A DNA stretch of 64,000 bases from Candidatus Tectimicrobiota bacterium (GTDB taxonomy: Bacteria > JACPUC01): positions 124,001 through 188,000 of the forward strand of contig JACPUC010000001.1 in the NCBI GenBank assembly GCA_016192455.1, in the 5' to 3' direction. The notes beneath the pieces were generated by a model. The model ran no database searches, was not told where the DNA came from, and worked only from the letters and a program-made list of their open reading frames with translations. The position numbers were made by a program, and so were the translations under genes. This document shows positions 1 through 64,000 of this stretch, in pieces. Position 1 is the first letter of the stretch. The number at the start of each line of letters is the position of its first letter.

Positions 1-303
1 CAGGAGCGCGTCGAGCCCCTTCAGGGGGGAGGTGTCGAGCGGCACGCCGATGACCGGCAAAATCGTCTGCGCCGCCACACTGCCGGCCAAGTGCGCCGCC
101 GCACCCGCCCCGGCGATGATCACGGCGAAGCCGCTCTCCTCGGCCTTCCTGGCAAACGTCGCGGTCTCCTGCGGGGTGCGGTGGGCCGAGAGGACGAACG
201 TTTCATACGGCACGCCGCACTCCGCCAAGGCCTCCTCCGCGGCTGCCATGGTCTCCCGGTCCGACGGACTCCCCATGAGCACGGCCACCTTCTTCATCGT
301 CAT
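1..303 (-). CDS. purE: N5-carboxyaminoimidazole ribonucleotide mutase, 3' part beyond window
   Basis: PurE converts N5-CAIR to CAIR in de novo purine synthesis in the cytoplasm. Reading leftwards from the ATG at 303 (a second ATG lies at 297) the product begins MTMKKVAVLMGSPSDRETM, the classic GSxSD substrate-binding start, and continues with the LSAHRTP motif and the GAGAAAHLAG loop, all diagnostic of class I PurE. About 100 residues are present; the C-terminal third lies beyond the left edge, so this is an edge truncation rather than a broken gene. It sits 16 bp after a TPR-protein gene on the same strand and may be co-transcribed with it. Family identity is very clear; only the gene end is unseen. 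Confidence 0.95.
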   Translation of the reverse strand, partial: MTMKKVAVLMGSPSDRETMAAAEEALAECGVPYETFVLSAHRTPQETATFARKAEESGFAVIIAGAGAAAHLAGSVAAQTILPVIGVPLDTSPLKGLDALL

Positions 304-319
304 CACGGTTCTCCGCTGC

Positions 320-1315
320 CTACGCGCCGAAGCTGAGGAGCAGGCCATACTTGGTTTCCTGCTCGGCGATGAGGTGCTCGGCGCGCCGCCGGTTCTCCTT
401 GTGCGCGCCGCTGATCGAGGCGACGATGTTCCCAGAGTACCAGCCGGCCTCAAAGAGGAGGAGGAGCACCGCCAGGGCATAGTTGGCGCCATGCAAGGCT
501 GCCAGCGCCGCCACGAGGAAGCCCGCGTTGACGATGAAGGCGAAGCTTGCATCGCGGTAGCGCCCCAGGTACCAGAACCCGGCCCCGGGCAGGAGGGCGC
601 CGAGCACGCCCGCGGCGCTCGCCGACCTCTTGGGCTGGCGGCGGAACTCCGCCAGGGCGCGCACCAGCTCAACCGCGGAGGCGCCGTAGACCTCATCGGC
701 GCGGGCCGCGAGCCAGGCGGCGGCAGCCCTGTCGAAGTGCTGCAGCTTCAACCAGCTCCAGCCGGTGAAGTAGTCGGCCTGGCGGCGCTGCGCCGGGGTT
801 CCCTCCTGGCGGAGAGCCCGGACGCGGCGCAGGGCGAGCCGATACGAGCCCGCCTGATACCGGCTCACCGCCGCCAGGAAGCCGGCGTTCCAGCGCTCCT
901 CGGGGGAGAGCCGCGGCTCCTGGCTGAGCTGCTCGAAGGCGTACGCCGCCTCCTGCCACTGCCTGCCGCGGTACAAGGCGCGGGCGATTTGCCGCCGGGC
1001 GCGCTGTCGCGCCGCATCGGCGTCGGGAGCAAGCCCGGCAAAGAAGAGGAAACGCCGATACTCCGTGATGGAACGGTAGTAGTCGCCCTCGGCGAAGAGG
1101 TGATCCGCAAAGGCGAGGGAAGCGGCGAGGTCGACGCCTACCGCCGGGGGGGCTGGAGCAAGCCCCTGGGACCAGGCGCTCGGCGCCTCGCCGAGCAAGG
1201 CCAGCGTCAGGAGGCAGCAGAGGACGCGGCGCCCGCGAGGTCGCTCTCCCAGGCCTGTCCCGCCGCCGCCCCGCGCGAGCGCCGGCAAAGGTTGGCAGCA
1301 CGTGGGGGTGCTCAC
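320..1315 (-). CDS. Secreted/membrane TPR-like protein, unknown function
   Basis: The product is 331 residues from a GTG start. An Arg-rich N-terminus followed by a hydrophobic stretch (about residues 30-48, ending near AWSQ) looks like a signal peptide. Residues 55-215 are helical, TPR-like (FAEGDYYRSITEYRRFLFF, then ALYRGRQWQEAAYAFEQL). The last 100 residues are hydrophobic, with a glycine-rich GALLPGAGFWYLGRY start and two membrane segments, a layout seen in TPR proteins carrying a TM2/DUF5683-like tail. It probably acts at the cell envelope as a scaffold; no catalytic motif is visible. It lies between the PilZ gene and purE on the same strand. A shorter start inside the signal region is possible. 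Confidence 0.6.
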   Translation of the reverse strand: MSTPTCCQPLPALARGGGGTGLGERPRGRRVLCCLLTLALLGEAPSAWSQGLAPAPPAVGVDLAASLAFADHLFAEGDYYRSITEYRRFLFFAGLAPDADAARQRARRQIARALYRGRQWQEAAYAFEQLSQEPRLSPEERWNAGFLAAVSRYQAGSYRLALRRVRALRQEGTPAQRRQADYFTGWSWLKLQHFDRAAAAWLAARADEVYGASAVELVRALAEFRRQPKRSASAAGVLGALLPGAGFWYLGRYRDASFAFIVNAGFLVAALAALHGANYALAVLLLLFEAGWYSGNIVASISGAHKENRRRAEHLIAEQETKYGLLLSFGA

Positions 1316-1348
1316 AGGCGGGATTATAGGCGCGGCGGGCGGTGAGGG

Positions 1349-1828
1349 TCAACGCAGCCCGGCGGCTGGGCTGGCGGCGACGGCGGATGCGTCCCGCGCG
1401 GCGTCGATCGAGTTTTCGAGCGCCTGCTCCAGTGTTTCGTGCAGGATATACTTGACGAGGAGATCCTGCTCGGCTTGCTTGATGAGCCGGAACGCGCAGG
1501 CGAGATGCCAGCCTTCGCCGCCGCGGGCGGGGTCCTGCTTGAGGCGTATGACTTCGGCCACGGCGCAAACCAGGTGTTCACGGTCGGGGACTCTGATCCG
1601 CAGGAAGAGGTAGTCGCCCGGCTGGTGCCGCTTCGGAGAGACGAGGACCACGCCGTTGCCGCTGACGTTCAGGCAGCGCGACCAGGTCGGCTTGCCGAGG
1701 CTGACGTACTCCTCCCCACCCTCCGCGACGCTCGAGAGCACCAGCGGCAGGAGGAGGTCGGCGCGGAAGAACCGACGTTGTTCCGGACTATCGGCGAGAA
1801 GTGGGTGTGGCGCAGTCTCAGGAATCAC
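1349..1828 (-). CDS. PilZ domain c-di-GMP-binding protein
   Basis: A 159-residue single-domain PilZ protein. The two c-di-GMP-binding signatures are present: RxxxR near residues 19-23 (QRRFFR) and NxSxxG (LNVSGNG) about 35 residues later, followed by beta-barrel sequence. The GTG start overlaps the motB stop codon (GTGA), so it is probably translationally coupled to motB. That suggests a flagellar-brake (YcgR-like) or c-di-GMP sensor role acting on the stator. This is inference from position: no YcgR-N domain is seen. It is transcribed in the order motA-motB-pilZ. Confidence 0.85.
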   Translation of the reverse strand: MIPETAPHPLLADSPEQRRFFRADLLLPLVLSSVAEGGEEYVSLGKPTWSRCLNVSGNGVVLVSPKRHQPGDYLFLRIRVPDREHLVCAVAEVIRLKQDPARGGEGWHLACAFRLIKQAEQDLLVKYILHETLEQALENSIDAARDASAVAASPAAGLR

Positions 1829-2667
1829 CGCTTCGTCTCCACATCGAGCACCGTCTCGAAATCTTCCTCCAGCGGCCGGGTGCGTTCGCGCAGCACAATG
1901 ATCTCCACGCGCCGGTTCTTGGCGCGGTATTCCGGGCGCAACGGATAGCGCGGCTTGTAGTGGGAGTAGCCAACCGCCGACAGGCGCTCCGGCAGCAGAC
2001 CTGTCACCTCAATGAAGTAGCGCACCACGCTGGCGGCGCGGCCGGTGGAGAGCTCCCAGTTGGTCGGATAATGAGCGGTGCTAATGGGGGCCTCATCGGT
2101 GTGCCCCTCCACCAGCACCTTGTAAGGCACCTGACGGATGAGCGCGCTCACCTTGTCGAGGAACGGCCTGGCCTGCGGCAGCACCTGGGCCTCCCCGGAG
2201 TTGAAGAAGGCATTTCCGGCGGCGTAGATGACCACACCCCGGTGGTCGAGCTTGATTTCGATCTGTGGCTCCAGCTTCTCTTTCGAGATGAGGTCCTCGA
2301 TGCGGCTGGCAAGTTTGCTCAAATCTTCGAGCTGGCTGCTGGGGTCCTCCACGAGCTTACGCACCGACTCCGCTGGCTCGACGCTCACCACTTGGTCGCC
2401 GCCGTTCGCGCTGTCGCTGATGAGGGAGTTCCCCGACATGTCGGCCACGAAGGAGCGCCCCCCCATCGATTGCGCCAGGGCCTTTCCCATGGCGGCGAAC
2501 TTTCCGGCGTCCACCGTGGAGATGCCGAACAACAGGATGAAAAAGACGAGCAGCACCGACATGAGGTCACCGTACGTGGTGACCCAGGCCATCTCATCCT
2601 CCGTGCTCGCCCCAGCGGCGGCCATGAGGTTGTCTGAGGATGACCTCGCAGGCAGCTTCTCAACCAT
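1825..2667 (-). CDS. motB: Flagellar motor stator protein MotB (OmpA/MotB family)
   Basis: MotB forms the proton-conducting stator with MotA and anchors it to peptidoglycan. With the ATG at 2667 the protein is 280 residues. An N-terminal cytoplasmic stretch leads into a single membrane helix TYGDLMSVLLVFFILLF, whose Asp34 is the expected proton-binding residue. The C-terminal half is an OmpA-like peptidoglycan-binding domain with EGHTDEAP and a GxSHYKPR-type strand ending in NRRVEIIV. A GTG 12 bases upstream overlaps the GGAG ribosome site, so the ATG is preferred. motA lies directly upstream and the PilZ gene overlaps its stop. It could drive a surface-motility motor instead of flagella; no flagellar genes are in view. 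Confidence 0.93.
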   Translation of the reverse strand: MVEKLPARSSSDNLMAAAGASTEDEMAWVTTYGDLMSVLLVFFILLFGISTVDAGKFAAMGKALAQSMGGRSFVADMSGNSLISDSANGGDQVVSVEPAESVRKLVEDPSSQLEDLSKLASRIEDLISKEKLEPQIEIKLDHRGVVIYAAGNAFFNSGEAQVLPQARPFLDKVSALIRQVPYKVLVEGHTDEAPISTAHYPTNWELSTGRAASVVRYFIEVTGLLPERLSAVGYSHYKPRYPLRPEYRAKNRRVEIIVLRERTRPLEEDFETVLDVETKR

Positions 2668-2682
2668 CGCCGGCGCCACTCC

Positions 2683-3477
2683 TTACCAGTCATCCTGCTC
2701 GCGGGTCTGATACTTTTGGACGTGGGAAGCGCGGACCTCGGGCGGCAGGAAGGCGTTGAGCTTGGTTTCGACGAGGCGCGGGTTGATGCCCGCTTGCAAC
2801 ATCAGCACCCCTTCGGTGATGATGCTGATTTGCAGCAGCTCTTCGTTCGTGCGCGAGCGCAGTTTCTCGGCCAGGGGGAAGAGCACGAGGTTGGTCAGCA
2901 AGGCTCCGTAGAAGGTGGTGACGAGAGCGACCGCCATGGCCGGCCCCATCTTCTCCACCCCGGCGGTGCCGAGATTGCGCAGCATGGCGATGAGGCCGAT
3001 GAGCGTGCCGATCAGTCCGAAGGCCGGCGCATACTTGCCGGCGGTGCGGAAAATCTGCTCGCCGGAGAGGTGGCGCGCCTGCAGGAACTGCTGCTCCGTG
3101 GACAACATCTCACGGATGAGATCCGGCGGATGCCCATCCACCACCAACTGCAGACCGAGGCGCAGAAACCGATTCGACGTCTTCGCGGCCTCCTCGTCGA
3201 GTGCCAGGAGCGATTGCTGACGCGCTTTCACGGCCAGGCGCACGACCGTTCCAATGACGCTGGAGGGGTTCTTGAAATCGCGCCGGAACGCGTTCGTGAG
3301 CACCCCCAGAACCCGCAAAACGCGCGGCAGCGGGAAGCTGATGAAGGTGGCGGTGACCGTGCCGCCAATGGTGATCATGAAGGAACTCAGGTCCAGGAAG
3401 ACACTGATTCCACCCTGCCCGATGATGGCGATAAAGAAGAGCGCGCAGCCGCTCAGAATGGCTAGTAAGGTTGACAC
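2683..3477 (-). CDS. motA: Flagellar motor stator protein MotA (MotA/TolQ/ExbB family)
   Basis: A 264-residue MotA-type stator subunit starting at GTG. Two N-terminal membrane segments (LLAILSGCALFFIAIIG, then FMITIGGTVTATFISF) flank a short loop. A cytoplasmic domain follows and then two more helices around residues 150-205, with the family PAFGLIGTLIGLIAML and PAMAVALVTTFYGALLTN motifs. The GxGG/ITIGGT feature and overall length fit MotA rather than TolQ or ExbB. It is followed after a few bases by motB. The pair conducts ions across the inner membrane to power rotation. It is probably first in a motA-motB-pilZ operon. Confidence 0.93.
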   Translation of the reverse strand: MSTLLAILSGCALFFIAIIGQGGISVFLDLSSFMITIGGTVTATFISFPLPRVLRVLGVLTNAFRRDFKNPSSVIGTVVRLAVKARQQSLLALDEEAAKTSNRFLRLGLQLVVDGHPPDLIREMLSTEQQFLQARHLSGEQIFRTAGKYAPAFGLIGTLIGLIAMLRNLGTAGVEKMGPAMAVALVTTFYGALLTNLVLFPLAEKLRSRTNEELLQISIITEGVLMLQAGINPRLVETKLNAFLPPEVRASHVQKYQTREQDDW

Positions 3478-3615
3478 CCGGACAACCTCATCGCGACGCC
3501 GCGATGCCGCGCGCGGCGCCGCATCGGCGCCGCGTTCTCAGCTTGCGGTGCGGTCCCGATCATGGCGGAAGTGCCTCCGCATAAGGCAGGCGGGGGCGTT
3601 CCCTCGTCCTCGATC

Positions 3616-4728
3616 TTAGCTGTCGAGGACGATCCCCTCGCTGCTGTACGAGAAGGTGACGTCGAAGTACTCTTGCTCGCTTCGCCAGGTCGCGTCCTTG
3701 ATCCGCAGCTCCACGCCGGGGTAGAGGCTTCCCTGGACGCGCACCTCCGCCCGCGGCTCCAGGCGCACCGCGCGCTTCGCCTCCTCGAGGCATGCCGCCG
3801 CGGTCTCGATCTCGTGCTCCATCCCCCAGGTGGTGAGGAGGTGGAGGGCTTCCCGGTGCAGGAGGGAGCGTTGATTACGCGGGCACTCCGGCAAGGCAAG
3901 CTGCCGCAGGCGATAGACGATCCTCGCCTCGATGCTGCGCACGTGGTCCGGAAAGGTCATGCCATGCGCGGCGGCCAGGTACCTGGCATTCTCGTCCTCC
4001 AGGGCCTGCTGCTGACGGAGATCATGGAGCTGCTCCTGCAGGCGATCACAGCGCATCTGGGCGATCGGGTCCAGCCCCACCTGCACCTGCGTCGGCACGC
4101 GGTGGCTTGAGCCGAGGTCGTAGAAGGTTGCGCCGCCGCCGGCCCGCACCGAGCCGCCCATCGTGGCGCCCGGCCCCTGGCAGATGAACCGACCACCACA
4201 GACGACCTGGCAGTAGGCCAGCGCCCCCGCCACGACCACGTCGCCGGGCGTCGTGATGGTGGTGTGCTGGGCAAACTTGAGGCTGACGGTATCTCGCGCC
4301 ACGATGCGGCTGGCGCCGTTCCCTTGCATGCCTCCCAGCACCGTCACCCGCCGGTGGGCCGTCAACTCCGCCGCCTCGACCGACCCTTCAACGTAGAGGC
4401 TCATGCCGGAGTGCACCGAGCATCCCTGCTGCACGTCCCCCCGGATGAGGATCGATCCCGCGCTCTCGACATTCCCAGAGACGTGGTTCACATTGCCGTC
4501 GATCACCAGGATCGGCAGCACGTTGACCACCCCCTCCGCCTCGCTGACGATTTCGCCGCTGGTCTGCGCCACGAGGTGCCGGCCGTCTGGATGGAGGCTG
4601 ACGTTCTGCCCCGGCTTCTCGCCGGCGAGAACGCTCCCCACGATCTCCCCCTCCGCTACGACCTGCGGCAGGGAGTGTCGTGGCAGGAGGCCGGTGGGAG
4701 GCGTGAGCTGCGTGGTAGCGGAGGTCAC
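3616..4728 (-). CDS. FapA-family protein (DUF342, polymer-forming beta-helix)
   Basis: A 370-residue protein of the FapA/DUF342 family, from a GTG start. Residues 75-210 form a right-handed beta-helix with regular imperfect repeats of the type GNVNHVSGNVESAGSILIRGDVQ and GGMQGNGASRIVARDTV, shared with polymer-forming bactofilin-like proteins. A helical, charged segment (residues 220-300) follows, then a C-terminal beta domain. In other bacteria FapA-like proteins (Vibrio, Clostridium) are linked to membrane-stress signalling or flagellar regulation. Its place just upstream of motAB and a PilZ gene on the same strand fits a motility or c-di-GMP link. Biochemical role unknown. Confidence 0.8.
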   Translation of the reverse strand: MTSATTQLTPPTGLLPRHSLPQVVAEGEIVGSVLAGEKPGQNVSLHPDGRHLVAQTSGEIVSEAEGVVNVLPILVIDGNVNHVSGNVESAGSILIRGDVQQGCSVHSGMSLYVEGSVEAAELTAHRRVTVLGGMQGNGASRIVARDTVSLKFAQHTTITTPGDVVVAGALAYCQVVCGGRFICQGPGATMGGSVRAGGGATFYDLGSSHRVPTQVQVGLDPIAQMRCDRLQEQLHDLRQQQALEDENARYLAAAHGMTFPDHVRSIEARIVYRLRQLALPECPRNQRSLLHREALHLLTTWGMEHEIETAAACLEEAKRAVRLEPRAEVRVQGSLYPGVELRIKDATWRSEQEYFDVTFSYSSEGIVLDS

Positions 4729-4848
4729 GGCAGATGCCCTGCTGAAGCTGCTCTGGCTGCCGCCGAAATGAGTGGCGGAGGAAGCGAAACGCTCTCGTCA
4801 TCTCTCTTCGGACGCGGATGCCGAAGACTTGAGCCGGAATCTTCAGGA

Positions 4849-5376
4849 ATGCGCAAGGAGCACGTGGCTGCGGGGGCGCCGCGCGATACCCCGCCGGGGT
4901 TCCCTCGCGGGGTCGGGGGGAAGGGCGAAGGGGAGCCACCGGCCGGGGGGACGCGCCGACGCTCGGCTGAACGCGGCCTCTACCAGCTTCTCATCGAGCT
5001 GCCGCGCCCGCGCCGCCTGCGGATCGGGGCGCTGGGCCGGTGCAGCCTGCCGGCGGGGTACTACGTTTACACCGGCCCGGCCCAGGGCGGCCTTGCCGGG
5101 CGCGTGGGGCGGCACCTGCGAGGAGGCGGGAAACGCCACTGGCACATTGATTACCTCCTGGCGGCGGCCACCGTGCGCTGCGCCATCACCCTGCCGGGCG
5201 GCCGCGTCGGCGAGTGCGCTTGGCACGCCAGGGCCCGCACCTTGATGGCGGACGTGGCGGGCGCGCGCGAGCCGGTGCGGGGCTTCGGCGCCTCCGATTG
5301 CCGCTGCACCAGCCACCTCCTCTACGCGCCGCGCTGGCCGTTGGGCGCCCTGCTGACCCTGTTGCCCGGCGGCTAA
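4849..5376 (+). CDS. DUF123 family, GIY-YIG-like nuclease domain protein
   Basis: With the ATG at 4849 the product is 175 residues. After a low-complexity N-terminus (about 45 residues) the DUF123 domain runs from GLYQLLIEL through SLPAGYYVYTGPAQGGLAGRVGRHLR to KRHWHIDYLLAA, ending in a Cys/His segment (DCRCTSHLLYAPRWP). DUF123 is a GIY-YIG-related fold often found alone or fused to endonuclease III, so a DNA repair or processing role is likely but unproven. The gene is divergent from the fapA-like gene and convergent with the PfkB kinase gene. The start is uncertain because the first 45 residues have no family support. Confidence 0.75.
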   Translation: MRKEHVAAGAPRDTPPGFPRGVGGKGEGEPPAGGTRRRSAERGLYQLLIELPRPRRLRIGALGRCSLPAGYYVYTGPAQGGLAGRVGRHLRGGGKRHWHIDYLLAAATVRCAITLPGGRVGECAWHARARTLMADVAGAREPVRGFGASDCRCTSHLLYAPRWPLGALLTLLPGG

Positions 5377-5474
5377 CCGGAGAAGCAAGCCCACCCGCCT
5401 GCGTCAGCGCCGGCGAAGTTGCTGGAAGCTCGGCGGCGGCGCGCGGGGAGCCTGAGGTGAGGCGTGCCCAGGGG

Positions 5475-6488
5475 TCAGCAATACTTCGCCTCGGTGCGCT
5501 CGGCGACCAGGCGCAACGCCTCCTCGAGGCGCGGGATGCCCTCCCTGGCGCCGAGGGCCGTGCAGCTCAGCGCCGCGCAGGCGTTGGCGAAGTCGAGACG
5601 GAAGCCCAGCCCGCGCTCGGGCATGACGAGGGTTGCGTAGAGGAACCCGGCGTGGAAGACGTCGCCGGCGCCGGTCGTATCGACGGCGGTCACCGCGAAG
5701 CCGGGGCTGGAGAAGAAGCGCTCGCCATCGAAGAGGAGCGCCCCATCCGGCCCCAGCGTGCAGCCGGCCAGGCCGCCGCGGGGCAGGGAGGCATGCAGGC
5801 GGCGCAGGGCGGCCCGCCGCTCCCGCAGGCCGGTGAAGCGCTGGGGAAAATCGGCGCAGCCGATGACGACGTCGCAGAGGCTGACGAGCTCGGCTACGCG
5901 CGGCGTTCCGGCCACCTCCTCGGCATCGAGCATGACGATCGCGCCGCCGCGGCGGGCGGTGCGGGCCGCCTCGATGGCGGCATCGACCTCATAGCCGTCG
6001 AGGATGAGGGCCTGCGCCGATTCGGTGAGCTGTGGCTGCAACTCTTGCGGCCGCAGGATGACCTCAGGGGCCCGTTGCCACAGAATGGTGCGCTCGCCGC
6101 TGCCGGCGTGCACCAGGATGATGGCGCTCTGCGAGGGCGCACCCGCCACGGTGATCGCCCCTGCCAGCTCGACCCCCGCCGCCGCCAGCTCGGCCCGCCC
6201 GAATTCACCCTCCGCATCGTCGCCGAACTTGCCGCTGTAGACGGTGCGCAGTCCCCAGCGCGACAACGCCGTCAAGGCGGTTCCCACCTGCCCACCGGGG
6301 CGCCGGCTGATGGCGCTCACCTGCAGCTTCTCGCCCACGACGGGGAGGCGCTCGACGCGGCAAAGGTAGTCCACCGCGCAGAGCCCCACGCCGTGCGCGT
6401 GGTAGCGTTTCCCGCCGGCTAACGTCGGCGCCGCGGGCGGCATCTCAGCCGCCCTGGGACTCTCCTCAGGGGAACGCCGGGAACCCAT
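5475..6488 (-). CDS. PfkB-family carbohydrate kinase (ribokinase-like)
   Basis: A 337-residue sugar/nucleoside kinase that transfers ATP phosphate to a hydroxyl of a small substrate. The PfkB signatures are both present: an N-terminal GG motif (RRPGGQVGTALTALSRWG) and the C-terminal DTTGAGDVFHAGF catalytic/anion-hole motif with its Asp base. The ATG at 6488 is chosen because AAGGAG sits 5 bases before it; an ATG 21 bases upstream lacks such a site. It is divergent from clpC. Substrate cannot be told: ribokinase, fructokinase or a sulfofructose-kinase-like activity are all possible. Confidence 0.88.
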   Translation of the reverse strand: MGSRRSPEESPRAAEMPPAAPTLAGGKRYHAHGVGLCAVDYLCRVERLPVVGEKLQVSAISRRPGGQVGTALTALSRWGLRTVYSGKFGDDAEGEFGRAELAAAGVELAGAITVAGAPSQSAIILVHAGSGERTILWQRAPEVILRPQELQPQLTESAQALILDGYEVDAAIEAARTARRGGAIVMLDAEEVAGTPRVAELVSLCDVVIGCADFPQRFTGLRERRAALRRLHASLPRGGLAGCTLGPDGALLFDGERFFSSPGFAVTAVDTTGAGDVFHAGFLYATLVMPERGLGFRLDFANACAALSCTALGAREGIPRLEEALRLVAERTEAKYC

Positions 6489-6564
6489 TCCCACTCCTTG
6501 ACTTAGCATGGGCTCGTGCGCACATTGTGAACATCAGCCCTCAGGTTCCCAAGGAGCGCAGCGC

Positions 6565-9063
6565 ATGCAGCGGTTTCTTCGCCATTGTACGGAAAAGGTT
6601 CTCGATGCCGTCAACATCGGTTCCGTCGAGCTGGTGAACTTGGGTCAGAATGAGTACTCGACCGAGTTCGTTCTCCTTGGCCTGCTCGAACAGGACGACT
6701 CCATCGTCTTGCGGTTGCTGGCGGAGGCCGACCCCGACGCCGATCGCCTGAAGGAGCAGATCCTCGACCGCATCTACGCCGCGCAGGAGAGCAAGCCGAA
6801 GCTGCACAAGCCGACCCCGACGCAGATCATGCTCACGAAAGAGATGGACGATCTCTTCCGCCGCGCCAAGGAGGAGGCCGACGCCCTGGGGGATCGCTTC
6901 ATCGGCGCGGAGGCGCTCTTCCTGGCCATGTTCACTCCCGAGTCCGGCGTCGTGCAGGAGATCCTGGACGGCGTGGGGCTGCGCTACGAGCGCATCAAGG
7001 AGGCGGTGCGCCGCCTGCGCCAGGGACGGCATATCGAGGACAAGAAGTCCGAAGAGAAATTCAGCATCCTCGATCAGTACACCATCGACCTCACGGAGAA
7101 GGCGCGCAAGGGGGAGCTTGACCCGGTGATCGGGCGCGAGCGGGAGATCAAGCGGGTAATCCAGATTTTGTCGCGCCGCAAGAAGAACAACCCCGTGCTC
7201 ATCGGCGAGCCCGGCGTGGGCAAGTCGGTGATCGTGGAAGGCCTGGCGCAGCAGATCGCCGCCGCCGAGGTTCCCGAGAGCCTGGTGAACAAGACGCTCT
7301 TGCAGCTTTCCATGGCCGACGTGGTGGCCGGCTCGAAGTTCCGCGGCGAGTTCGAGGAGCGCCTGAAGCTCATCAAGCAGGAGATCATCAACGCCTCCGG
7401 TCAGATCATCCTGTTCATTGATGAGCTGCACACCGTGGCGGGCGCCGGCGCCGTGGAGGGGGGCCTCGACGCCTCGAACATGCTGAAACCGGCGCTGGCC
7501 TCGGGGCAGCTCCAGTGCATCGGCGCCACCACCCTCGACGACTACCGCAAGCACATCGAGAAGGACAAGGCCCTCGAGCGGCGCTTCCAGACCGTCATGG
7601 TCGGAGAACCCACCACCGCGGACACCTACCAGATCCTCCAGGGCCTCCGGCCTCACTACGAGGCGCACCACGAGATCACCTACAGCGACGTGGCGCTGCG
7701 GGCGGCCGCCAGCCTTTCGGAGCGCTACATCACCGACCGCTTTCTGCCCGATAAAGCCATTGACCTCATCGACGAGGCCGGGGCGCGCAAGCACCTCGAT
7801 CTCATCTACCTGCCGCCGGAGCTGCGCCAGCTTAAGAAGCAGAAGGAGTCCCTCCTGCAGAAGCAGAGCCAGGCGTACCGGGATGAGGATTACGAAGCGG
7901 CGGCGCGCTTCCGCCAGCAAGTCCTGCAGGTTGACAAGGAGCTGAAAGAGAAGACGCAGGAGTGGCGCAGGGCCTTCACCACCACCGACACCGAGGTGAC
8001 CGAGGAAGAGATCGCCCAGGTGGTGGCGAGCTGGACGAACATCCCGGTGATGCGCATGCTGGAGAGCGAGGCCGAGAAGCTGAAGAAGATGGAAGAGAAC
8101 CTGCACCGGCGGATCATCGGCCAGGATCAGGCCATCGGCGCCATCAGCGATGCGATCCGCCGCAACCGCGCCGGCCTGAAGCCGAAGAACCGCCCCATCG
8201 GCAGCTTCCTCTTCCTCGGTCCCACCGGCGTGGGCAAGACCGAGGTGGCCAAGGCCCTGGCGGAGTTCCTCTTCGACGACGAGGAGCGCCTAGTGCGCGT
8301 CGACATGTCGGAGTACATGGAGCGGCACACGGTGTCGCGGCTTATCGGCTCGCCTCCGGGCTACGTCGGCTACGGCGAGGGGGGCCAGCTCACGGAGAAG
8401 GTGCGGCGCAACCCCTACTCCATCGTCCTCTTCGATGAGATCGAGAAGGCGCACCCGGACGTCTTCAACATGCTGCTGCAGATCCTTGACGACGGCCGCC
8501 TGACGGACGGCCAGGGGCGCACGGTGAGCTTCAAGAACACCGTCATCATCGGCACCTCGAACCTGGGCAGCAGCGTCATCGTGCGCGATACGGTGGAGAT
8601 CGGCTTCGGCCGCGCGCCGTCAGCCGCCGCCGCCTACGCCGAGATCAGGAAGCGGGTCCTCCAGGAGGTGCGCAAGAACTTCAAGCCGGAGTTCCTGAAC
8701 CGCATCGACGACCTCATCGTCTTCCACCGCCTCGACGAGGGGCACATCCGCTCCATCGTGGACCTCATGTTCCGCCAGCTCAACGAACGCCTGCGGGAGC
8801 ACCAGCTCAGCCTCGCGGTGACCAGCGCCGTGAAGGACCTCCTGGTGCGCGAGGGGTTCGACCCCGCCTACGGCGCGCGCCCCATGCGGCGCACCATCGA
8901 GAGCCTGATCGAAAACCCGCTCGCCATGCGCATCATCAGCGGCGACTTCCCGGAGGGCGCCGTGATCACCGCCGACCTGCGCGACGGGGAGGTGGTCTTC
9001 CACGCCGAAGCCGCGGCAGCGGTTGCGACCGGCGCGCCCGACGCCGCCGGCGAGGGGGGGTAA
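6565..9063 (+). CDS. clpC: ATP-dependent Clp protease ATP-binding subunit ClpC
   Basis: An 832-residue HSP100 unfoldase that feeds proteins to ClpP. Order: Clp N-domain repeats (residues 1-140), AAA1 with Walker A GEPGVGKS at about 214-221 and Walker [10 protein letters not shown], a UVR-like helical insert ([13 protein letters not shown] near 440) in the short middle domain, AAA2 with GPTGVGKT at about 552-559, and a C-terminal ClpB_D2-small domain ([12 protein letters not shown]). The UVR motif and length separate ClpC from ClpB and ClpA. The ATG at 6565 has AAGGAG 8 bases upstream; longer upstream reading frame is unlikely to be translated. No mcsA/mcsB or ctsR is adjacent. Confidence 0.95.
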
Positions 9064-9080
9064 GCGGGTTCCCCGCGGGC

Positions 9081-9157
9081 TCACACCCCCATCCCCCGCG
9101 AGCTGCGCAGCAGCTCGCGTAAACGGGGTGCGCGAGGGGGCAATGCTCCCTCGCCTC
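9081..9157 (-). repeat. Dispersed palindromic repeat, family A, copy 1
   Basis: Between the convergent ends of clpC and ligA lies an element whose minus-strand reading is GCGAGGGAGC, then CCCCTCGCGCACCCC, then the core hairpin CGAGCTGCTGCGCAGCTCG (19 nt, 8-bp arms around a 3-nt loop), then a G-rich arm. The left and right arms are themselves partly complementary, so the whole unit can fold into one long hairpin. The same order of parts recurs at 54994-55055 and 62042-62120. It may also serve as a bidirectional terminator here. Confidence 0.75.
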
Positions 9158-9198
9158 AAACCGATGAGCCGACTACGTGCCCGAGGGCGACAGGTAGG

Positions 9199-11675
<2,477 letters not shown>

Positions 11676-12722
11676 ATGAAACTCCAAGAGCTCTCCCAGA
11701 AGGCGATGATGCGCGAGGCCATGCTCTACGAGCCGCTGGCGTCGGGCAAGGTGCGCTGCGAGCTCTGCCGCCATTACTGTGTCATCGCCGACGGCCGCGA
11801 CGGCATCTGCCGGGTGCGCGCGAACGTCGGCGGCACGCTCTACACCCTCGTCTATGGCCGCGCCATCGCCGCCAACGTCGATCCCATCGAGAAGAAGCCG
11901 CTCTTCCACTTCCACCCCGGCAGCCGCAGCTACTCCATCGCCACGGCCGGCTGCAACTTCCAGTGCGCCTTCTGCCAGAACTGGGACATCTCCCAGATGC
12001 CGAAAGGGGGGCGTCGCCTCGCCGGGCGCTGGTTCCCGCCCGAGGCGGTGGTGGCGGCGGCGCTGGCAACGGGCTGCGCCTCCATCGCCTACACCTACAC
12101 CGAGCCGACGATCTTCTTCGAGTACGCTTACGACACCGCGCAGCTCGCGCATGAGGCCGGGCTGAAGAACGTCTTCGTCAGCAACGGCTACATGACCGAG
12201 AAGGCGCTGCGGCGCATCGCGCCCTACCTCGACGCCATCAACGTCGATGTGAAGGGCTTCAGCGAGGCCCGCTATAAGCGCGTCATGAAAGCGCGCCTGC
12301 AGCCGGTGCTGGAGTCCCTGCACGTCATCAAGGCGCTGGGCATCTGGCTGGAGGTGACGACCCTGGTCATCCCCACCATCAGCGATGACGAGGCGGGGCT
12401 GCGCGGCATCGCGGCGGCGATTGTCGATCTCGACGCCGGGACGCCATGGCACGTCACGCAGTTCCATCCCGACTACCGGCTCACCGAGCTGCCGCGCACC
12501 CCCCTGGAGACGCTGCAACGCGCGCGTCACCTCGGCCTCGACGCGGGACTCCGTTACGTCTACTGTGGGAACGTGCCCGGGGAGGAAGGCGAGAACACCT
12601 TCTGCTGGGGCTGCGGCGCGCTGCTCATCGAGCGCTGGGGGTACCGGACGAAGGTGATCGGCCTGCGGGAAGGCGCCTGCGGCCGCTGCGGCAGCAAGAT
12701 TGACGGCGCGGGGCTGCCGTAG
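11676..12722 (+). CDS. amrS: AmmeMemoRadiSam-system radical SAM enzyme AmrS
   Basis: A 348-residue radical SAM protein. The catalytic 4Fe-4S motif CxxxCxxC is at Cys93/97/100 (GCNFQCAFCQNWDIS). Before it is a four-Cys N-terminal knuckle (C28, C31, C35, C45: VRCELCRHYCVIADGRDGIC) and a C-terminal rubredoxin-like Cys set (FCWGCGALL, GRCGSKIDG). Together with YTYTEPTIFFEY and NVDVKGF this is the COG1180 subgroup called AmrS, usually co-occurring with AMMECR1 and MEMO proteins. Neither partner is adjacent here. The substrate of the system is unknown. The next gene, 65 bp downstream, is the glutaredoxin-like selenoprotein candidate, and a second radical SAM gene follows. Confidence 0.9.
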   Translation: MKLQELSQKAMMREAMLYEPLASGKVRCELCRHYCVIADGRDGICRVRANVGGTLYTLVYGRAIAANVDPIEKKPLFHFHPGSRSYSIATAGCNFQCAFCQNWDISQMPKGGRRLAGRWFPPEAVVAAALATGCASIAYTYTEPTIFFEYAYDTAQLAHEAGLKNVFVSNGYMTEKALRRIAPYLDAINVDVKGFSEARYKRVMKARLQPVLESLHVIKALGIWLEVTTLVIPTISDDEAGLRGIAAAIVDLDAGTPWHVTQFHPDYRLTELPRTPLETLQRARHLGLDAGLRYVYCGNVPGEEGENTFCWGCGALLIERWGYRTKVIGLREGACGRCGSKIDGAGLP

Positions 12723-12787
12723 GGACACGGCAGGAGCGGGGGGAGCGGCTCGGCTTGGCGGTTCCTCAAGAAAAGGAGAGCCCGCAT

Positions 12788-13015
12788 ATGGGTGAAGGAA
12801 AGGTCTTGATCTTCGGGAAGGACACGTGACCCTACACGACGGATGCCCGTGAGGACTATTCCAAGCGAAAGGTTGCATTCACGTACGTCAATGTGAAGAA
12901 GAACCCCGATGACCTTGAGCGCATGCTCGACTACTCGGGGGGAAGCCGCGAAATCCCGGTGATCGTCGAGGACGGCAAGGTCACCATCGGCTTCGGCGGC
13001 TCGTGAGAGGTGTAG
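12788..13015 (+). CDS. Glutaredoxin-like selenoprotein candidate with two UGA (Sec) codons
   Basis: Conventional reading stops at codon 14, but reading UGA as selenocysteine gives a coherent 75-residue thioredoxin-fold protein: MGEGKVLIFGKDT-Sec14-PYTTDAREDYSKRK, then VNVKKNPDDLERML, SGGSREIPVIVEDGKVTIGFGGS, a second UGA (13004, Sec73), then Glu-Val and a TAG stop at 13013. The first Sec occupies the glutaredoxin CPYT site (KDT-U-PYT); cis-Pro (EIPVIV) and a GG motif follow, as in glutaredoxins. An AAGGAG-type site lies about 9 bases before the ATG. I recall a family annotated as UXX-star (seleno)protein; the U-x-x-stop end fits that name, from memory. It probably does thiol/selenol redox chemistry, perhaps serving the flanking radical SAM enzymes. 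If the second UGA is a true stop the protein is 72 residues. Confidence 0.8.
12839..12850 (+). promoter_or_regulatory. Possible SECIS hairpin after first UGA
   Basis: ACGG-ATGC-CCGT can form a 4-bp stem with a 4-nt loop containing G, centred 16-19 bases after the U of the UGA at 12827. Bacterial SECIS elements lie just inside the reading frame at this distance, but a stem this short is weak evidence alone. Confidence 0.35.
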
Positions 13016-13037
13016 CGGCGGGCAGGTGCCCGCATGC
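13015..13037 (+). promoter_or_regulatory. SECIS-like hairpin after second UGA
   Basis: GCGGGC-AGGT-GCCCGC (13018-13033) is a perfect 6-bp GC stem with an AGGU loop, extended below by two more pairs. The loop lies 20-23 bases after the U of the UGA at 13004. An AGGU-containing apical loop at this spacing resembles the E. coli fdhF SECIS loop. It could also act as a weak transcription pause. Confidence 0.5.
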
Positions 13038-13181
13038 CGCCGCGGCGGTCCCGCCGGTGAGCTGGACCGGCGAGGGCGCGGGCGTTCGCTGCCGAAGGAT
13101 GGCGCGGCTGCGCCTCGCGCGCCGCACCGTGGTCGAGAGCGCAGCGGTGGGCCGCTCGTGGGGTCCACCACGAGAAGAGCG

Positions 13182-14108
13182 ATGCCGACGCCTTGCTACC
13201 TGCGCACGTACAAGGAGGGCGGCTTCGCCGCCAAGCTGGCGCGCGCCTACGAGCTGCTGGCGCCTTGCGTCGCCTGTCCCCGGCGCTGCCAGGTGGACCG
13301 CCTCCATGACCAGCGCTCGGTCTGCCGGACAGGACGCTGGGCCAAGGTCGACTGCGCCTTCCCGCACCACGGCGAGGAGGACTGCCTGCGCGGCTGGAAC
13401 GGCTCCGGCACGATCTTCTTCAGCTTCTGCAACCTGCGCTGCGTCTTCTGCCAGAACTTCTCCATCAGTCAGCTTGGCTCCGGCACGGAGCGCACCCCCG
13501 CGGAGCTGGCGCGCATGATGCTCCGCCTCCAGGAGCACGGCTGCCACAACATCAACTTCGTCACCCCCGAGCACGTCGTGCCGCAGATCGTCGAGGCCCT
13601 GCCCCTGGCAATCGAGCAGGGGCTGCGCCTTCCCCTGGTCTACAACACCTCTGCCTACGACGACCTGGAGAGCTTGCGCCTGATGGAGGGGGTTATCGAC
13701 ATCTACATGCCGGACTTCAAGGTTTGGGATGCCGAAACGGCGCGCCGGCTCTTGAAGGCGCGCGACTACCCGGAGGTGGCGCGGGCGGCAATCAAGGAGA
13801 TGCACCGCCAGGTCGGCGACCTGCGGATCAGCGACGAGGGGCTGGCGACGCGGGGCGTGCTGGTGCGGCACCTCGTCATGCCGAACGACCTGGCCGGCAC
13901 GCGCCAGATCATGCGCTTCCTGGCGCGGGAGGTCTCTCCCGACAGCTACGTGAACGTCATGGGGCAGTACCGTCCCGCCTGGAAAGCCGCAAGGTACCCG
14001 GAGATCAACTGCCCCACCCTTCCCGAAGAGACGCAACGCGCGCTCGACATCGCGGAGGAGGAGGGCATCAGCCGCGTCGACCAGCGCCTGTGCCGGCTCC
14101 GGTATTGA
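13182..14108 (+). CDS. Radical SAM protein, PflX/COG1313 type
   Basis: A 308-residue protein related to pyruvate formate-lyase activating enzymes. N-terminal Cys motif CVACPRRCQVDR and GRWAKVDCAFPHHGEEDCLRG precede GSGTIFFSFCNLRCVFCQN, where Cys83/87/90 form the radical SAM CxxxCxxC. The C-terminal half has the YMPDFKVWD segment typical of COG1313. These proteins are distinct from true PflA and have no agreed substrate. The ATG at 13182 has GAAGAG upstream. Placement directly after the Sec-containing glutaredoxin-like gene, and downstream of amrS, makes a three-gene redox/radical SAM neighbourhood on one strand. Confidence 0.88.
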   Translation: MPTPCYLRTYKEGGFAAKLARAYELLAPCVACPRRCQVDRLHDQRSVCRTGRWAKVDCAFPHHGEEDCLRGWNGSGTIFFSFCNLRCVFCQNFSISQLGSGTERTPAELARMMLRLQEHGCHNINFVTPEHVVPQIVEALPLAIEQGLRLPLVYNTSAYDDLESLRLMEGVIDIYMPDFKVWDAETARRLLKARDYPEVARAAIKEMHRQVGDLRISDEGLATRGVLVRHLVMPNDLAGTRQIMRFLAREVSPDSYVNVMGQYRPAWKAARYPEINCPTLPEETQRALDIAEEEGISRVDQRLCRLRY

Positions 14109-14369
14109 AAGGTCCCCGGCGCTCGTGGTTGGCTGCGAGGCGTGGGCAGCCTGCCGTGTCGAGCCAGCAGGGTGCGGCGAGGGGATACAGGCCGAGGCTC
14201 AGCGCTGCCACCTGGTGCAACTCAGGGGTCGGGCCACGCCGCCGCCCGGGCGCGGCGAGGCGTGGTGCGTTTTGCTTGACTGGGGGACGCTGGTGCAGGT
14301 ATGAGAGGGTGAATGGAACATCGTAGTCTGACAACCTCACTCGTGAGGTAGCAGGAGAGGACGAGCGTC

Positions 14370-14750
14370 ATGGCGCGGAGAACACGGGTAGTAAAGCGGC
14401 GGAGAGGCTTTACGGCGCAGAAGGCTCTCCTGATCCTCCTCTTCACGGCTGCCCTTGCGGTGCTAGCCTACGTAGCCACCGCGATGCGCGATCAGGGTGG
14501 CTCGCTTCTCGACGGGATCGTCGAGAACCGCATCAAGGCCGAAGCGCGGAGCAAGCTCGAGCAGTTGGCCCCCGGCGTCAAAGTGGATGACGCGAAGGTG
14601 CAGAAAGCGGTGCAGGAGTTCATGAAGAGCGGCAAGGCGCCGGCGAATATCCCCAGCGGCGTCTCGCAAGCCGATGCGAAGCGCGCGGTTGGGGAAGGGA
14701 AGGTGTCGAAGGAGGACGTTGAGCGCGTGAAGAAGCAGCTTGGCCGCTAG
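14370..14750 (+). CDS. Small membrane-anchored protein, unknown
   Basis: A 126-residue protein with a strongly basic N-terminus (MARRTRVVKRRRG), one hydrophobic helix at about residues 19-38 and a Lys/Glu/Ala-rich, mostly helical soluble part ending RVKKQLGR. This is a type II single-pass layout. AGGAGAGGA lies just upstream of the ATG, supporting real translation. I do not recognise a family. It has no obvious operon partner, lying between the COG1313 gene and the attC-like site. Confidence 0.55.
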   Translation: MARRTRVVKRRRGFTAQKALLILLFTAALAVLAYVATAMRDQGGSLLDGIVENRIKAEARSKLEQLAPGVKVDDAKVQKAVQEFMKSGKAPANIPSGVSQADAKRAVGEGKVSKEDVERVKKQLGR

Positions 14751-14848
14751 CCTCGCTGGCACCGCCCCGCCGCGCGGTCAGACGCCCCAGGGTGCGGAGC
14801 GGGGTGATCCCTTTGAGTGAACTTAGGGAATACTAATGCGTTGAGGTC

Positions 14849-14910
14849 GCCTAACAACGGCATGCAGCGGACGCAGCTTCGCGCTGCCGTTGATACGGAA
14901 ACCGTTAGAC
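14849..14910 (+). other. attC-like recombination site, upstream
   Basis: A 62-bp imperfect palindrome bounded by GCCTAAC (14849-14855, RYYYAAC) and GTTAGAC (14904-14910, GTTRRRY). Inside, AACGGCA...GCG can pair with CGCTGCCGTT around a centre containing GACGC and GCTTCGCG, words common in integron attC sites. The ATG of the next gene begins 19 bases after the GTTAGAC box, the usual cassette geometry. Right-hand spacing between inner and outer boxes (12 nt) is longer than the textbook 5-6. Confidence 0.75.
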
Positions 14911-14929
14911 CGCAGAGGAAAAATGATTC

Positions 14930-16195
14930 ATGGTGAGTTACCGCTATCAAGAGGTCTTCGTTCCTGGCGGTTTCCCACAATTGACGTACAACCCTCGACG
15001 TAATCTTAATCTGGAGGCTCGGCTTGCTGAAGCAAAAATGAACCTGTGCAAGCTCGTGACAATCACCGGCCAGACGAAGTCAGGTAAGACGGTCCTGGCA
15101 AGAAGAGTGCTGCCACCGGAAGATTCCATATGGATTGATGGTGGCACAATCGGACATGAGGACGATTTCTGGCAAGTTCTTATCGAATGTCTGGAGTTGT
15201 TTCAGTCGACCAGGGAGTCCAGCTCGAAGGAGACAACCAGCACCATCGGCGCAAAGGGCACTGCAGAGGCTAACTTCCTCATTGCGAAGGGTTCCGGGGA
15301 GGTGGGCGCGAAGATGGCTCGGGCTCGGGGAAAAGAGATTACGACATCGCGGACCCTCTCCTCTCGCGTCGTTGGGTTGGGAGGCCTACGCGAGTCAGGC
15401 ACACCTCTCGTAATCGACGATTTCCATTATCTCCCTCGCGACCTGCAAGGAAGCGTTGTCCGTGCGCTTAAACCCTTAGTGTTCGACGGCCTTCCAGTCG
15501 TGATCATTGCGATCCCCCACCGCCGCTACGACGCCATCAAAGTTGAAAAAGAAATGACAGGTCGGATACTTCCGGTTGAGATACCAGTCTGGTCGGAGAC
15601 GGAGTTGCGTTTCATTCCCGAGACAGGGTTTGAGTTATTGGACCTCAAGCTTCCTGATAAACAGATAGATCGGCTTACAGTAGAAAGCATCGGGAGCCCG
15701 CACTTGATGCAGGATTTCTGCCGGAATCTATGTCGCTGTATGGATCTTTTGGAACCGACCGAGCAAAGGCATTCAACAATCAATGACGCTCAGATAGACC
15801 AAGTGTTTCGGGACGTTTCCGAAACTATTGGCCGACCAATTTTCGAGAAGCTAGCCCGCGGTCCTCGACAACGTACTGACCGAGTGCCACGTGAACTCAA
15901 GGATGGCCGCAAAGTTGATATTTACGAATTGGTTCTACACGGCCTTGCACATCTTCGACCCGGACTGGTCAGTATCGAGTACGAGGATCTTCGTGCCGCC
16001 ATTCGAGATGTGTCGGCGTCTCAGATTCCTCAGTTGCACGAGATTTCCCGCGTTCTCGGGCATATGGCTACAATCGCGGCGAGCGATCAGAGTTCAACTC
16101 CTGTCATTGATTTCGAGGAAGAGGAGAAGAAGCTTCACATTACCGATCCGTTTTTCGCCTTCTATTTGAGGTGGGGTGAGCTCGCTGCAGTCTAA
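14930..16195 (+). CDS. P-loop ATPase in an integron-like gene cassette
   Basis: A 421-residue STAND/archaeal-type ATPase. Walker A GQTKSGKT is at residues 47-54, a Walker B-like TPLVIDDFHYL near 160, and the C-terminus has an ITDPFFAFYLRW segment like the DP-x-F-x-F-x-LR motif that closes many such ATPases. The middle is winged-helix-like. Codon use and base composition are clearly more AT-rich than the neighbours. The gene is bounded by attC-like sites, its TAA stop being inside the downstream RYYYAAC box. It stands alone with no effector gene. A sensory, defence or toxin-related role is possible but nothing shows it. Confidence 0.75.
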   Translation: MVSYRYQEVFVPGGFPQLTYNPRRNLNLEARLAEAKMNLCKLVTITGQTKSGKTVLARRVLPPEDSIWIDGGTIGHEDDFWQVLIECLELFQSTRESSSKETTSTIGAKGTAEANFLIAKGSGEVGAKMARARGKEITTSRTLSSRVVGLGGLRESGTPLVIDDFHYLPRDLQGSVVRALKPLVFDGLPVVIIAIPHRRYDAIKVEKEMTGRILPVEIPVWSETELRFIPETGFELLDLKLPDKQIDRLTVESIGSPHLMQDFCRNLCRCMDLLEPTEQRHSTINDAQIDQVFRDVSETIGRPIFEKLARGPRQRTDRVPRELKDGRKVDIYELVLHGLAHLRPGLVSIEYEDLRAAIRDVSASQIPQLHEISRVLGHMATIAASDQSSTPVIDFEEEEKKLHITDPFFAFYLRWGELAAV

Positions 16196-16261
16196 CAAGT
16201 GTTCCCAGCCTTCGGCGACTAGGCGTAAATCAGCCGCCTCAATGAGACCTGGCCGTTAGCT
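16190..16261 (+). other. attC-like recombination site, downstream
   Basis: GTCTAAC (16190-16196) overlaps the stop codon of the ATPase gene, and GTTAGCT (16255-16261) closes a 72-bp segment. Internal CCAG/CTGG and AGGCG/CGCCT pairs allow a folded structure. The right box departs from GTTRRRY at one base, so this site is less certain than the upstream one. Confidence 0.55.
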
Positions 16262-16388
16262 AGACTATTTTGCTTTCTGGCAATGACCCCCTCCCTTGAT
16301 ACTCGCGCAGCATCCCCTTACAAACCAAGCTCACGATGACCCATTTTGCGTCCGACCGGGGCCTTAACGTTATTGCCCCCCAGGAACG

Positions 16389-17798
16389 TCAGAAACGCCG
16401 GCTGATGACGATCGCCAGGTTCTCCTCTCCCACGCTGGCGGCGACCTCGCCTTCCATGTCGCCGGGCTGCGGGGGTCCCGCCATGCCATCGGCGTCCAGC
16501 CGCGCGATCACCCGCACCTTGCCTTGCAATGCGGCAGTGTGCAGCATGGCATCCGCTCCCGTGAAGAGGAAGCGCAGGGGGAGCTTCGGGGCGTCGATGC
16601 GCTTCACCGCCAGCGGCGGACCGCCCGCCTCGCCGCGCACAATGATGTAGAGCACCTCGCTGCCGCGCACCTGGGCGCGCAGTTCCGGCGCCACGCTGAT
16701 CTCGCCGCCGAGCTTGCCGCCCTCCTCCTTCTCGCCACCCGGCTGCATGCCCGCCAGCCCCTGAGCAGGCGACGCCGCCCCCGGCACCTCGTCCGGCCAC
16801 GGCGGCGCCATCCCCCCCGCCGCCGGCGGCATTCCGGGAGCAGTCGGGGAAGGGGCGGCGAGCGGCGGCATGGCTCCGCTCTCCCCTTCCGAGACCAGCT
16901 CGTTGATGGTGATCGTCACCTGCTGGTCGCCGACGGTCGCTTTCGCGCGCCCCTCCATATCACCCGGCTGGCGAGGGCCGGCGCGCCCATCGGCATCGAC
17001 CCTGGCAAGGAGCTCCATCTCCCCCTCGAAGGGGAGAGTGGCGATCATGCGGTCCGCTTCGCCGAGGCTGAAGGGAAGGGGGAACGAGGAGGCCGCCAGG
17101 CGCTTCACGGCCAGGGGTGGACCCGGCGTGCCGCGGCGGGCGATGAGGAAGACGACCTCGCCGCCGCGCAGGCGCTGCGCAAGTTCCGGCGCGACGGTGA
17201 TGACGCCGCGGATGGTGCGGGGCTCGCTCGCCGGCGCTGCCGCGGCTCCCCGCTGGGCTTCGTAGCCGGCCTGCGCCTCCGCCGGACGCTGCGCTTCCAG
17301 CGCCGGGGCGGCGGGCCTCGCCGCGGCCAACGGCGGCGCGGTCGGCTCACCCCCCGCCGGTTGCGTCAGCAGCCGGTTGATCGCGAAGTTGACGTTCTTC
17401 GCCCCGATCGTCACCGGATTACCTGGGTAAGCCCCTTCCATATCCCCAGCTTGAGGTGAGCCCATCATGCCGTCGAGGTCGAGGCGCGCGCTCACGTTCA
17501 CCTGCCCCGTAAACGTGGCGGAGGGAACGAGCTTGTCGGCCTCGGTCAGGTAGTAGCGCAAGGGAAACTCGACCGCGCGCAGCCGCTGCAGGGCCACCGG
17601 CGGCCCACCTCCCGGCGAGGCGGCGATGACGAAGAGAACCTCGTTCCCCCGCAGCCTGCCGGCCAGCTCCGGCGTGATGCTGATCTCGCCGCTGATCGAG
17701 GGCCCGCCGCCGCTGCAGCCGCCAAGGAGGGCTCCGAGGGCAGCGGCGACGAGGAGCGCGGCGGATCGTAGGGTGGCAAGCCAGGGGCGTCGCTGCAT
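16389..17798 (-). CDS. Lipoprotein with three CcmI/CycH C-terminal-like domains
   Basis: A 469-residue lipoprotein. The start at 17798 has GAGG 6 bases upstream and gives a signal peptide ending in the lipobox LLGGC. Three tandem domains of about 100 residues follow, joined by Pro/Ala/Gly-rich linkers. Each reads ISGEI(S/T)V(A/T)PELAxxLRGxEVLFxIAR, GPPLAVKRL, FPLxFxLxEADxM, then ARxDADGxxGxxQPGDMEG. That resembles the periplasmic C-terminal domain of the cytochrome c maturation protein CcmI/CycH (PELAxKVxPxDTLFVFARA, MPLAVxR, QPGDLxG). No other ccm genes are here. It may bind peptides or haem-related partners in the periplasm; three copies in one lipoprotein is unusual. Confidence 0.75.
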   Translation of the reverse strand: MQRRPWLATLRSAALLVAAALGALLGGCSGGGPSISGEISITPELAGRLRGNEVLFVIAASPGGGPPVALQRLRAVEFPLRYYLTEADKLVPSATFTGQVNVSARLDLDGMMGSPQAGDMEGAYPGNPVTIGAKNVNFAINRLLTQPAGGEPTAPPLAAARPAAPALEAQRPAEAQAGYEAQRGAAAAPASEPRTIRGVITVAPELAQRLRGGEVVFLIARRGTPGPPLAVKRLAASSFPLPFSLGEADRMIATLPFEGEMELLARVDADGRAGPRQPGDMEGRAKATVGDQQVTITINELVSEGESGAMPPLAAPSPTAPGMPPAAGGMAPPWPDEVPGAASPAQGLAGMQPGGEKEEGGKLGGEISVAPELRAQVRGSEVLYIIVRGEAGGPPLAVKRIDAPKLPLRFLFTGADAMLHTAALQGKVRVIARLDADGMAGPPQPGDMEGEVAASVGEENLAIVISRRF

Positions 17799-18001
17799 GG
17801 AAAACCTCATCGGAGCGACCGAGATAGGATTTGGGTTTGCGGCGCGCGGTGGTGGGCGCCGACCGCCGGCGGAGCGAGCCTTGGCGCCTTCCTGGTCAGG
17901 CTCCCAGGGCCGAAGTATAATAGAGGCGGCTGAAGAAAACCAGCGCGCACCCCGCCGCGGCGTCATGACCCAGGCAGCCGCCCATCCGTACGAGGACTGT
18001 T

Positions 18002-19249
18002 ATGGTTCCCGACACCCGCCACGATCTGCCCGAGCAGACCGAGGAGAGCCTTGATCAGCCGCTGCTGGAGGGGATTCGTATCCTCGATCTGTCGCGCATG
18101 CTGGCCGGACCCTACGGTTCTCTTCTCCTCGCCGACATGGGGGCCGAGGTCCTGAAGATCGAAGACCCCGGCGTCGGCGACAAGACCCGCACGGGATTCC
18201 CCCTCCTCTATGAAGGGGAGAGCATCTACTTCCTCAGCTTGAACCGGAACAAAAAGAGCCTGACGCTGAACATGAAAGATGCGCGCGGCCGCGACCTCTT
18301 CGCCCAGCTCGTGAAGCAGGCCGATGTCGTCTACGACAACATGCGTCCCGATGCCTTGAAACGCCTGGGGGCGGACTACGAGACGCTGCGTCAGCTCAAC
18401 CCGCGCATCATCTCCTGCTCGGTGACCGGCTTCGGCCACACCGGCCCCTACCGCGACCATCCGGCTTTCGATCTCATCGTCCAGGGGATGGGCGGCGCCA
18501 TGAGTTATACCGGCCCCATCGACGGCGAGCCGGTGAAGATGGGCCTGCCGATGGGCGACCTGGCGGCCGGCATGTTCGGCGCCCTGGCGGTGTGCGCCGC
18601 GCTCTTCCGCCGCGAACGCAGCGGCTACGGGCAGCGCATCGACATCTCGATGCTCGACGGCCAGATGTCGCTGCACACCTACATCGGCGGAAGCTGGTTG
18701 CTGGCGCAGGACATCGCCCGCCCCTTCGGCTCGGCGCACCAGTACATGGTGCCCTACCAGGCGTTCAAGACCGCCGACAGCTACATCGTCGTCGTCACCT
18801 CCGTCGAGGAGCGTTTCTGGGCCAACTTCTGCCGGGCCGTGGGCCTCGAGGAGCTGGCGGAGGAGCCGCGCTTCCTCACCAACCAGCAGCGCGGCGCGCA
18901 CCGGGATGAGCTGATCCCCCTGCTCGAAGAGCGGTTCCTCGCGAAGACCTCCGAGGAGTGGCTGGCGCGCCTGAACGAGGCGGACGTGCCGTGCGGCCCC
19001 GTGAACACCATCGACCGCGCCTTCCAGGAGCCGCAGGTGCTGGCGCGCAACATGGTGGTGGACGTGCCGCACCCGCGCTCCGGCACCGTGATGAAGGTGA
19101 TCGGCAACCCGATCAAGGTATCGGCCCAGAAGACGGAGCGCTTCGTCTGCGCGCCCTCTCTCGGCGAGCATACCGAATCGATCCTCACCTCGCTCCTCGG
19201 CTATTCCGCCGAGCAGGTCGCCGCCTTGCGGCGGGAAGGGGTCGTCTGA
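18002..19249 (+). CDS. CaiB/BaiF family (class III) CoA-transferase
   Basis: A 415-residue family III CoA-transferase that moves CoA between a carboxylic acid and an acyl-CoA. Family landmarks run in order: LEGIRILDLSRMLAGPYGSLLLADMGAEVLKIE, then SLNRNKKSLTLNMK, then GFGHTGPYRDHPAFDLIVQGMGG in which the Asp of HPAFD is the catalytic residue, then HQYMVPYQAFKTAD. The GAGG ribosome site is 6 bases before the ATG. It is a stand-alone gene divergent from the CcmI-like lipoprotein. Substrate cannot be inferred, though a nearby acyl-CoA dehydrogenase suggests acyl-CoA catabolism. Confidence 0.93.
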   Translation: MVPDTRHDLPEQTEESLDQPLLEGIRILDLSRMLAGPYGSLLLADMGAEVLKIEDPGVGDKTRTGFPLLYEGESIYFLSLNRNKKSLTLNMKDARGRDLFAQLVKQADVVYDNMRPDALKRLGADYETLRQLNPRIISCSVTGFGHTGPYRDHPAFDLIVQGMGGAMSYTGPIDGEPVKMGLPMGDLAAGMFGALAVCAALFRRERSGYGQRIDISMLDGQMSLHTYIGGSWLLAQDIARPFGSAHQYMVPYQAFKTADSYIVVVTSVEERFWANFCRAVGLEELAEEPRFLTNQQRGAHRDELIPLLEERFLAKTSEEWLARLNEADVPCGPVNTIDRAFQEPQVLARNMVVDVPHPRSGTVMKVIGNPIKVSAQKTERFVCAPSLGEHTESILTSLLGYSAEQVAALRREGVV

Positions 19250-19371
19250 GGCGGCGGCGGGTGGGCGGACGGGGAGGCTTGCCCGGTTACGCGAGCGGGG
19301 TGCTACGTGTCGGCGCCCTAGCGCAGAGGTGGTGAGCGAGCCCCCATGTCCATGCGCAAGAGAGGGAACCT

Positions 19372-19617
19372 GTGAAGACCTACACGTTCAAAGTCGTCCT
19401 CGAATCTGACGGGGAGGGCTGGCATGTACGGTGCCCGGCTCTCGACCACTACGGTGCCGCCACCTGGGGCGAGACGAAAGAACAGGCGCTCGATCACATC
19501 CAGGAAGTCATTGAACTGATCCTGGAGGAACTTCGCGAAGAGGGACTGCCGATTCCAGATGGCCAGGCCGAGGAGGTGGCGGTTTCTGAAGAGCCGTCGG
19601 TGACCGTCACCCTATGA
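19372..19617 (+). CDS. hicB: HicB-family antitoxin
   Basis: An 81-residue HicB/UPF0150 protein from a GTG start preceded by AGAGGGA. It has the YxVVLExDxEGWxVxCPAL partial RNase H fold core, then GATWGETKEQALDHIQEVIEL, the family helix. No DNA-binding domain is attached. The stop codon overlaps the start of the toxin gene (ATGA), so the pair was translationally coupled. The antitoxin is intact although its toxin partner is frameshifted. Confidence 0.88.
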   Translation: MKTYTFKVVLESDGEGWHVRCPALDHYGAATWGETKEQALDHIQEVIELILEELREEGLPIPDGQAEEVAVSEEPSVTVTL

Positions 19618-19923
19618 CTGACTACGCGCGCCTTCGCACCCTTACGGCGCGGCAGCTCATCGGGGCGCTCACGCAAGACGGCTTTCGGTTTGTGCGGCAG
19701 AGGGGCAGCCACCACCGCTATCGGCACCCGGATGGGAGAAGGGTCACCGTCCCCTTCACGCGCAGGGGAGAAACGCGTGTGGCGTCTCTCCCTCGTTACC
19801 GCTCCCACCGTCCCCTTCACGCGCAGGGGAGAAACTTTCGCCCCGAAAACACTCCGCCACATCATCGAAAGCCAGGCACGCTGGACGGAAGAAGACCTCG
19901 CGCGCCTTGGCCTTGCTCCATAG
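19614..19923 (+). pseudogene. hicA: HicA-family toxin disrupted by a 61-bp insertion
   Basis: The first 54 codons give a normal HicA mRNA interferase start (LTARQLIGALTQDGFRFVRQ, RGSHHRYRHPDGRRVTVPF) with the catalytic His of GSHH. After GGGGAGAAAC at 19774 the frame is thrown by a 61-bp insertion. Removing 19775-19835 restores a seamless, family-like C-terminus, GETFAPKTLRHIIES and TEEDLARLGLAP, ending at 19923 (82 residues). As it stands the first frame runs on to 19988 with unrelated sequence. The toxin is probably inactive, though the 54-residue core might retain some function. Confidence 0.85.
19745..19835 (+). repeat. 30-bp direct repeat / 31-bp spacer / 30-bp repeat inside hicA (CRISPR-like unit)
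   Basis: Identical 30-bp blocks at 19745-19774 and 19806-19835 begin CACCGTCCCC and end AGGGGAGAAAC. Each has inverted arms TCCCCT/AGGGGA and a GAAAC end, resembling CRISPR repeats. The unique 31 bp between them has no match to hicA. The period of 61 bp equals a type I-E repeat plus spacer (29+32). One copy is native hicA coding sequence, so this is not an ordinary array. Confidence 0.8.
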
Positions 19924-19959
19924 CGAAGCAGGTACGCAAAGCGGTCAAAAGGGCAAAAC

Positions 19960-20583
19960 ATGGCCGAGATGCCGAACATATCACCTGATGAATTCAAGCG
20001 AGGGTACCTGGCTTTCCAGAAACACGTACACAGACCCTCCTGGTATAAGACGGCGACGGTCCTGGTTCGGCACTCTTGGGGCGATCCGAGAGAGATGGCA
20101 GATGGAATAGCCGTACTGCTTCTGACCTGGAACAAACGCTTTTATAAGTACGGGTCCTTCGACTTTGACCGATTAGAGGAGGCCCTGCGAAGGAACATGG
20201 GCGTGATCGAGGGGCTCCGGGCGCGCCACATTCAATCGCTTGTGGTGGCTGATGAACCCATCATCAGGCAGCTTTTCCTGGATTTCCTCGAGGCGCTGCG
20301 AATCAAGGAAGGGAAGAAGACGAAGGATCGCCCGATGGTCGCCGTGGCGAAGGCTCTACACCTTCTTGCACCGGACTTTCTCCCCATATGGGATCGCAAG
20401 ATTGCCAGAGCCTACACTGGCTCCTACTACTCCAATCCCGACCACAAGTACGTGGCCTTCGCCTACAAGATGCAGCACCTCGCGCGACAACTCCACGAGC
20501 ATGTCCCGCCGAACGGCGGGCGGACGTTCTTGAAACTGATCGACGAGTACAATTACTCCAGGTACACGAAGCGTTGGATTTAA
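19960..20583 (+). CDS. Uncharacterised protein, accessory region
   Basis: A 207-residue soluble protein that I do not recognise. Visible features are aromatic-rich helices (FKRGYLAFQKHVHRPSWYKTA, VLLLTWNKRFYKYGSFDFDRLE) and a K-LH-L-PD-P-WD pattern (VAVAKALHLLAPDFLPIWDRKIARAY) that recurs in small uncharacterised accessory proteins with a helical, glycosylase-like core. It follows the broken hicBA pair by 36 bp in the same direction and has lower GC than flanking core genes, so it may have arrived with that module. No membrane segment or signal peptide. Confidence 0.65.
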   Translation: MAEMPNISPDEFKRGYLAFQKHVHRPSWYKTATVLVRHSWGDPREMADGIAVLLLTWNKRFYKYGSFDFDRLEEALRRNMGVIEGLRARHIQSLVVADEPIIRQLFLDFLEALRIKEGKKTKDRPMVAVAKALHLLAPDFLPIWDRKIARAYTGSYYSNPDHKYVAFAYKMQHLARQLHEHVPPNGGRTFLKLIDEYNYSRYTKRWI

Positions 20584-20586
20584 CTG

Positions 20587-20760
20587 ATGCAGAGGACTTC
20601 GCAGGAACCGAAGAGCTGGCTTTCGGCGGCACTGGCTTTGCTGGTCCACGCCGCGCGATTCAATCCTGGCGACACCGTTGCGCCGCCGATGGCCATTCAC
20701 CTGGATCCTTGATGCTCAGCAGGTTCAGGAATTCTTCAAGGGACGGGACGATTCCTGAAT
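20587..20760 (+). other. Possible decayed small gene
   Basis: An ATG at 20587 starts 41 codons (MQRTSQEPKSW... APPMAIHLDP) that stop at TGA 20710. Dropping one T at that point would continue in a second frame with DAQQVQEFFKGRDDS and a stop just before the acyl-CoA dehydrogenase. This looks like the frameshifted remnant of a short gene, but no family is recognised and chance is possible. Confidence 0.3.
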
Positions 20761-20800
20761 GCATGAAGCGCCCAGGATAACCGTTTCACGAGGCCGCCGC

Positions 20801-21955
20801 ATGGACTTTACCTTCTCCCCTGAGCTCGAGCGCCTGCGCCAGACCATGCGCGCCTTCACCGAGCAGGAGGTGAAGCCGCTGGCCGGGCAGATCGATCGGC
20901 GGGGCGAAGTCCCCCGGGGCCTCATCGCGCGCCTGGCGGAGCTTGGGTGCTTCGGGCTCCCCTTCCCGACGGAGTATGGCGGCGGCGGCCTGGGAGAGCT
21001 GGGCTACTGCGTCATGATGGAGGAGCTGGGGCACGGCTGCGCCTCGGTCTCCGCTACCGTCGCGGCGCACGTCAGCATCGGCGTCACGGCGATCGCCCTG
21101 GATGGCGGCGAGGCGCTGAAGCGCGCCTACCTGCCGGCCCTCTGCCGCGGTGAGAAGCTGGCGGCGTACGCCCTCACCGAGGCAGGCGCCGGCTCCGACG
21201 CCGGGGCCATGCGCACCGCGGCGCGGGACGCGGGCGAGGCGTTCCTCCTGAACGGCGAGAAGATGTTCATCACCAACGGCGGCTTCGCCGACGTCATCAC
21301 CACCTTCGCCGTCACCGACGCCGCCAAGCGCAGCCGCGGCGGCATCACCTGCTTTGTCGTCGAGGCGGCCTGGCCGGGGGTCTCCACGGCGAGCGTCGGC
21401 GAGAAGATGGGGCTGCGCGGCTCGAGCACCACGTTCGTGCGTTACGACAACGTCCGCGTGCCGAAGGAAAACGTCGTCGGGCAGGTCGGCGCAGGCTTCC
21501 GCACCGCCATGCGCACCCAGGACATCGGCCGACTCAGCATCGCGGCTACCGCTCTCGGCGCGACGAAGGAAGTGCTCGCTTTGTGCCGCGCGCACGCCGC
21601 CCAGCAGCCGTACCGCGGTAAGCCCCTGGCTGAGCAGCAGATCATTCAATTCATGCTGGCGGACATCGCCGCGAACGTCTACGCCATCGAGAGCATGCTC
21701 TACCGCTGCGCCTGGATGGCGGATGCGGGGATGCCGTTCACGCGCGAAGCCTCCATCACCAAGATGCTCGCCTCCGACATGCAGGACCGCGTCATCGACC
21801 TGGGGCTGCAAATCCAGGGAGCGGCGGGAGTCCGCGTCGGGTCCACCCTGGAACGCTTCTATCGGGATGCTCGCATCAGCCGCATCTTCGAAGGGACGAA
21901 CGAGATTCAGCGGCTTGTCATCGCGCGCGACGTGCTGCAGCGCGGCGCTGGCTAG
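20801..21955 (+). CDS. Acyl-CoA dehydrogenase
   Basis: A 384-residue FAD-dependent acyl-CoA dehydrogenase, catalysing alpha,beta-dehydrogenation of an acyl-CoA. Helical N-domain (FSPELERLRQTMRAFTEQEVKP), the YALTEAGAGSDAGAMRTAA FAD-binding signature, the INGEKMFITNGGFADV strand, and near the C-terminus RISRIFEGTNEIQRLVIARDVL with the catalytic Glu and the second family signature are all present. The ATG at 20801 fits the family start; upstream codons add a non-conserved tail. Chain-length preference cannot be read. It is not clustered with an ETF or enoyl-CoA hydratase. Confidence 0.95.
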   Translation: MDFTFSPELERLRQTMRAFTEQEVKPLAGQIDRRGEVPRGLIARLAELGCFGLPFPTEYGGGGLGELGYCVMMEELGHGCASVSATVAAHVSIGVTAIALDGGEALKRAYLPALCRGEKLAAYALTEAGAGSDAGAMRTAARDAGEAFLLNGEKMFITNGGFADVITTFAVTDAAKRSRGGITCFVVEAAWPGVSTASVGEKMGLRGSSTTFVRYDNVRVPKENVVGQVGAGFRTAMRTQDIGRLSIAATALGATKEVLALCRAHAAQQPYRGKPLAEQQIIQFMLADIAANVYAIESMLYRCAWMADAGMPFTREASITKMLASDMQDRVIDLGLQIQGAAGVRVGSTLERFYRDARISRIFEGTNEIQRLVIARDVLQRGAG

Positions 21956-22098
21956 CTCCGCCCAGGGAGCGGCGCGGCACCACAGCGGGGACAGGCGGGA
22001 ACGCTCGGCGCCCGTGCTGATCTCGTTCAACCGCGTTGTGACTTAAGGTGTGAAGCGAAGGGATGTAAGGCAAGGCGAGGAGCGCTGAGGAGGCGCAG

Positions 22099-25000
22099 GT
22101 GAAGAAACTGGCCATCAGCACGGGCATTGTCCTCCTCCTCCTCGTGGCCGCCGTGGCCCTTCTGCCGTTCCTCGTCAGCCTTGATGCCTATCGGGACTTC
22201 GTCGTCTCGCAAGCGGAGGAGTACCTCGGTCGCCCGCTCAGTGTGGGGGAGATGCGGCTGGCATTGTGGCGCGGCGCGGGGATCGAGCTGCGGGATGTGC
22301 GGATGGGAAATGCCGCCGGCTTCTCGGCGACGGACGCGCTGCGCCTGAAGCGCCTCCACCTCGGTTTCAAGCCTCTCCCCCTGCTGCGCGGTATCGTCAC
22401 CCTGCAGAGCGTCCTCATCGAGCGCCTGGTGCTCCTGATCGAGATTGCTCCGGACGGCCAGACGAACTTCTCCGACCTGCTGCGGCAGCTCTCCGCCGCG
22501 TCCTCCCAGAATCCCCGCTCGGCGGCTGTCCTGCCCGCCGCCGGTCGGGTCCTCACCTTCGCCGATCCCTCTCCCCAGAGCTCATTCCTCAGCAGCGTGA
22601 CGTTCGAGAAGCTGCGGCTGCGGAACGCCACCCTCGTGCTGCGCCAGTCCGCCCACTCTTGGGCCCCAACACTGGAGCGTCAGGTTCGCCGCATCGATCT
22701 CACCGCCGGCCCATTCGCCTTTGGAGCGACGCTGCCCGTCACGCTGGCCGCCCTGCTGGGGAGCCGCGGCAGCCAGAACCTGCGCCTGCAGGGCACGCTG
22801 AAAGGCCTGACCCCGGACTTCGCCCTCGCCCCTCTGGTGGTGGATGGAACGCTGAAGCTGGAGAAACTGCCGCTTCCCTGGCTGGCGGGGATGCTGGGCA
22901 AGCCCCTGCCCGTGAGCGCGGGCCTCCTGACGCTGAGCACAAAGTTCGAGGGGAGCGTGGCTCGACGCTTTCGCCTGCGCGGGTCGATGCGCGCGGAAGA
23001 CCTGGCCGGCAGCCTGGGTGCGTCCGGCGTGCAGTTCCCGCGCTCCGTGGGCCTTACCTACGATCTCCAGTACCTCGTCCCGGAGCAGCGCCTGCGCCTT
23101 GAGCCGTCCACCCTCAGCCTCGACAGTCAACGCCTCTCCCTCCGGGGCAGCGTGGAGCGTCTAGGCAGCGCGCCGCGCCTTGACCTCGCCATGAAGGGAG
23201 AGTCGATCGTGGTGGAGCGCCTCCTGGCGGAGAACCCTTCCTTTGCCCGGATGGTTCAGGGCTTTCTCGAGGTGCAGGGAGCAGCCCGCGTCGCCGCCAG
23301 TCTGCAAGGAGAGCTGCACGCATGGGCGGGGCGTGCCGAGGTGGACCTGCAGGCCGCCGAGCTGCGCTCCGGCTCGATCCTCAGCAAGCGACACGGCCAA
23401 CCCGCCAGGCTCGCGGTGCAGGTGAGCGGCGGAGGCGGCCGGGTGCAGATTCAGGAGTTGGCGCTCGCGCTGCCGCCGCTTGCCGTCCGCGCGCAGGGGA
23501 GCCTGCAGCCGGCGCACTGGGCGCTGCGCGGCACGGCCGCCGCGGGCGAGCCAGGCAGAGGGAAGAGCGGGGCGGTGCTGGAGGAGCTTGTCGCGCTGCT
23601 GCCGTTCCTCAAGGCCGTCCTCCCGCCGGGCCTGTCCCTCGATGGTCCGCTCGCCTTCCGCTTCGGCCTGCAGGGGAAACCGAGCCAGCTCAAGCTCTCG
23701 GCAACGTTCGATGGCACGCCCGCCTCGGTGCGGTACAAGGAAGTGCTCCACAAACCGGCGGGTCTCCCCGCCGCCATCTCCATGGAGGGCGAGGTCGGCG
23801 CCGACTCCCTCAGCCTCGCGCCTCTGCGGGTTGCATTCGGCGCTTTCGAGATGGAGGGATCGGGCCGCCTCGAGAACTTTGCCTCCCCCTTCCTGAAGCT
23901 CACCCTGCGCAGCAACCGCCTCGAGGTGATGCGTCTCACCCCCATGTTGCCGGGCCTCGGGGACCGCCACCTCACCGGCGCCGTGCACCTGCGGCTCTCC
24001 GCGCAGGGGCCGCTCGATGCCGCGGCCTGGGGGACCGAGGCGCCGCAGCTCGATGGCCGCCTGGAGCTGCTCGGCATCGGCCCGCTCGAGGAGAGCCGGG
24101 CGCTGTTGCATGGCTTCGGCCTGACCTTGCCGCCGCACCTGCGGCTTGCCGGCAAATTGAGCGGCAACCTGAGCGCCGCAACCCAGCCGAGCGGCCTGCA
24201 GGTGCGCAGCGATCTGGACCTCCGCGATGCGGCGCTCAGCTACGCGGAGCTCTTCGCCAAGCCCGCGGGTCTCGCCGGCGGGCTGCGCTTCGCGGGCGCC
24301 CTGAAGGGGCCGGACCTTGCCGTCGAGGCGCTGCGTCTCGATCTCGGGGCGGCCGAGGTCGAGGGCAAGGGGGTGGTGCGCAACCTTGGCAATCCGGAGC
24401 TTGACCTCTCTTTCACGGTGACGCTGCGCCCCCCTGCCGCGCGCCCTCCTTCGCCCCCTCCCTCGCCGCTGAAGAAGTCGGCCCTGTCGGGGCGCGGCAC
24501 GCTGAAGGCCCGGCTGCAAGGCCCACTGAACGACCTGTCGCGACTGCGCGGCTCGGGACGGCTGGAGGCTCCCGAGCTCATCGTCTCCGGCGGGCGGTTC
24601 CAGGAGGTGAACGGCGCCGTGGCGCTGGCAGAGGGCATCCTGGAGCTGCGGCCATTCACCTTCCGCGCCTTCGGAGGACGCCAGGAGGGAGAGGTCTCCC
24701 TGCGCCTCACGGAGGCGGAGCCGCAGGTGCGCCTCCGCACCGAGGTTGCCGACATGCGCCTGGGGGAGGTCCTGCGCTCGATGACCAGCCTCGGCGAGCT
24801 GCTGACCGGCACGATGTCGGGGCGCTTCAGTGGCGCCGGCCGCGGCGCTGAGGTCGAGCGCCTGCTGGCCACCCTGAACGGCGCCGGCCAGATCAGCGTG
24901 CGCGATGGGGAGTTGACGAGGTTGAACGTGCTGGAGCAGGCCGCCAAGCTCGCCCAGGCGCTCGGCCTCAAGAGCGGCCCGCAGGCCTCCGGCGGCACGC

Positions 25001-25869
25001 CGTTCCGCGAGCTCAGCACCCCGATCCAGGTGCAGGAGGGCAGGGTGATCACGCCCGCGGTCGTGCTCCGCAGCCGCGACCTCGATGCCGCCGCCAGCGG
25101 CTCCTTTGCTTTCGACCTGACAGGGCAGTATGAGATTGACGTCCTCCTGTCAGCGGAGCTGAGCCGGCGCTTCGGTGGCAAGCTGACGCGCGCCTTGCGC
25201 AACCAGCAGGGCCGCCTCTCCCTTCCCCTCCGCATCAGCGGCGATCTGACGCGCCCGACGATCCGGCCGGGTGAGAAGCTCGCCGAGGCGCTCGCCTCCG
25301 CGATCGCCAGCTCCATTCTCGGCGGCGGCAGCGAAGGGAGTATCTCCGCGCCGGCCGCGGAGTCGGTGAGCAAGCTCGTTGGCTCCCTCCTCGGTGGTAG
25401 CTCGAAGCGAAGTCAGGAGCGCGCCGCCGCTCCCGCCGCCGCCCCGGAGGAAGCCCCGCGGGCGGAACCTCCCCCTTCCGAGGCCAGGCGGGCGGCAACG
25501 GTGGAGCCGCCGGCCCTCGCCATCGCGGCAAGCCCCACGCGCCTGCGGCGCGGCGTCCGCCTCGATCTGACGCTCAGCATCACCCCGGGAGCCACGCCGC
25601 GGCCGGTGGACGGCTACGTCCTCATCGAGCTGCCAAATCAGCAGCGCCTCTTCATCGGGAGTGACGGACGCCTGAGCGAGCAGCCGGTGGCGTTGCGGGC
25701 GCGCTTCCAGCCGCGCTCCTTCTCCGGCTCCATCTTCAGTCACACCATCAGCCAGGAGCCGCCAGGTACGTACAACGTCTACGCCGTCCTCGTCGAGCCT
25801 GGCGGCGATCCCCTGCGGCAAGGGGATTGGGTCTCTCCCCTGGCGACCGCCTCATTTGTCGTCGAGTGA
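22099..25869 (+). CDS. AsmA-family inner-membrane protein with extra C-terminal beta domain
   Basis: A 1256-residue AsmA-like protein (bridge-type lipid transport or outer-membrane assembly in Gram-negatives). A GTG start after GAGGAGG gives an N-terminal membrane anchor at residues 5-27. The AsmA N-domain follows (DAYRDFVVSQAEEYLGRPLSVGEMRL), then long beta-rich groove repeats and the AsmA_2-like C-part (GTMSGRFSGAGRG, LNGAGQISVRDGELTRLNVLEQ, SGSFAFDLTGQYEIDVLLSAELSRR). After a Pro/Ala/Glu linker (about 1105-1150), the last 110 residues form an additional beta-sandwich-like domain (RLRRGVRLDLTLSI, GYVLIELPNQQRLFIG, PPGTYNVYAVLVEPGG) not usual in the family. Confidence 0.88.
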   Translation: MKKLAISTGIVLLLLVAAVALLPFLVSLDAYRDFVVSQAEEYLGRPLSVGEMRLALWRGAGIELRDVRMGNAAGFSATDALRLKRLHLGFKPLPLLRGIVTLQSVLIERLVLLIEIAPDGQTNFSDLLRQLSAASSQNPRSAAVLPAAGRVLTFADPSPQSSFLSSVTFEKLRLRNATLVLRQSAHSWAPTLERQVRRIDLTAGPFAFGATLPVTLAALLGSRGSQNLRLQGTLKGLTPDFALAPLVVDGTLKLEKLPLPWLAGMLGKPLPVSAGLLTLSTKFEGSVARRFRLRGSMRAEDLAGSLGASGVQFPRSVGLTYDLQYLVPEQRLRLEPSTLSLDSQRLSLRGSVERLGSAPRLDLAMKGESIVVERLLAENPSFARMVQGFLEVQGAARVAASLQGELHAWAGRAEVDLQAAELRSGSILSKRHGQPARLAVQVSGGGGRVQIQELALALPPLAVRAQGSLQPAHWALRGTAAAGEPGRGKSGAVLEELVALLPFLKAVLPPGLSLDGPLAFRFGLQGKPSQLKLSATFDGTPASVRYKEVLHKPAGLPAAISMEGEVGADSLSLAPLRVAFGAFEMEGSGRLENFASPFLKLTLRSNRLEVMRLTPMLPGLGDRHLTGAVHLRLSAQGPLDAAAWGTEAPQLDGRLELLGIGPLEESRALLHGFGLTLPPHLRLAGKLSGNLSAATQPSGLQVRSDLDLRDAALSYAELFAKPAGLAGGLRFAGALKGPDLAVEALRLDLGAAEVEGKGVVRNLGNPELDLSFTVTLRPPAARPPSPPPSPLKKSALSGRGTLKARLQGPLNDLSRLRGSGRLEAPELIVSGGRFQEVNGAVALAEGILELRPFTFRAFGGRQEGEVSLRLTEAEPQVRLRTEVADMRLGEVLRSMTSLGELLTGTMSGRFSGAGRGAEVERLLATLNGAGQISVRDGELTRLNVLEQAAKLAQALGLKSGPQASGGTPFRELSTPIQVQEGRVITPAVVLRSRDLDAAASGSFAFDLTGQYEIDVLLSAELSRRFGGKLTRALRNQQGRLSLPLRISGDLTRPTIRPGEKLAEALASAIASSILGGGSEGSISAPAAESVSKLVGSLLGGSSKRSQERAAAPAAAPEEAPRAEPPPSEARRAATVEPPALAIAASPTRLRRGVRLDLTLSITPGATPRPVDGYVLIELPNQQRLFIGSDGRLSEQPVALRARFQPRSFSGSIFSHTISQEPPGTYNVYAVLVEPGGDPLRQGDWVSPLATASFVVE

Positions 25870-25922
25870 AGCGTCGCTGCATGAGCCGGCATCCCGCGCC
25901 GGCAGATGGTGAGGGAGGCATC

Positions 25923-26231
25923 ATGTTCGTGGTGGAGTTCAGCATTGCGCCCTTCGGCAAAGGTGAGAGCGTCAGCCCGTGGGTGGCGAAGGCCGTGGAG
26001 ATCGTGGAAGCCAGCGGCCTCGACTACCGCTTGAACCCGATGGGGACGATCCTGGAAGGCGACTGGGAGGAGGTCTTCGACACCATCCGCAAGTGCTGGG
26101 AGGCGCTCGAACAGGACTGCGACCGGGTGCAGCTCATCATCAAGGCCGACTGGCGGCGCGGCGCCGCGGGCCGCCTGCTGAGCAAGATCGCCGCGGTCGA
26201 AGAGAAGCTGGGACACAAGGTGAAGACGTAG
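25923..26231 (+). CDS. MTH1187-family thiamine-binding protein (DUF77)
   Basis: A 102-residue ferredoxin-fold protein of the YqgV/MTH1187 (DUF77) family, members of which bind thiamine or related ligands. It starts MFVVEFSIAPFGKGESVSPWVAKAVEIVEASGLDY, then LNPMGTILEGDWEEVFDTIRKCWE, as expected for the family. A GAGGGAGG ribosome site precedes the ATG. It follows the AsmA gene by 53 bp in the same direction. Function in vivo is uncertain. Confidence 0.88.
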   Translation: MFVVEFSIAPFGKGESVSPWVAKAVEIVEASGLDYRLNPMGTILEGDWEEVFDTIRKCWEALEQDCDRVQLIIKADWRRGAAGRLLSKIAAVEEKLGHKVKT

Positions 26232-26322
26232 CGAGCAGCTCCCCGCCGGCGGCAGGAGGTTGAGGTGGCGACGCTCGACGTCGCTGGCTGAGCGCGGGCC
26301 GGGGCGCGCGTATTGCCCCCGC

Positions 26323-27420
26323 CTACGGCTGCGGAAGCGCCGCGCCGCGCTCTTCCCTGAGGCATTGCGCGAGTCGGCGCAGCCCCTCCTCGAGCATCGG
26401 GGTCTCGCCGCCGCAGCTCAGGCGGAACGCCGTCGGCTCGCCGAAGACGTCGCCGGGAACGACGCGCGTGTCGTAGGCGGCCGCCAGCCGCTGCACGAAG
26501 GGGCGCGCCGGGGCATTTCCCGGCAGGTATGGGAAGAAGATCGGCCCGGCTTCCGGGCGGTAGCAGGAGAGGCCCGGCTGCCGCGCCAGGAACTCAAGCG
26601 CTAGACGCCGGTTCCGCTCCAGGGCGCTCCGCGACCAGGCATCGAGGCGGTCCGCGTGCGCCAGGAGGGTGAGGGCAACCTCTTCCGTCGGTGCCGGGTT
26701 CGACACGTGGCAGACCATGGCCGCCTCGACGATGCTGCGGCAGAGCGGCGCGGCCGCCACCACCCAGCCGACTCGCAGGCTCGACAGCCCCCACACCTTG
26801 GTGAGCGTATCGACGCTGAGACAGTGCGGGCCGAACCGCGCCAGCGGCGGCAGCGCCGGTTGGAACCGCCGGTAGGCTTCATCGCAGAGGACCCACGCCC
26901 CTGCCCGCCGCGCGATCTCGGCGATGGCGGCCAGCCTGTCGCCGCCGAGCGCCGCGCCGGAAGGGTTGTGGAGGTTCGTCAAGACGATGAGCTTGCAGCC
27001 CGGGGCCGCGGCGGCGAGCGCCTCGAGGTCCGGCTGGTAGCCGGCGGCGCGGGGCCGAGGGAAGCGGCGCACCCCGGCGCCGAGGGCGCGCGGCACGGCG
27101 ACGAGCGGATCGTAGGCCGGCTCCTCGACGAGGGCCACGTCTCCCGGCTCGAGCAGCGCCGCGAAGACGAGGAAGTTCGTCATCGAGGCGCCGAGGCTCA
27201 CCACCACCTCCTCCGCTCCCACGCCGTAGCGCGCCCCGAGGGCGGCGCGCAGTTCCCCGGCGCCGCCGACCGCGCCGGGTCGGAGCCGCAGCGGCGGCGT
27301 CTCAATGCCGAGCTCCGCCAGGTTCGGGGTGGGCGCGTCACTCTTGGCCAGATCGTAGGAGACCGCCGCGGCCTGCTCGAAGCAGAACCAGCGCAGGATG
27401 TCGGGCGCCGCGAAACGCAT
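26323..27420 (-). CDS. PLP-dependent aminotransferase, class I/II
   Basis: A 365-residue fold-type I aminotransferase. Key parts: LGASMTNFLVF (phosphate-binding start), VEEPAYDPLVAVPRAL, VLTNLHNPSGAALGG (Asn binding the PLP ring O), VLCDEAYRRF (Asp-x-Ala-Tyr), then the Schiff-base Lys in SVDTLTKVWGLSSLRVGWVV, and the C-terminal FRLSCGGET with the carboxylate-binding Arg. The ATG at 27420 has GGAGAG upstream. Divergent from the PIG-L deacetylase. Amino acid specificity cannot be told. Confidence 0.9.
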   Translation of the reverse strand: MRFAAPDILRWFCFEQAAAVSYDLAKSDAPTPNLAELGIETPPLRLRPGAVGGAGELRAALGARYGVGAEEVVVSLGASMTNFLVFAALLEPGDVALVEEPAYDPLVAVPRALGAGVRRFPRPRAAGYQPDLEALAAAAPGCKLIVLTNLHNPSGAALGGDRLAAIAEIARRAGAWVLCDEAYRRFQPALPPLARFGPHCLSVDTLTKVWGLSSLRVGWVVAAAPLCRSIVEAAMVCHVSNPAPTEEVALTLLAHADRLDAWSRSALERNRRLALEFLARQPGLSCYRPEAGPIFFPYLPGNAPARPFVQRLAAAYDTRVVPGDVFGEPTAFRLSCGGETPMLEEGLRRLAQCLREERGAALPQP

Positions 27421-27603
27421 CGGTTCTCTCTCCCCACCTTGTCTTGCCTGCCTCGCTGCGCGGAGAGCCACCCCTCGCCGCCATGAAGCGCGGCTTGCCT
27501 GGCAGCCCCGTCTCGCGTAGAGTGCGGCGCGAAGGGATGAGATGCGCGCGGCGGCCCGCCGGGGGGGTCGTGCTCGCTCCGCGCCGCGCCCTCAGGTGCC
27601 GCG

Positions 27604-28356
27604 ATGCCTCCGTCCCACCGTCTCCTGCTGGTGAAAGCGCATCCCGACGATGAGTCCTACGGCCATGCCGGGCTCATCTTGCGGTGCCGCCAGCGTCGCA
27701 TCCCCGTGGCGCTCGTCTGCGCCACGCGGGGCGAAGCCGGCATCACCCCGGGCATGCTGCCGGCCGGCGAAGAGGCCGGCGCCCTGCGGCTGCGCGAGCT
27801 GGCGGCGGCGCGTCAGGTTCTTGGACTGCAGCGGGTTGAGGTCATCGGTGTGCCGGACGGGCAGAGCGAGCGCTGGGACCTGCCGCTGGTGCGCAACCAC
27901 GTCGCCCGCGCCATGCGCGCCTTCCGTCCGACGGTCGTCGCGACTTTTGGCCCCGAGGGTGTGACGGGGCATCCCGACCACATCACCATCGGCCGCGTCG
28001 CCACCGAGGTCTTCTTCGAGCTGCGGGCGCAGTGGCACACGGAGCACACGCTCGCGGACGGCTCCCTGGGCCGGCTCTACCACGTGGCGGTGCCGAAAGA
28101 GTTTGAACGTCGCCGCCCCGGGGAGTTGCGCGGCCGCGGCGACATCACCACCATCCTTGATGTCTCCGACCTCTGGGAGCAGAAACGCGACGCGCTGCGG
28201 TGTCACGCCAGTCAGACGCGGCACGTCGACCTGGAGGATCCTGCCCTGCGGGAGGCGCTCAGCCGGGAGCACCTCGTGCGCGTCTTCCCTCCCCCGCCTG
28301 CCGGTCTGCGCGAAACCGATCTTTTTTCCGAATCGGATCTCTCGCTCATCACTTGA
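27604..28356 (+). CDS. PIG-L family (LmbE-like) N-deacetylase
   Basis: A 250-residue zinc-dependent deacetylase of the PIG-L/LmbE family, which removes acetyl groups from N-acetylglucosamine-type substrates (as in MshB, BshB or GPI synthesis). The zinc motif AHPDDE is at residues 12-17 and the second metal motif GHPDH at 122-126. CATRGEAGITPGML is the usual glycine-rich loop. It is convergent with the polyprenyl synthase gene. Given the downstream glycosylation cluster it might act on an amino sugar, but bacillithiol/mycothiol-like roles are also possible. Confidence 0.9.
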   Translation: MPPSHRLLLVKAHPDDESYGHAGLILRCRQRRIPVALVCATRGEAGITPGMLPAGEEAGALRLRELAAARQVLGLQRVEVIGVPDGQSERWDLPLVRNHVARAMRAFRPTVVATFGPEGVTGHPDHITIGRVATEVFFELRAQWHTEHTLADGSLGRLYHVAVPKEFERRRPGELRGRGDITTILDVSDLWEQKRDALRCHASQTRHVDLEDPALREALSREHLVRVFPPPPAGLRETDLFSESDLSLIT

Positions 28357-28597
28357 GCTGGGCGCCAGTCCGCTCGGCGCCGCCCGTTGCAGGGGGTGCC
28401 CGCCGGGTAAGGCAGCGGGGCGCCCCGCGCGGCGACCGGGCTCGTCCCGTGCTGGTTGGTGGCTTGGGAATCCCTCCTCGCGAGCAGGTGCGACAGCGGC
28501 GAAGTAGACCAGGGCGAAGGGGGCGATCGCGGCAGGGAAGCGGAGAGGAGGGGAGAGCGGCGGCGTACCGTGGCGCTCGTGACGGCGGAGCCGACGC

Positions 28598-29572
28598 TTA
28601 CTCTTGGCGCTCGATGACGTAGTTCGCCACGGCCATGAGCGGCTCGGAGTCGCCGTTCGCGTTGTACGGCTTGAGGGCCTCGCAGGCGGCGTCGGCATAG
28701 GCGCGGGCGCGTCCCAGGACCTCCTCGATGATATGGTAGCGCTCCATGTACTCGATGACGGTGGCCAAGTCACGCTTGTCAACCCGCTCCGCCTCCATCA
28801 GCCCGTTCAGGAAGGCTCGTTCCTGCGGGGAGGCCTGGGCATGGAGGAGGATGAGCGGCAGGGTCACGTTCGCCTCTTCCAGGTCTTTGCCGATGGATTT
28901 CCCCAGCCGGTCCTCATGCGCCACGTAATCGAGAGCGTCGTCGACGAGCTGGAAGGCGAGACCGATGTTGCGGCCGTAAGCTCGCAACGCCGCCGCGGCC
29001 CCCGCGTCGAGCTGGCCGAGGTAGGCGCCGATCTCGCAGCACGACTCGAACAGGGCGGCCGTCTTGCGGTAGACGACGTCGAGGTACTCCTCCTCGGCGA
29101 TCTGGAGGTTGCCGTGATTGACCAGCTCGAGCACCTCTCCTTCCGCCATGTGGCAGGAGGCCTGCGACAGGGAGGTGAGAACTTCGGGCACGTTCTCCTT
29201 CGCAAGCAGGGCGAACGACTTGGCAAAGAGGAAATCGCCCACCAACACGCTTGCCTCGTTGCCCCAGTTCGAGTTGGCGGAGGGGCCGCCGCGCCGCAGC
29301 TCAGCTTCATCGACCACGTCGTCGTGCAGGAGACTGGCAAGGTGGATGAACTCGACCACGCAGGAGTAAGTGATCGCGCGCGCCCCCGCGTACCCCGCGA
29401 ACCGCGAGCTCAGCAACACCATGATCGGGCGCAGGCGCTTCCCACCGTTATTGGAGAGGTAGTTCCCAATCGTGGGGATGAGGGCCACGTCGGACTCGAA
29501 GTTTGCCCGGATGGCTTCGCTCACTCGCTCCAGATCGTCCCGTACAAGCTCGAGCACATCGTTGAACTGCAT
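28598..29572 (-). CDS. Trans-polyprenyl diphosphate synthase (octaprenyl type)
   Basis: A 324-residue long-chain prenyltransferase condensing IPP units onto an allylic diphosphate. GGKRLRP and the first Asp-rich motif (HDDVVDEAELRRG, Asp84, 85, 88) and the second (LVDDALDYVAHEDRLGKSIGKD) are intact. Small residues before the first motif (EFIHLASLLHDD) fit a quinone-chain, octaprenyl-like product. The ATG at 29572 matches the family length; a TTG 66 bases upstream is less likely. It lies downstream of the Ppx gene on the same strand and may supply polyprenyl chains for quinones or lipid carriers. Confidence 0.92.
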   Translation of the reverse strand: MQFNDVLELVRDDLERVSEAIRANFESDVALIPTIGNYLSNNGGKRLRPIMVLLSSRFAGYAGARAITYSCVVEFIHLASLLHDDVVDEAELRRGGPSANSNWGNEASVLVGDFLFAKSFALLAKENVPEVLTSLSQASCHMAEGEVLELVNHGNLQIAEEEYLDVVYRKTAALFESCCEIGAYLGQLDAGAAAALRAYGRNIGLAFQLVDDALDYVAHEDRLGKSIGKDLEEANVTLPLILLHAQASPQERAFLNGLMEAERVDKRDLATVIEYMERYHIIEEVLGRARAYADAACEALKPYNANGDSEPLMAVANYVIERQE

Positions 29573-29847
29573 GAAGGCTCCGCTCTCACCGTCCCGGGAT
29601 ACGCCATGCGGGGAGTGGCTGTGAGGGTATTCGCTCAATTGTCAGAGATATGAGGGAAATAGCCCGCAAAGTCAAGGAGCTTCTCTGCTCGTCCGATACG
29701 CCGCGCCGGCGCCGGGGGCTTCGCCGTCCATGGCGAGGCGGCGAGCCGGAAGCCGCGTTTCCGCCTCGCCCCGACAACCCATGCCGCCCGGGGCTGCGGC
29801 CGCCTCCGCTGCCTGGCTCGGCCGCGGCGCCGCGTGCCGCCCTCGGC

Positions 29848-30834
29848 TCAGCCCGAGCCCGCGGTCATCTCCGCAACCATGGCGCAGATCAAGCCCTCGC
29901 GCAGGCCGTAGTCGCTCACCAGCAACTCGGGGAACTCGAATCGTTCCATGATGCGCGCCACGATGGCGGCGCCGCTCACGATGATGTCCTCGCGCCCGGC
30001 CTCCAAGGCCGCGATGGCCTGCCGTTCGGGAAGGCTGAGGCTCTTCAACCAGACGAGGATCTCCTGCACGCGCGCCAGCGTCAGGCGCGTCGCGTTGATG
30101 GTCGCCGCGTCGTAGGCGACGAGCCCCAGGTGCAGCGCCGCCAGGGTGGTGATGGTGCCCGCCGTGCCGATGAGCCGCGCCGCCCGACGGGGCGCTAGCG
30201 CTCGCGCCACAGCGTCGAGCTGCGCGTCGATGGCGGCCAGCAGGCCTGCGTACTCGCGGGCGTCGGTGGGGGCGGTGGTGAGGTGGGTCTCGGTCAGCCC
30301 CACCACGCCGAGCAGGCATGAGGTGGAGGCGACAAGGCGGTCCCCCTCCGTCAGGGTGAACTCCGTGCTGCCGCCGCCGATATCCACGATGAGGCTGAGA
30401 CCGGCGCGGAAGTCGACGGCGCGAGCCACTCCCGCCAGGGTCAGTCGCGCCTCCTCCGCGGCATCAATCACCCGCGGCGCAATTCCGGCCAAACGGCGAT
30501 CGCGGCGCGCCGCCTCCACGAAGTCGGCCTGGTTCACGGCCTCGCGCACCGCGCTCGTCGCCACGACGCGGATAACCCCCGCCTGCGCCCGACGAGCCCG
30601 CTCCGCGAACTCCCCGGCAGCGGCGATGGTACGTTGGATCGCCGCGGCTTGCAAGGTTCGCCCCGGCGTGGCCCCTTCGCCCAGGCGGGTGATGCGTCGC
30701 GCCTCATCCACGATCCGCCAGCTTCCGTCCGGCTGCGGCGCCACCGCCAGGAGGCGCACGGTGTTGGTGCCGATGTCGATGCCGGCAAGCACCCGTCCCG
30801 ATGCCGGCGCGCCAGCTCTCCTTGCCGCTGCCAT
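29848..30834 (-). CDS. Ppx/GppA family exopolyphosphatase / pppGpp phosphohydrolase
   Basis: A 328-residue actin-fold phosphatase. Residues 12-30 (RVLAGIDIGTNTVRLLAV) form the first phosphate loop, and VDIGGGSTEFTL is the second; DAAEEARLTLAGVA and GTAGTITTLAALHLGL complete the family set. The length is that of the short two-domain Ppx2/GppA form, lacking the C-terminal HD-like extension. It cleaves polyphosphate or pppGpp; which cannot be distinguished. The start at 30834 (MAAARRAGAPASGRV) is chosen by family length. It is 98 bp downstream of a methyltransferase gene, same strand. Confidence 0.9.
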   Translation of the reverse strand: MAAARRAGAPASGRVLAGIDIGTNTVRLLAVAPQPDGSWRIVDEARRITRLGEGATPGRTLQAAAIQRTIAAAGEFAERARRAQAGVIRVVATSAVREAVNQADFVEAARRDRRLAGIAPRVIDAAEEARLTLAGVARAVDFRAGLSLIVDIGGGSTEFTLTEGDRLVASTSCLLGVVGLTETHLTTAPTDAREYAGLLAAIDAQLDAVARALAPRRAARLIGTAGTITTLAALHLGLVAYDAATINATRLTLARVQEILVWLKSLSLPERQAIAALEAGREDIIVSGAAIVARIMERFEFPELLVSDYGLREGLICAMVAEMTAGSG

Positions 30835-30932
30835 GCTCCGCCGCACCCCCTGCGCGTCAGCCGAGGAACCATGCTGGAGACGCCGCGAAGGGCGCTCTCC
30901 TGGACGACCTCCCGTCTCCGACGCGGCGGTTC

Positions 30933-31787
30933 TCAGGAGCCGCTCGGATCGCGCCCAGACGGCCTTTTCCGCCCCAGCAGCCGCAGCTTGCCCCAACGCA
31001 CCGAGCGGTGCTCCACCTCGATGCAGCGCTCGAACAACGGCGCCAGCGCGTCGGCAGCGGCAAGCCACTGGTCGTAGGTGGGCTGCTCGTAGTGAATCAT
31101 CGTCGCCAGGGCCGCCAGCTTCGGCCACAGGCGCCGCGCCAGCCGCCGCCGGCAGAGCCAATGGACGAGGGCCAGGAAGGGCGTGCGCCACGGCTCGATG
31201 GCCAGCAGCCAGCCGTCCCGCCGCAGCACCCGGCGCACCTCCGCGAGCGTCGCCGCCACGTCAACCGGGAGACCGGGAAGGTGGTGCAAGCCTCCCAGCA
31301 CGATGACCACATCCACCGATTCAGCCGCGAAGGGGAGCGTGCGGCAGTCACACCGCACGAGCCGCGCCGGGCCGCGGTACCTGCGCAGCAGGGTGGCGGA
31401 GAGGTCGGCGCCGGTGAGATTGGTGAAGCCGAGCTCACGCAGGGCGTGCAGGCCGTTGCCGCGCCCGCAGAAGAGCTCGACGATGGCGGCGTCGCGGCGC
31501 CACCGGCCGACCCCCAGGTTGCGCAGGCGGCGCTTGTAGCGGCGAATCTCCGCCCGCGGCGACTCCAGACTCGTGTAGGCCGCCTCCCAGAGCTCGTCCT
31601 TGCGCCCGCCGTGAGGCTCCGGCGCACGCCCGCCCTCTCCGGAACGGCGGTTGCCGTCACTGCCCGCGATCATCCCACGAGCCTCGCTGCCTCGGGCGCC
31701 GAACGCCGGGGCGGGAGAAACGCCTTCATTGCCGCGCGCGCTCTCTTTGCCGTATCCGGGCTCGGCGCTCCATCTGCGCTGCGTCAT
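30933..31787 (-). CDS. Class I SAM-dependent methyltransferase
   Basis: A 284-residue Rossmann-fold methyltransferase. SAM-binding motif I is VELFCGRGNGLHAL, with the acidic residue of motif II in LTGADLSATLL, motif III at LPFAAESVDVVIVLGGLHHLPG, and a following LRRDGWLLAIEPW strand. The start at 31787 overlaps the stop of the upstream methyltransferase gene (ATGA), indicating translational coupling. The N-terminal 60 residues are low complexity. Substrate unknown; the setting (lipid-linked sugar enzymes) suggests a sugar or polyprenol-linked substrate. Confidence 0.85.
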   Translation of the reverse strand: MTQRRWSAEPGYGKESARGNEGVSPAPAFGARGSEARGMIAGSDGNRRSGEGGRAPEPHGGRKDELWEAAYTSLESPRAEIRRYKRRLRNLGVGRWRRDAAIVELFCGRGNGLHALRELGFTNLTGADLSATLLRRYRGPARLVRCDCRTLPFAAESVDVVIVLGGLHHLPGLPVDVAATLAEVRRVLRRDGWLLAIEPWRTPFLALVHWLCRRRLARRLWPKLAALATMIHYEQPTYDQWLAAADALAPLFERCIEVEHRSVRWGKLRLLGRKRPSGRDPSGS

Positions 31788-32446
31788 GCTCCCGACGACC
31801 TCCCGAATCCGCGGGATGCGCAGGCGGCGGAGGCTGCCGCGGTGGACGGCGCCTCGAGGCGGGCCAGGAAATGCAGGGACCGATCGAACACCCACGCCGC
31901 CGGCCACGGGTAGAGGCCGACGTCGGAGACCCAGGCGGCGACGCCGAGGTCGAGCTGGGCGAACGCTGCCTGCCACTGCCGGCGCGTCCAGTAGGTGTAG
32001 GGGAGGTCAACGCCATGGCGCGCATTGCCGAGGCGATCCATGAACCGCAGGGTGGGTGCGGCGAGCCAGCCGGCGCAAGTATGATCCTTCAGGACGATGG
32101 CCCGGCGCGCCACACGCCGCGCCTCGCGGAGCAAGGCCAGGGGCTGGCGCGCATGGTGCAGGACGTCGACGCACATGACGACATCGAAGCTCGCCGCGGC
32201 GTAGGGGAGCGTGCGGCCGTCGAAGCGCTGCACGGCGATGTGGGTGGGCTGGCGCGGCCGCACCTCGACCCCCTGGATGCGCAGGGCAGGCCGCCGGCGC
32301 ATCAGGAGCGCCGCCAGGAGGCCATCGCCGCAGCCGACGTCCAGCACCGTGCCGCGGCTGGGGAGGAGGTCCATGAGGCGACGACAGAGGACCTGCCGCC
32401 GTCGCCGCGTCACGTAGCCTTCGTGGATGCGCTCGCTGAGTTTCAT
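31784..32446 (-). CDS. Class I SAM-dependent methyltransferase
   Basis: A 220-residue methyltransferase: TVLDVGCGDGLLAALLMRR is motif I, RTLPYAAASFDVVMCVDVLHHAR covers motifs II-III, then EARRVARRAIVLKDH. HTCAGWLAAPTLRFMDRLGNARHGVDLPYTYWTRRQW is a tail common to methyltransferases next to GT2 genes. Its ATG overlaps the stop of the GT2 gene (ATGA) and its own stop overlaps the next methyltransferase start, so three genes are translationally coupled. The target is probably the product of the glycosyltransferases upstream, by inference. Confidence 0.87.
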   Translation of the reverse strand: MKLSERIHEGYVTRRRRQVLCRRLMDLLPSRGTVLDVGCGDGLLAALLMRRRPALRIQGVEVRPRQPTHIAVQRFDGRTLPYAAASFDVVMCVDVLHHARQPLALLREARRVARRAIVLKDHTCAGWLAAPTLRFMDRLGNARHGVDLPYTYWTRRQWQAAFAQLDLGVAAWVSDVGLYPWPAAWVFDRSLHFLARLEAPSTAAASAACASRGFGRSSGA

Positions 32447-33642
32447 GTGCGGCGCATCCCAAGGATACTCACGAAGAAGCTGCCGAGCACGGTCTGCACG
32501 CCCAGAGCGGTCAGGGTGACGCCGGGGATGACCCAGCGCATCGTGGCGCCGTAGTCGAGCTCGCCGAAGCCGCGCAGCCGCCACGCATTCGCCGCCACCA
32601 GGATGAGGAGGAGGCCGCAGAGCGCGGCGGCCGCCCCCACGATCAGGCCGGTCTCGAGGCGGACGATCTCGAAGAAGCGGGTCAGCCGGTGGTCTTCGGG
32701 CAACAGTCCCTCGCTGATGGCGAACGTCTTGGCGAAGATGGCGAAAAGCACCGATTGGTAGCCGACGAGCACGGCGAGGCTGGCGACGAGCAGGGTGTGG
32801 GCATCGAAGGTGACGCCCAGGAGCGTGATGCCGGGCATCGCCAGCCCGTAGCCGATCATCCCCAGGACCACCAGGAGGAAGCCGGGGATCAGGAACAGCC
32901 AGCGCGGGCTGCAGAGGAGGAAGAAGCGCACCGTGCGCCAGCCGTCGCGGAAGGTCTTGAGGTGCGGAGCGTGCCGGGTGCGCCCATCCGGGTGCAGGCA
33001 GATCGGCACCTCGGCGATCTTCGCGCCATAGAGGCTCGCTTTCAGGATCATCTCGGTGGCGAACTCCATGCCGGTGCAGCGTTGGTCGAGGCGCTCGAAC
33101 AGGTCCTTCGTGAAGCCCCGCAGGCCACAGTAAACATCGTGGATGGGGGCGCGAAACATGGCGCGCGCGAGCATCGACAGGAGGGGGTTCCCCACCCAGC
33201 GATGCAGCCAGGGCATGGCGCCGGGCAGGATGGCGCCCCCGCCGGCCGGCAGACGGCACCCCTGCACCAGATCATAGCCTTCGCGCAGCTTTCCAACCAG
33301 CTTGGGGATGTCGAGGAAATCGTAGCTGTCGTCGGCATCACCCATGATGACGAACCGGCCGCGCGCCGCGGCGATGCCGCCCATCAGCGCGCTCCCGTAC
33401 CCCCGCGCGGCGACGGTGACGAGGCGAGCGCCGGCGGCGATTGTGATAGCCTGGGAGCCGTCAGTGCTGCCGTTGTCGGCCACGATGACCTCGCCGCGAA
33501 TGGCATGCTCGGTGAAGGCGCGGCGGGCTTTCTCAATACAGCTTCGCAGCGTCTCCGCTTCATTGAGGCAGGGCATGACGACGGAGACCTCCACAGCGTC
33601 CGTGTCGTCCCTCGCCTGAGGTTCCGGCTGCTGCGCATCCAT
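32443..33642 (-). CDS. GT2 glycosyltransferase, dolichol-phosphate-mannose-synthase-like, with C-terminal membrane helices
   Basis: A 399-residue family 2 glycosyltransferase. N-terminal catalytic domain: VSVVMPCLNEAETLRSCIEK, VIVADNGSTDGSQ, GRFVIMGDADDSYDFLDIPK (metal-binding DxD region) and VQGCRLPAGGG. From residue 240 onward there are four hydrophobic segments, as in the long DPM-like enzymes that load a sugar onto polyprenyl phosphate at the inner membrane. It is followed by two overlapping methyltransferase genes and preceded by an ArnT-like transferase that could use the lipid-linked sugar. This is a coherent pathway idea rather than proof. Confidence 0.9.
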   Translation of the reverse strand: MDAQQPEPQARDDTDAVEVSVVMPCLNEAETLRSCIEKARRAFTEHAIRGEVIVADNGSTDGSQAITIAAGARLVTVAARGYGSALMGGIAAARGRFVIMGDADDSYDFLDIPKLVGKLREGYDLVQGCRLPAGGGAILPGAMPWLHRWVGNPLLSMLARAMFRAPIHDVYCGLRGFTKDLFERLDQRCTGMEFATEMILKASLYGAKIAEVPICLHPDGRTRHAPHLKTFRDGWRTVRFFLLCSPRWLFLIPGFLLVVLGMIGYGLAMPGITLLGVTFDAHTLLVASLAVLVGYQSVLFAIFAKTFAISEGLLPEDHRLTRFFEIVRLETGLIVGAAAALCGLLLILVAANAWRLRGFGELDYGATMRWVIPGVTLTALGVQTVLGSFFVSILGMRRT

Positions 33643-33770
33643 GGGCGATGCCTCTCCTGCCCGCTCCGCTCTTCTCCGCGCCGCCGCATGGTCCACCCGA
33701 AGCGCCGCGCCAGGCTGCGAGCCCGCGCCGCAGCGTCGCCCCCCAGGCGTTCGCCATGCAGCGGACGGGC

Positions 33771-35456
33771 TCATTCTAGCAGAAAGATCAGGATGGCGCG
33801 CTGGGGGTGCTCTGGCGAGGGGCGCGGGAAGTGCCGCAGCAGCGGCAGCTTCGCCGCCGCGGCGGCCGCGAACTCCGTCTCGCGCATCGCCTGCTCGGCC
33901 GTGTCCACCACCAGGAGCCGGGCGCCCGCGGCCCGCGCCGCCTGCACCACCTCGCCATAGGAGGCGAGGGGCAGCCGCAGCGATGGCCGCCCCGCATAGA
34001 AGGCGATGCGAGGCATGTTCGTCATCACCGACCCCGGCGGCAGCGGCTGCGCCCGCAGCCAGCGGCCCGCCTCTTTCAGCACCACCTTCTCCTCCCGCCG
34101 CAAGTGGAGGGCAGCCGGCAGGGAACTCGCGATGACAAATCCCGCCATGATCGCCGCGGCCCAGGGCAGGGCGGCGCCGCGCCGCTGCAGCCAGGCGCGC
34201 CGCGCCAGCCAGTCGCGCGCCGCGATCCAGCCGCGTCCCGCCCAGGGAAGCGCCAGCATCGCCAGGGGCACCATGTAGCGGCGGTGGGTGAGGAGGAAGG
34301 AGAACGCCAGGAGATAGAAGGCGAGCAGGAGGAGCATGAACAGGCTGGCATTCCTTTCTCGCCACGGGACCGATAAGAGTGCGGCCTCCGCTGCCCCGCC
34401 CGGCGCCGCCGCGCCGGCCGTCCGCACCGCGTCGCCGCGCGAGGGGCTGGCGCGCCACTGCGCCAGAACGCCGAGGGCGGCCAGGAGGACGAACGGCGCG
34501 TACAGGGCCTCGAGGAAGTAGCGCAGGAGGACGACGATGTCACTGGCGGCCTTCTTGAGGAATAACGGCAGGTTCCGCAGCACGAACCGCGCCGTGTTGA
34601 AGCCGCGGATTTCTTCCCGCTGCATCAGCGTCGCCGCGCGCTCATGCAGGAGGGCGCCGCTGGAGCCGCGCTGTTTCATGAGGCCCACGGCCACCGTGGC
34701 GCCGAGCTTCTGGCTGAGAGTCCAGCCGCCGCTGAGGGAGCGCAGGTAGAGGAGGTACGGCCCGGCCACGACGAGGAAGCTGATGAGAACGCACGAGGCG
34801 GCGGCAAGCCGCCGAGGCATCGCCGCGCGCCGCCGGCCGCCCCAGGGCAGGAGCGCGCCCAGCACCCCCATGACGACGAGGCCCAGCCCTTCCGGCCTCA
34901 CTAGGTAGGCCGCCGCCGCCACGCCTCCGAGCAGCAGCGCCGCCGGTCGCCGCGCCTCGAGCACGGCGGCAAGCGCCGCGACGCACCCCGTGAGCAGCAA
35001 GGTGATGTAGGTGGCCTCGGACAGCACCTCACCCCCGTAACGCACGGCTGCTGGGTGCACGGCATACGCCAGGCAGGCGGCCAGGGCCGCGGCCGACCCG
35101 GCGAGCCTCCTGGTGAGGAGGTAGAGCGGCAGAAGGCCGAGCGTCCCCAGCAGGAGCGAAACGACTTTCCCGGCGGCTTCCGGGCTGGGGGCGACGAAGG
35201 AGGCCAGGGCAATGAAGATGGGATAGCCAGGGGGGAAGAACGAGGCAAGCCCCTCGCTGAACCGGCCGGCGGCGAGGTGCGCTCCGTTCGTGGCGTAGAC
35301 GGTGCCGTCCTTGCTGATCACCTCGACGAGGAGGCCGGCAAGGGCGCGCAGCGCGAACGCCAGGCCGAGGAGGCCCACGAGGGTCCAGGCTCGGCGTGCA
35401 ACCGCGGCAGAGAGGACGCGAGGGACCACCAGTGCCACTCCGCGGGGGCCCCGCAT
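33771..35456 (-). CDS. ArnT/PMT-like integral membrane glycosyltransferase (GT39/GT83 fold)
   Basis: A 561-residue polytopic protein with about ten hydrophobic segments. The first periplasmic loop carries an acidic residue after the first helix (VISKDGTVYATNGAHLAAGRFSEGL) and FFPPGYPIFIAL, the lipid-sugar-using GT-C pattern of ArnT/PMT enzymes. A soluble C-terminal domain (from about 450: RWLRAQPLPPGSVMTNMPRIAFYAGRP) is typical. The start at 35456 has GAGGA upstream. It would transfer a sugar from a polyprenyl carrier, perhaps charged by the adjacent GT2, to a lipid or protein outside the inner membrane. Confidence 0.85.
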   Translation of the reverse strand: MRGPRGVALVVPRVLSAAVARRAWTLVGLLGLAFALRALAGLLVEVISKDGTVYATNGAHLAAGRFSEGLASFFPPGYPIFIALASFVAPSPEAAGKVVSLLLGTLGLLPLYLLTRRLAGSAAALAACLAYAVHPAAVRYGGEVLSEATYITLLLTGCVAALAAVLEARRPAALLLGGVAAAAYLVRPEGLGLVVMGVLGALLPWGGRRRAAMPRRLAAASCVLISFLVVAGPYLLYLRSLSGGWTLSQKLGATVAVGLMKQRGSSGALLHERAATLMQREEIRGFNTARFVLRNLPLFLKKAASDIVVLLRYFLEALYAPFVLLAALGVLAQWRASPSRGDAVRTAGAAAPGGAAEAALLSVPWRERNASLFMLLLLAFYLLAFSFLLTHRRYMVPLAMLALPWAGRGWIAARDWLARRAWLQRRGAALPWAAAIMAGFVIASSLPAALHLRREEKVVLKEAGRWLRAQPLPPGSVMTNMPRIAFYAGRPSLRLPLASYGEVVQAARAAGARLLVVDTAEQAMRETEFAAAAAAKLPLLRHFPRPSPEHPQRAILIFLLE

Positions 35457-35628
35457 GAGTTCCTCATGCGGGGGCGAGGGCCTTGCGTGCCGGTGTGCCG
35501 GTGTGCCGCAGCCAGCGCCGCCCAGATCTCCTGACAGCGGGGAAGAGCCGATCGTGGGCGGCGACGGCAGGGAACGCCTCGGAGGAGGCACATCCGCCGC
35601 GTTCGCCGCAACCCTTGGCCGGCGCGCC

Positions 35629-36237
35629 TTACAGTCGGCCGAGCACCCAGTAGTACAGCAACCCGGCATACTCGTGCAGAACGGCCTCCACCCAGTTGAA
35701 CGAGTAGGCCCTGCGGGTGCGGAACCAGCTCTGCCGCGCCGGCCGGACAATGAGGTCGATCCCCGTGCCGCGGAGCTGTTTCAGGAAGGTGAGATTGGCC
35801 CGCCGCGTGTGGTAGGGGCTGCTGACCAAGATGAGGCGTTTCCACGGCTGCTCTCTGCTGAGGCGCGCCACCGCCCGCGCCTCAGCGTAGGTCGTGCCGG
35901 TGAACTCGAGGAGGATGATGGCCTCCGCCGGCACCCCAAGCCCTTGCAGGAAAACCTTCGAGAAGTTGGCTTCCGTGAACGGCCGGCCATTCAGCGTGAA
36001 GTCGTGGAGCCGGGCGCCGGAGACGACGAGGCGCGGGGCATAGCCATCGCGGTAGAGCTCGTACCCATGCAGGGCGCGCTCGTAGTTGCCCCCCAGAACC
36101 ACGATCGCATCGGCGGGCTGGAGGGGTTCGGAGACCACCAACCACGCCGCCAGATAGGGACTCAGCAGGTAGAGGAGCAGCAGGATGCCGATCCCCGCCG
36201 ACAGGACGACCCGCCACCGTTTCCATTGCTTCGGCAT
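35629..36237 (-). CDS. YdcF/ElyC/SanA family membrane protein (DUF218), copy 1
   Basis: A 202-residue DUF218 protein: one N-terminal membrane helix (residues 10-30), then a soluble domain starting PADAIVVLGGNYERALHGYELYRDGYAPRLVVSG, with EFTGTTYAEARAV and LILVSSPYHTRRA, the family substrate-pocket motifs. SanA/ElyC relatives affect envelope permeability and undecaprenyl-linked peptidoglycan or ECA synthesis in enterobacteria. GGAGGGGGAG precedes the ATG. A second YdcF gene lies directly upstream; both sit beside polyprenol-sugar enzymes. Confidence 0.88.
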   Translation of the reverse strand: MPKQWKRWRVVLSAGIGILLLLYLLSPYLAAWLVVSEPLQPADAIVVLGGNYERALHGYELYRDGYAPRLVVSGARLHDFTLNGRPFTEANFSKVFLQGLGVPAEAIILLEFTGTTYAEARAVARLSREQPWKRLILVSSPYHTRRANLTFLKQLRGTGIDLIVRPARQSWFRTRRAYSFNWVEAVLHEYAGLLYYWVLGRL

Positions 36238-36393
36238 GGTCGGCTCCCCCTCCTTCGAGCGGGCAGGACATGGCGTCACCGCGGCGGCGGTCTAGGCGCC
36301 AACGAGGACCCATCCAGGCCGTGGCAGGCGGCGCGGGGATTTCCGGCTCGGCATGGCCGCGAACCCATGCCGGGGCGGCCTCTGCCGCCGCGC

Positions 36394-37035
36394 TCAGACG
36401 CGGCCGCGCAGCCAGTAGTACCCGAGGCCGAGGTACTCGTGGGCCACCGTCCGCAGCCAGGGCGCATCATGCGGCTGGCTGTCGCTGAACCAACTCTGCG
36501 GGGCGGGGCGGGCGATGAGCTTGCGGTCGGAGGCGCTGAGCTGCTTTCGCACCGTCAGCACGGCGCGCCGCATGTGGTACGGACTGGAGACGAGGATGAG
36601 GCGCCGCCAGTTCCGGCGCCGCATCCAGGTGGCGGCGGCGCATGCCTCCTCATACGTGCTGCGGGCCTCCCGGAGGACGATCAGCGCGCTCTCGGGAACC
36701 CCAAGCTGGTGCAGGATGCGCGGCGCCGAGTGGCACGCCGGGTAGACCTGGCCGTTGAACTCGCAGCGTCCCACACCTTGATTCGCGACGAGGAGCCGCG
36801 GCGCATACCCCCAGCGGTAGAGCTCATACCCAGCGACGAGGCGTTCCACGTGGCCGGAGAGGACGAGAATGGCGTCGGCGCCCTGGAGGGGATCAGCCAC
36901 CACCAGCCAATCGGCGAGAAGCTGCGTCATCCCCGCCAACCCCGGCACGTTCGCAAGACAGCTCCGCCACAGCGCCAGGCGCAGGCGTCCCGGGTACAGC
37001 CGCGAGGTTCCTCCTCGACACTCCGCGTGGCACAT
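36394..37035 (-). CDS. YdcF/ElyC/SanA family protein (DUF218), copy 2
   Basis: A 213-residue paralogue of the downstream gene: GADAILVLSGHVERLVAGYELYRWGYAPRLLVA, REARSTYEEACAAA and RRLILVSSPYHMRRAVLTV align motif by motif, and both end in an HEYxGLxYYWxxGRx tail. The N-terminus is less hydrophobic than in copy 1 and may be a poor membrane anchor. GGAGGAG precedes the ATG at 37035. The shared C-terminal tail supports local duplication. Confidence 0.87.
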   Translation of the reverse strand: MCHAECRGGTSRLYPGRLRLALWRSCLANVPGLAGMTQLLADWLVVADPLQGADAILVLSGHVERLVAGYELYRWGYAPRLLVANQGVGRCEFNGQVYPACHSAPRILHQLGVPESALIVLREARSTYEEACAAATWMRRRNWRRLILVSSPYHMRRAVLTVRKQLSASDRKLIARPAPQSWFSDSQPHDAPWLRTVAHEYLGLGYYWLRGRV

Positions 37036-37345
37036 GCTCTCAGCTCCTCCTACCTCACGGCGACATCCCAGGCCGTTCACCTCTCCTCTCCGCCTACCTG
37101 GCGGCAGCCACGGCGAGGGCGCGAAACGCGGCAGACGCGCAGATGGTGCCCGGAGAAGGGTCCCCAGGTCAAGGCGCGCAGGGGCGGGGCACGATCCCGC
37201 GGCGTTCCCTGGCAGGCTCACGGCGCGCCGCGTCGCCGTCGGGGGCTGCCGCGGGGCTGTCTTGTGCATCCCCGGAGCTTATGGTGTAATACGAGATCGG
37301 CAGAGGTTCCGGCAAGCGGCGCCGCACCGCGGAGTCAGCCCCACC
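37036..37345. other. 310-bp divergent intergenic region
   Basis: It separates a minus-strand YdcF gene from the plus-strand acyl-CoA synthetase. A TAATAC hexamer at 37287-37292, about 55 bases before the synthetase ATG, could be a -10 element, but no matching -35 is clear. No gene or RNA is recognised. Confidence 0.35.
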
Positions 37346-38920
37346 ATGAACGTTGCGAGCCTCATCGAAGGGAGTTGCGAGCGCAACGCTCAGCGGCCGG
37401 CGCTGCACCTGGGCGAGCAGACCCTCGCCTACGATGAGCTGGGACGGCGCATCTCGCGCCTGGCGAGCAGCCTGCGGCGCTTGGGGGTGCAGCCGGGGGA
37501 GCGCCTCGCCCTGCTGCTGCCGAACAGCGTCGAGTACCTCGTCAGCTACTACGCCGCGGTCAGGATCGGCGCCGTCGCTGTCCCCCTGAACCCGCTCCTG
37601 CGCGCCCCGGAGGTGCGGTACATCCTGGAGGACTGCCAGGCGGGCGGCCTCATCGTCGATCAGACGTTCGCGCCCACGATGCAGGCGCTGGAAGGGGAGC
37701 TGCCGTTCCTCCGGCACGAGATCGTGGTCGGGCCGCCGGGCTGGGCGGGGATCTCCTTCGAGGCGCTGCTCGAGGCCGGCGACGAGAGCTGCCCCGTCGT
37801 CGACCGCGACGACAGCGATCTGGGAACCCTCATCTACACCTCCGGCATGACGGGGAACCCGAAGGGAGCCATGCTCTGCCACCGCGGCCTCATCGCCGCG
37901 GCGCAGGCGGCCGTCGCCAGCTTCCACGTCACGCCGCCGGACTGCATCGTCGGCGTCCTGCCTTACGCCCATATCTTCGGCACGAACATCATCGTGCAGG
38001 CCCCGCTGGTGGCCGGAGCCTCCGTCGTGGTCATTTCGCGCTTCGAGCCGGCGGGCGTCCTGGCGGCCATGGAACGCCGGCGGGCCAGCAAGTTTGCCGG
38101 CGTGCCGCTCATGCTCATCGCCTTGAGCAACGTGCAGGAAGCCGCGCCGCGCGACGTTCGTTCCTTGCGACAGTGCATGGTGGGCGGCACCACCGTGCCG
38201 ATGGAGGTGGTGCGCCGGTTCGAGTCGCTCTTTCCCAACTGCGAGGTCGTGGAGGCCTACGGCATCTCCGAGAACACCGGCATCGTCACGCAGAACCCGT
38301 TCGGCGGCGGCCAGCGGGAGCACTCGGCGGGCGTGCCGGTGGGGCGCAACGAGGTGCGCATCGTCGATGACGCGGGGGACGAGGCGCCGCGCGGCCAGGC
38401 CGGCGAGGTGGCGGTGCGCGGGCCGCAGCTCCTCCTCGGCTACTGGGGGAAGCGGGAGGCCACGGCGGCCGCCCTGCGCGATGGCTGGCTCCTCACCGGC
38501 GACGTCGGCCGCCTCGACGAGGAGGGCTACCTCTACCTCATCGACCGCAAGAAGGACCTCATCATCACCGCCGGCTACAACGTCTACCCGCGGGAGGTGG
38601 AGAACGTTCTCTACACTCTGGACGGCGTGCAGGAGGCGGCGGTCATCGGCATGCCCGACGCCGAGCGCGGCGAGCTCGTCAAGGCCGTCATCGTGCCGAA
38701 GCCGGGCGCCGTGCTCAGCGCCGCGGCCGTCACCGCGTTCTGCGCGGAGCGCCTCGCCGCCTACAAGCTGCCGCGCCGCATCGAGTTTGCGGAGGACCTG
38801 CCGCGCACCGCCTCGGGCAAGATCCTGAAGCGCGCCCTGCGCGCCGCGACACCAGGGGCGAGCCCTTCTGAGCGCGGTTCCCAGCCGGGATTCCCCTCAC
38901 CATCGCAGGACCCCGACTGA
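37346..38920 (+). CDS. AMP-binding acyl-CoA synthetase/ligase
   Basis: A 524-residue ANL-superfamily ligase that activates a carboxylate with ATP and joins it to CoA. The P-loop-like TLIYTSGMTGNPKGAML (about residues 160-177), the YGISEN motif (VVEAYGISENTG), the LLTGDVGRLDEEGYLYLIDRKKDLIITAGYNVYPREVE hinge segment and the catalytic Lys of PRTASGKILKR are intact. A Ser-rich tail of about 25 residues is non-conserved. The ABC ATPase gene begins 16 bp downstream, so the two may be co-transcribed. The acid used is unknown: fatty or aromatic. Confidence 0.92.
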   Translation: MNVASLIEGSCERNAQRPALHLGEQTLAYDELGRRISRLASSLRRLGVQPGERLALLLPNSVEYLVSYYAAVRIGAVAVPLNPLLRAPEVRYILEDCQAGGLIVDQTFAPTMQALEGELPFLRHEIVVGPPGWAGISFEALLEAGDESCPVVDRDDSDLGTLIYTSGMTGNPKGAMLCHRGLIAAAQAAVASFHVTPPDCIVGVLPYAHIFGTNIIVQAPLVAGASVVVISRFEPAGVLAAMERRRASKFAGVPLMLIALSNVQEAAPRDVRSLRQCMVGGTTVPMEVVRRFESLFPNCEVVEAYGISENTGIVTQNPFGGGQREHSAGVPVGRNEVRIVDDAGDEAPRGQAGEVAVRGPQLLLGYWGKREATAAALRDGWLLTGDVGRLDEEGYLYLIDRKKDLIITAGYNVYPREVENVLYTLDGVQEAAVIGMPDAERGELVKAVIVPKPGAVLSAAAVTAFCAERLAAYKLPRRIEFAEDLPRTASGKILKRALRAATPGASPSERGSQPGFPSPSQDPD

Positions 38921-38936
38921 AGGCTAATCGACCCCG

Positions 38937-39728
38937 ATGATTGAACTCCGGAACATTTCGAAAATCTTTGCCGAGAAGGGGAAACCCAGCGTCACGGCCC
39001 TTCGCGACGTCAGCCTGCGCGTGGAGAAAGGGGAGTTCCTGACCCTGATCGGCCCCAGCGGCTGCGGCAAGAGCACGCTCCTCTACATCCTGGCCGGTCT
39101 CGAGAAGGCGACGGCGGGAGACCTCACCCTGCACGACCGAGCCATTGCGGGGCCGGGGCCGGACCGCACCATCGTCTTCCAGGATTTCGTCCTCTACCCC
39201 TGGTTGACGGTGCGCAAGAACGTCGCCTTCGGCATGAAGCTGGGCGCCTCGCGCGGCAAACATCGCCCGCCGGAGATCGAGGCCCGGGTGCAGCAGCTCC
39301 TCAAGGTCGTCGGCCTCAGCCGCTTCGAAAACCATTACCCCTACGAGCTCTCCGGCGGCATGAAGCAGCGCGTCGCCATCGCCCGGGCGTTGGCGCTCGA
39401 CCCGGAGGTCCTCCTCATGGATGAGCCCTTCGGCGCCCTCGACGCGCAGACGCGGCGCATCATGCAGGAGGAACTCCTGCGCATCTGGGAGGCGACGCGG
39501 AAGACGATCATCTTCGTCACCCACAGTATCGAGGAGGCCGTCTTCCTAAGCAACCGCGTCCTCATCATCACCGCCCGGCCGGGCCAGATCAAGCAGCAGG
39601 TGCGCATCGACCTGCCGCGCCCGCGGGATTTCGACGCCCTGCGCAACGACGCCCGCTTCATCACTCACTGCGGCGACATGTGGGCTTCCATCAAGGAGGA
39701 GGTGCAGAAGAGCATCGAGACGGAGTAG
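38937..39728 (+). CDS. ABC transporter ATP-binding protein, SsuB/TauB/NitT type
   Basis: A 263-residue ABC ATPase of the nitrate/sulfonate/taurine importer group. Walker A GPSGCGKST is at 39-47, the Q-loop in IVFQDFVLYPWLTVRKNV (PWLTV is typical of SsuB/TauB), signature LSGGMKQR at about 138-145, Walker B VLLMDEPFGALD, and switch His in FVTHSIEEAVFLSNRV. No permease gene is beside it. Two NMT1/THI5-like binding proteins of the matching importer class lie 5-7 kb downstream on the other strand and could be its partners. Confidence 0.92.
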   Translation: MIELRNISKIFAEKGKPSVTALRDVSLRVEKGEFLTLIGPSGCGKSTLLYILAGLEKATAGDLTLHDRAIAGPGPDRTIVFQDFVLYPWLTVRKNVAFGMKLGASRGKHRPPEIEARVQQLLKVVGLSRFENHYPYELSGGMKQRVAIARALALDPEVLLMDEPFGALDAQTRRIMQEELLRIWEATRKTIIFVTHSIEEAVFLSNRVLIITARPGQIKQQVRIDLPRPRDFDALRNDARFITHCGDMWASIKEEVQKSIETE

Positions 39729-39761
39729 GCAAGAGGGGTGCGGTGCAGTCGCTGGGGATGA

Positions 39762-39945
39762 CAAGCAGGCTTCCGGCCCGTCGAAGGCAGAACCACGGAT
39801 GAACACAGATGAGCACGGATGATCGCGTGAGTTCGTAACCAGCGGTGGTTCACTCCCCTCCCTTCCTCTGCGTCTCCGCGGTCAATCCCCCTGCACCGCC
39901 GCGGCGCAGGGGGCGCCGAGGTTTCAACAGGCAAGATGCCTGCGC
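39762..39945. repeat. Dispersed composite repeat, family B, copy 1
   Basis: This non-coding stretch contains CAGGCTTCC...CGTCGA, GGCAGAACCACGGATGAAC, CCTCTGCGTCTC-CGCGGT and a closing palindrome CAGGCA-aga-TGCCTG. The same blocks in the same order recur at 62606-62804. It lies in the 282-bp gap between the ABC ATPase and the AhpD-like gene, which are convergent, and could also help end transcription. Confidence 0.65.
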
Positions 39946-40010
39946 TGCGGGAAGGGGTGCGGGGGATGGAGGATTCCCCGCGGAACGTTTTCTCGCCGAT
40001 TCCGCCTGGC

Positions 40011-41258
40011 CTACCCCGGCGCGCCGACCGCGGCAACAAGCCCGGCATCCCGGCGGAGCGCCTCGTCCTGGGGCACGCCGAGGGCGTTGGCGATGCGCAG
40101 GAAGCAGTTGAGGGCCGCCGTCTCGACAATCATGTCGAGGATGAGGGCGTCCTCGAAGCCGTGCGAGCGCAGGCCGTCGAGCCAGTTCTGGGTGATCTGG
40201 CTGCAGTCCAGGGTCATCTGCTCCACGAAGGCGAGGATCGCCTTGTCCGCCTCGGCGAGCGCCGCGTCCCGCCAGTTCACCGCGTCCCGCACAGCCCGCA
40301 GCGATCCCGCCTGTCGCCGCAGGTGCTCGCCATAGAGGAGCGCCAGGGAGGGGCAGCGCGCCAGGCCGCAGATGAGCACGGCGATCATCCCCTCGCGGCG
40401 CCCGCCCAACCCCGAGGCGCCGAAGCTCACGCCGCGCAGGAAGTGGTGCGCCGTGACGAGGGCCTTCGGGTGCAGGGAGAGCGCCGGAAACAGCGCCGGC
40501 ACGAAGCCCGCCTCAGAGCGCCAGGTCGCGTAGACCTCACGGACCTCATCCGGCAGCTCCCTCTCCGGCACGGTGGGGCGCCACGGGCCATCGCCGCGCG
40601 GACCCGAGCCGCTCGGCTTCGCCTCAAGCACGGCGCGCTGCGCGTCGGTCACGTCCGCGGCATGGCGCCCTGCCGCGCGCACATACGAGTAGGTCGCGGT
40701 GATCTCGTCGTCCTGGAGGAGATCCTCGTCCAGCTCGGCTCCGGTGGCGTCCGCTATGCGGGTGATGTAGTGCCGGTAGCCGCTTGCCAGAACGATGTCG
40801 AGGACCTGTTTCTCAGTGAAGCCGACCTCCCGCAGCGCTTGCAAGTTGCCGGCGGTGAGGCTGCTCGAGTCGATGGTGAACGCCTCGGCGAACTCGAGCA
40901 TCTGGCGGTCGCGCCCATCGAAGAGGCTGGAGCCGCGCCAGTCCTTCAGCGCCAGGACCTCGCCGCGGTTGTTCTCATTGGCCCGACGGAGGAACTCTCC
41001 GTGCTCGGCCGCTCAGAACGTGCAGCGCACGAGATCGGAGATGAGGGTGGCGATCATCTCCTCGCGCCGGCGGCCGAGATCGCTGCTGCCGAAGATGACC
41101 GCGTTGCGGAAATCGTCCGAGACCTTCAGGGCGCGCGGCCGCAGGCTGACGGCCCGGATGATGTTCGGCACGAAGCCGAGCTTGGCGTGCCAGCTCTCGT
41201 AGACGCGGGCGATCTCGCCGTCGGCGCGCTCGGGCGCCACGGTGGCGATGAATGACAT
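40011..41258 (-). CDS. Two-domain AhpD-like (carboxymuconolactone decarboxylase family) selenoprotein candidate
   Basis: Conventional reading gives two pieces, 41258-41013 and an open frame to 40011, in the same frame and parted only by a UGA at 41015-41013. Read as selenocysteine it gives 415 residues with Cys79-Thr-Phe-Sec82-x3-His86, an exact CxxUxxxH version of the AhpD CxxCxxxH active site. The sequence on both sides is unbroken AhpD fold (RREEMIATLISDLVR before, AAEHGEFLRRANENNRG after). The second domain, from about residue 240, repeats the pattern as RCPSLALLYGEHLRR, with Leu where Sec stands. Function is likely a thiol/selenol peroxidase or disulfide reductase. It is divergent from a UbiD gene. 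A sequencing error or nonsense mutation is the alternative. Confidence 0.82.
40986..41002 (-). promoter_or_regulatory. SECIS-like hairpin downstream of the UGA
   Basis: On the minus strand ACGGAG-AGTTC-CTCCGT forms a perfect 6-bp stem with a 5-nt loop; the loop starts 19 bases after the U of UGA 41015. Position, length and a G/U-containing loop fit a bacterial SECIS, while the encoded residues (HGEFLRR) remain family-like. Confidence 0.55.
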
Positions 41259-41432
41259 AGGCGTACTCTCCTTCTCATGGAGGACATCCCGCCACAGTTC
41301 CAGAACGATACCACATGGGCAGCGGCTTCTGCACGCCGCAGGGGAACAGACAGAGATCACCCGGAAGATTACAGCTTGTTCTTGGCATGCCGCCGCAGCG
41401 ACCCCAACGGGGGGCCTCAAGGGGAGGAGCGC

Positions 41433-42983
41433 ATGTTCTACGACCAGCGGCAGTTTCTCGATGAGCTCGAGCGGCAGGGGGAGATCACCCGGCTCGACGT
41501 GCCCATCCGGGTGACGCGCGGCGACAACGAGATGATGGCCTTGAGCCGCCACCTCTCCCTTGAAGACGGGCCGTGTGTCTGGCTGGAGCAGTGCGAGGGG
41601 CTGAACACGCCCGGCGTGCCCGTGCTTGTCGGCAACATCGGCACGCGCCGCCGGCTGCAGCTTGCGCTGGAGGCGGAGAGCTGGGTGGCGGCCAAGGAGC
41701 GCCTCGTCCGCATGCTCAACACGCCAGCCAGCGCGTGGCCCGAGCCGCAAATCGTCGATGCCGCCCAGGCGCCTTGCAAGGAGGTCATCATCACGGGTGA
41801 GGACGTCGACCTCGAGACCCAGGTGCCGAAGGTCTGGTTCGGGGAAGAGTGGTCGGCCATGCTCTCCGACACCATTTGCGCCACGACGCACCCCGAGACG
41901 GGCCTGTTGAACGCGAGTTGCCTGCTGCACTCCTTCATCGACCAGAAGCCGGACGGCACGCTTTTCGACGACGCCCTGCGCAAGCGCCACCTCATGTCCT
42001 ACATCTTCTGGAACCCCCACGCCGGCAACCATGTGGGGATGAACTACGCCGCCGCGGTGGAGCGCGGCGAGCCGCTGCCGGTGGCGATCGCCTGCTGCAT
42101 CGACCCGCAGCTCCTCATCGTCGGGGGCGGGCCGCGCTGCCCGCAGGGGGCGCATCCGTGGGATAAGTACGCCATGACCGGCGCCTTGCGGGGGGCGCCC
42201 ATCCAGCTTGTGAAGTGCGAGACCCTCGACCTCTATGTGCCGGCCAGCGCCGAATTCGTGCTTGAGGGGGAGGTGCTCCCCGATGTGCACCTGATGGACT
42301 ACAAGCATGGCAACTTCCTCGGCTACTACAACGAGGAGCAGCTCCTGCCGGTCACCCGCATCCACTGCATCACGCACCGGCGCGATCCGATCTGGCACCC
42401 CACGCGCAGCTTCCTGCCGCCGTACGACCACTCCTTCCTGCAGATCATGACCATCGAGGCGGAGACCCTGCGCTCCCTGCGCGGCGCCTTCCCGCAGGTG
42501 CAGGATGTCGTCGCTTTCCCATCGTTCGGGGGACGGGCGCTCTTCCTCGTGGTGCAGCTCAACGTCGATGCCGAGCAGAAGCCAAGCTCCTGGTTCGGCC
42601 ACCAGATCATCCACGCCGTGTGGGGCTCCCCCGGCCGCTACGGCGCCTCGGCGAAGTACGTCGTGGTAGTGGGGCCGGACATCAATCCCTATTCCGCCGA
42701 TGACGTGATCTGGGCGCTGAACACCCGCGTGCAGCCGAAGAGCGACAGCATCTTCAACGAGCACGGGCAGGCCCTCTACTTCGACCCCTCCCTGAGCGCC
42801 GGCGAGCAGGGGAGCACCTGGAACAGCGAGCAGCTCGGCATCGACGCCACCTTCAAGGTGCCCGAGCGCCTGAGCCGGCTCCATGCCGTGCCGGCCCGGC
42901 CGCCCGCCGCGGCCATGGAGGCGATCCGCGCCAAGCTCGCCGGGCGGCTGCCGCGGCGCGGCACCGGGCGCGCGACAGGCTGA
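41433..42983 (+). CDS. UbiD family prenyl-FMN-dependent decarboxylase
   Basis: A 516-residue UbiD-type (de)carboxylase; family members use prenylated FMN to decarboxylate aromatic or unsaturated acids. N-terminal FLDELERQGEITRLDVPIRV, central TTHPETGLLNASCLLH, NPHAGNHVGMNYAAAVERGEPLPVAI, ETLDLYVPASAEFVLEGEV (second-domain strand) and PPYDHSFLQI with VPERLS near the end match the family. GGGGAGGAG precedes the ATG. No UbiX-like prenyltransferase is in the window. It is divergent from the AhpD-like selenoprotein gene. A related UbiD at 59.5 kb shares the EVLPDVH/GEILAHV region but is clearly a separate subgroup. Confidence 0.88.
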   Translation: MFYDQRQFLDELERQGEITRLDVPIRVTRGDNEMMALSRHLSLEDGPCVWLEQCEGLNTPGVPVLVGNIGTRRRLQLALEAESWVAAKERLVRMLNTPASAWPEPQIVDAAQAPCKEVIITGEDVDLETQVPKVWFGEEWSAMLSDTICATTHPETGLLNASCLLHSFIDQKPDGTLFDDALRKRHLMSYIFWNPHAGNHVGMNYAAAVERGEPLPVAIACCIDPQLLIVGGGPRCPQGAHPWDKYAMTGALRGAPIQLVKCETLDLYVPASAEFVLEGEVLPDVHLMDYKHGNFLGYYNEEQLLPVTRIHCITHRRDPIWHPTRSFLPPYDHSFLQIMTIEAETLRSLRGAFPQVQDVVAFPSFGGRALFLVVQLNVDAEQKPSSWFGHQIIHAVWGSPGRYGASAKYVVVVGPDINPYSADDVIWALNTRVQPKSDSIFNEHGQALYFDPSLSAGEQGSTWNSEQLGIDATFKVPERLSRLHAVPARPPAAAMEAIRAKLAGRLPRRGTGRATG

Positions 42984-43715
42984 GGCTCACCGCGCCGAGA
43001 TGAGGGTGAGCTGGCGCCGGCCAAGGGTGGACCTTCGAGGTGGAAGCACGGCGCCATCGCTCAAAGCATGGATGGTCGCAGTTGTTTTTTGAAAGTTCTC
43101 AGCATAACCACAGTGGGCGCTTCCAGCATCCCCATCCGCCCGCGCGCGGAACGCATCTTCCTGGGAGTGATGCTGGATTCTTACCCCCCCCCACCCTGAG
43201 CGCGGCAGAGGCGCGGAGAGGCGCCCTCATGCTTGAGTTAGGCGACGTGGTTCCCGTGGGGCATGCTCCGTCTTGACCAACAGGGGGGTGCTTGCGCCTC
43301 TTGAGATTCGTCGTTGACTTCACCGCCTGAACCTCCTAAGGTAGAGATACAGTCGCCCAGGCTGCACGGTGCTCATTTCATTGCGATTGATTGCTGCCCC
43401 GAACGCTGCTACGTGCTGGTCGTCGCTTTGTCAGGCTCGGTTCTTTGCTCGACCCGAACGTGGACGTGCTCGCTTCCAGCTCCCCAGGTGGTCGCTTCCG
43501 CCTCCCAGGCAGAGGCGCGGGTGAGTTTGCGGGGGAGGCCGTTCAGGCCGATCTCACCGCGGCGGGCGAGGTGGCGTTGCGGAGAGAGGGTTGGCGGGTT
43601 CCACCCCGCGCCTGCTCAGGGCAGGGGGTGGATCGTGGGGTTTGGATGGTGGCGTGCTGCATGCGGCCCGTTGGTGAACGACGCGCGGTGTCGCGCCTTG
43701 TTGATTGGAGAAGAT
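42984..43715. other. 732-bp stretch without a recognised gene
   Basis: It contains a C-run (TTACCCCCCCCC near 43180), a T-run after 43083 and a G-rich part near 43610-43650, but no convincing tRNA, riboswitch or terminator. Several overlapping frames are open in the second half with no family content. An unannotated structured RNA upstream of the 147-residue gene cannot be ruled out. Confidence 0.4.
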
Positions 43716-44159
43716 ATGGAAGTTCGTGTTTTTGAACTTGCTGGAGGGAAGCTTAGCGTCCGTGAGCTCATCTGGAATGAGGAGGTGAAAGCGCACTTTC
43801 GGATCATCAATGACAAGATCGGGCGCTCGGAGGTGACGGAGTTCCAGGTGAGCACCAAGCAGCGCTTCAACCGCCCCTCGGCGCTGGAGGAGCTCATCAA
43901 TCACCTGAAGAGCATCCAGAAACGCGCCGATACTCGCCAGCCGACGGACGCCGAGGGCGAGGGCACGCCGCCGAGCCGCCCCCCTGACTCATACAACAGC
44001 GGCAGTCACCACCAGGCCTTTCCAAGCCGCGCGCGCCAGCAGTACACCAGTCGGGGCAGCTACCCGAGTCGGAACTTCCTGCGGGAGCGCTCCAGTTCCC
44101 CCCCTGCCGAGACGAGCGAGTTGGGGGACAACGCCGACGAACCTAACTTCAACCAGTAA
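43716..44159 (+). CDS. Uncharacterised 147-residue protein
   Basis: The ATG at 43716 has TTGGAG upstream. The first 75 residues look like a folded alpha/beta domain (MEVRVFELAGGKLSVREL, VKAHFRIINDKIGRSEVTEFQV, ALEELINHLKSIQKRAD). The rest is Ser/Pro/Arg/Gln-rich and probably disordered (SYNSGSHHQAFPSRARQQY). I do not recognise it. It stands alone after a long non-coding stretch; a conserved structured start with a disordered tail suggests a nucleic-acid or protein-binding accessory role, which is a guess. Confidence 0.5.
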   Translation: MEVRVFELAGGKLSVRELIWNEEVKAHFRIINDKIGRSEVTEFQVSTKQRFNRPSALEELINHLKSIQKRADTRQPTDAEGEGTPPSRPPDSYNSGSHHQAFPSRARQQYTSRGSYPSRNFLRERSSSPPAETSELGDNADEPNFNQ

Positions 44160-44422
44160 ACTGGATCACGAAGAGGGCCGCGCCACCGCAAGGGTGGGCG
44201 CGCCCTCCTTGCTCCAGGCTTCGGCGCACGGGCGCGGCACGATCTCCCGCCGCTCCCCGCGGCCAGCCAGGCGCCCGGCACGACGAGGAGGAGCGGCCTC
44301 CATGTCGCCCCTCCACTCCGCTCCCCGGCGCTGCCGCGGCAACCGCGGCGATTCTTCCCCCGTCTCCAGGCTCCCCCGCCCCCCCATGCGCCTCGTGGTC
44401 AATACGCGGCTCGGGCCGTGTC

Positions 44423-45439
44423 TTAGGATTTGGGCAGGAAGCTCTCATCGACGATCGTGCGCGCGTCGATGGGTTTCTCCAAGTTTCCGACCATCACGTT
44501 CCAGTCGATCTGTTGCTGGATGCTCTTGATGTTGACGCGTCCGTTGTTGTCCAGGTACATCGGGATCGCCTTGGCAAGGACCTCCCTGCCGACCTTCGTA
44601 TATTTTTGCAGCATCTGCACGATGGTGTCGTCGAGCATCCCCCTCTCGTTGTAGAAGCGGACCCCCTTGAGGTAGGCGCTCATCCAGCGCTGGGCCAGGT
44701 CGCGCTGCTTGGTCATGAAGTCGCCGCCGTACATGACGACGGCAACCTGCATCTCGGCAATCTCGGGGACATCAGCGGCCATCACGTAGCGCACCCCAAT
44801 CCCTTCGACCTCCACACGGGCGCCCCAGGGTTCCGCCACGGAGCCGCCCACGATGGCGCCACTGATCATGGCCTGGTAGAGCTTCGGAGGCGACAGCCGC
44901 ACGATGCGCACCTCCTTCCAGTCCAAACCAGCGTGCTTCATTTCATAGTAGAACCCAAAATCAGAGATGCCTCCTTGGGCGAAGAGGGCGAACGTTTCGC
45001 CCTTGAGCGCCTTCAGGCCGCCGGCCTTGACGCGGTCCAGCACGGCGTTCCTGAGGACGAGCTGGTTGCTGTAGGACTTCCCCGCGCGGTTCTGCCCCTT
45101 GTCGGCAACGATCTTGAAGTTGCTGCCGCTGGCGATGGCGTTGAAGAGGCCGGCGGAGGCGCCGCCGGCCGCCACGTCGAGGCTGCCCGCGGCAAGGGGG
45201 GCCATCTGCTTGGCTCCGGAAGCGAAGGGCAAGAGCTCGATCTCGATGTTCTGTTCCTTGAAGTAGCCCAAATCGACGGCCGCGAAGATCGGCACGTAGG
45301 AGATGACCGGCATGGAGCCGGTGCGCACCTTCGTCTGCGCCTCGGCAGGCATGCTCCAGGCGCTGATCATCAGGAGGACACTCAGCAGCAGCGCCACGCC
45401 GCCACCCGCGGCTCCGAGTCTCATCTTCACGCTTGCCAT
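44423..45439 (-). CDS. ABC transporter substrate-binding protein, NMT1/THI5-like (copy 1)
   Basis: A 338-residue periplasmic binding protein of the nitrate/sulfonate/thiamine-precursor group. Signal peptide of about 34 residues ends AEA. Mature start KVRTGSMPVISYVPIFAAVDLGYFKEQNIEIELLP, then AAGGASAGLFNAIASGSNFKIVADKG and a GAIVGGSVAEPWG hinge typical of SBP_bac_9/NMT1. GGGGGAGGAG precedes the ATG. It is a tandem duplicate of the upstream gene 76 bp away, roughly 60-70% identical by eye. No permease is adjacent. Confidence 0.9.
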   Translation of the reverse strand: MASVKMRLGAAGGGVALLLSVLLMISAWSMPAEAQTKVRTGSMPVISYVPIFAAVDLGYFKEQNIEIELLPFASGAKQMAPLAAGSLDVAAGGASAGLFNAIASGSNFKIVADKGQNRAGKSYSNQLVLRNAVLDRVKAGGLKALKGETFALFAQGGISDFGFYYEMKHAGLDWKEVRIVRLSPPKLYQAMISGAIVGGSVAEPWGARVEVEGIGVRYVMAADVPEIAEMQVAVVMYGGDFMTKQRDLAQRWMSAYLKGVRFYNERGMLDDTIVQMLQKYTKVGREVLAKAIPMYLDNNGRVNIKSIQQQIDWNVMVGNLEKPIDARTIVDESFLPKS

Positions 45440-45514
45440 GGTTTCTCCTCCCCCGCAGGCGCAGAGATCGACTCAGTGCGCCGCACGCTTGGACCGGCGC
45501 GCGGCGCGCCTCTC

Positions 45515-46522
45515 CTACGATTTGGGCAGGAAGCTCTCATCGACAATCGTGCGCGCATCGATGGGCGTCTTCAGGTTCCCAACCTTCACGTTCCAGTCGA
45601 TCTGGTGCTGGATGCTCTTGACGTTCACGCGGCCGTTGTTGTCGAGGTAGACCGGGATCGCCTTGGCGAGGACCTTGCTGTCAACCTTCGTGTAGTTCTG
45701 CAGGATCTTCACCACCGTGTCGTGCATCATGCCGGTCTTGTTGTAATAGCGGATGCCCTTGATGTACGCGTCCATCCAGCGCTGGGCCAGGTCGCGCTGC
45801 TTGGTCATGAAGTCGCCGCCGTACATGATGACGGCAATTTGCGTCTCGGCGATCTCCGGGATATCGGCGGCCGTCAGGTAGCGCACGCCGACCCCCTCGA
45901 CCTCGACGATGGCGCTCCAGGGCTCCGCCGTCGAGGCGCCGACGATGGCGCCACTCTTCAGGGCCTGGTAGGTCTTCGGCGGCTCGAGGTTGACGATCCG
46001 CACCTCGCTCCAGTCGAGGCCGCCGTGCTTCAGCTCGTGGTAGAGGCCGTAGTCCGCCACGCTCCCCTTGCCGAAGGTGGCGAAGGTCTCCCCCTTGAGG
46101 GCCTTCAGTCCGCCGGCCTTCACCCGGTCCATCACGGCCTTGCTGAGGATGAGCTGGGTGCCATACGCCTTGCCGTCGCGATTCTGCCCCTTGTCCGCCA
46201 CGATCTTGAAGTTGCTGCCGCTGGCGATGGCGTTGAAGAGCCCGGCGGAAGCGCCGCCGGCCGCCACGTCGATGCTCCCCGAGGCCAGCGGGGCCATCTG
46301 CTTCGACCCGGAAGCAAAGCGCAGCAGCTCGATCTCGATCTTCTGTTCCTTGAAGTAGCCCAAATCGACGGCCACGAAGATCGGCACGTAGGAGATGACC
46401 GGCAGGTAGCCGATGCGCACCTTGGTCTGACCCAACGCCGGCGCGGCGGCGAGGGTGAGCGTCAGCAGACCGATCAGCACCGCGCCGAGTAGCGACACCC
46501 ATGTTCTCTTCGACGACAGCAT
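45515..46522 (-). CDS. ABC transporter substrate-binding protein, NMT1/THI5-like (copy 2)
   Basis: A 335-residue binding protein, paralogue of the neighbour. Signal peptide ends ALG; the mature protein begins QTKVRIGYLPVISYVPIFVAVDLGYFKEQKIEIELLR. AAGGASAGLFNAIASGSNFKIVADKGQNRDGK is shared almost unchanged, as is the C-terminus DARTIVDESFLPKS. GGGAGGAGG precedes the ATG at 46522. Differences concentrate in the ligand-facing middle (GLYHELKHGGLDW versus FGFYYEMKHAGLDW), so the pair may recognise related but distinct ligands. Confidence 0.9.
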   Translation of the reverse strand: MLSSKRTWVSLLGAVLIGLLTLTLAAAPALGQTKVRIGYLPVISYVPIFVAVDLGYFKEQKIEIELLRFASGSKQMAPLASGSIDVAAGGASAGLFNAIASGSNFKIVADKGQNRDGKAYGTQLILSKAVMDRVKAGGLKALKGETFATFGKGSVADYGLYHELKHGGLDWSEVRIVNLEPPKTYQALKSGAIVGASTAEPWSAIVEVEGVGVRYLTAADIPEIAETQIAVIMYGGDFMTKQRDLAQRWMDAYIKGIRYYNKTGMMHDTVVKILQNYTKVDSKVLAKAIPVYLDNNGRVNVKSIQHQIDWNVKVGNLKTPIDARTIVDESFLPKS

Positions 46523-46916
46523 GATTACCTCCTCCCTGTCTCGCCCCACCGTCCAGCACCCTGTGCTGACGGCAACGTTGCCGCGAGGGCGCCGCAACCC
46601 ACGCCGTGCCGCCGCGCCTCCGCAAGCGCCACGGGTCCGCCCGCGCCGCGCCGACGGCCCTCGCCTCAGCTCCTCCTCCCGCCCGCCGGCGCCTGCCGGG
46701 ATGCCACGACGCACAACGCCTTGCCGCTTGGCGGACAGCGCCTCGGTGAATGGACCACGCAGCCTGGGGTGAAGGGAGCTGAGGACTCTAGACTACGTCG
46801 CGGCGCCTCCGAACGTCAAACCTTAAAATGTGTCAAGCGCGAGGCAAAGGTCGCGCTCCTTTCGTCATCCCTCCAGCCACTGGTCCAGGCCCGCTCCGTC
46901 GCGGCGACCCTCCCGT
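46523..46916. other. 394-bp intergenic region
   Basis: Between a binding-protein gene and the small AhpD-like gene, both minus strand. No gene, RNA or clear promoter is recognised; the segment is GC-rich with scattered short frames. Confidence 0.4.
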
Positions 46917-47297
46917 CTACAGGCCCACGGCGTTGTTCCACATGCCGAGGCCCTGCCAGAATGCGATGACGGCGAAGAGCTCGGTGAGCTCCGCATCGTC
47001 GGCTCCCAGCGCCCGCAGCCGGCGGGTTTGCGCGTTCAGCCCGTACTGGCAGTTGGTGGCGGCGAAGATGGCGATGGCGAGCATCACCTTCGTTTTCGCG
47101 TCGATGCGCTTTGGCTCACTCACCGCCTTCATGTGCTGCCAGAACCCCTTGAAGAAGTCGGGATGATTTGCCATCATTCGGAAGGAATCGGGGATGAAGC
47201 CGAGCGCCGCGCGAACCTCAGCGAAGGCTGCCTTCAGATCGTCGGGGGCTGTCTCTTCCGGAACTGGTTGAAGCCGAGGAGCCGTAGTCACCGTCAT
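46917..47297 (-). CDS. AhpD-like/carboxymuconolactone decarboxylase family protein lacking the CxxC
   Basis: A 126-residue single AhpD-type domain (FAEVRAALGFIPDSFRMM, then DAKTKVMLAIAIFAATNCQYG). In the active-site segment NCQYGLNAQTRR the first Cys (Cys83) is kept but the second Cys is Gly86 and the usual His is Gln90, so peroxidase-type chemistry is unlikely. AAGGAG abuts the ATG; a GTG two codons later has better spacing and might be the real start. No UGA is involved. It may be a structural or regulatory relative. Confidence 0.8.
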   Translation of the reverse strand: MTVTTAPRLQPVPEETAPDDLKAAFAEVRAALGFIPDSFRMMANHPDFFKGFWQHMKAVSEPKRIDAKTKVMLAIAIFAATNCQYGLNAQTRRLRALGADDAELTELFAVIAFWQGLGMWNNAVGL

Positions 47298-47508
47298 CTC
47301 CTTCTTCAGAGTTCGAGTTTCAGCATGACGCTCCGCGGGGCGCAGCCCTGGAGGACCTCCAAGCGGTTGCGCCCGCGTCCGCCGCTCCCTCATCGTTCTC
47401 CCGAGGGGGGTGCGCCGAGCCTGGCCCGATCCCGCCGCTGGGGCGCGGCGCCATCAGCCGAGCAGGCCCTCACTTCCCAACCACGCCGTAGAACCACTGG
47501 AGACTCCC

Positions 47509-48420
47509 GTGCGCTTCGTTGACGCCCATGCCCATCTCTTGCCGGCCAAGCGGCTGGCCTCGCTCCTGCGCTGGGTCGAGCGCCGGCAACCGAGGCACCC
47601 CTACCCCGAGAGTACGCCGCTCGATCACCTGCTGCGGGAGTACCAGGAACTCGGCGTCGAGCTCGTCTTCAACATGATCTATCCGATCTTCGAGCGCACC
47701 ACCGAGGAGCTCAACCGCTTCAACTTCGAACTGGCCCGCAGCCGCGCCCCCAGAATCCTCGCCGTCGGCTCGCTGCATGTCAGCGATGCCGACAAGCTGG
47801 CCATCGTCGATACCTGCATGCAGACCTACGGCTTCCTGGGCCTCAAGTTCCACCCCTTCATCCAGCGCTTCCTGCCCTGGGACGAACGTCTCTTCCCGGT
47901 GTACGAGCGCATGAGCGAGCTGCGCCGACCGGTCTTCCTGCATACCGGCTTCGAGAAGTTCTATGACGCGGAGCTGCCCATTGAGAAGCTGGAGCGGGAG
48001 ATCCTGCAGCGCTTCCCCGAGCTGCCGCTCGTCTTCCTGCACGCCCTCTTCCCGCACTTTGACGAGGCGTTTCGACTCGTGGAGAGCTATCCGCACCTCT
48101 ACCTCGACCTGGCGAATGTTTACGGCAGCCTCGTCGCCCCGCCCTCCCCGGGTCTCCACGGGGAACCTCAGCCGGCTGCGCCCCGGCGGAAGCTCGAGCG
48201 CGCCGCGGAGCGCCTCTTCCAGGGCCTCGAGGTGTGGCACCATCGGGTGCTCTTCGGCACCGACCACCCGGCCGGCACCGGCACCTTACGGCAGATTTAC
48301 GCGTCCGCCTTGGCGATGCCTATCAGCGAGGCCGCCAAGGAGAGCATCTTCGGCGGAGCCGCCCTGGCACTCGTGGAGAAGTACTATGGAGCGTCCGGCC
48401 CCGCCGGCGCCGGGGAGTAA
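47509..48420 (+). CDS. Amidohydrolase, TIM-barrel (amidohydro_2 type)
   Basis: A 303-residue metal-dependent hydrolase or decarboxylase from a GTG start. Metal motif DAHAH (residues 5-9), then LGLKFHPFIQRF, VFLHTGFEKF, LVFLHALFPHFDEAFRL and FGTDHPAG give the expected metal ligands and Asp of the ACMSD/amidohydro_2 group. Length fits the group. Its decarboxylase-like relatives act on aromatic acids, in line with the UbiD genes, but substrate is not shown. Divergent from the AhpD-like gene. Confidence 0.85.
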   Translation: MRFVDAHAHLLPAKRLASLLRWVERRQPRHPYPESTPLDHLLREYQELGVELVFNMIYPIFERTTEELNRFNFELARSRAPRILAVGSLHVSDADKLAIVDTCMQTYGFLGLKFHPFIQRFLPWDERLFPVYERMSELRRPVFLHTGFEKFYDAELPIEKLEREILQRFPELPLVFLHALFPHFDEAFRLVESYPHLYLDLANVYGSLVAPPSPGLHGEPQPAAPRRKLERAAERLFQGLEVWHHRVLFGTDHPAGTGTLRQIYASALAMPISEAAKESIFGGAALALVEKYYGASGPAGAGE

Positions 48421-48484
48421 GCCACCCCTCGCCGAGGCTGACGGTCTCCTGACGGCTTCGTGACGCGCGTCGCCCACCGGTTCC

Positions 48485-49807
48485 TTACAGACCCACCCGC
48501 ACGCGCTCCGGCGACACGTGCTCGCGCAACGGAACATTGAGACGGGCGCTGTATCGCCGCGCCTCCGCCGTGACCGCTCCGGTGCACCAAATGGCCACCG
48601 CCGTGAGGGCGTCCTGCCGCAGCGCCGCCGCCAGGCGGTTGACGGTGCTGATGAAGGCGGCGTCCTTGGGCAGCAAGTCCGCCGCCTGGACGATGATCCC
48701 TTCCTGCCGCTCACGCAGGAAATCGAGCGCCACCTCCCCTTGCGACGTCGCCACGGCGCGGTTCAAGGCATAGATGGAGCCACGCGCTAGGTTCTCGGCC
48801 CGCATGATCTCGACGGCCTGCAAGGCGACCTCCACGGTGGCTTGATCCGGCAGGCCGGCGAGATGTTCGAGGCGCAGCGCCAGGCCGTCGACGTAGGAGA
48901 GGTTGCGCACTGTGTCGCGCAGACGAAGGAGCTGCGCGGTGCTGAAAGCCGGGCTGCGCGCCAGGCGCGCGGCAAGGGCGGTGTCGACGCCCAGGCGCAG
49001 GAGGTCCTCCCCCGCCTGCGCCCGCGCTGCTGGTGGGTCTTCAAGGTTCGCATACGCCGCGAGCTTGTAGGGCGAGTCGGCAAGCACGGGAACGGCGGGC
49101 TCGGCGCCGCGGAACGGAGTCAGGAGGTAGCCGCCGCGGAAGGTAAGCTTCTCCTCCTGGTAGGCGAGCGCCGTGTCGTCGATGAGGCGCTGCACGTAGG
49201 GGTTCGGGCTGTCGACTTCGAGGGTGAGCGAGGCGGCGGTGCGCGCCCGCAAGGAGCGGGAGAAGACGGGGGGCGGAGGGGTCGCGGCTGGCTGGGGGGG
49301 CTCGGGCGGTCGGCCGCCGCTCGCCGTGAACGTCTCTTTCAGCTTGCCACCCAGGCGCTGCAGGCCCCGCCCGACGTCCCGACCAACCTCCTTCGTCGTT
49401 TCCAGCGGGTGGAGCACCGCGCTTCTCGCCCCCTCCACCGTCGATTTCAGGACGGCGCCGCCCGAACGATCCGACGGGGAGCGCCCGAGCAAGCGGTCGA
49501 GCATCGGCCGGGCGGCCTCGATGACGCGGACTTCGTGCAGCGTGCGGAGAAGCTCGCCCATGCCGTAGATGTGGTAGACCGCATGGGGGGCATCGATGGT
49601 GAAGCGGTAGAAGCGGTTGACCAGGAGCACCTCGGGGAGGATGGTGTAGACCTTCGTCTGCGCTGCGATGCCGGGCGGCAGCCGCACCTCCGCCAGAGGG
49701 ACCTTGGTGAGTTCCTCAACCGGCTCCTGCGCCGGCGTGCGGGGCGCTCCGGTCGTCCAGATGGCAACAGCCACCGCGCCGGCGGCCGCCCACCGCATCC
49801 AGCCCAT
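48485..49807 (-). CDS. Secreted protein of unknown function
   Basis: A 440-residue protein with a signal peptide of about 26 residues (ending TPAQ). The N-domain (50-110) has IAAQTKVYTILPEVLLVNRFYRFTIDAPHAVYHIYGMGELLRTL, followed by a helical region, a Pro-rich linker (PPEPPQPAATPPPP) and an all-helical C-terminal half rich in Leu and Ala. No enzyme motif seen. I do not recognise the family. Convergent with the amidohydrolase. Confidence 0.6.
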   Translation of the reverse strand: MGWMRWAAAGAVAVAIWTTGAPRTPAQEPVEELTKVPLAEVRLPPGIAAQTKVYTILPEVLLVNRFYRFTIDAPHAVYHIYGMGELLRTLHEVRVIEAARPMLDRLLGRSPSDRSGGAVLKSTVEGARSAVLHPLETTKEVGRDVGRGLQRLGGKLKETFTASGGRPPEPPQPAATPPPPVFSRSLRARTAASLTLEVDSPNPYVQRLIDDTALAYQEEKLTFRGGYLLTPFRGAEPAVPVLADSPYKLAAYANLEDPPAARAQAGEDLLRLGVDTALAARLARSPAFSTAQLLRLRDTVRNLSYVDGLALRLEHLAGLPDQATVEVALQAVEIMRAENLARGSIYALNRAVATSQGEVALDFLRERQEGIIVQAADLLPKDAAFISTVNRLAAALRQDALTAVAIWCTGAVTAEARRYSARLNVPLREHVSPERVRVGL

Positions 49808-49903
49808 GCTTCGACTCCTCGAACCTGTCGGGCGCGCCGCGCCGGCGGCGGCAGGGGCGCGCTCCCCGCCCCGCCCGCGTGCCGTCCCGGCGCCCGCGGC
49901 CGC

Positions 49904-50707
49904 TCACGCCGTTGCGGCCAGGCCAGCCTTCACCGCCGCGACGACCAGCCTTACCATGGCGTCGTAGAAGTACTCTCCCTCCTCAGGCGTGGCGGCCGCC
50001 GGGTCGCCGAAGTAGCCATCCACGCCGCCGGCCTCGCGCAGCGTCTTCGCTCCGAACTGGCGCCCCGCGGCGATGCTTTTCCACACCGGCTGCAGCGTGC
50101 GGGCGCGGTCGAGGTGCACGAGCTCCGGTTGCGCCTGCAGCACGAGCGAGGTCTCAAAGGAGCCGCCGTGAATGGCCCCTTCCTTGAACTCGCGCGTTGG
50201 CTCGCCGGCGAAGGCAGGCTTGCGCATGTTCGGCACGGCAACCCGCGCCCGGTGCTCGGCTTCGAGCTCCGCCTTCACTTTGAAGAGGGTGCCCAGGTGC
50301 TCCGGGGCCAGGTGGTGATTGGTGATGCAGAGATTGGTGAACCCCTGCGCGATGACGCTGGCGAGGACATCCTTCACCAGGGCCGCAAGGGTCGCTTCGC
50401 TGATTGTCACGGTGCCGGGGTAATCGGCGGTGCTCCTGGTGACGCCATAGAGGATCGGCGGCAGGAGGAGCACTTCGATCCCCTCGGCCAGCAGGGCCTG
50501 GGCGGCGCGCTGGGCCGTCTCCACGCCGATCACCCAGTCCGTGCTCAGCGGCAGGTGCGGCCCATGCCCCTCCGTCGCGCCGACCGGCAGGATGGCCGAC
50601 CTGCAGCGCCGCGCCAGAGCCGCGAACTCGGTCGAGGTCATGTTCGACAGGATGTGCAGCGCCGCGCCCTTGGCTGCGGGCGCCTCGAGTTTTCCTTCGT
50701 GCCTCAT
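49904..50707 (-). CDS. Creatininase-family amidohydrolase
   Basis: A 267-residue creatininase/MftE-type metalloenzyme. The metal motif PVGATEGHGPHLPLSTD supplies Glu46, His48 and Asp57 (with His51), and later ITNHHLAPEHLGTL and GAIHGGSFETSLVL supply the second set of ligands. GAGG lies before the ATG at 50707. Relatives hydrolyse creatinine or act on riboflavin intermediates or mycofactocin precursors; none of the partner genes of those pathways is here, so the substrate is open. Confidence 0.88.
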   Translation of the reverse strand: MRHEGKLEAPAAKGAALHILSNMTSTEFAALARRCRSAILPVGATEGHGPHLPLSTDWVIGVETAQRAAQALLAEGIEVLLLPPILYGVTRSTADYPGTVTISEATLAALVKDVLASVIAQGFTNLCITNHHLAPEHLGTLFKVKAELEAEHRARVAVPNMRKPAFAGEPTREFKEGAIHGGSFETSLVLQAQPELVHLDRARTLQPVWKSIAAGRQFGAKTLREAGGVDGYFGDPAAATPEEGEYFYDAMVRLVVAAVKAGLAATA

Positions 50708-50932
50708 TGCTGCCTCATTGCCGGGACCCCCGGCGTCCCCGGCTTTGCAGGGAACGTGAGAGGGGTGCCCAACGCTCAGGGGTCGGCCTCCTTGGCAATC
50801 CGCGGCGGGTCCCGAGGAACGACTGCGGAGAGAGCTCTCTTCCCCCTCACGCGCGCCTGGGACGGGGACCACTGCCGGCCACGCACGGCGGCGCCATGCG
50901 GACTACGGTCCGCGGCCGCCGGGAGTCCTCAG

Positions 50933-51346
50933 CTACCAGCAGGCGATTGCCTCAACCTCGATGAGCAGGTCCGGCCAGACCAGGCTGTCGATCACCAGCA
51001 GCGTGTTGGGAGGGTAGTTCCCGTTCGGGAACCACTTGGGATACGTCTCCTTGCGAATCTCGAAGAACTTATGGATGTTCTCGTAGTTCGTTAGGAAGGT
51101 GCGCAGTTGCACGATGTTGGCGAACGAGGCGCCCTCCGAGACGAGCAGGTTGCGGAGGTTCTCGTACGCCAGCATGTACTGGGCGCGGAAATCCCCCTTG
51201 CCCACCAGGTTGCCTTTGATATCGTTGGCAACCTGCCCTGAGATGAAGCTGATCTTGGAAAAACTCTTCGTATCGAGGGTGAATGCATGGGAGTATGCGC
51301 CAATCGGCGTAGCAATGGTGGACGGCTTGACGACCTTGACGTTCAT
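50933..51346 (-). CDS. RidA family protein
   Basis: A 137-residue YjgF/RidA-type protein, trimeric enamine/imine deaminase family. Features: GAYSHAFTL, ISGQVANDIKGNLVGKGDF, AYENLRNLLVSEGASFANIVQLRTFLTN and the end LLIEVEAIACW. The conserved Arg of the active site is in QLRTFLTN. TGAGGAGG precedes the ATG at 51346. It is downstream of no obvious PLP enzyme; the creatininase gene is next on the same strand and could share its transcript. Confidence 0.88.
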   Translation of the reverse strand: MNVKVVKPSTIATPIGAYSHAFTLDTKSFSKISFISGQVANDIKGNLVGKGDFRAQYMLAYENLRNLLVSEGASFANIVQLRTFLTNYENIHKFFEIRKETYPKWFPNGNYPPNTLLVIDSLVWPDLLIEVEAIACW

Positions 51347-51624
51347 GCGATGCCTCCTCAGATTCCGCGATGATTGCACGCCCCATTGCCCCGAATTGTG
51401 CGCCAGGTGGGAAGTGAAACGCAAGTCTTCCGCTGACGCCTGGGGAGCGGCACGCGGCTCCCCCGGGCAGGGAGGGCCCGCGACCAGAGGGCTTGCGGGC
51501 GCGAGGGGAGCGCCGTATCTTTCTGCATGCCCCGCTGGGCGCGTTCCCCCAGCCGGGGCGGATCGCTCCGAAGCTCGGCAGGTGCGCGCCGGCGTCAGGC
51601 ATGGGGCTTCAAAGGATGTTGGAG

Positions 51625-52740
51625 ATGGCCTTCGTGAGACGCACCCTCCTCATTGCCCTGGTGATCATCGCGGCGGCGCTGGCCCTTGCCGCCTACGCCG
51701 CGGTGGACCGCTTCGAGCTGGCCCTGCCGGGCAAGGTCTTCTCCTTCCCGGAGGACCACGCCTCGCATCCCAGCTTTCAGACGGAGTGGTGGTACCACAC
51801 CGGCCACCTGAAGACGAAGGAGGGCCGCAGCTTCGGCTTCGAGATCACCTTCTTCCGCCGCCGCACCGACAGCGGCGCGCTCTCGACCGACCCCTCGAGC
51901 TGGTCCGCCAAGCACCTCTACCTGGCGCACTTCGCGGTGACCGATGAGACCGCCCGCCGCTTCCGCTACGCCGAGAAGATCAACCGGCCCGGCCTCGGCG
52001 TGGCCGGGGCTGACGAGCTGCGCTACCACGTCTGGAACGAGGACTGGCTGGTCGAGCGCCTCGGCGGCGTCTTCCACCTGAAGGCGAGCATGGAGGGCTA
52101 CGCCGTCAACCTCATCCTGACGCCGGAGAAGCCGCCGGTCATCCACGGCGTGCCAGGGGAGGGCATGCACCGCAAGGGACCGGGGAAGGGCAACGCCTCG
52201 CACTACTACAGCATGACGCGCCTGCGCACCGAGGGCTTCCTGACGCTCGAGGGGCGTGCCCTCGAGGTGAGCGGCCACACCTGGATGGATCACGAATTCG
52301 GCAGCAACCAGTTGCGGCCGGAGGTGGCGGGCTGGGACTGGTTCAGCATGCAGCTTGACGACGGCACCGACCTCATGGTCTACCACCTGCGGCGCAAGGA
52401 CGGCGGCATCGACCCCTACTCCACCGGCAGCGTGGTTGGGGCCGACGGCTCCTCGCGTCATCTGCCGTTCGGCAGCTTCACCATCGCCGCCACGGGAAGC
52501 TGGACCAGCCCGCAGAGCGCCGCGCGCTACCCCATGGGCTGGCGGGTGGAAGTCCCCTCGGAGAAGCTGGCCGTGACCCTCGAGCCGGCGCTGGAAGACC
52601 AGGAGCTGGTCACCAAGGCCTCGACGCGCGTCACCTACTGGGAAGGAAGCGTCCGCATTCGCGGCACGAAAGCCGGCAAGCCGATCAGCGGCCTGGGCTA
52701 CGTGGAGATGGTCGGGTACGCCAAGCCGATCGAGCTGTGA
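51625..52740 (+). CDS. Lipocalin-like/AttH-CrtC family predicted secreted hydrolase
   Basis: A 371-residue protein of the COG5621/AttH family related to hydroxyneurosporene synthase (carotenoid 1,2-hydratase). N-terminal hydrophobic anchor (residues 6-26), then FPEDHASHPSFQTEWWYHTGHLKT, FGFEITFFRR, HYYSMTRLRTEG, and GHTWMDHEFGSNQLRPEVAGWDWFSMQLDDGTDLMVYHLR, the hallmark motif. The ATG at 51625 has AAAGGA 8 bases upstream; ATGs at 51601 and 51616 are alternatives. Likely exported; substrate unknown, and no other carotenoid genes are present. Confidence 0.85.
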   Translation: MAFVRRTLLIALVIIAAALALAAYAAVDRFELALPGKVFSFPEDHASHPSFQTEWWYHTGHLKTKEGRSFGFEITFFRRRTDSGALSTDPSSWSAKHLYLAHFAVTDETARRFRYAEKINRPGLGVAGADELRYHVWNEDWLVERLGGVFHLKASMEGYAVNLILTPEKPPVIHGVPGEGMHRKGPGKGNASHYYSMTRLRTEGFLTLEGRALEVSGHTWMDHEFGSNQLRPEVAGWDWFSMQLDDGTDLMVYHLRRKDGGIDPYSTGSVVGADGSSRHLPFGSFTIAATGSWTSPQSAARYPMGWRVEVPSEKLAVTLEPALEDQELVTKASTRVTYWEGSVRIRGTKAGKPISGLGYVEMVGYAKPIEL

Positions 52741-52857
52741 GAGGGGGCCGGTGGTGGGCGCGAGCCTGGGTGGCTAGTGATTTCATTCACCCTCAACGCC
52801 CCCGCTCTGACGGCCTAATTGTTGCTTGTAATATAAGCTGCAGTGTGCTACCAGGGA

Positions 52858-52873
52858 CTTGGTAAGTACCAAG
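52858..52873. promoter_or_regulatory. Perfect palindrome upstream of the toxin-antitoxin pair
   Basis: CTTGGTA-AG-TACCAAG is a perfect 7-bp inverted repeat ending 19 bases before the antitoxin ATG. A TAATATAAG stretch (about 52830) just upstream could be the -10 region. Position fits an operator for autoregulation of the pair. Confidence 0.45.
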
Positions 52874-52891
52874 CGGAGAAGGGAGAGGGCC

Positions 52892-53449
52892 ATGAGACTC
52901 GTATTCAACGAACGCAAGGCAGCCCAAGCGGCCGCGTTTCTACTTCGCCTCCATGGTGGAAGCATGAATTACATGGCCCTCATTAAATTACTCTATTTGG
53001 CGGACCGCCAAGCATTGGTGGAGACAGGATTACCTATTACGGGAGACAAAATGGTATCAATGCCGCATGGTCCTGTACTAAGCTTAATCTATGACAGAAT
53101 TAACCTCGGGAATCCCCATGATTCAACTGCCTGGTTTGAATATATCACGGAGCCAACCCATTACGAGGTAGAATTAGCCAAACAAGGTGAAGAAACGGAC
53201 GAGTTGTCTCGATATGAGATGAACGTGCTTCAACTCATCTACAATCAATATGGTAGCTTGGATAAATGGCTTCTGCGAGACGTAACGCATACCTTGCCAG
53301 AATGGGAAGATCCCCACGGGTCGTCAATGCCGATAGACCCTGCTGACATCCTCCGAGCTGCCGGGAAGTCACCGAAGGAGATTGAAAGAATCGTCGCCGA
53401 TGCGGAAGAACTCTGCTTCTTCAATTCTCTCGATCGGCCTACCAAATGA
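52892..53449 (+). CDS. Panacea-domain antitoxin (DUF4065/SocA-like)
   Basis: A 185-residue protein with the Panacea/SocA fold: AAQAAAFLLRLHGGSMNYMALIKLLYLADRQAL near the start, then TGDKMVSMPHGPVLSLIYDRINL and LRDVTHTLPEWEDPHG. Panacea proteins are antitoxins of type II-like pairs (PanA) and are known to accept many unrelated toxins. Lower GC than its neighbours suggests transfer. GGGAGAGG precedes the ATG. The downstream gene overlaps by 4 bases (ATGA), the expected arrangement for an antitoxin and its toxin. Confidence 0.85.
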   Translation: MRLVFNERKAAQAAAFLLRLHGGSMNYMALIKLLYLADRQALVETGLPITGDKMVSMPHGPVLSLIYDRINLGNPHDSTAWFEYITEPTHYEVELAKQGEETDELSRYEMNVLQLIYNQYGSLDKWLLRDVTHTLPEWEDPHGSSMPIDPADILRAAGKSPKEIERIVADAEELCFFNSLDRPTK

Positions 53450-53832
53450 ATCTCCGCGATTCATTCCTCAACCATAATCCGGGTAGCTACACGCACCTGT
53501 GGATTGTAGCTTCTAATCCGAGTTTGGACGGCTCCAGGGTTATTTTCAATGTAACAACCTGGCATGACGGATGCGATGAGAGCTGCATTCTTCAGGCGGG
53601 AGATCATCCCTTTGTGCATCATAAGTCCTTTATTGCCTACCGGAGAGGACAATTACTTCTTTCACAGGCCTTAGAAATTATGCAGAAGATGGGGTACTAT
53701 CAGCAGATGCCGCCTGTCTCTAGGGAACTGCTGTATAGAATTCAATCTGGTGCGCTAAAATCCGACTTTACCGCCCAACGCCTCCAGAAGCTTGTGAGGG
53801 AGTCAATGATTGAGCCACCGGAGCTTTCTTAG
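53446..53832 (+). CDS. Putative toxin partner of the Panacea antitoxin
   Basis: A 128-residue protein coupled to the antitoxin by an ATGA overlap. It has VIFNVTTWHDGCDESCILQAGDHPF and a VHHKSFIAYRRGQ strand, the pattern of a small beta-barrel protein like PemK/MazF-type toxins (a fold guess by eye, not a match). AT-rich base composition is shared with the antitoxin gene. The alternative is an unrelated accessory protein. The C-terminal 60 residues are helical. Confidence 0.65.
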   Translation: MNLRDSFLNHNPGSYTHLWIVASNPSLDGSRVIFNVTTWHDGCDESCILQAGDHPFVHHKSFIAYRRGQLLLSQALEIMQKMGYYQQMPPVSRELLYRIQSGALKSDFTAQRLQKLVRESMIEPPELS

Positions 53833-54010
53833 TCAATGTGCTAGCTGTTTCCTTTAGCAACCTTATCACACAGTTGGTGGGATAACTTTACAAGATGGCA
53901 AGCAAGAAGATACTATACTCACAAAACGTATGGCGATTGCCTTCTCACGATGGTACGATAGAACAACTGTGGCATCCCTACGTCAGGACCCCAGCAATGA
54001 GTACCGCGGT

Positions 54011-54928
54011 ATGAAAATCTGCGTCCTCGGCGGCGGCGGCACCCTCGGCTCGGCGGCGGCGTACACCCTTGCAGAGCATGAGCTGGCCGAGGAGATCGTC
54101 CTCCTCGACACCAGTGAGAACCTGGCGCGCTGTCACGCCATCGACATCAACCATGCCATGGCCTGGCACAGCACCACTCAGGTGCGCGTTGGTGGGCAGG
54201 CGGACCTGGCGGGGGCGGGCATCGTCCTCTGCTGCGCCGGCGCGCCGCGGGTGGCGGCGGCGTCGCGTCTCCAGTACCTGAACGCCGGCGCGGCGATCAT
54301 CCGCGAGCTGGTGGCCGACCTCGACCGTTACTGCCCCGACGCCGTCATCATCACGGCCACCAACCCGATCGACACCATGAACGCCCTCCTGCACCGGCAC
54401 TCGCGGCGGCCGCGCGAGCGCCTCCTGGGCTACAACCGCAACGACACGTCGCGCTTCCGCTGGCTGGTGGCGCGCGATTTCGGCGTGCCGGTCACGGAGG
54501 TGGAGGCGTTCGTGATGGGCGAGCACGGCGATTCCCAGGTGCCGATCTTCTCGCGGGTGCGCATCAACGGCAAGCCGCTGGAGATCAGCCCGGAGCAGAA
54601 GGATTCCATGCGGGCAGGCATCGACTACTTCTGGAGGGAATGGCAGGAGCTGCGCGTGCCCCGCACCCCCGGCTGGACCTCGGCGCAGGGCTTCCGCGAT
54701 CTCGTCGAGGCGATCGTCACCGACAGCGGCCGCCTGCAACCCGCTTCGATCAACCTCGAAGGGGAGTACGGCCACACGGGCATCAGCATCGGCGTGCCCT
54801 GCCGCCTCGGCGCCGGGGGGATGAAGGAGGTCGCGAGGTGGGAATTGGCGCCGGATGAGCGGGCGGCGTTCGACGCCTCGGTGGAGAAGATGCGGGAGGT
54901 GCTGGCCAGCCTGGAGGAGGGGAGCTAG
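54011..54928 (+). CDS. Lactate/malate dehydrogenase family protein
   Basis: A 305-residue NAD(P)-dependent 2-hydroxyacid dehydrogenase. Rossmann start MKICVLGGGGTLGSAAAYTL, then EIVLLDTSENLARCHAIDINHA, NPIDTMNALL, and catalytic His172 in FVMGEHGDSQVPIFS. The substrate-orientation segment is GYNRNDTSRFRWLVA rather than the usual GTxLDSARFR, so substrate discrimination between malate, lactate or another hydroxyacid is uncertain. The ATG at 54011 is preferred because sequence before it is not family-like. Lies after the low-GC toxin-antitoxin pair. Confidence 0.9.
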   Translation: MKICVLGGGGTLGSAAAYTLAEHELAEEIVLLDTSENLARCHAIDINHAMAWHSTTQVRVGGQADLAGAGIVLCCAGAPRVAAASRLQYLNAGAAIIRELVADLDRYCPDAVIITATNPIDTMNALLHRHSRRPRERLLGYNRNDTSRFRWLVARDFGVPVTEVEAFVMGEHGDSQVPIFSRVRINGKPLEISPEQKDSMRAGIDYFWREWQELRVPRTPGWTSAQGFRDLVEAIVTDSGRLQPASINLEGEYGHTGISIGVPCRLGAGGMKEVARWELAPDERAAFDASVEKMREVLASLEEGS

Positions 54929-54993
54929 CGTCGCGTCGCCAACGCTCGTTCGCTGGAAAGCCAGCGTTATTTCCAATCCAAGGCAGGTGCTCT

Positions 54994-55055
54994 GCGAGGA
55001 AGCCTCGCCCCCTCGCGCACCCCATTCGCGCGAGCTGCCGCGCAGCTCGCGGGCC
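54994..55055 (+). repeat. Dispersed palindromic repeat, family A, copy 2
   Basis: GCGAGGAAGC, CCCCTCGCGCACCCC and the core CGAGCTGCCGCGCAGCTCG (55031-55049) occur in the same order as in copies 1 and 3, with one loop change. It lies between the dehydrogenase and pentapeptide genes. Confidence 0.75.
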
Positions 55056-55111
55056 GCAGACATCCGCCAGGAAGAGCGGAGCCGCCTGCAAGCGCCTAGA
55101 AGGAGGGGAGG

Positions 55112-55606
55112 ATGGCCGAATTGCGCGACGAGATCAAGCCGGTTGCTGGTGGGTCGTACGATTACACCGACTTGCGCGGGGTGAACTGCGCCGGCGCCAA
55201 CCTCGAGGAGGCGCGCTTCTACCGCAGCCGCTTGGTGGATGCCGCCCTGCAGGGCGCCAACCTGCGGCGCGCCTACCTCTTCGAGGCGGACCTCGAAGGG
55301 GCGGACCTCAGCAACGCCGACCTGCGCGGCGCCTTCCTCACCGAGGCGAACCTCAAATATTGCAACTTCAGCGGCGCTAACCTGGCCGGCGCCAATCTCT
55401 CCGGCAGCAAGCTCACCGGCGCCAACTTTCGGGGCGCCAACCTCAGCAAGGCGATCCTCGCCCGCATCAACTTCAATGGCGCGGACCTGCGGGAGGCCAC
55501 GCTCGACGGCGCGTTCATGTATGAGTCCACCTTCAAGGGCGCCCTGCTGGACGACCTGAGCAAGGCGGTCTACATGCAGCGCCCGCCGTTCACCAACGCG
55601 CCGTAG
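55112..55606 (+). CDS. Pentapeptide repeat protein
   Basis: A 164-residue right-handed quadrilateral beta-helix protein. From residue 20 nearly the whole chain is A(D/N)LxG-type pentapeptides, about 24 units (GANLRRAYLFEADLEGADLSNADLRGAF and on). GAAGGAGGGGAGG precedes the ATG. Family members range from gyrase-mimicking resistance proteins to structural proteins; there is no sign of which. It stands alone, preceded by a palindromic repeat. Confidence 0.92.
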   Translation: MAELRDEIKPVAGGSYDYTDLRGVNCAGANLEEARFYRSRLVDAALQGANLRRAYLFEADLEGADLSNADLRGAFLTEANLKYCNFSGANLAGANLSGSKLTGANFRGANLSKAILARINFNGADLREATLDGAFMYESTFKGALLDDLSKAVYMQRPPFTNAP

Positions 55607-55645
55607 CCTGCCGCGGAGGTTGCACCTCGGCCCCCATCCAGCCGT

Positions 55646-56881
55646 TCACCGTGGGCGCCTTTCCGCCTCTCCGAGGCCGCACTGCGTGACGCCCCCCGTG
55701 GCGTGGAGCCGCGTCCGGCGCCAGAGGCGCAGGCCGTGTGCGGCGTGGTAGAGCGGCCCCGGCGCGGCGTGCTCCACGACGCTCCGCAGGATGCGCCGGG
55801 CCAGGCCTCCTGCCGTCTCCCCAAGCCAGTCTTCCCGGCACGGCGGGCTGCCGCAGGCGAGCGTCAGCCATTCGAGCATGTGCCCCGTCTTCAGCAGCAC
55901 GTCATCATCCCCATCCGGTCCCTCTCCCTGCCGCGCCTCGGCCGCCCACCACGCCCCGGCGTAGAGCCCGTCGGCGCGGCGCCACGCCTCCGCGGCGCGA
56001 ATCCGCTGCCGCAGCACCGCCCGGAGCGCCGGCTGGCGCTCGAGGACGGAACGCCGCGCCTGCTCCTCCGCAGGGAGTCCCCCCGGCTCCTTCGCCTCGG
56101 CTTCCCGCAGACGGCAAAGGGCGTAGGCCAGCCCGTAGAGGCGATGCGTTCCCCCCTCGATGTCATCCTCGTAGCTCAGCAGGATGTCCAGCAGGTCGGC
56201 TGTCGAGTAGCGCTCTCCCAGAGCGTTGCGCCAGGTGGCGAAGGGTCCGAGGTAGTGCAGGAAGGCGACGCTGGTCCAGGCCGGGTGCTGCCGGCGGTGG
56301 AAGACGGCGGTGGCCTGGCCCAGCAGGTCGGTCAGCCGCACCTGCCGCCCGGCGCCGGTCCGCAGGGGGAACGAGGCGGGCACGCCGGCCTCGGCGAAGA
56401 TCATCAGAAACTGGTTTTCGTGCCCTTGCGCCGCGCGGTCGAAAAGGAAGTGAGGGTAGCCGCTGGTCTCGGTAAGCAGCGCCACCTCCCTGCCCTCGCG
56501 GCGGATCGTGGCGCGCTGGGCGATGAATTCGAGGGCGCTGGTCATCTCCCCGCTGCCGCGCTCGAGGATGCGGAGGTCGGCGCCAAAAGCCAGGATGCCG
56601 TGCATGATCACCCACGGGTCGTCCGCGGTGGTCAAGCGCCGCGCCCGCACGCGCTCGAGCGCGTGCGCCACCATGGGTTCGAGCGCAGGCTGGGAACGGA
56701 CCGCCGCCCCCATCGTGCCCGCCGGCGCTCGGGGCACGGCGGGGTCCTGCCACGGCGAGGCGGCCGGGGGCTCGGTGGAGTGGGAGTGCGGCAACGCTGG
56801 GGCGGAGCAAAGGAAGAGGCTTAGGAGTGCGAGGACACCCGACCTCATCAGCCGGCGGCAGGACCGAGAGGGGCTGTGCAT
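55646..56881 (-). CDS. Secreted protein of unknown function
   Basis: A 411-residue protein with a signal peptide (SGVLALLSLFLCSAPALP). The mature part is helical and resembles alpha-toroid-like proteins (ADDPWVIMHGILAFGADL, SAWTSVAFLHYLGPFATWRNALG-type segments, VLLKTGHMLEWLTLACG). The His/Trp content is notable but no known metal or catalytic motif is clear. ATG at 56848 gives a better-placed signal peptide and is an alternative start. It precedes no obvious partner other than the propeller gene, same strand, 15 bp upstream. Confidence 0.55.
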   Translation of the reverse strand: MHSPSRSCRRLMRSGVLALLSLFLCSAPALPHSHSTEPPAASPWQDPAVPRAPAGTMGAAVRSQPALEPMVAHALERVRARRLTTADDPWVIMHGILAFGADLRILERGSGEMTSALEFIAQRATIRREGREVALLTETSGYPHFLFDRAAQGHENQFLMIFAEAGVPASFPLRTGAGRQVRLTDLLGQATAVFHRRQHPAWTSVAFLHYLGPFATWRNALGERYSTADLLDILLSYEDDIEGGTHRLYGLAYALCRLREAEAKEPGGLPAEEQARRSVLERQPALRAVLRQRIRAAEAWRRADGLYAGAWWAAEARQGEGPDGDDDVLLKTGHMLEWLTLACGSPPCREDWLGETAGGLARRILRSVVEHAAPGPLYHAAHGLRLWRRTRLHATGGVTQCGLGEAERRPR

Positions 56882-56895
56882 GGGCTGGGGGGGGA

Positions 56896-58098
56896 CTACG
56901 GCTGGGGGACAAGGTAGAGCAGGCGCTTCAGACCAGCCACCTCACCGACGACGCGGCGCGAACCAAGACTGGGGCGGGAGGCCACGATGCGCCCCATCTC
57001 CTCGTCGCCCCCCTGACCGTCCGCGGCGATGGCGAAGAACTCGTCATTGTCAGCCGACCAGATGGGCGAGCGCAGGCCAAACCCCTCCGCCGGGGACATG
57101 ATGATGCGCTGCCGCTCGAAGTCGTAGACGCCGATTCCCGGCGGCGCGGTGAAGGCGAGCAGGCGGCCGTCCGGCGACCAGCGCTCCTGGGCCCGCAGCG
57201 CATCGCTGAATCGCCACCGCACCCTCTTCGCCTCGACATCGACGACGAGGAGGTCGTCCTGTTGCCTCAGCAGGTTGCTGCGGTAGAGAACGACGGACCG
57301 TCCGCTCGGAGACCAGGTCGCCGTCGAATGATAAAGGAGGCGGTCGCTGAGGAGCATCGTGCGCGTGCCATTGCGCAAGCTGAGGAGATAGGCGCCACCG
57401 CGATTGCCGTCGATGTAGAGGGCCCGCTGTCCATCGGGCGAGGGGAAGAAGCCGTGCGCCTGGACATCGTAGACCTTCTGCAGACGCTCGCTCTCCTGCT
57501 CGACGAGGCTGTAGCGCTGCTGGCGCTGCGACCACACCGCCGGCCCGATGTCCACCAGCGGGCCGCTGAGCTTCATCGCATACCACTGGTTGACCGGATA
57601 GGCGAAGGAGAGGTAGATACGGCTGCCATCGACCGACCAAGGCAGACGCCGGAGGAGGGGATTGAGATTGATGAACTGCTGCGAGTTCATGCTGGCCGAG
57701 GTGCTGAGGACGGCGCGCGACTGGCCGAGCCGGGTGTCCGCCAGGTAGACCGTGTCAATCGGATCGCCGAGGTAGACGAAGTTGCGCCCATTCGGGGCCA
57801 GCGTCACGGCGCGCTCGCGGAAGCCATTTGTGGTGAGGCGCCGCGGCGCCTCGCCCTTGGTGTTGAAGAGGTAGACCTCTTCATCCTCGTTGTTCAAGAT
57901 GCCGTCGCCGTTGGTGTCGCCCTGGGCGAGTGAGGTGAAGAGGATGTGCTGTTCCGCTTCCTCCCCCGCGAAAAGGGGCGCCGGAAGGAGCAGCAGCACG
58001 GCAACGGCTGGCACAAGCCAGAACCAGAAGAACAACCGGGAAGCACCCGTACCGCATCGCTGCGTCTGCCCACTCGCCGAGTGCACGTCCTGCGCCAT
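56896..58098 (-). CDS. TolB-like beta-propeller protein with calcium-loop motif
   Basis: A 400-residue exported protein. Signal peptide or anchor at residues 22-45 (FFWFWLVPAVAVLLLL). A dockerin/EF-hand-like DTNGDGILNNEDEE lies at about residue 60, then WD40-like PD40 blades (LAPNGRNFVYLGD, WSVDGSRIYLSFA, PSPDGQRALYID, WSPSGRSVVLYR, WSPDGRLLAFTA, WSADNDEFFAIAADG). TolB in the Tol-Pal system has the same blades; here the OmpA-type lipoprotein gene lies directly upstream, so a Tol-Pal-like envelope role is plausible, but no TolQRA genes are present. Confidence 0.8.
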   Translation of the reverse strand: MAQDVHSASGQTQRCGTGASRLFFWFWLVPAVAVLLLLPAPLFAGEEAEQHILFTSLAQGDTNGDGILNNEDEEVYLFNTKGEAPRRLTTNGFRERAVTLAPNGRNFVYLGDPIDTVYLADTRLGQSRAVLSTSASMNSQQFINLNPLLRRLPWSVDGSRIYLSFAYPVNQWYAMKLSGPLVDIGPAVWSQRQQRYSLVEQESERLQKVYDVQAHGFFPSPDGQRALYIDGNRGGAYLLSLRNGTRTMLLSDRLLYHSTATWSPSGRSVVLYRSNLLRQQDDLLVVDVEAKRVRWRFSDALRAQERWSPDGRLLAFTAPPGIGVYDFERQRIIMSPAEGFGLRSPIWSADNDEFFAIAADGQGGDEEMGRIVASRPSLGSRRVVGEVAGLKRLLYLVPQP

Positions 58099-58174
58099 GG
58101 GAGATGCCCTTCCAGTTACGGCGCGCGCACTGCCCCACCCTGGTGCCGGCGCGCGCCTCCGCCTCGGCTGCCGC

Positions 58175-59152
58175 TTACTTCAGCTCGAACTCGACGCGCC
58201 GGTTCAAGGCGCGCCCTTCCCGGGTCTGATTCGTCGCCACCGGCTGGGACTCGCCGCGTCCCACCGCGTCGATGCGTTGACGAGCGATCCCCTTGCTTTC
58301 GAGATACCTGCGAACGCTGTTGGCGCGCCGCTCCGAGAGGGCCTGATTGTACGCGTTGGTGCCGGTCCAATCGGTGTGGCCCACCACGAGCACGCGCACC
58401 TCATCGTACTCCTTCAGGTATTCCGCCACCTCGTTCAGGATGGGCTGGGAATCGGCACGCAGGTCGAACTTATCGAAATCGAAGTGCACGTTGCGCAGGA
58501 CGATGCGGCGGCGCGCCCGCGGCCGGATGGCGATGCGGTGCGTGGCCTCGCCCGCGGCGCCTTTCGGATCGCGGACCACCAGGGTGACGGTGTACTCGCC
58601 CTCGGCGTCGTAAGTGACCTGCGGCTTCGGCTCCTGCGAGCGCATCCCGTTACCGAAATCCCAGGCATAGGTAAGGGGGTCGCCATCCGGATCGGAGGAG
58701 GCCGTGCCGTCAAACGCCGCGGGTTGCTTCGCCTGCCCCAGGGTCGGCCCATTGATCACCGCCCCGGGCGGCCGATTCGGCGGCGGCATGGGCGCCGGCG
58801 CCGGCTTCGGGGGCTCCGGCTTCGGCGGCGGTGGCGGCGGCGGCGGCGGCTTCATCGCCTCGGTCTTCGCCATCATGGCCTTTTCCTGGGCCTCGAGGGA
58901 CAGCCGCTCGGCCTCATCGAGCCGGCACTCCTTCTCGTACACGTCACGGGCCTGCTTGTCGAGCTGCTCCGCCACACGCATCAACTCCGGGGCTTTCGCC
59001 GGCGCGTTCGCCTTGCGGGCCTCCTGGATTGCGGCGGCGGTTTGATCGAACTGTTCGAGGGTCCTCACGTTGGCGCATCCGGCCAGGAACACGGCCGCCG
59101 CAACCAGGCCAAGACGGACACCCCATCGCTCGTTCCAGAATTTCTGCCGCAT
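58175..59152 (-). CDS. OmpA/Pal-type lipoprotein with PKD domain
   Basis: A 325-residue lipoprotein. Lipobox FLAGC follows a signal peptide; a helical segment (20-95), a Pro-rich linker (KPPPPPPPPPKPEPPKP) and a PKD domain (FDGTASSDPDGDPLTYAWDFGNG) come next. The C-terminal OmpA domain has VHFDFDKFDLR, VVGHTDWTGTNAYNQALSERRANSVRRYL and GRGESQPVATN with NRRVEFEL for peptidoglycan binding. The ATG at 59152 is chosen over longer frames. It ties outer membrane to the cell wall. Confidence 0.88.
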   Translation of the reverse strand: MRQKFWNERWGVRLGLVAAAVFLAGCANVRTLEQFDQTAAAIQEARKANAPAKAPELMRVAEQLDKQARDVYEKECRLDEAERLSLEAQEKAMMAKTEAMKPPPPPPPPPKPEPPKPAPAPMPPPNRPPGAVINGPTLGQAKQPAAFDGTASSDPDGDPLTYAWDFGNGMRSQEPKPQVTYDAEGEYTVTLVVRDPKGAAGEATHRIAIRPRARRRIVLRNVHFDFDKFDLRADSQPILNEVAEYLKEYDEVRVLVVGHTDWTGTNAYNQALSERRANSVRRYLESKGIARQRIDAVGRGESQPVATNQTREGRALNRRVEFELK

Positions 59153-59505
59153 CGTCACTACCTCCGCCTTGGTCCCGCTGCTCCGCACCAGACAGAGCTG
59201 GAAACCATGGGTCTGGAGCTCGATGGGGGTAGCATGTCGCAGGGCGTGCAACCTTGTCAATCGCATTTTCACTTCCCTTGCCGCCGTCCTTCCAAGTCTC
59301 TGGTTTCACGCGCCGAAGGCGAAAGCGCGGAAAAGCCCCGGGGGGCCCCGGCGGGATGGCGCCAAGCAGCCGGTCGCCACACCTCACGCCGCGGGGGCCG
59401 TCCGAGCGGCTGCCGCGCCGGTCGCCTTGACCGAAAGGCGGTCGAAGGATACACTGCGGCGGTCTGTAAGCACGTGTCGCCGTCTTCGTAGCGGGGAGAG
59501 ACTCG

Positions 59506-60939
59506 ATGGCCAAGGATATGCGCTCATGGATTGCTCAGTTGGATGAGGCGGGGTTGCTGGCGCGAATAACGAAAGCGGTTGATCCGCGCACGCAGATGGG
59601 GGCGTTGCTCTGGCAGGCGCGCGACCGAGCGCTCTTCTTCGAGAACCTGACGGGGTTTCCAGGCTGGCGTTGCCTTGGCCAGGCGCCGGGGGACATCGAC
59701 TACGCGGCCCTGGCGTTCGAGTGCGAGCGCGATGAGATGGTGCCCGAGTTCGTGCGGCGTTCGGATGTCCTCGGCGCCACGCGCATGGTGAGCAGCGGCC
59801 CGGTGAAGGAGAGGGTGCTGATCGGCGATGCGATTGACATCACGACATGGCCGATCCACCAGGCCGGCATTCGGGACGGCGGCCCCTTCATCGCCTCGGG
59901 TCTGATGATCGCCAAGAACCCCAAGAACAACCGCCGCAACATGAGCTTCCACCGCCTGCAGTTGAAAGGGCCGCGGAAGACCGGCGCGCTCCTCTATCCC
60001 CGGCACAACTGGCTCAACTTCCAGGCCTACGAGACCAACGGCAAGGCGATGCCGGTGGCCATCATGATCGGCCACCACCCGATGTACTACTTCGCCGCGG
60101 CCACCACCACGGAATATGGCGTCGATGAACTCGAGATCGCCTCCTCCCTCCTCGAGGAAGAGGTGGAACTGGTGAAGTGCGAGACGGTGGACATCGAGGT
60201 GCCGGCGCACGCCGAGATCGTCATCGAGGGGGAGATTCTGGCGCACGTGCGCGAGGAGGAGGGCCCCTTCAGCGAGTTCCAGGATTACTACCTGGCCGGA
60301 GCGGGGAAGCACCCGGTGCTGCAGATTTCCGCCGTCACCATGCGCAAGGACGCCATCTTCAAGAACATCCAGAACGGCGCCGAAGTGGAGGGCTGCGTCT
60401 ACCACAAGGTGCCGATGTCGGGGCAGATTCTGCGCCGCATCCGCACCGTGGGCGGCTATGCCGACATCAAGAACGTTCTGGTGCTGCCGGGCATCTTCGG
60501 CGTGGTGATCCAGATGACGCCGCGCTACCACGGCGAGGCGAAGAACGTCATGATGGCCGCCCTCTCCGGCGAGTACCACCATCCCAAGGTCGTCATTGCC
60601 GTCGATGAGGACGTGGACATCTTCAACTACGCCGATGTCCTCTGGGCGCTGTCGACGCGGGTGAACGCGCAGGAAGACGTGGTGGTGATCCCGGGCACCA
60701 AGGTCCACGCCATGGATCCCGCCTGTCCCCAGTTCGGCACCCCAGGCTCGCCGGGTTGGCATCGCGTCGGCGGCAAGATGATGATCGACGCCACCAAGCC
60801 ACCCACCTGCGACCCGGATCGCCGCTTCGAGTTCGAGCGCCTCTACCCGATGGGCGGCGAGACGGTGCGCCTGGAAGATTACTTGCCCGCCGGCTCGCCG
60901 CCGATGCGCAAACGCGGCACGGTGCCGGCGCGCCCGTGA
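59506..60939 (+). CDS. UbiD family prenyl-FMN-dependent decarboxylase
   Basis: A 477-residue UbiD-type decarboxylase from an ATG preceded by GGGGAGAG. Motifs: SFHRLQLKGPRKTGALL (N-domain), AMPVAIMIGHHPMYYFAAATT, VDIEVPAHAEIVIEGEI, EEGPFSEFQDYY (catalytic Glu region) and PRYHGEAKNVMMAALSGEYHHPK-VVIAVDEDVDIFNYADVLWALSTRV (C-domain). This group is nearer to gallate/vanillate/phenylphosphate-type UbiDs than the one at 41.4 kb. Downstream thioesterase and dioxygenase genes support aromatic degradation. No UbiX-like gene is seen. Confidence 0.9.
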   Translation: MAKDMRSWIAQLDEAGLLARITKAVDPRTQMGALLWQARDRALFFENLTGFPGWRCLGQAPGDIDYAALAFECERDEMVPEFVRRSDVLGATRMVSSGPVKERVLIGDAIDITTWPIHQAGIRDGGPFIASGLMIAKNPKNNRRNMSFHRLQLKGPRKTGALLYPRHNWLNFQAYETNGKAMPVAIMIGHHPMYYFAAATTTEYGVDELEIASSLLEEEVELVKCETVDIEVPAHAEIVIEGEILAHVREEEGPFSEFQDYYLAGAGKHPVLQISAVTMRKDAIFKNIQNGAEVEGCVYHKVPMSGQILRRIRTVGGYADIKNVLVLPGIFGVVIQMTPRYHGEAKNVMMAALSGEYHHPKVVIAVDEDVDIFNYADVLWALSTRVNAQEDVVVIPGTKVHAMDPACPQFGTPGSPGWHRVGGKMMIDATKPPTCDPDRRFEFERLYPMGGETVRLEDYLPAGSPPMRKRGTVPARP

Positions 60940-60971
60940 GGGTGCGCGGTTCTTACCCTGCCGAGCGCAGG

Positions 60972-61010
60972 GAGCGGCTGCCGGCACGAGGTCGGCAGCC
61001 GCTCGATTTT
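60972..61010 (+). terminator. Rho-independent terminator after the UbiD gene
   Basis: GAGCGGCTGCCG (60972-60983) and CGGCAGCCGCTC (60993-61004) make a perfect 12-bp stem with a 9-nt loop, followed by GATTTT. It lies 33 bases after the UbiD stop codon. Confidence 0.85.
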
Positions 61011-61523
61011 CGGCGCCCCCTTGCAGCCATTCCTCTTCCTGCAACGGCTTGCGGCCGGCGAAAAAAAGCCGCGGCTCAAGGCTGTTGACGTAGGGCAGCG
61101 ACTGTTCCAAAATCGGCGAGGGCTGCCTGGTCCCCCACCTGCGATGCACCAGCCCAGCCGTTTCTTCTGAAGTCGGGTTGCCTCCCGAGCCTCACTCCCC
61201 CGGCGAAATCAGGTACGGAACGAGGTGCTGATGATGGGCCTTCTCCCCGCTGCCGGCACTCCACCCAGGGAAGTCCCCCGCCGTCGTCACGATCGGGGTG
61301 ACGACGGCCGCCAGAAGATCCCTGGGGCCGCCGCTGGGGTTCTTGAACGGCGCGGCGTCGTGAGAACGCCCGCCTTCTCGCGGCGCGGGGGACAGAGCGG
61401 GGAAGGGCGTGACGATAAAGCGGTGGCTGGGCCGCGGCGGTTTTCCCATAATGTACAGGCGTTACTGGCAATGCCTGCGCGGCGGTGCCCGTGCGGGAAA
61501 CGATAGACGTTGAAAGGTGGTCG
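61011..61523. other. 513-bp region without a recognised gene
   Basis: It separates the terminator from the first thioesterase gene. A GCGGC...GCCGC pair around an A-run is near 61050. A minus-strand frame at 61192-61449 is open but has no recognised content. The promoter for the thioesterase operon is presumably here but I cannot pick it. Confidence 0.4.
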
Positions 61524-61988
61524 ATGAAAGTCTACGAGATTAAGAAGCAGCACCGCGTCGAATGGTGGGAGACCGATGCCGCCGGCATCATTTTCTTCGC
61601 CAACTACTACCGCATGATGGACACGGCGATGATGGACTTCTTCGAGTCCCTGCCGGTCTCCATGCCGCTGAAGGAGTACTGGGGCGGGCAGGGCTCGCAA
61701 GGCTACGACTGGGTGATGCTCGAGTCCGGCTGCAGGTTCTTCAAGACCGCGACCTTCGGGGACGTGCTGGAGATGCACCTGTGGGTCACCCGGCAGACGA
61801 GCCGCACCGTGCGCTTCGCCTGCTCATTCTCGAAGGAGGGGGAGGAGGTGGCCCGCGGCTTCATCATCACCTGCTCGACGCAGGGGCTCGCCGGCGCCCA
61901 GCGGGCGGTGCTGCCGCCCGCCGAAGTGGCGCGCAGTATCGCCGTCGCCCCGTGGGAGAATGGCAAGGCGAGCGAAGTCGCCGCCTGA
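61524..61988 (+). CDS. 4-hydroxybenzoyl-CoA thioesterase-like hotdog protein (copy 1)
   Basis: A 154-residue single-hotdog thioesterase. The N-terminal RVEWWETDAAGIIFFANYYRMMDTA places the catalytic Asp18 as in the Pseudomonas 4-hydroxybenzoyl-CoA thioesterase family; SGCRFFKTATFGDVLEMHLWV and ARGFIITCSTQ complete the fold. It would hydrolyse an aromatic or short acyl-CoA. GAAAGG precedes the ATG. A paralogue lies 174 bp downstream, same strand. Confidence 0.87.
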   Translation: MKVYEIKKQHRVEWWETDAAGIIFFANYYRMMDTAMMDFFESLPVSMPLKEYWGGQGSQGYDWVMLESGCRFFKTATFGDVLEMHLWVTRQTSRTVRFACSFSKEGEEVARGFIITCSTQGLAGAQRAVLPPAEVARSIAVAPWENGKASEVAA

Positions 61989-62041
61989 ATGACGGCGCAC
62001 GGAAATAGGGTGGTATTTCACAATTTAGATCGCCTACATTT

Positions 62042-62120
62042 GCGAGGGAACCGTGTCCCCTCGCGCACCCCACATACGCGAGCTGCTGCGCAGCTCGCGG
62101 GGATTGGGGGCGTGGGGGAG
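62042..62120 (+). repeat. Dispersed palindromic repeat, family A, copy 3
   Basis: GCGAGGGAAC, CCCCTCGCGCACCCC, then CGAGCTGCTGCGCAGCTCG (62079-62097, core hairpin) and a right arm GGGGATTGGGGGCG. The right arm closely matches that of copy 1. It lies between the two thioesterase genes. Confidence 0.78.
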
Positions 62121-62161
62121 CAAGGGTCCACAAGAACTTCTTCCCGGGGGAGCGGTGTTCC

Positions 62162-62653
62162 GTGCCGTGCTTCGAGATCAGGAAGGACCATCGCGTGGAG
62201 TTCTGGGAGACCGACGCCGCCGGGGTCGTCTACTTCGCCAATTTTCATCGCCTGATGGACACGGCGATGATGGAGTTCTTCGCCTCGCTGCCGGTCTCCC
62301 TCCCCCTCAGGGAGTACTGGGGCGGTCTTGGCTCGCAAGGGTACGACTGGGTGGTCATCGACAACGGCTGCCGCTTCCTGGGCAATTGCGGCTTCGGCGA
62401 CACGCTGCGGATGCACCTCTGGGTGACGAAGAGGACGCAGCGCACCCTCCACTTCGCCTGCGCCTTCCGCAAGAACGACCGCCCCGAGGAGATCGCGCGA
62501 GGCTACCTGGTTGCCTGCTCGACGCAGCGCCGCGATGGAGCGACGCGGGCCGTGCCGCCCCTGCCGGAGGTGGCGGCGCAGATCGGCGTGGCGCCCTGGG
62601 AGGTGGGACAGGCTTCCAGCCTGTCGAGAGGCAGAACCACGGATGAACGCTGA
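62162..62653 (+). CDS. 4-hydroxybenzoyl-CoA thioesterase-like hotdog protein (copy 2)
   Basis: A 163-residue paralogue of the upstream gene, from a GTG start: RVEFWETDAAGVVYFANFHRLMDTA keeps catalytic Asp18, then NGCRFLGNCGFGDTLRMHLWV. Normal homology ends at APWEVG; the last 16 or so residues (QASSLSRGRTTDER) and the stop are read from a dispersed repeat that begins at 62606. The natural C-terminus has been replaced or extended. Function is otherwise as for copy 1, on a related CoA ester. Confidence 0.85.
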   Translation: MPCFEIRKDHRVEFWETDAAGVVYFANFHRLMDTAMMEFFASLPVSLPLREYWGGLGSQGYDWVVIDNGCRFLGNCGFGDTLRMHLWVTKRTQRTLHFACAFRKNDRPEEIARGYLVACSTQRRDGATRAVPPLPEVAAQIGVAPWEVGQASSLSRGRTTDER

Positions 62654-62804
62654 TGTTCCTGTGAAACCGCCTGTCTGCGTGCGACGCACAGGCAGGTGTC
62701 CATCAGCGGTTCACGCTTCCTCCGCGCCCTCTGCGTCTCTGCGGTGCAATCCATTTGACCGCCGAAGCGCAGAGGACGCAAAGTAGACAGGCTTCCAGCC
62801 TGTC
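62606..62804. repeat. Dispersed composite repeat, family B, copy 2
   Basis: It starts with the palindrome GACAGGCTTCCAGCCTGTC (62607-62625, 8-bp arms) and ends with a second identical copy (62786-62804). Between are GGCAGAACCACGGATGAAC, CCTCTGCGTCTCTGCGGT and its partly complementary CGAAGCGCAGAGGACG. Shared blocks with 39762-39945 are in the same order. Its 5' part is translated as the tail of the thioesterase. Confidence 0.75.
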
Positions 62805-62973
62805 GAAACCTTGGGAGCGCGACCGGCAACCGCGACGTGCCGCGGCCGACCGCGCTCCTGGAATGCGTAGCCCGCCGCGTGCTGCGGGACTCGACGTTCG
62901 TGACACGACACGGAGGCCGCCCTCGCGCGCGGCAGCATGACCCGCGCACAGGTTGCCATCAGGAGCTAAGGCC
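62805..62973. other. Non-coding region before the dioxygenase gene
   Basis: From the thioesterase stop at 62653 to the dioxygenase start at 62974 there are 320 bp, of which 62654-62804 belongs to the family B repeat. In the remainder I see only GC-rich sequence and the AGGAG ribosome site of the next gene. Confidence 0.45.
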
Positions 62974-63792
62974 ATGGGAGACATCATCGCTGGGTTTTGC
63001 GCCACCCACACGCCGCGGATCGCCGACGAAGCCAATGCGCCGGAGTTCACGCGCGAGCTGATCGCGGGCATGCACGAGCTGGGGGACCTCGTCGATACGC
63101 TGCGCCCCGATGCCATCGTCATGATCTCCACCCACTGGTTCACCACGTTCGTGCACTACGTCGCCTGCCACCCGCGGCACAAGGGCTACGTCACCGCCCT
63201 CGAGTGCCCGGACATGATCAACAGCCTCCCCTACGATTTCCCCGGCGACCCCGAACTGGGACGTCTGATGGTGAAGAAGGGGGACGAGCGGGGCGTACCG
63301 GTCTTCGTGGCGGATCAACCGAACTTCGTCTTCGACTACGGCTCGGTGGTGCCGGTGCGCTACCTGACGCCGCGCAACGACGTGCCGTTCGTCATCGTCT
63401 CATTGACCGCCGTCTGCCCGCTGGAGGAGTACTACACTTGGGGCGAAGCGGTCGCCGCGGCCATCCGCGAGCTGCGGCGGCGCGTTCTCGTGGTGACCAG
63501 CGGCAGCTTCTCCCACACCCTGGTGCGCGGCCCGGAGCGCTGGCCTCTCGAGGAACACCAGAAGCTCGACCGCGAGCTGGTGGGCCTCCTCTGCGAGGGA
63601 CGCCTCGACGAGGCGCGCGCCATGCTCCCCTGGTTTGTCGAGACCACCAGGGCCGAGGGCTGGGGCAAACATATCGCCTTCCTCCTCAGCCTCCTCGGCG
63701 CCAGCGGCCACGCCCTCAAGGGCAAACTCCACGCCTACGGCCCCTCCTCCGGCAGCGGCAACCCCGTGGTCTCCTTGCTGCCGGTGGGGTGA
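62974..63792 (+). CDS. LigB-type class III extradiol ring-cleavage dioxygenase
   Basis: A 272-residue non-haem iron dioxygenase of the LigB/MEMO superfamily, which opens catechol-type rings. Iron ligands are likely His12 (FCATHTPRI) and His54 (IVMISTHWF) with a downstream Glu; DQPNFVFDYGSVVPVRYLTP and VVTSGSFSHTLVRG are family motifs. Preceded by AGGAG before the ATG. In context of UbiD, thioesterases and CoA ligase it fits cleavage of a protocatechuate- or homoprotocatechuate-like ring. MEMO proteins of AmmeMemoRadiSam share the fold; the retained His set and lack of AMMECR1 favour a real dioxygenase. Confidence 0.87.
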   Translation: MGDIIAGFCATHTPRIADEANAPEFTRELIAGMHELGDLVDTLRPDAIVMISTHWFTTFVHYVACHPRHKGYVTALECPDMINSLPYDFPGDPELGRLMVKKGDERGVPVFVADQPNFVFDYGSVVPVRYLTPRNDVPFVIVSLTAVCPLEEYYTWGEAVAAAIRELRRRVLVVTSGSFSHTLVRGPERWPLEEHQKLDRELVGLLCEGRLDEARAMLPWFVETTRAEGWGKHIAFLLSLLGASGHALKGKLHAYGPSSGSGNPVVSLLPVG

Positions 63793-63819
63793 GGTTCCAG
63801 GACCAAGCGGGAAAGATGC

Positions 63820-63852
63820 CGAAGGGCGAGAGCAGCCTGCTCCCGCCCTTCG
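63820..63852 (+). terminator. Long hairpin after the dioxygenase gene
   Basis: GAAGGGCG and CGCCCTTC (63821-63828, 63844-63851) pair, and inside them GAGCAG and CTGCTC also pair around a single C, giving a nearly continuous 14-bp stem. It lies 28 bases after the stop. No T-run follows, so it may be a mRNA-stabilising or Rho-assisted terminator. Confidence 0.55.
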
Positions 63853-64000
63853 ACGTGCCGCTGCATGCCGGCTTGAATCATGACTAAGAGGTCGTTCGAT
63901 GCGGGCGAGCCTCGCCCCCTCGCCGGTCTGCCGCCAGGCAGGCGCAGCCATTCCGCGCAAGCCGCGGCGCGACGAATCCGGCGTGCTCCACGCCGTGACC

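What the first reader, a model, noticed from the sequence alone, without database searches (positions are those of the whole stretch)
12788..13015. Glutaredoxin-like gene with two in-frame UGA codons between two radical SAM genes
The frame is invisible to standard gene calling. Read through, it gives a clean 75-residue Grx-fold protein with Sec in place of the first Cys of the CPYT motif, and a second UGA three codons before the TAG, giving a U-Glu-Val-stop tail. A strong RBS precedes it and a perfect hairpin with an AGGU loop lies 20-23 bases after the second UGA. Double-Sec bacterial proteins are rare. The family name UXX-star is recalled from memory.
Basis: partly seen in the sequence, partly recalled or inferred. 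Interest (0 to 1): 0.85.

Follow-up and report, generated by a model that had tools for sequence, protein, structure and literature searches.

The report
Two-selenocysteine glutaredoxin-like gene (UXX-star)
This is a real but already catalogued kind of bacterial gene, a small glutaredoxin-like protein whose two in-frame UGA codons are read as selenocysteine; the added observation is that the RNA signal for the second one sits beyond the gene's own stop codon.

Summary
The reading frame at 12788-13015 is a real gene. Read with UGA as Sec it encodes a 75-residue glutaredoxin-fold protein that hits NCBIfam NF041114, "UXX-star selenoprotein family 1", at 122.7 bits (cut-off 72). A 2026 review already lists this family with two Sec, so the gene is a new member of a known kind. 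The genome has selA, selB, selC and a Sec-containing selD, so it should be able to decode UGA as Sec. In 35 Sec-containing members compared, the C-terminal codon is UGA in all 35; the N-terminal codon is UGA in 25 and Cys in 10. A hairpin that fits the published bacterial SECIS model follows the C-terminal UGA in 32 of 35. Its stem starts beyond the stop codon, its loop sits at a near-fixed distance, and its stem sequences differ between genomes while staying paired. No hairpin in the window fits that model for the first UGA. The two flanking radical SAM genes are not a conserved setting. Most likely function: a selenol-based thiol/disulfide oxidoreductase, or a soft-metal-binding redoxin, in which Sec73 takes the place of the C-terminal helix of ordinary glutaredoxins. 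This is inferred, not shown.

The parts
12773..12778 (+). Shine-Dalgarno AAGGAG, 9 nt before the ATG
   Evidence: sequence
12788..13015 (+). UXX-star family 1 selenoprotein gene, 75 residues with two Sec, TAG stop
   Evidence: translation; NF041114 122.7 bits against cut-off 72; PF00462 above cut-off
12827..12829 (+). first in-frame UGA, Sec14 of the UPYT motif (position of the glutaredoxin nucleophile)
   Evidence: 25 of 35 Sec-containing members have UGA here and 10 have a Cys codon
13004..13006 (+). second in-frame UGA, Sec73 of the U-x-x-stop tail
   Evidence: UGA in 35 of 35 Sec-containing members
13013..13015 (+). TAG stop codon
13018..13033 (+). predicted bacterial SECIS upper stem-loop for the second UGA, GCGGGC-AGGU-GCCCGC, entirely 3' of the stop codon
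   Evidence: fits bSECIS model (loop 4 nt with G in position 2, spacing 17 nt, 6 bp, -19.2 kcal/mol); position and pairing conserved in relatives; no T run or terminator

Best explanation
A member of the known UXX-star selenoprotein family 1. SelB carrying Sec-tRNA(Sec) decodes two UGA codons in one short mRNA. For the C-terminal UGA, SelB most likely binds a stem-loop that starts just after the stop codon, so the signal puts no constraint on the protein sequence (inferred from comparative RNA structure). The product is a compact glutaredoxin domain. Sec14 sits where glutaredoxins have the nucleophilic Cys, and the usual resolving Cys is Thr. The C-terminal helix is replaced by a G-G-S/T-Sec-x-x tail next to where glutaredoxins bind glutathione. 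The most likely job is thiol/selenol-disulfide exchange, with Sec73 as second redox residue or as soft-metal ligand. That step is inferred, and the substrate is unknown. The confidence given is for the identification as a two-Sec UXX-star selenoprotein; for the redox role I would say about 0.6.
For: NF041114 match above its curated cut-off. Frame continuous across both UGAs in relatives from Acidobacteria, NC10, Nitrospirae and others. Third-position excess of substitutions downstream of UGA1, e.g. 10/8/23 at codon positions 1/2/3 against L029. selC at 75.5 bits, selB, selA and selD above cut-offs, with SelD itself a TGA form. Post-stop hairpin in 17 of 21 loci against a shuffle mean of 3.4 and maximum of 8, then 12 of 12 later Sec-containing members, while 3 of 3 members without Sec lack it. 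Predicted structure pLDDT 89.4; glutaredoxin/NrdH structures match to residue 71, Z about 10.
Against: No expression, selenium-incorporation or protein data. No model-compliant SECIS for UGA1 in the window, although fewer than half of the UGA1-containing members have one (12 of 25). The redox or metal role rests on fold and residue position only.
Confidence: 0.93

Rival explanations
1. Sec73 mainly binds a soft metal or metalloid (with Sec14), making the protein a metal chaperone or detoxification redoxin rather than a thiol-disulfide catalyst.
For: The review states that Sec in the UXX-star family may act as a metal ligand or bind unknown substrates (PMC13188914). The C-terminal residue is always Sec in Sec-containing members and no Cys form was seen, suggesting selenium-specific chemistry.
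Against: No metal genes recognised beside this gene, and no shared neighbourhood in relatives.
Confidence: 0.35
2. Only one UGA is decoded as Sec in this organism; for the other (most likely the first) translation stops or a near-cognate residue is inserted.
For: No hairpin fitting the bSECIS model follows UGA1 in the window; its fold is no better than synonymous recoding gives (z -0.59).
Against: 25 of 35 members keep UGA1 and the rest have Cys; stopping at codon 14 would leave no product to conserve; the frame downstream is under protein-level constraint. The review notes that some bSECIS elements do not fit the model.
Confidence: 0.06
3. The post-stop hairpin is a transcription terminator or a chance GC-rich hairpin, not a SECIS.
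For: Hairpin strength alone is not unusual for the window (p = 0.31).
Against: No T run of terminator type after it and no terminator hit in the window. Its loop lies at +18 to +26 from the UGA almost everywhere, mostly with G in its first two positions; stem sequences vary but stay paired; members without Sec lack it.
Confidence: 0.06
4. A pseudogene or sequencing artefact with accidental stop codons.
For: None beyond the in-frame stops.
Against: The same two TGA positions recur in many lineages; third-position substitutions dominate; both stops are TGA and never TAA or TAG; the Sec machinery is present.
Confidence: 0.01

Closest known systems
UXX-star selenoprotein family 1 (NCBIfam NF041114; 'Distant Grx-like protein 1')
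   Same: Length, Grx domain, UPYT motif, G-G-x-U-x-x-stop tail, two Sec; match over the whole 70-position model
   Different: Nothing essential; tail is U-E-V with TAG, while many relatives have U-G-V and about half end with UGA
UXX-star families 2 and 3 (NF041211, NF047338) and HUGP/GUXX-star fusion (NF045501)
   Same: Grx-like domain of the same superfamily (NF041212 Uxx_star matched above its cut-off)
   Different: Scores below those curated cut-offs (60.8 against 100; 49.9 against 97; 58 against 325)
YruB-family glutaredoxin-like proteins (TIGR02196) and NrdH/glutaredoxin 3
   Same: Fold and N-terminal CPY/UPY motif
   Different: Those mostly have CxxC and continue into a C-terminal helix (GFDxxxLxxL); this protein ends after GG with a Sec tail
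Clostridial selenoprotein-type glutaredoxins cGrx1/cGrx2 (7c10, 4tr0)
   Same: Grx fold; structural match
   Different: No C-terminal Sec tail

Membership tests
UXX-star selenoprotein family 1 (NF041114) | Score over the curated HMM cut-off of 72 bits across the full model | tested here: met
   122.7 bits, positions 1-70 of 70; 108.2 bits as a genome match with 2 TGA inside
UXX-star selenoprotein family 1 (NF041114) | Sec three codons before the stop (U-x-x-stop) | tested here: met
   TGA-GAG-GTG-TAG at 13004-13015
UXX-star selenoprotein family 1 (NF041114) | UxxT motif with N-terminal Sec; two Sec per protein (review table) | tested here: met
   UPYT at residues 14-17; review entry 'UxxT, 2 Sec'
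Bacterial selenoproteins | selA, selB, selC, selD in the genome | tested here: met
   tRNA-Sec over the Rfam cut-off
Bacterial selenoproteins | SECIS hairpin after the second UGA fitting the published model (3-9 nt loop, G in first two positions, 16-37 nt spacing, 4-16 bp, MFE at most -7.5) | tested here: met
   17 nt spacing, AGGU loop, 6 bp, -19.2 kcal/mol; model from PMC13188914
Bacterial selenoproteins | SECIS within the coding region (usual location) | tested here: not met
   The stem-loop for the second UGA starts 3 nt after the TAG. This is the common state in the whole family, so it marks a variant location rather than non-membership
Bacterial selenoproteins | SECIS hairpin after the first UGA fitting the same model | tested here: not met
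   none found in the window; 12 of 25 UGA1 members have one. The review notes that some putative bSECIS elements fail the model
Bacterial selenoproteins | Selenium shown in the protein | not testable with these tools
   needs 75Se labelling or mass spectrometry
Glutaredoxin (PF00462) | Domain over gathering score | tested here: met
   41.2 bits against 22.9

The most novel reading that the evidence does not exclude
Across a whole bacterial selenoprotein family the SECIS for the C-terminal Sec lies outside the coding region, just 3' of the stop codon, unlike the usual description of bacterial SECIS elements as lying within coding regions. In about half the members the stop is itself UGA, 9 nt after the Sec UGA, so the spacing to the hairpin would have to tell two nearby UGA codons apart. 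Whether this has been reported for UXX-star genes could not be checked, because the 2025 mSystems paper was not in the library.
Probability: 0.8. Interest if true: 0.5.

Novelty: new member of a known kind. Interest (0 to 1): 0.35.

Why it matters
The gene is invisible to standard gene calling and adds a member in a phylum that is represented by this single held genome. The family offers a simple natural test of how SelB tells a Sec UGA from a stop UGA: two UGA codons three codons apart, with a short hairpin that carries no coding constraint and can be mutated freely.

Tried and rejected
Function from neighbourhood: the AmrS and radical SAM neighbours were not found within the fetched flanks (1.5-3 kb where the contig allows) of the relatives then held, and no neighbour is shared across the family, so a link to radical SAM chemistry is rejected as unsupported. 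Rfam search of 12700-13250 gave nothing real. A SECIS for UGA1: single-sequence fold, synonymous-codon shuffles and the published model all gave no support in the window. Phylum-wide sampling around G000 failed because it is the only held genome of its phylum. The 2025 mSystems paper by Haft and Tolstoy is not held. MAFFT alignment of the hairpins was ungapped and not used for pair counts; pairs were counted per hairpin instead.

Full report
What is there. The sequence at 12788-13015 has an ATG, an AAGGAG ribosome-binding site 9 nt upstream, two in-frame TGAs and a TAG. Table 11 gives no ORF for this frame. With TGA as Sec the product is MGEGKVLIFGKDTUPYTTDAREDYSKRKVAFTYVNVKKNPDDLERMLDYSGGSREIPVIVEDGKVTIGFGGSUEV. 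It matches NCBIfam NF041114, UXX-star selenoprotein family 1, at 122.7 bits against a cut-off of 72, over the full model, and Pfam glutaredoxin PF00462 above its cut-off. It scores below the cut-offs of UXX-star families 2 and 3.

Known kind. A 2026 review (PMC13188914) lists 'Distant Grx-like protein 1 (UXX-star selenoprotein family 1), NF041114, UxxT, 2 Sec, WP_258313609.1'. The family and its two Sec residues are therefore already described.

Sec machinery. The window's genome (4.46 Mb, 88% complete) holds tRNA-Sec at 75.5 bits, selB, selA next to selB and selD with an in-frame TGA, i.e. a Sec form VAGUAAKLGPG.

Relatives. One scan of genome contigs and family searches of 98, 4 and 386 held genomes gave 35 Sec-containing members, counting the window and a few close pairs such as L038/L067, L034/L035 and L068/L069. 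The C-terminal codon is TGA in 35 of 35. This figure is partly by construction, since U-x-x-stop was used to place the codon, but only three further hits lacked it. The N-terminal codon is TGA in 25, TGC in 7 and TGT in 3. The three members that score above the family cut-off without a C-terminal Sec have no Cys in its place; they end as GYTGD or GYTGDTNI (L043, L079, L080). So the C-terminal Sec is the constant feature and the N-terminal one swaps with Cys. Substitutions downstream of the first TGA fall mostly in third codon positions, as expected for translated sequence.

SECIS of the second UGA. [quoted passage not shown] The window has GCGGGC-AGGU-GCCCGC at 13018-13033: 17 nt spacing, -19.2 kcal/mol. 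Alone this is not significant in GC-rich DNA (p = 0.31). Across 21 members (two of the close pairs reduced), 17 have a perfect stem of at least 5 bp with the loop starting at +18 to +24 from the U of the UGA; shuffles give 3.4 on average and at most 8 in 300, and other stretches of the same loci give 2 to 8. The innermost five pairs take three to five pair types each. In the members fetched later, 12 of 12 with Sec have such a hairpin with its loop at +19 to +25, and 3 of 3 without Sec do not show one in the stretch after their ends (read by eye for those three). By the full model 32 of 35 pass. There is no terminator-like T run. The upper stem starts at +10 to +19, at or after the stop codon that occupies +9 to +11, so the element lies essentially in the 3' untranslated region. 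The review and an earlier paper describe bacterial SECIS elements as lying in coding regions. In 17 of 35 members the terminal stop is itself UGA. The spacing from that stop to the loop is 9 nt shorter, and for nearly all below the 16 nt minimum of the model, which would explain how it stays a stop; this is inference.

SECIS of the first UGA. Nothing in the window fits the model; folding is average for the sequence and for synonymous recodings (z 0.12 and -0.59). Among UGA1 members 12 of 25 fit, among Cys forms 3 of 10. This point stays open.

Structure and function. AlphaFold2 with a 16-sequence alignment (C in place of U) gave pLDDT 89.4. Foldseek and VIA-align match glutaredoxins and NrdH to residue 71 (Z about 10). 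Ordinary YruB-type relatives continue after that point into GFDxxxLxxL; here the helix is replaced by GSUEV. From established knowledge of glutaredoxins, the GG turn lines the glutathione site beside the N-terminal nucleophile, so I infer that Sec73 sits near Sec14 and could act with it as a redox pair or bind a soft metal; the review suggests metal or substrate binding for this family. No substrate is known.

Neighbourhood. Upstream is AmrS (TIGR04337, 353.5 bits), downstream a radical SAM protein (PF04055). Neither occurs within the fetched flanks of relatives and no neighbour is shared widely. Two relatives (L036, L081) lie beside nuoN, and in L036 between nuoM and nuoN. The radical SAM setting is therefore probably incidental.

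Verdict. Observation confirmed and interpretation supported; a new member of a known family. The part with some wider interest is the conserved SECIS beyond the stop codon.

Noticed in passing
L036:1-2722, L081: In L036 a UXX-star gene with a CPYC N-terminus lies between nuoM and nuoN; in L081 a similar gene precedes nuoN. A link to complex I in that subgroup is possible.
   Followed up: partly
relatives: 17 of 35 Sec-containing UXX-star genes use UGA as stop 9 nt after the Sec UGA, so one codon is read two ways within three codons.
   Followed up: partly
L043, L079, L080: Three UXX-star relatives from one family of genomes have no C-terminal Sec; it is lost by truncation or replacement, not by Cys substitution, and the hairpin is absent.
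   Followed up: partly
window 11676-12722: AmmeMemoRadiSam radical SAM enzyme (TIGR04337) without a recognised Memo gene beside it; Memo-family genes are on other contigs.
   Followed up: partly
L018: selD of this genome is itself a selenoprotein gene with an in-frame TGA.
   Followed up: no
window genome G000: It is the only held genome of its phylum, so the organism belongs to a poorly sampled phylum.
   Followed up: no
L099, L106, L052, L056: YruB-like glutaredoxins with TGA at the first Cys of CxxC-type motifs: apparent single-Sec relatives with the normal C-terminal helix.
   Followed up: no
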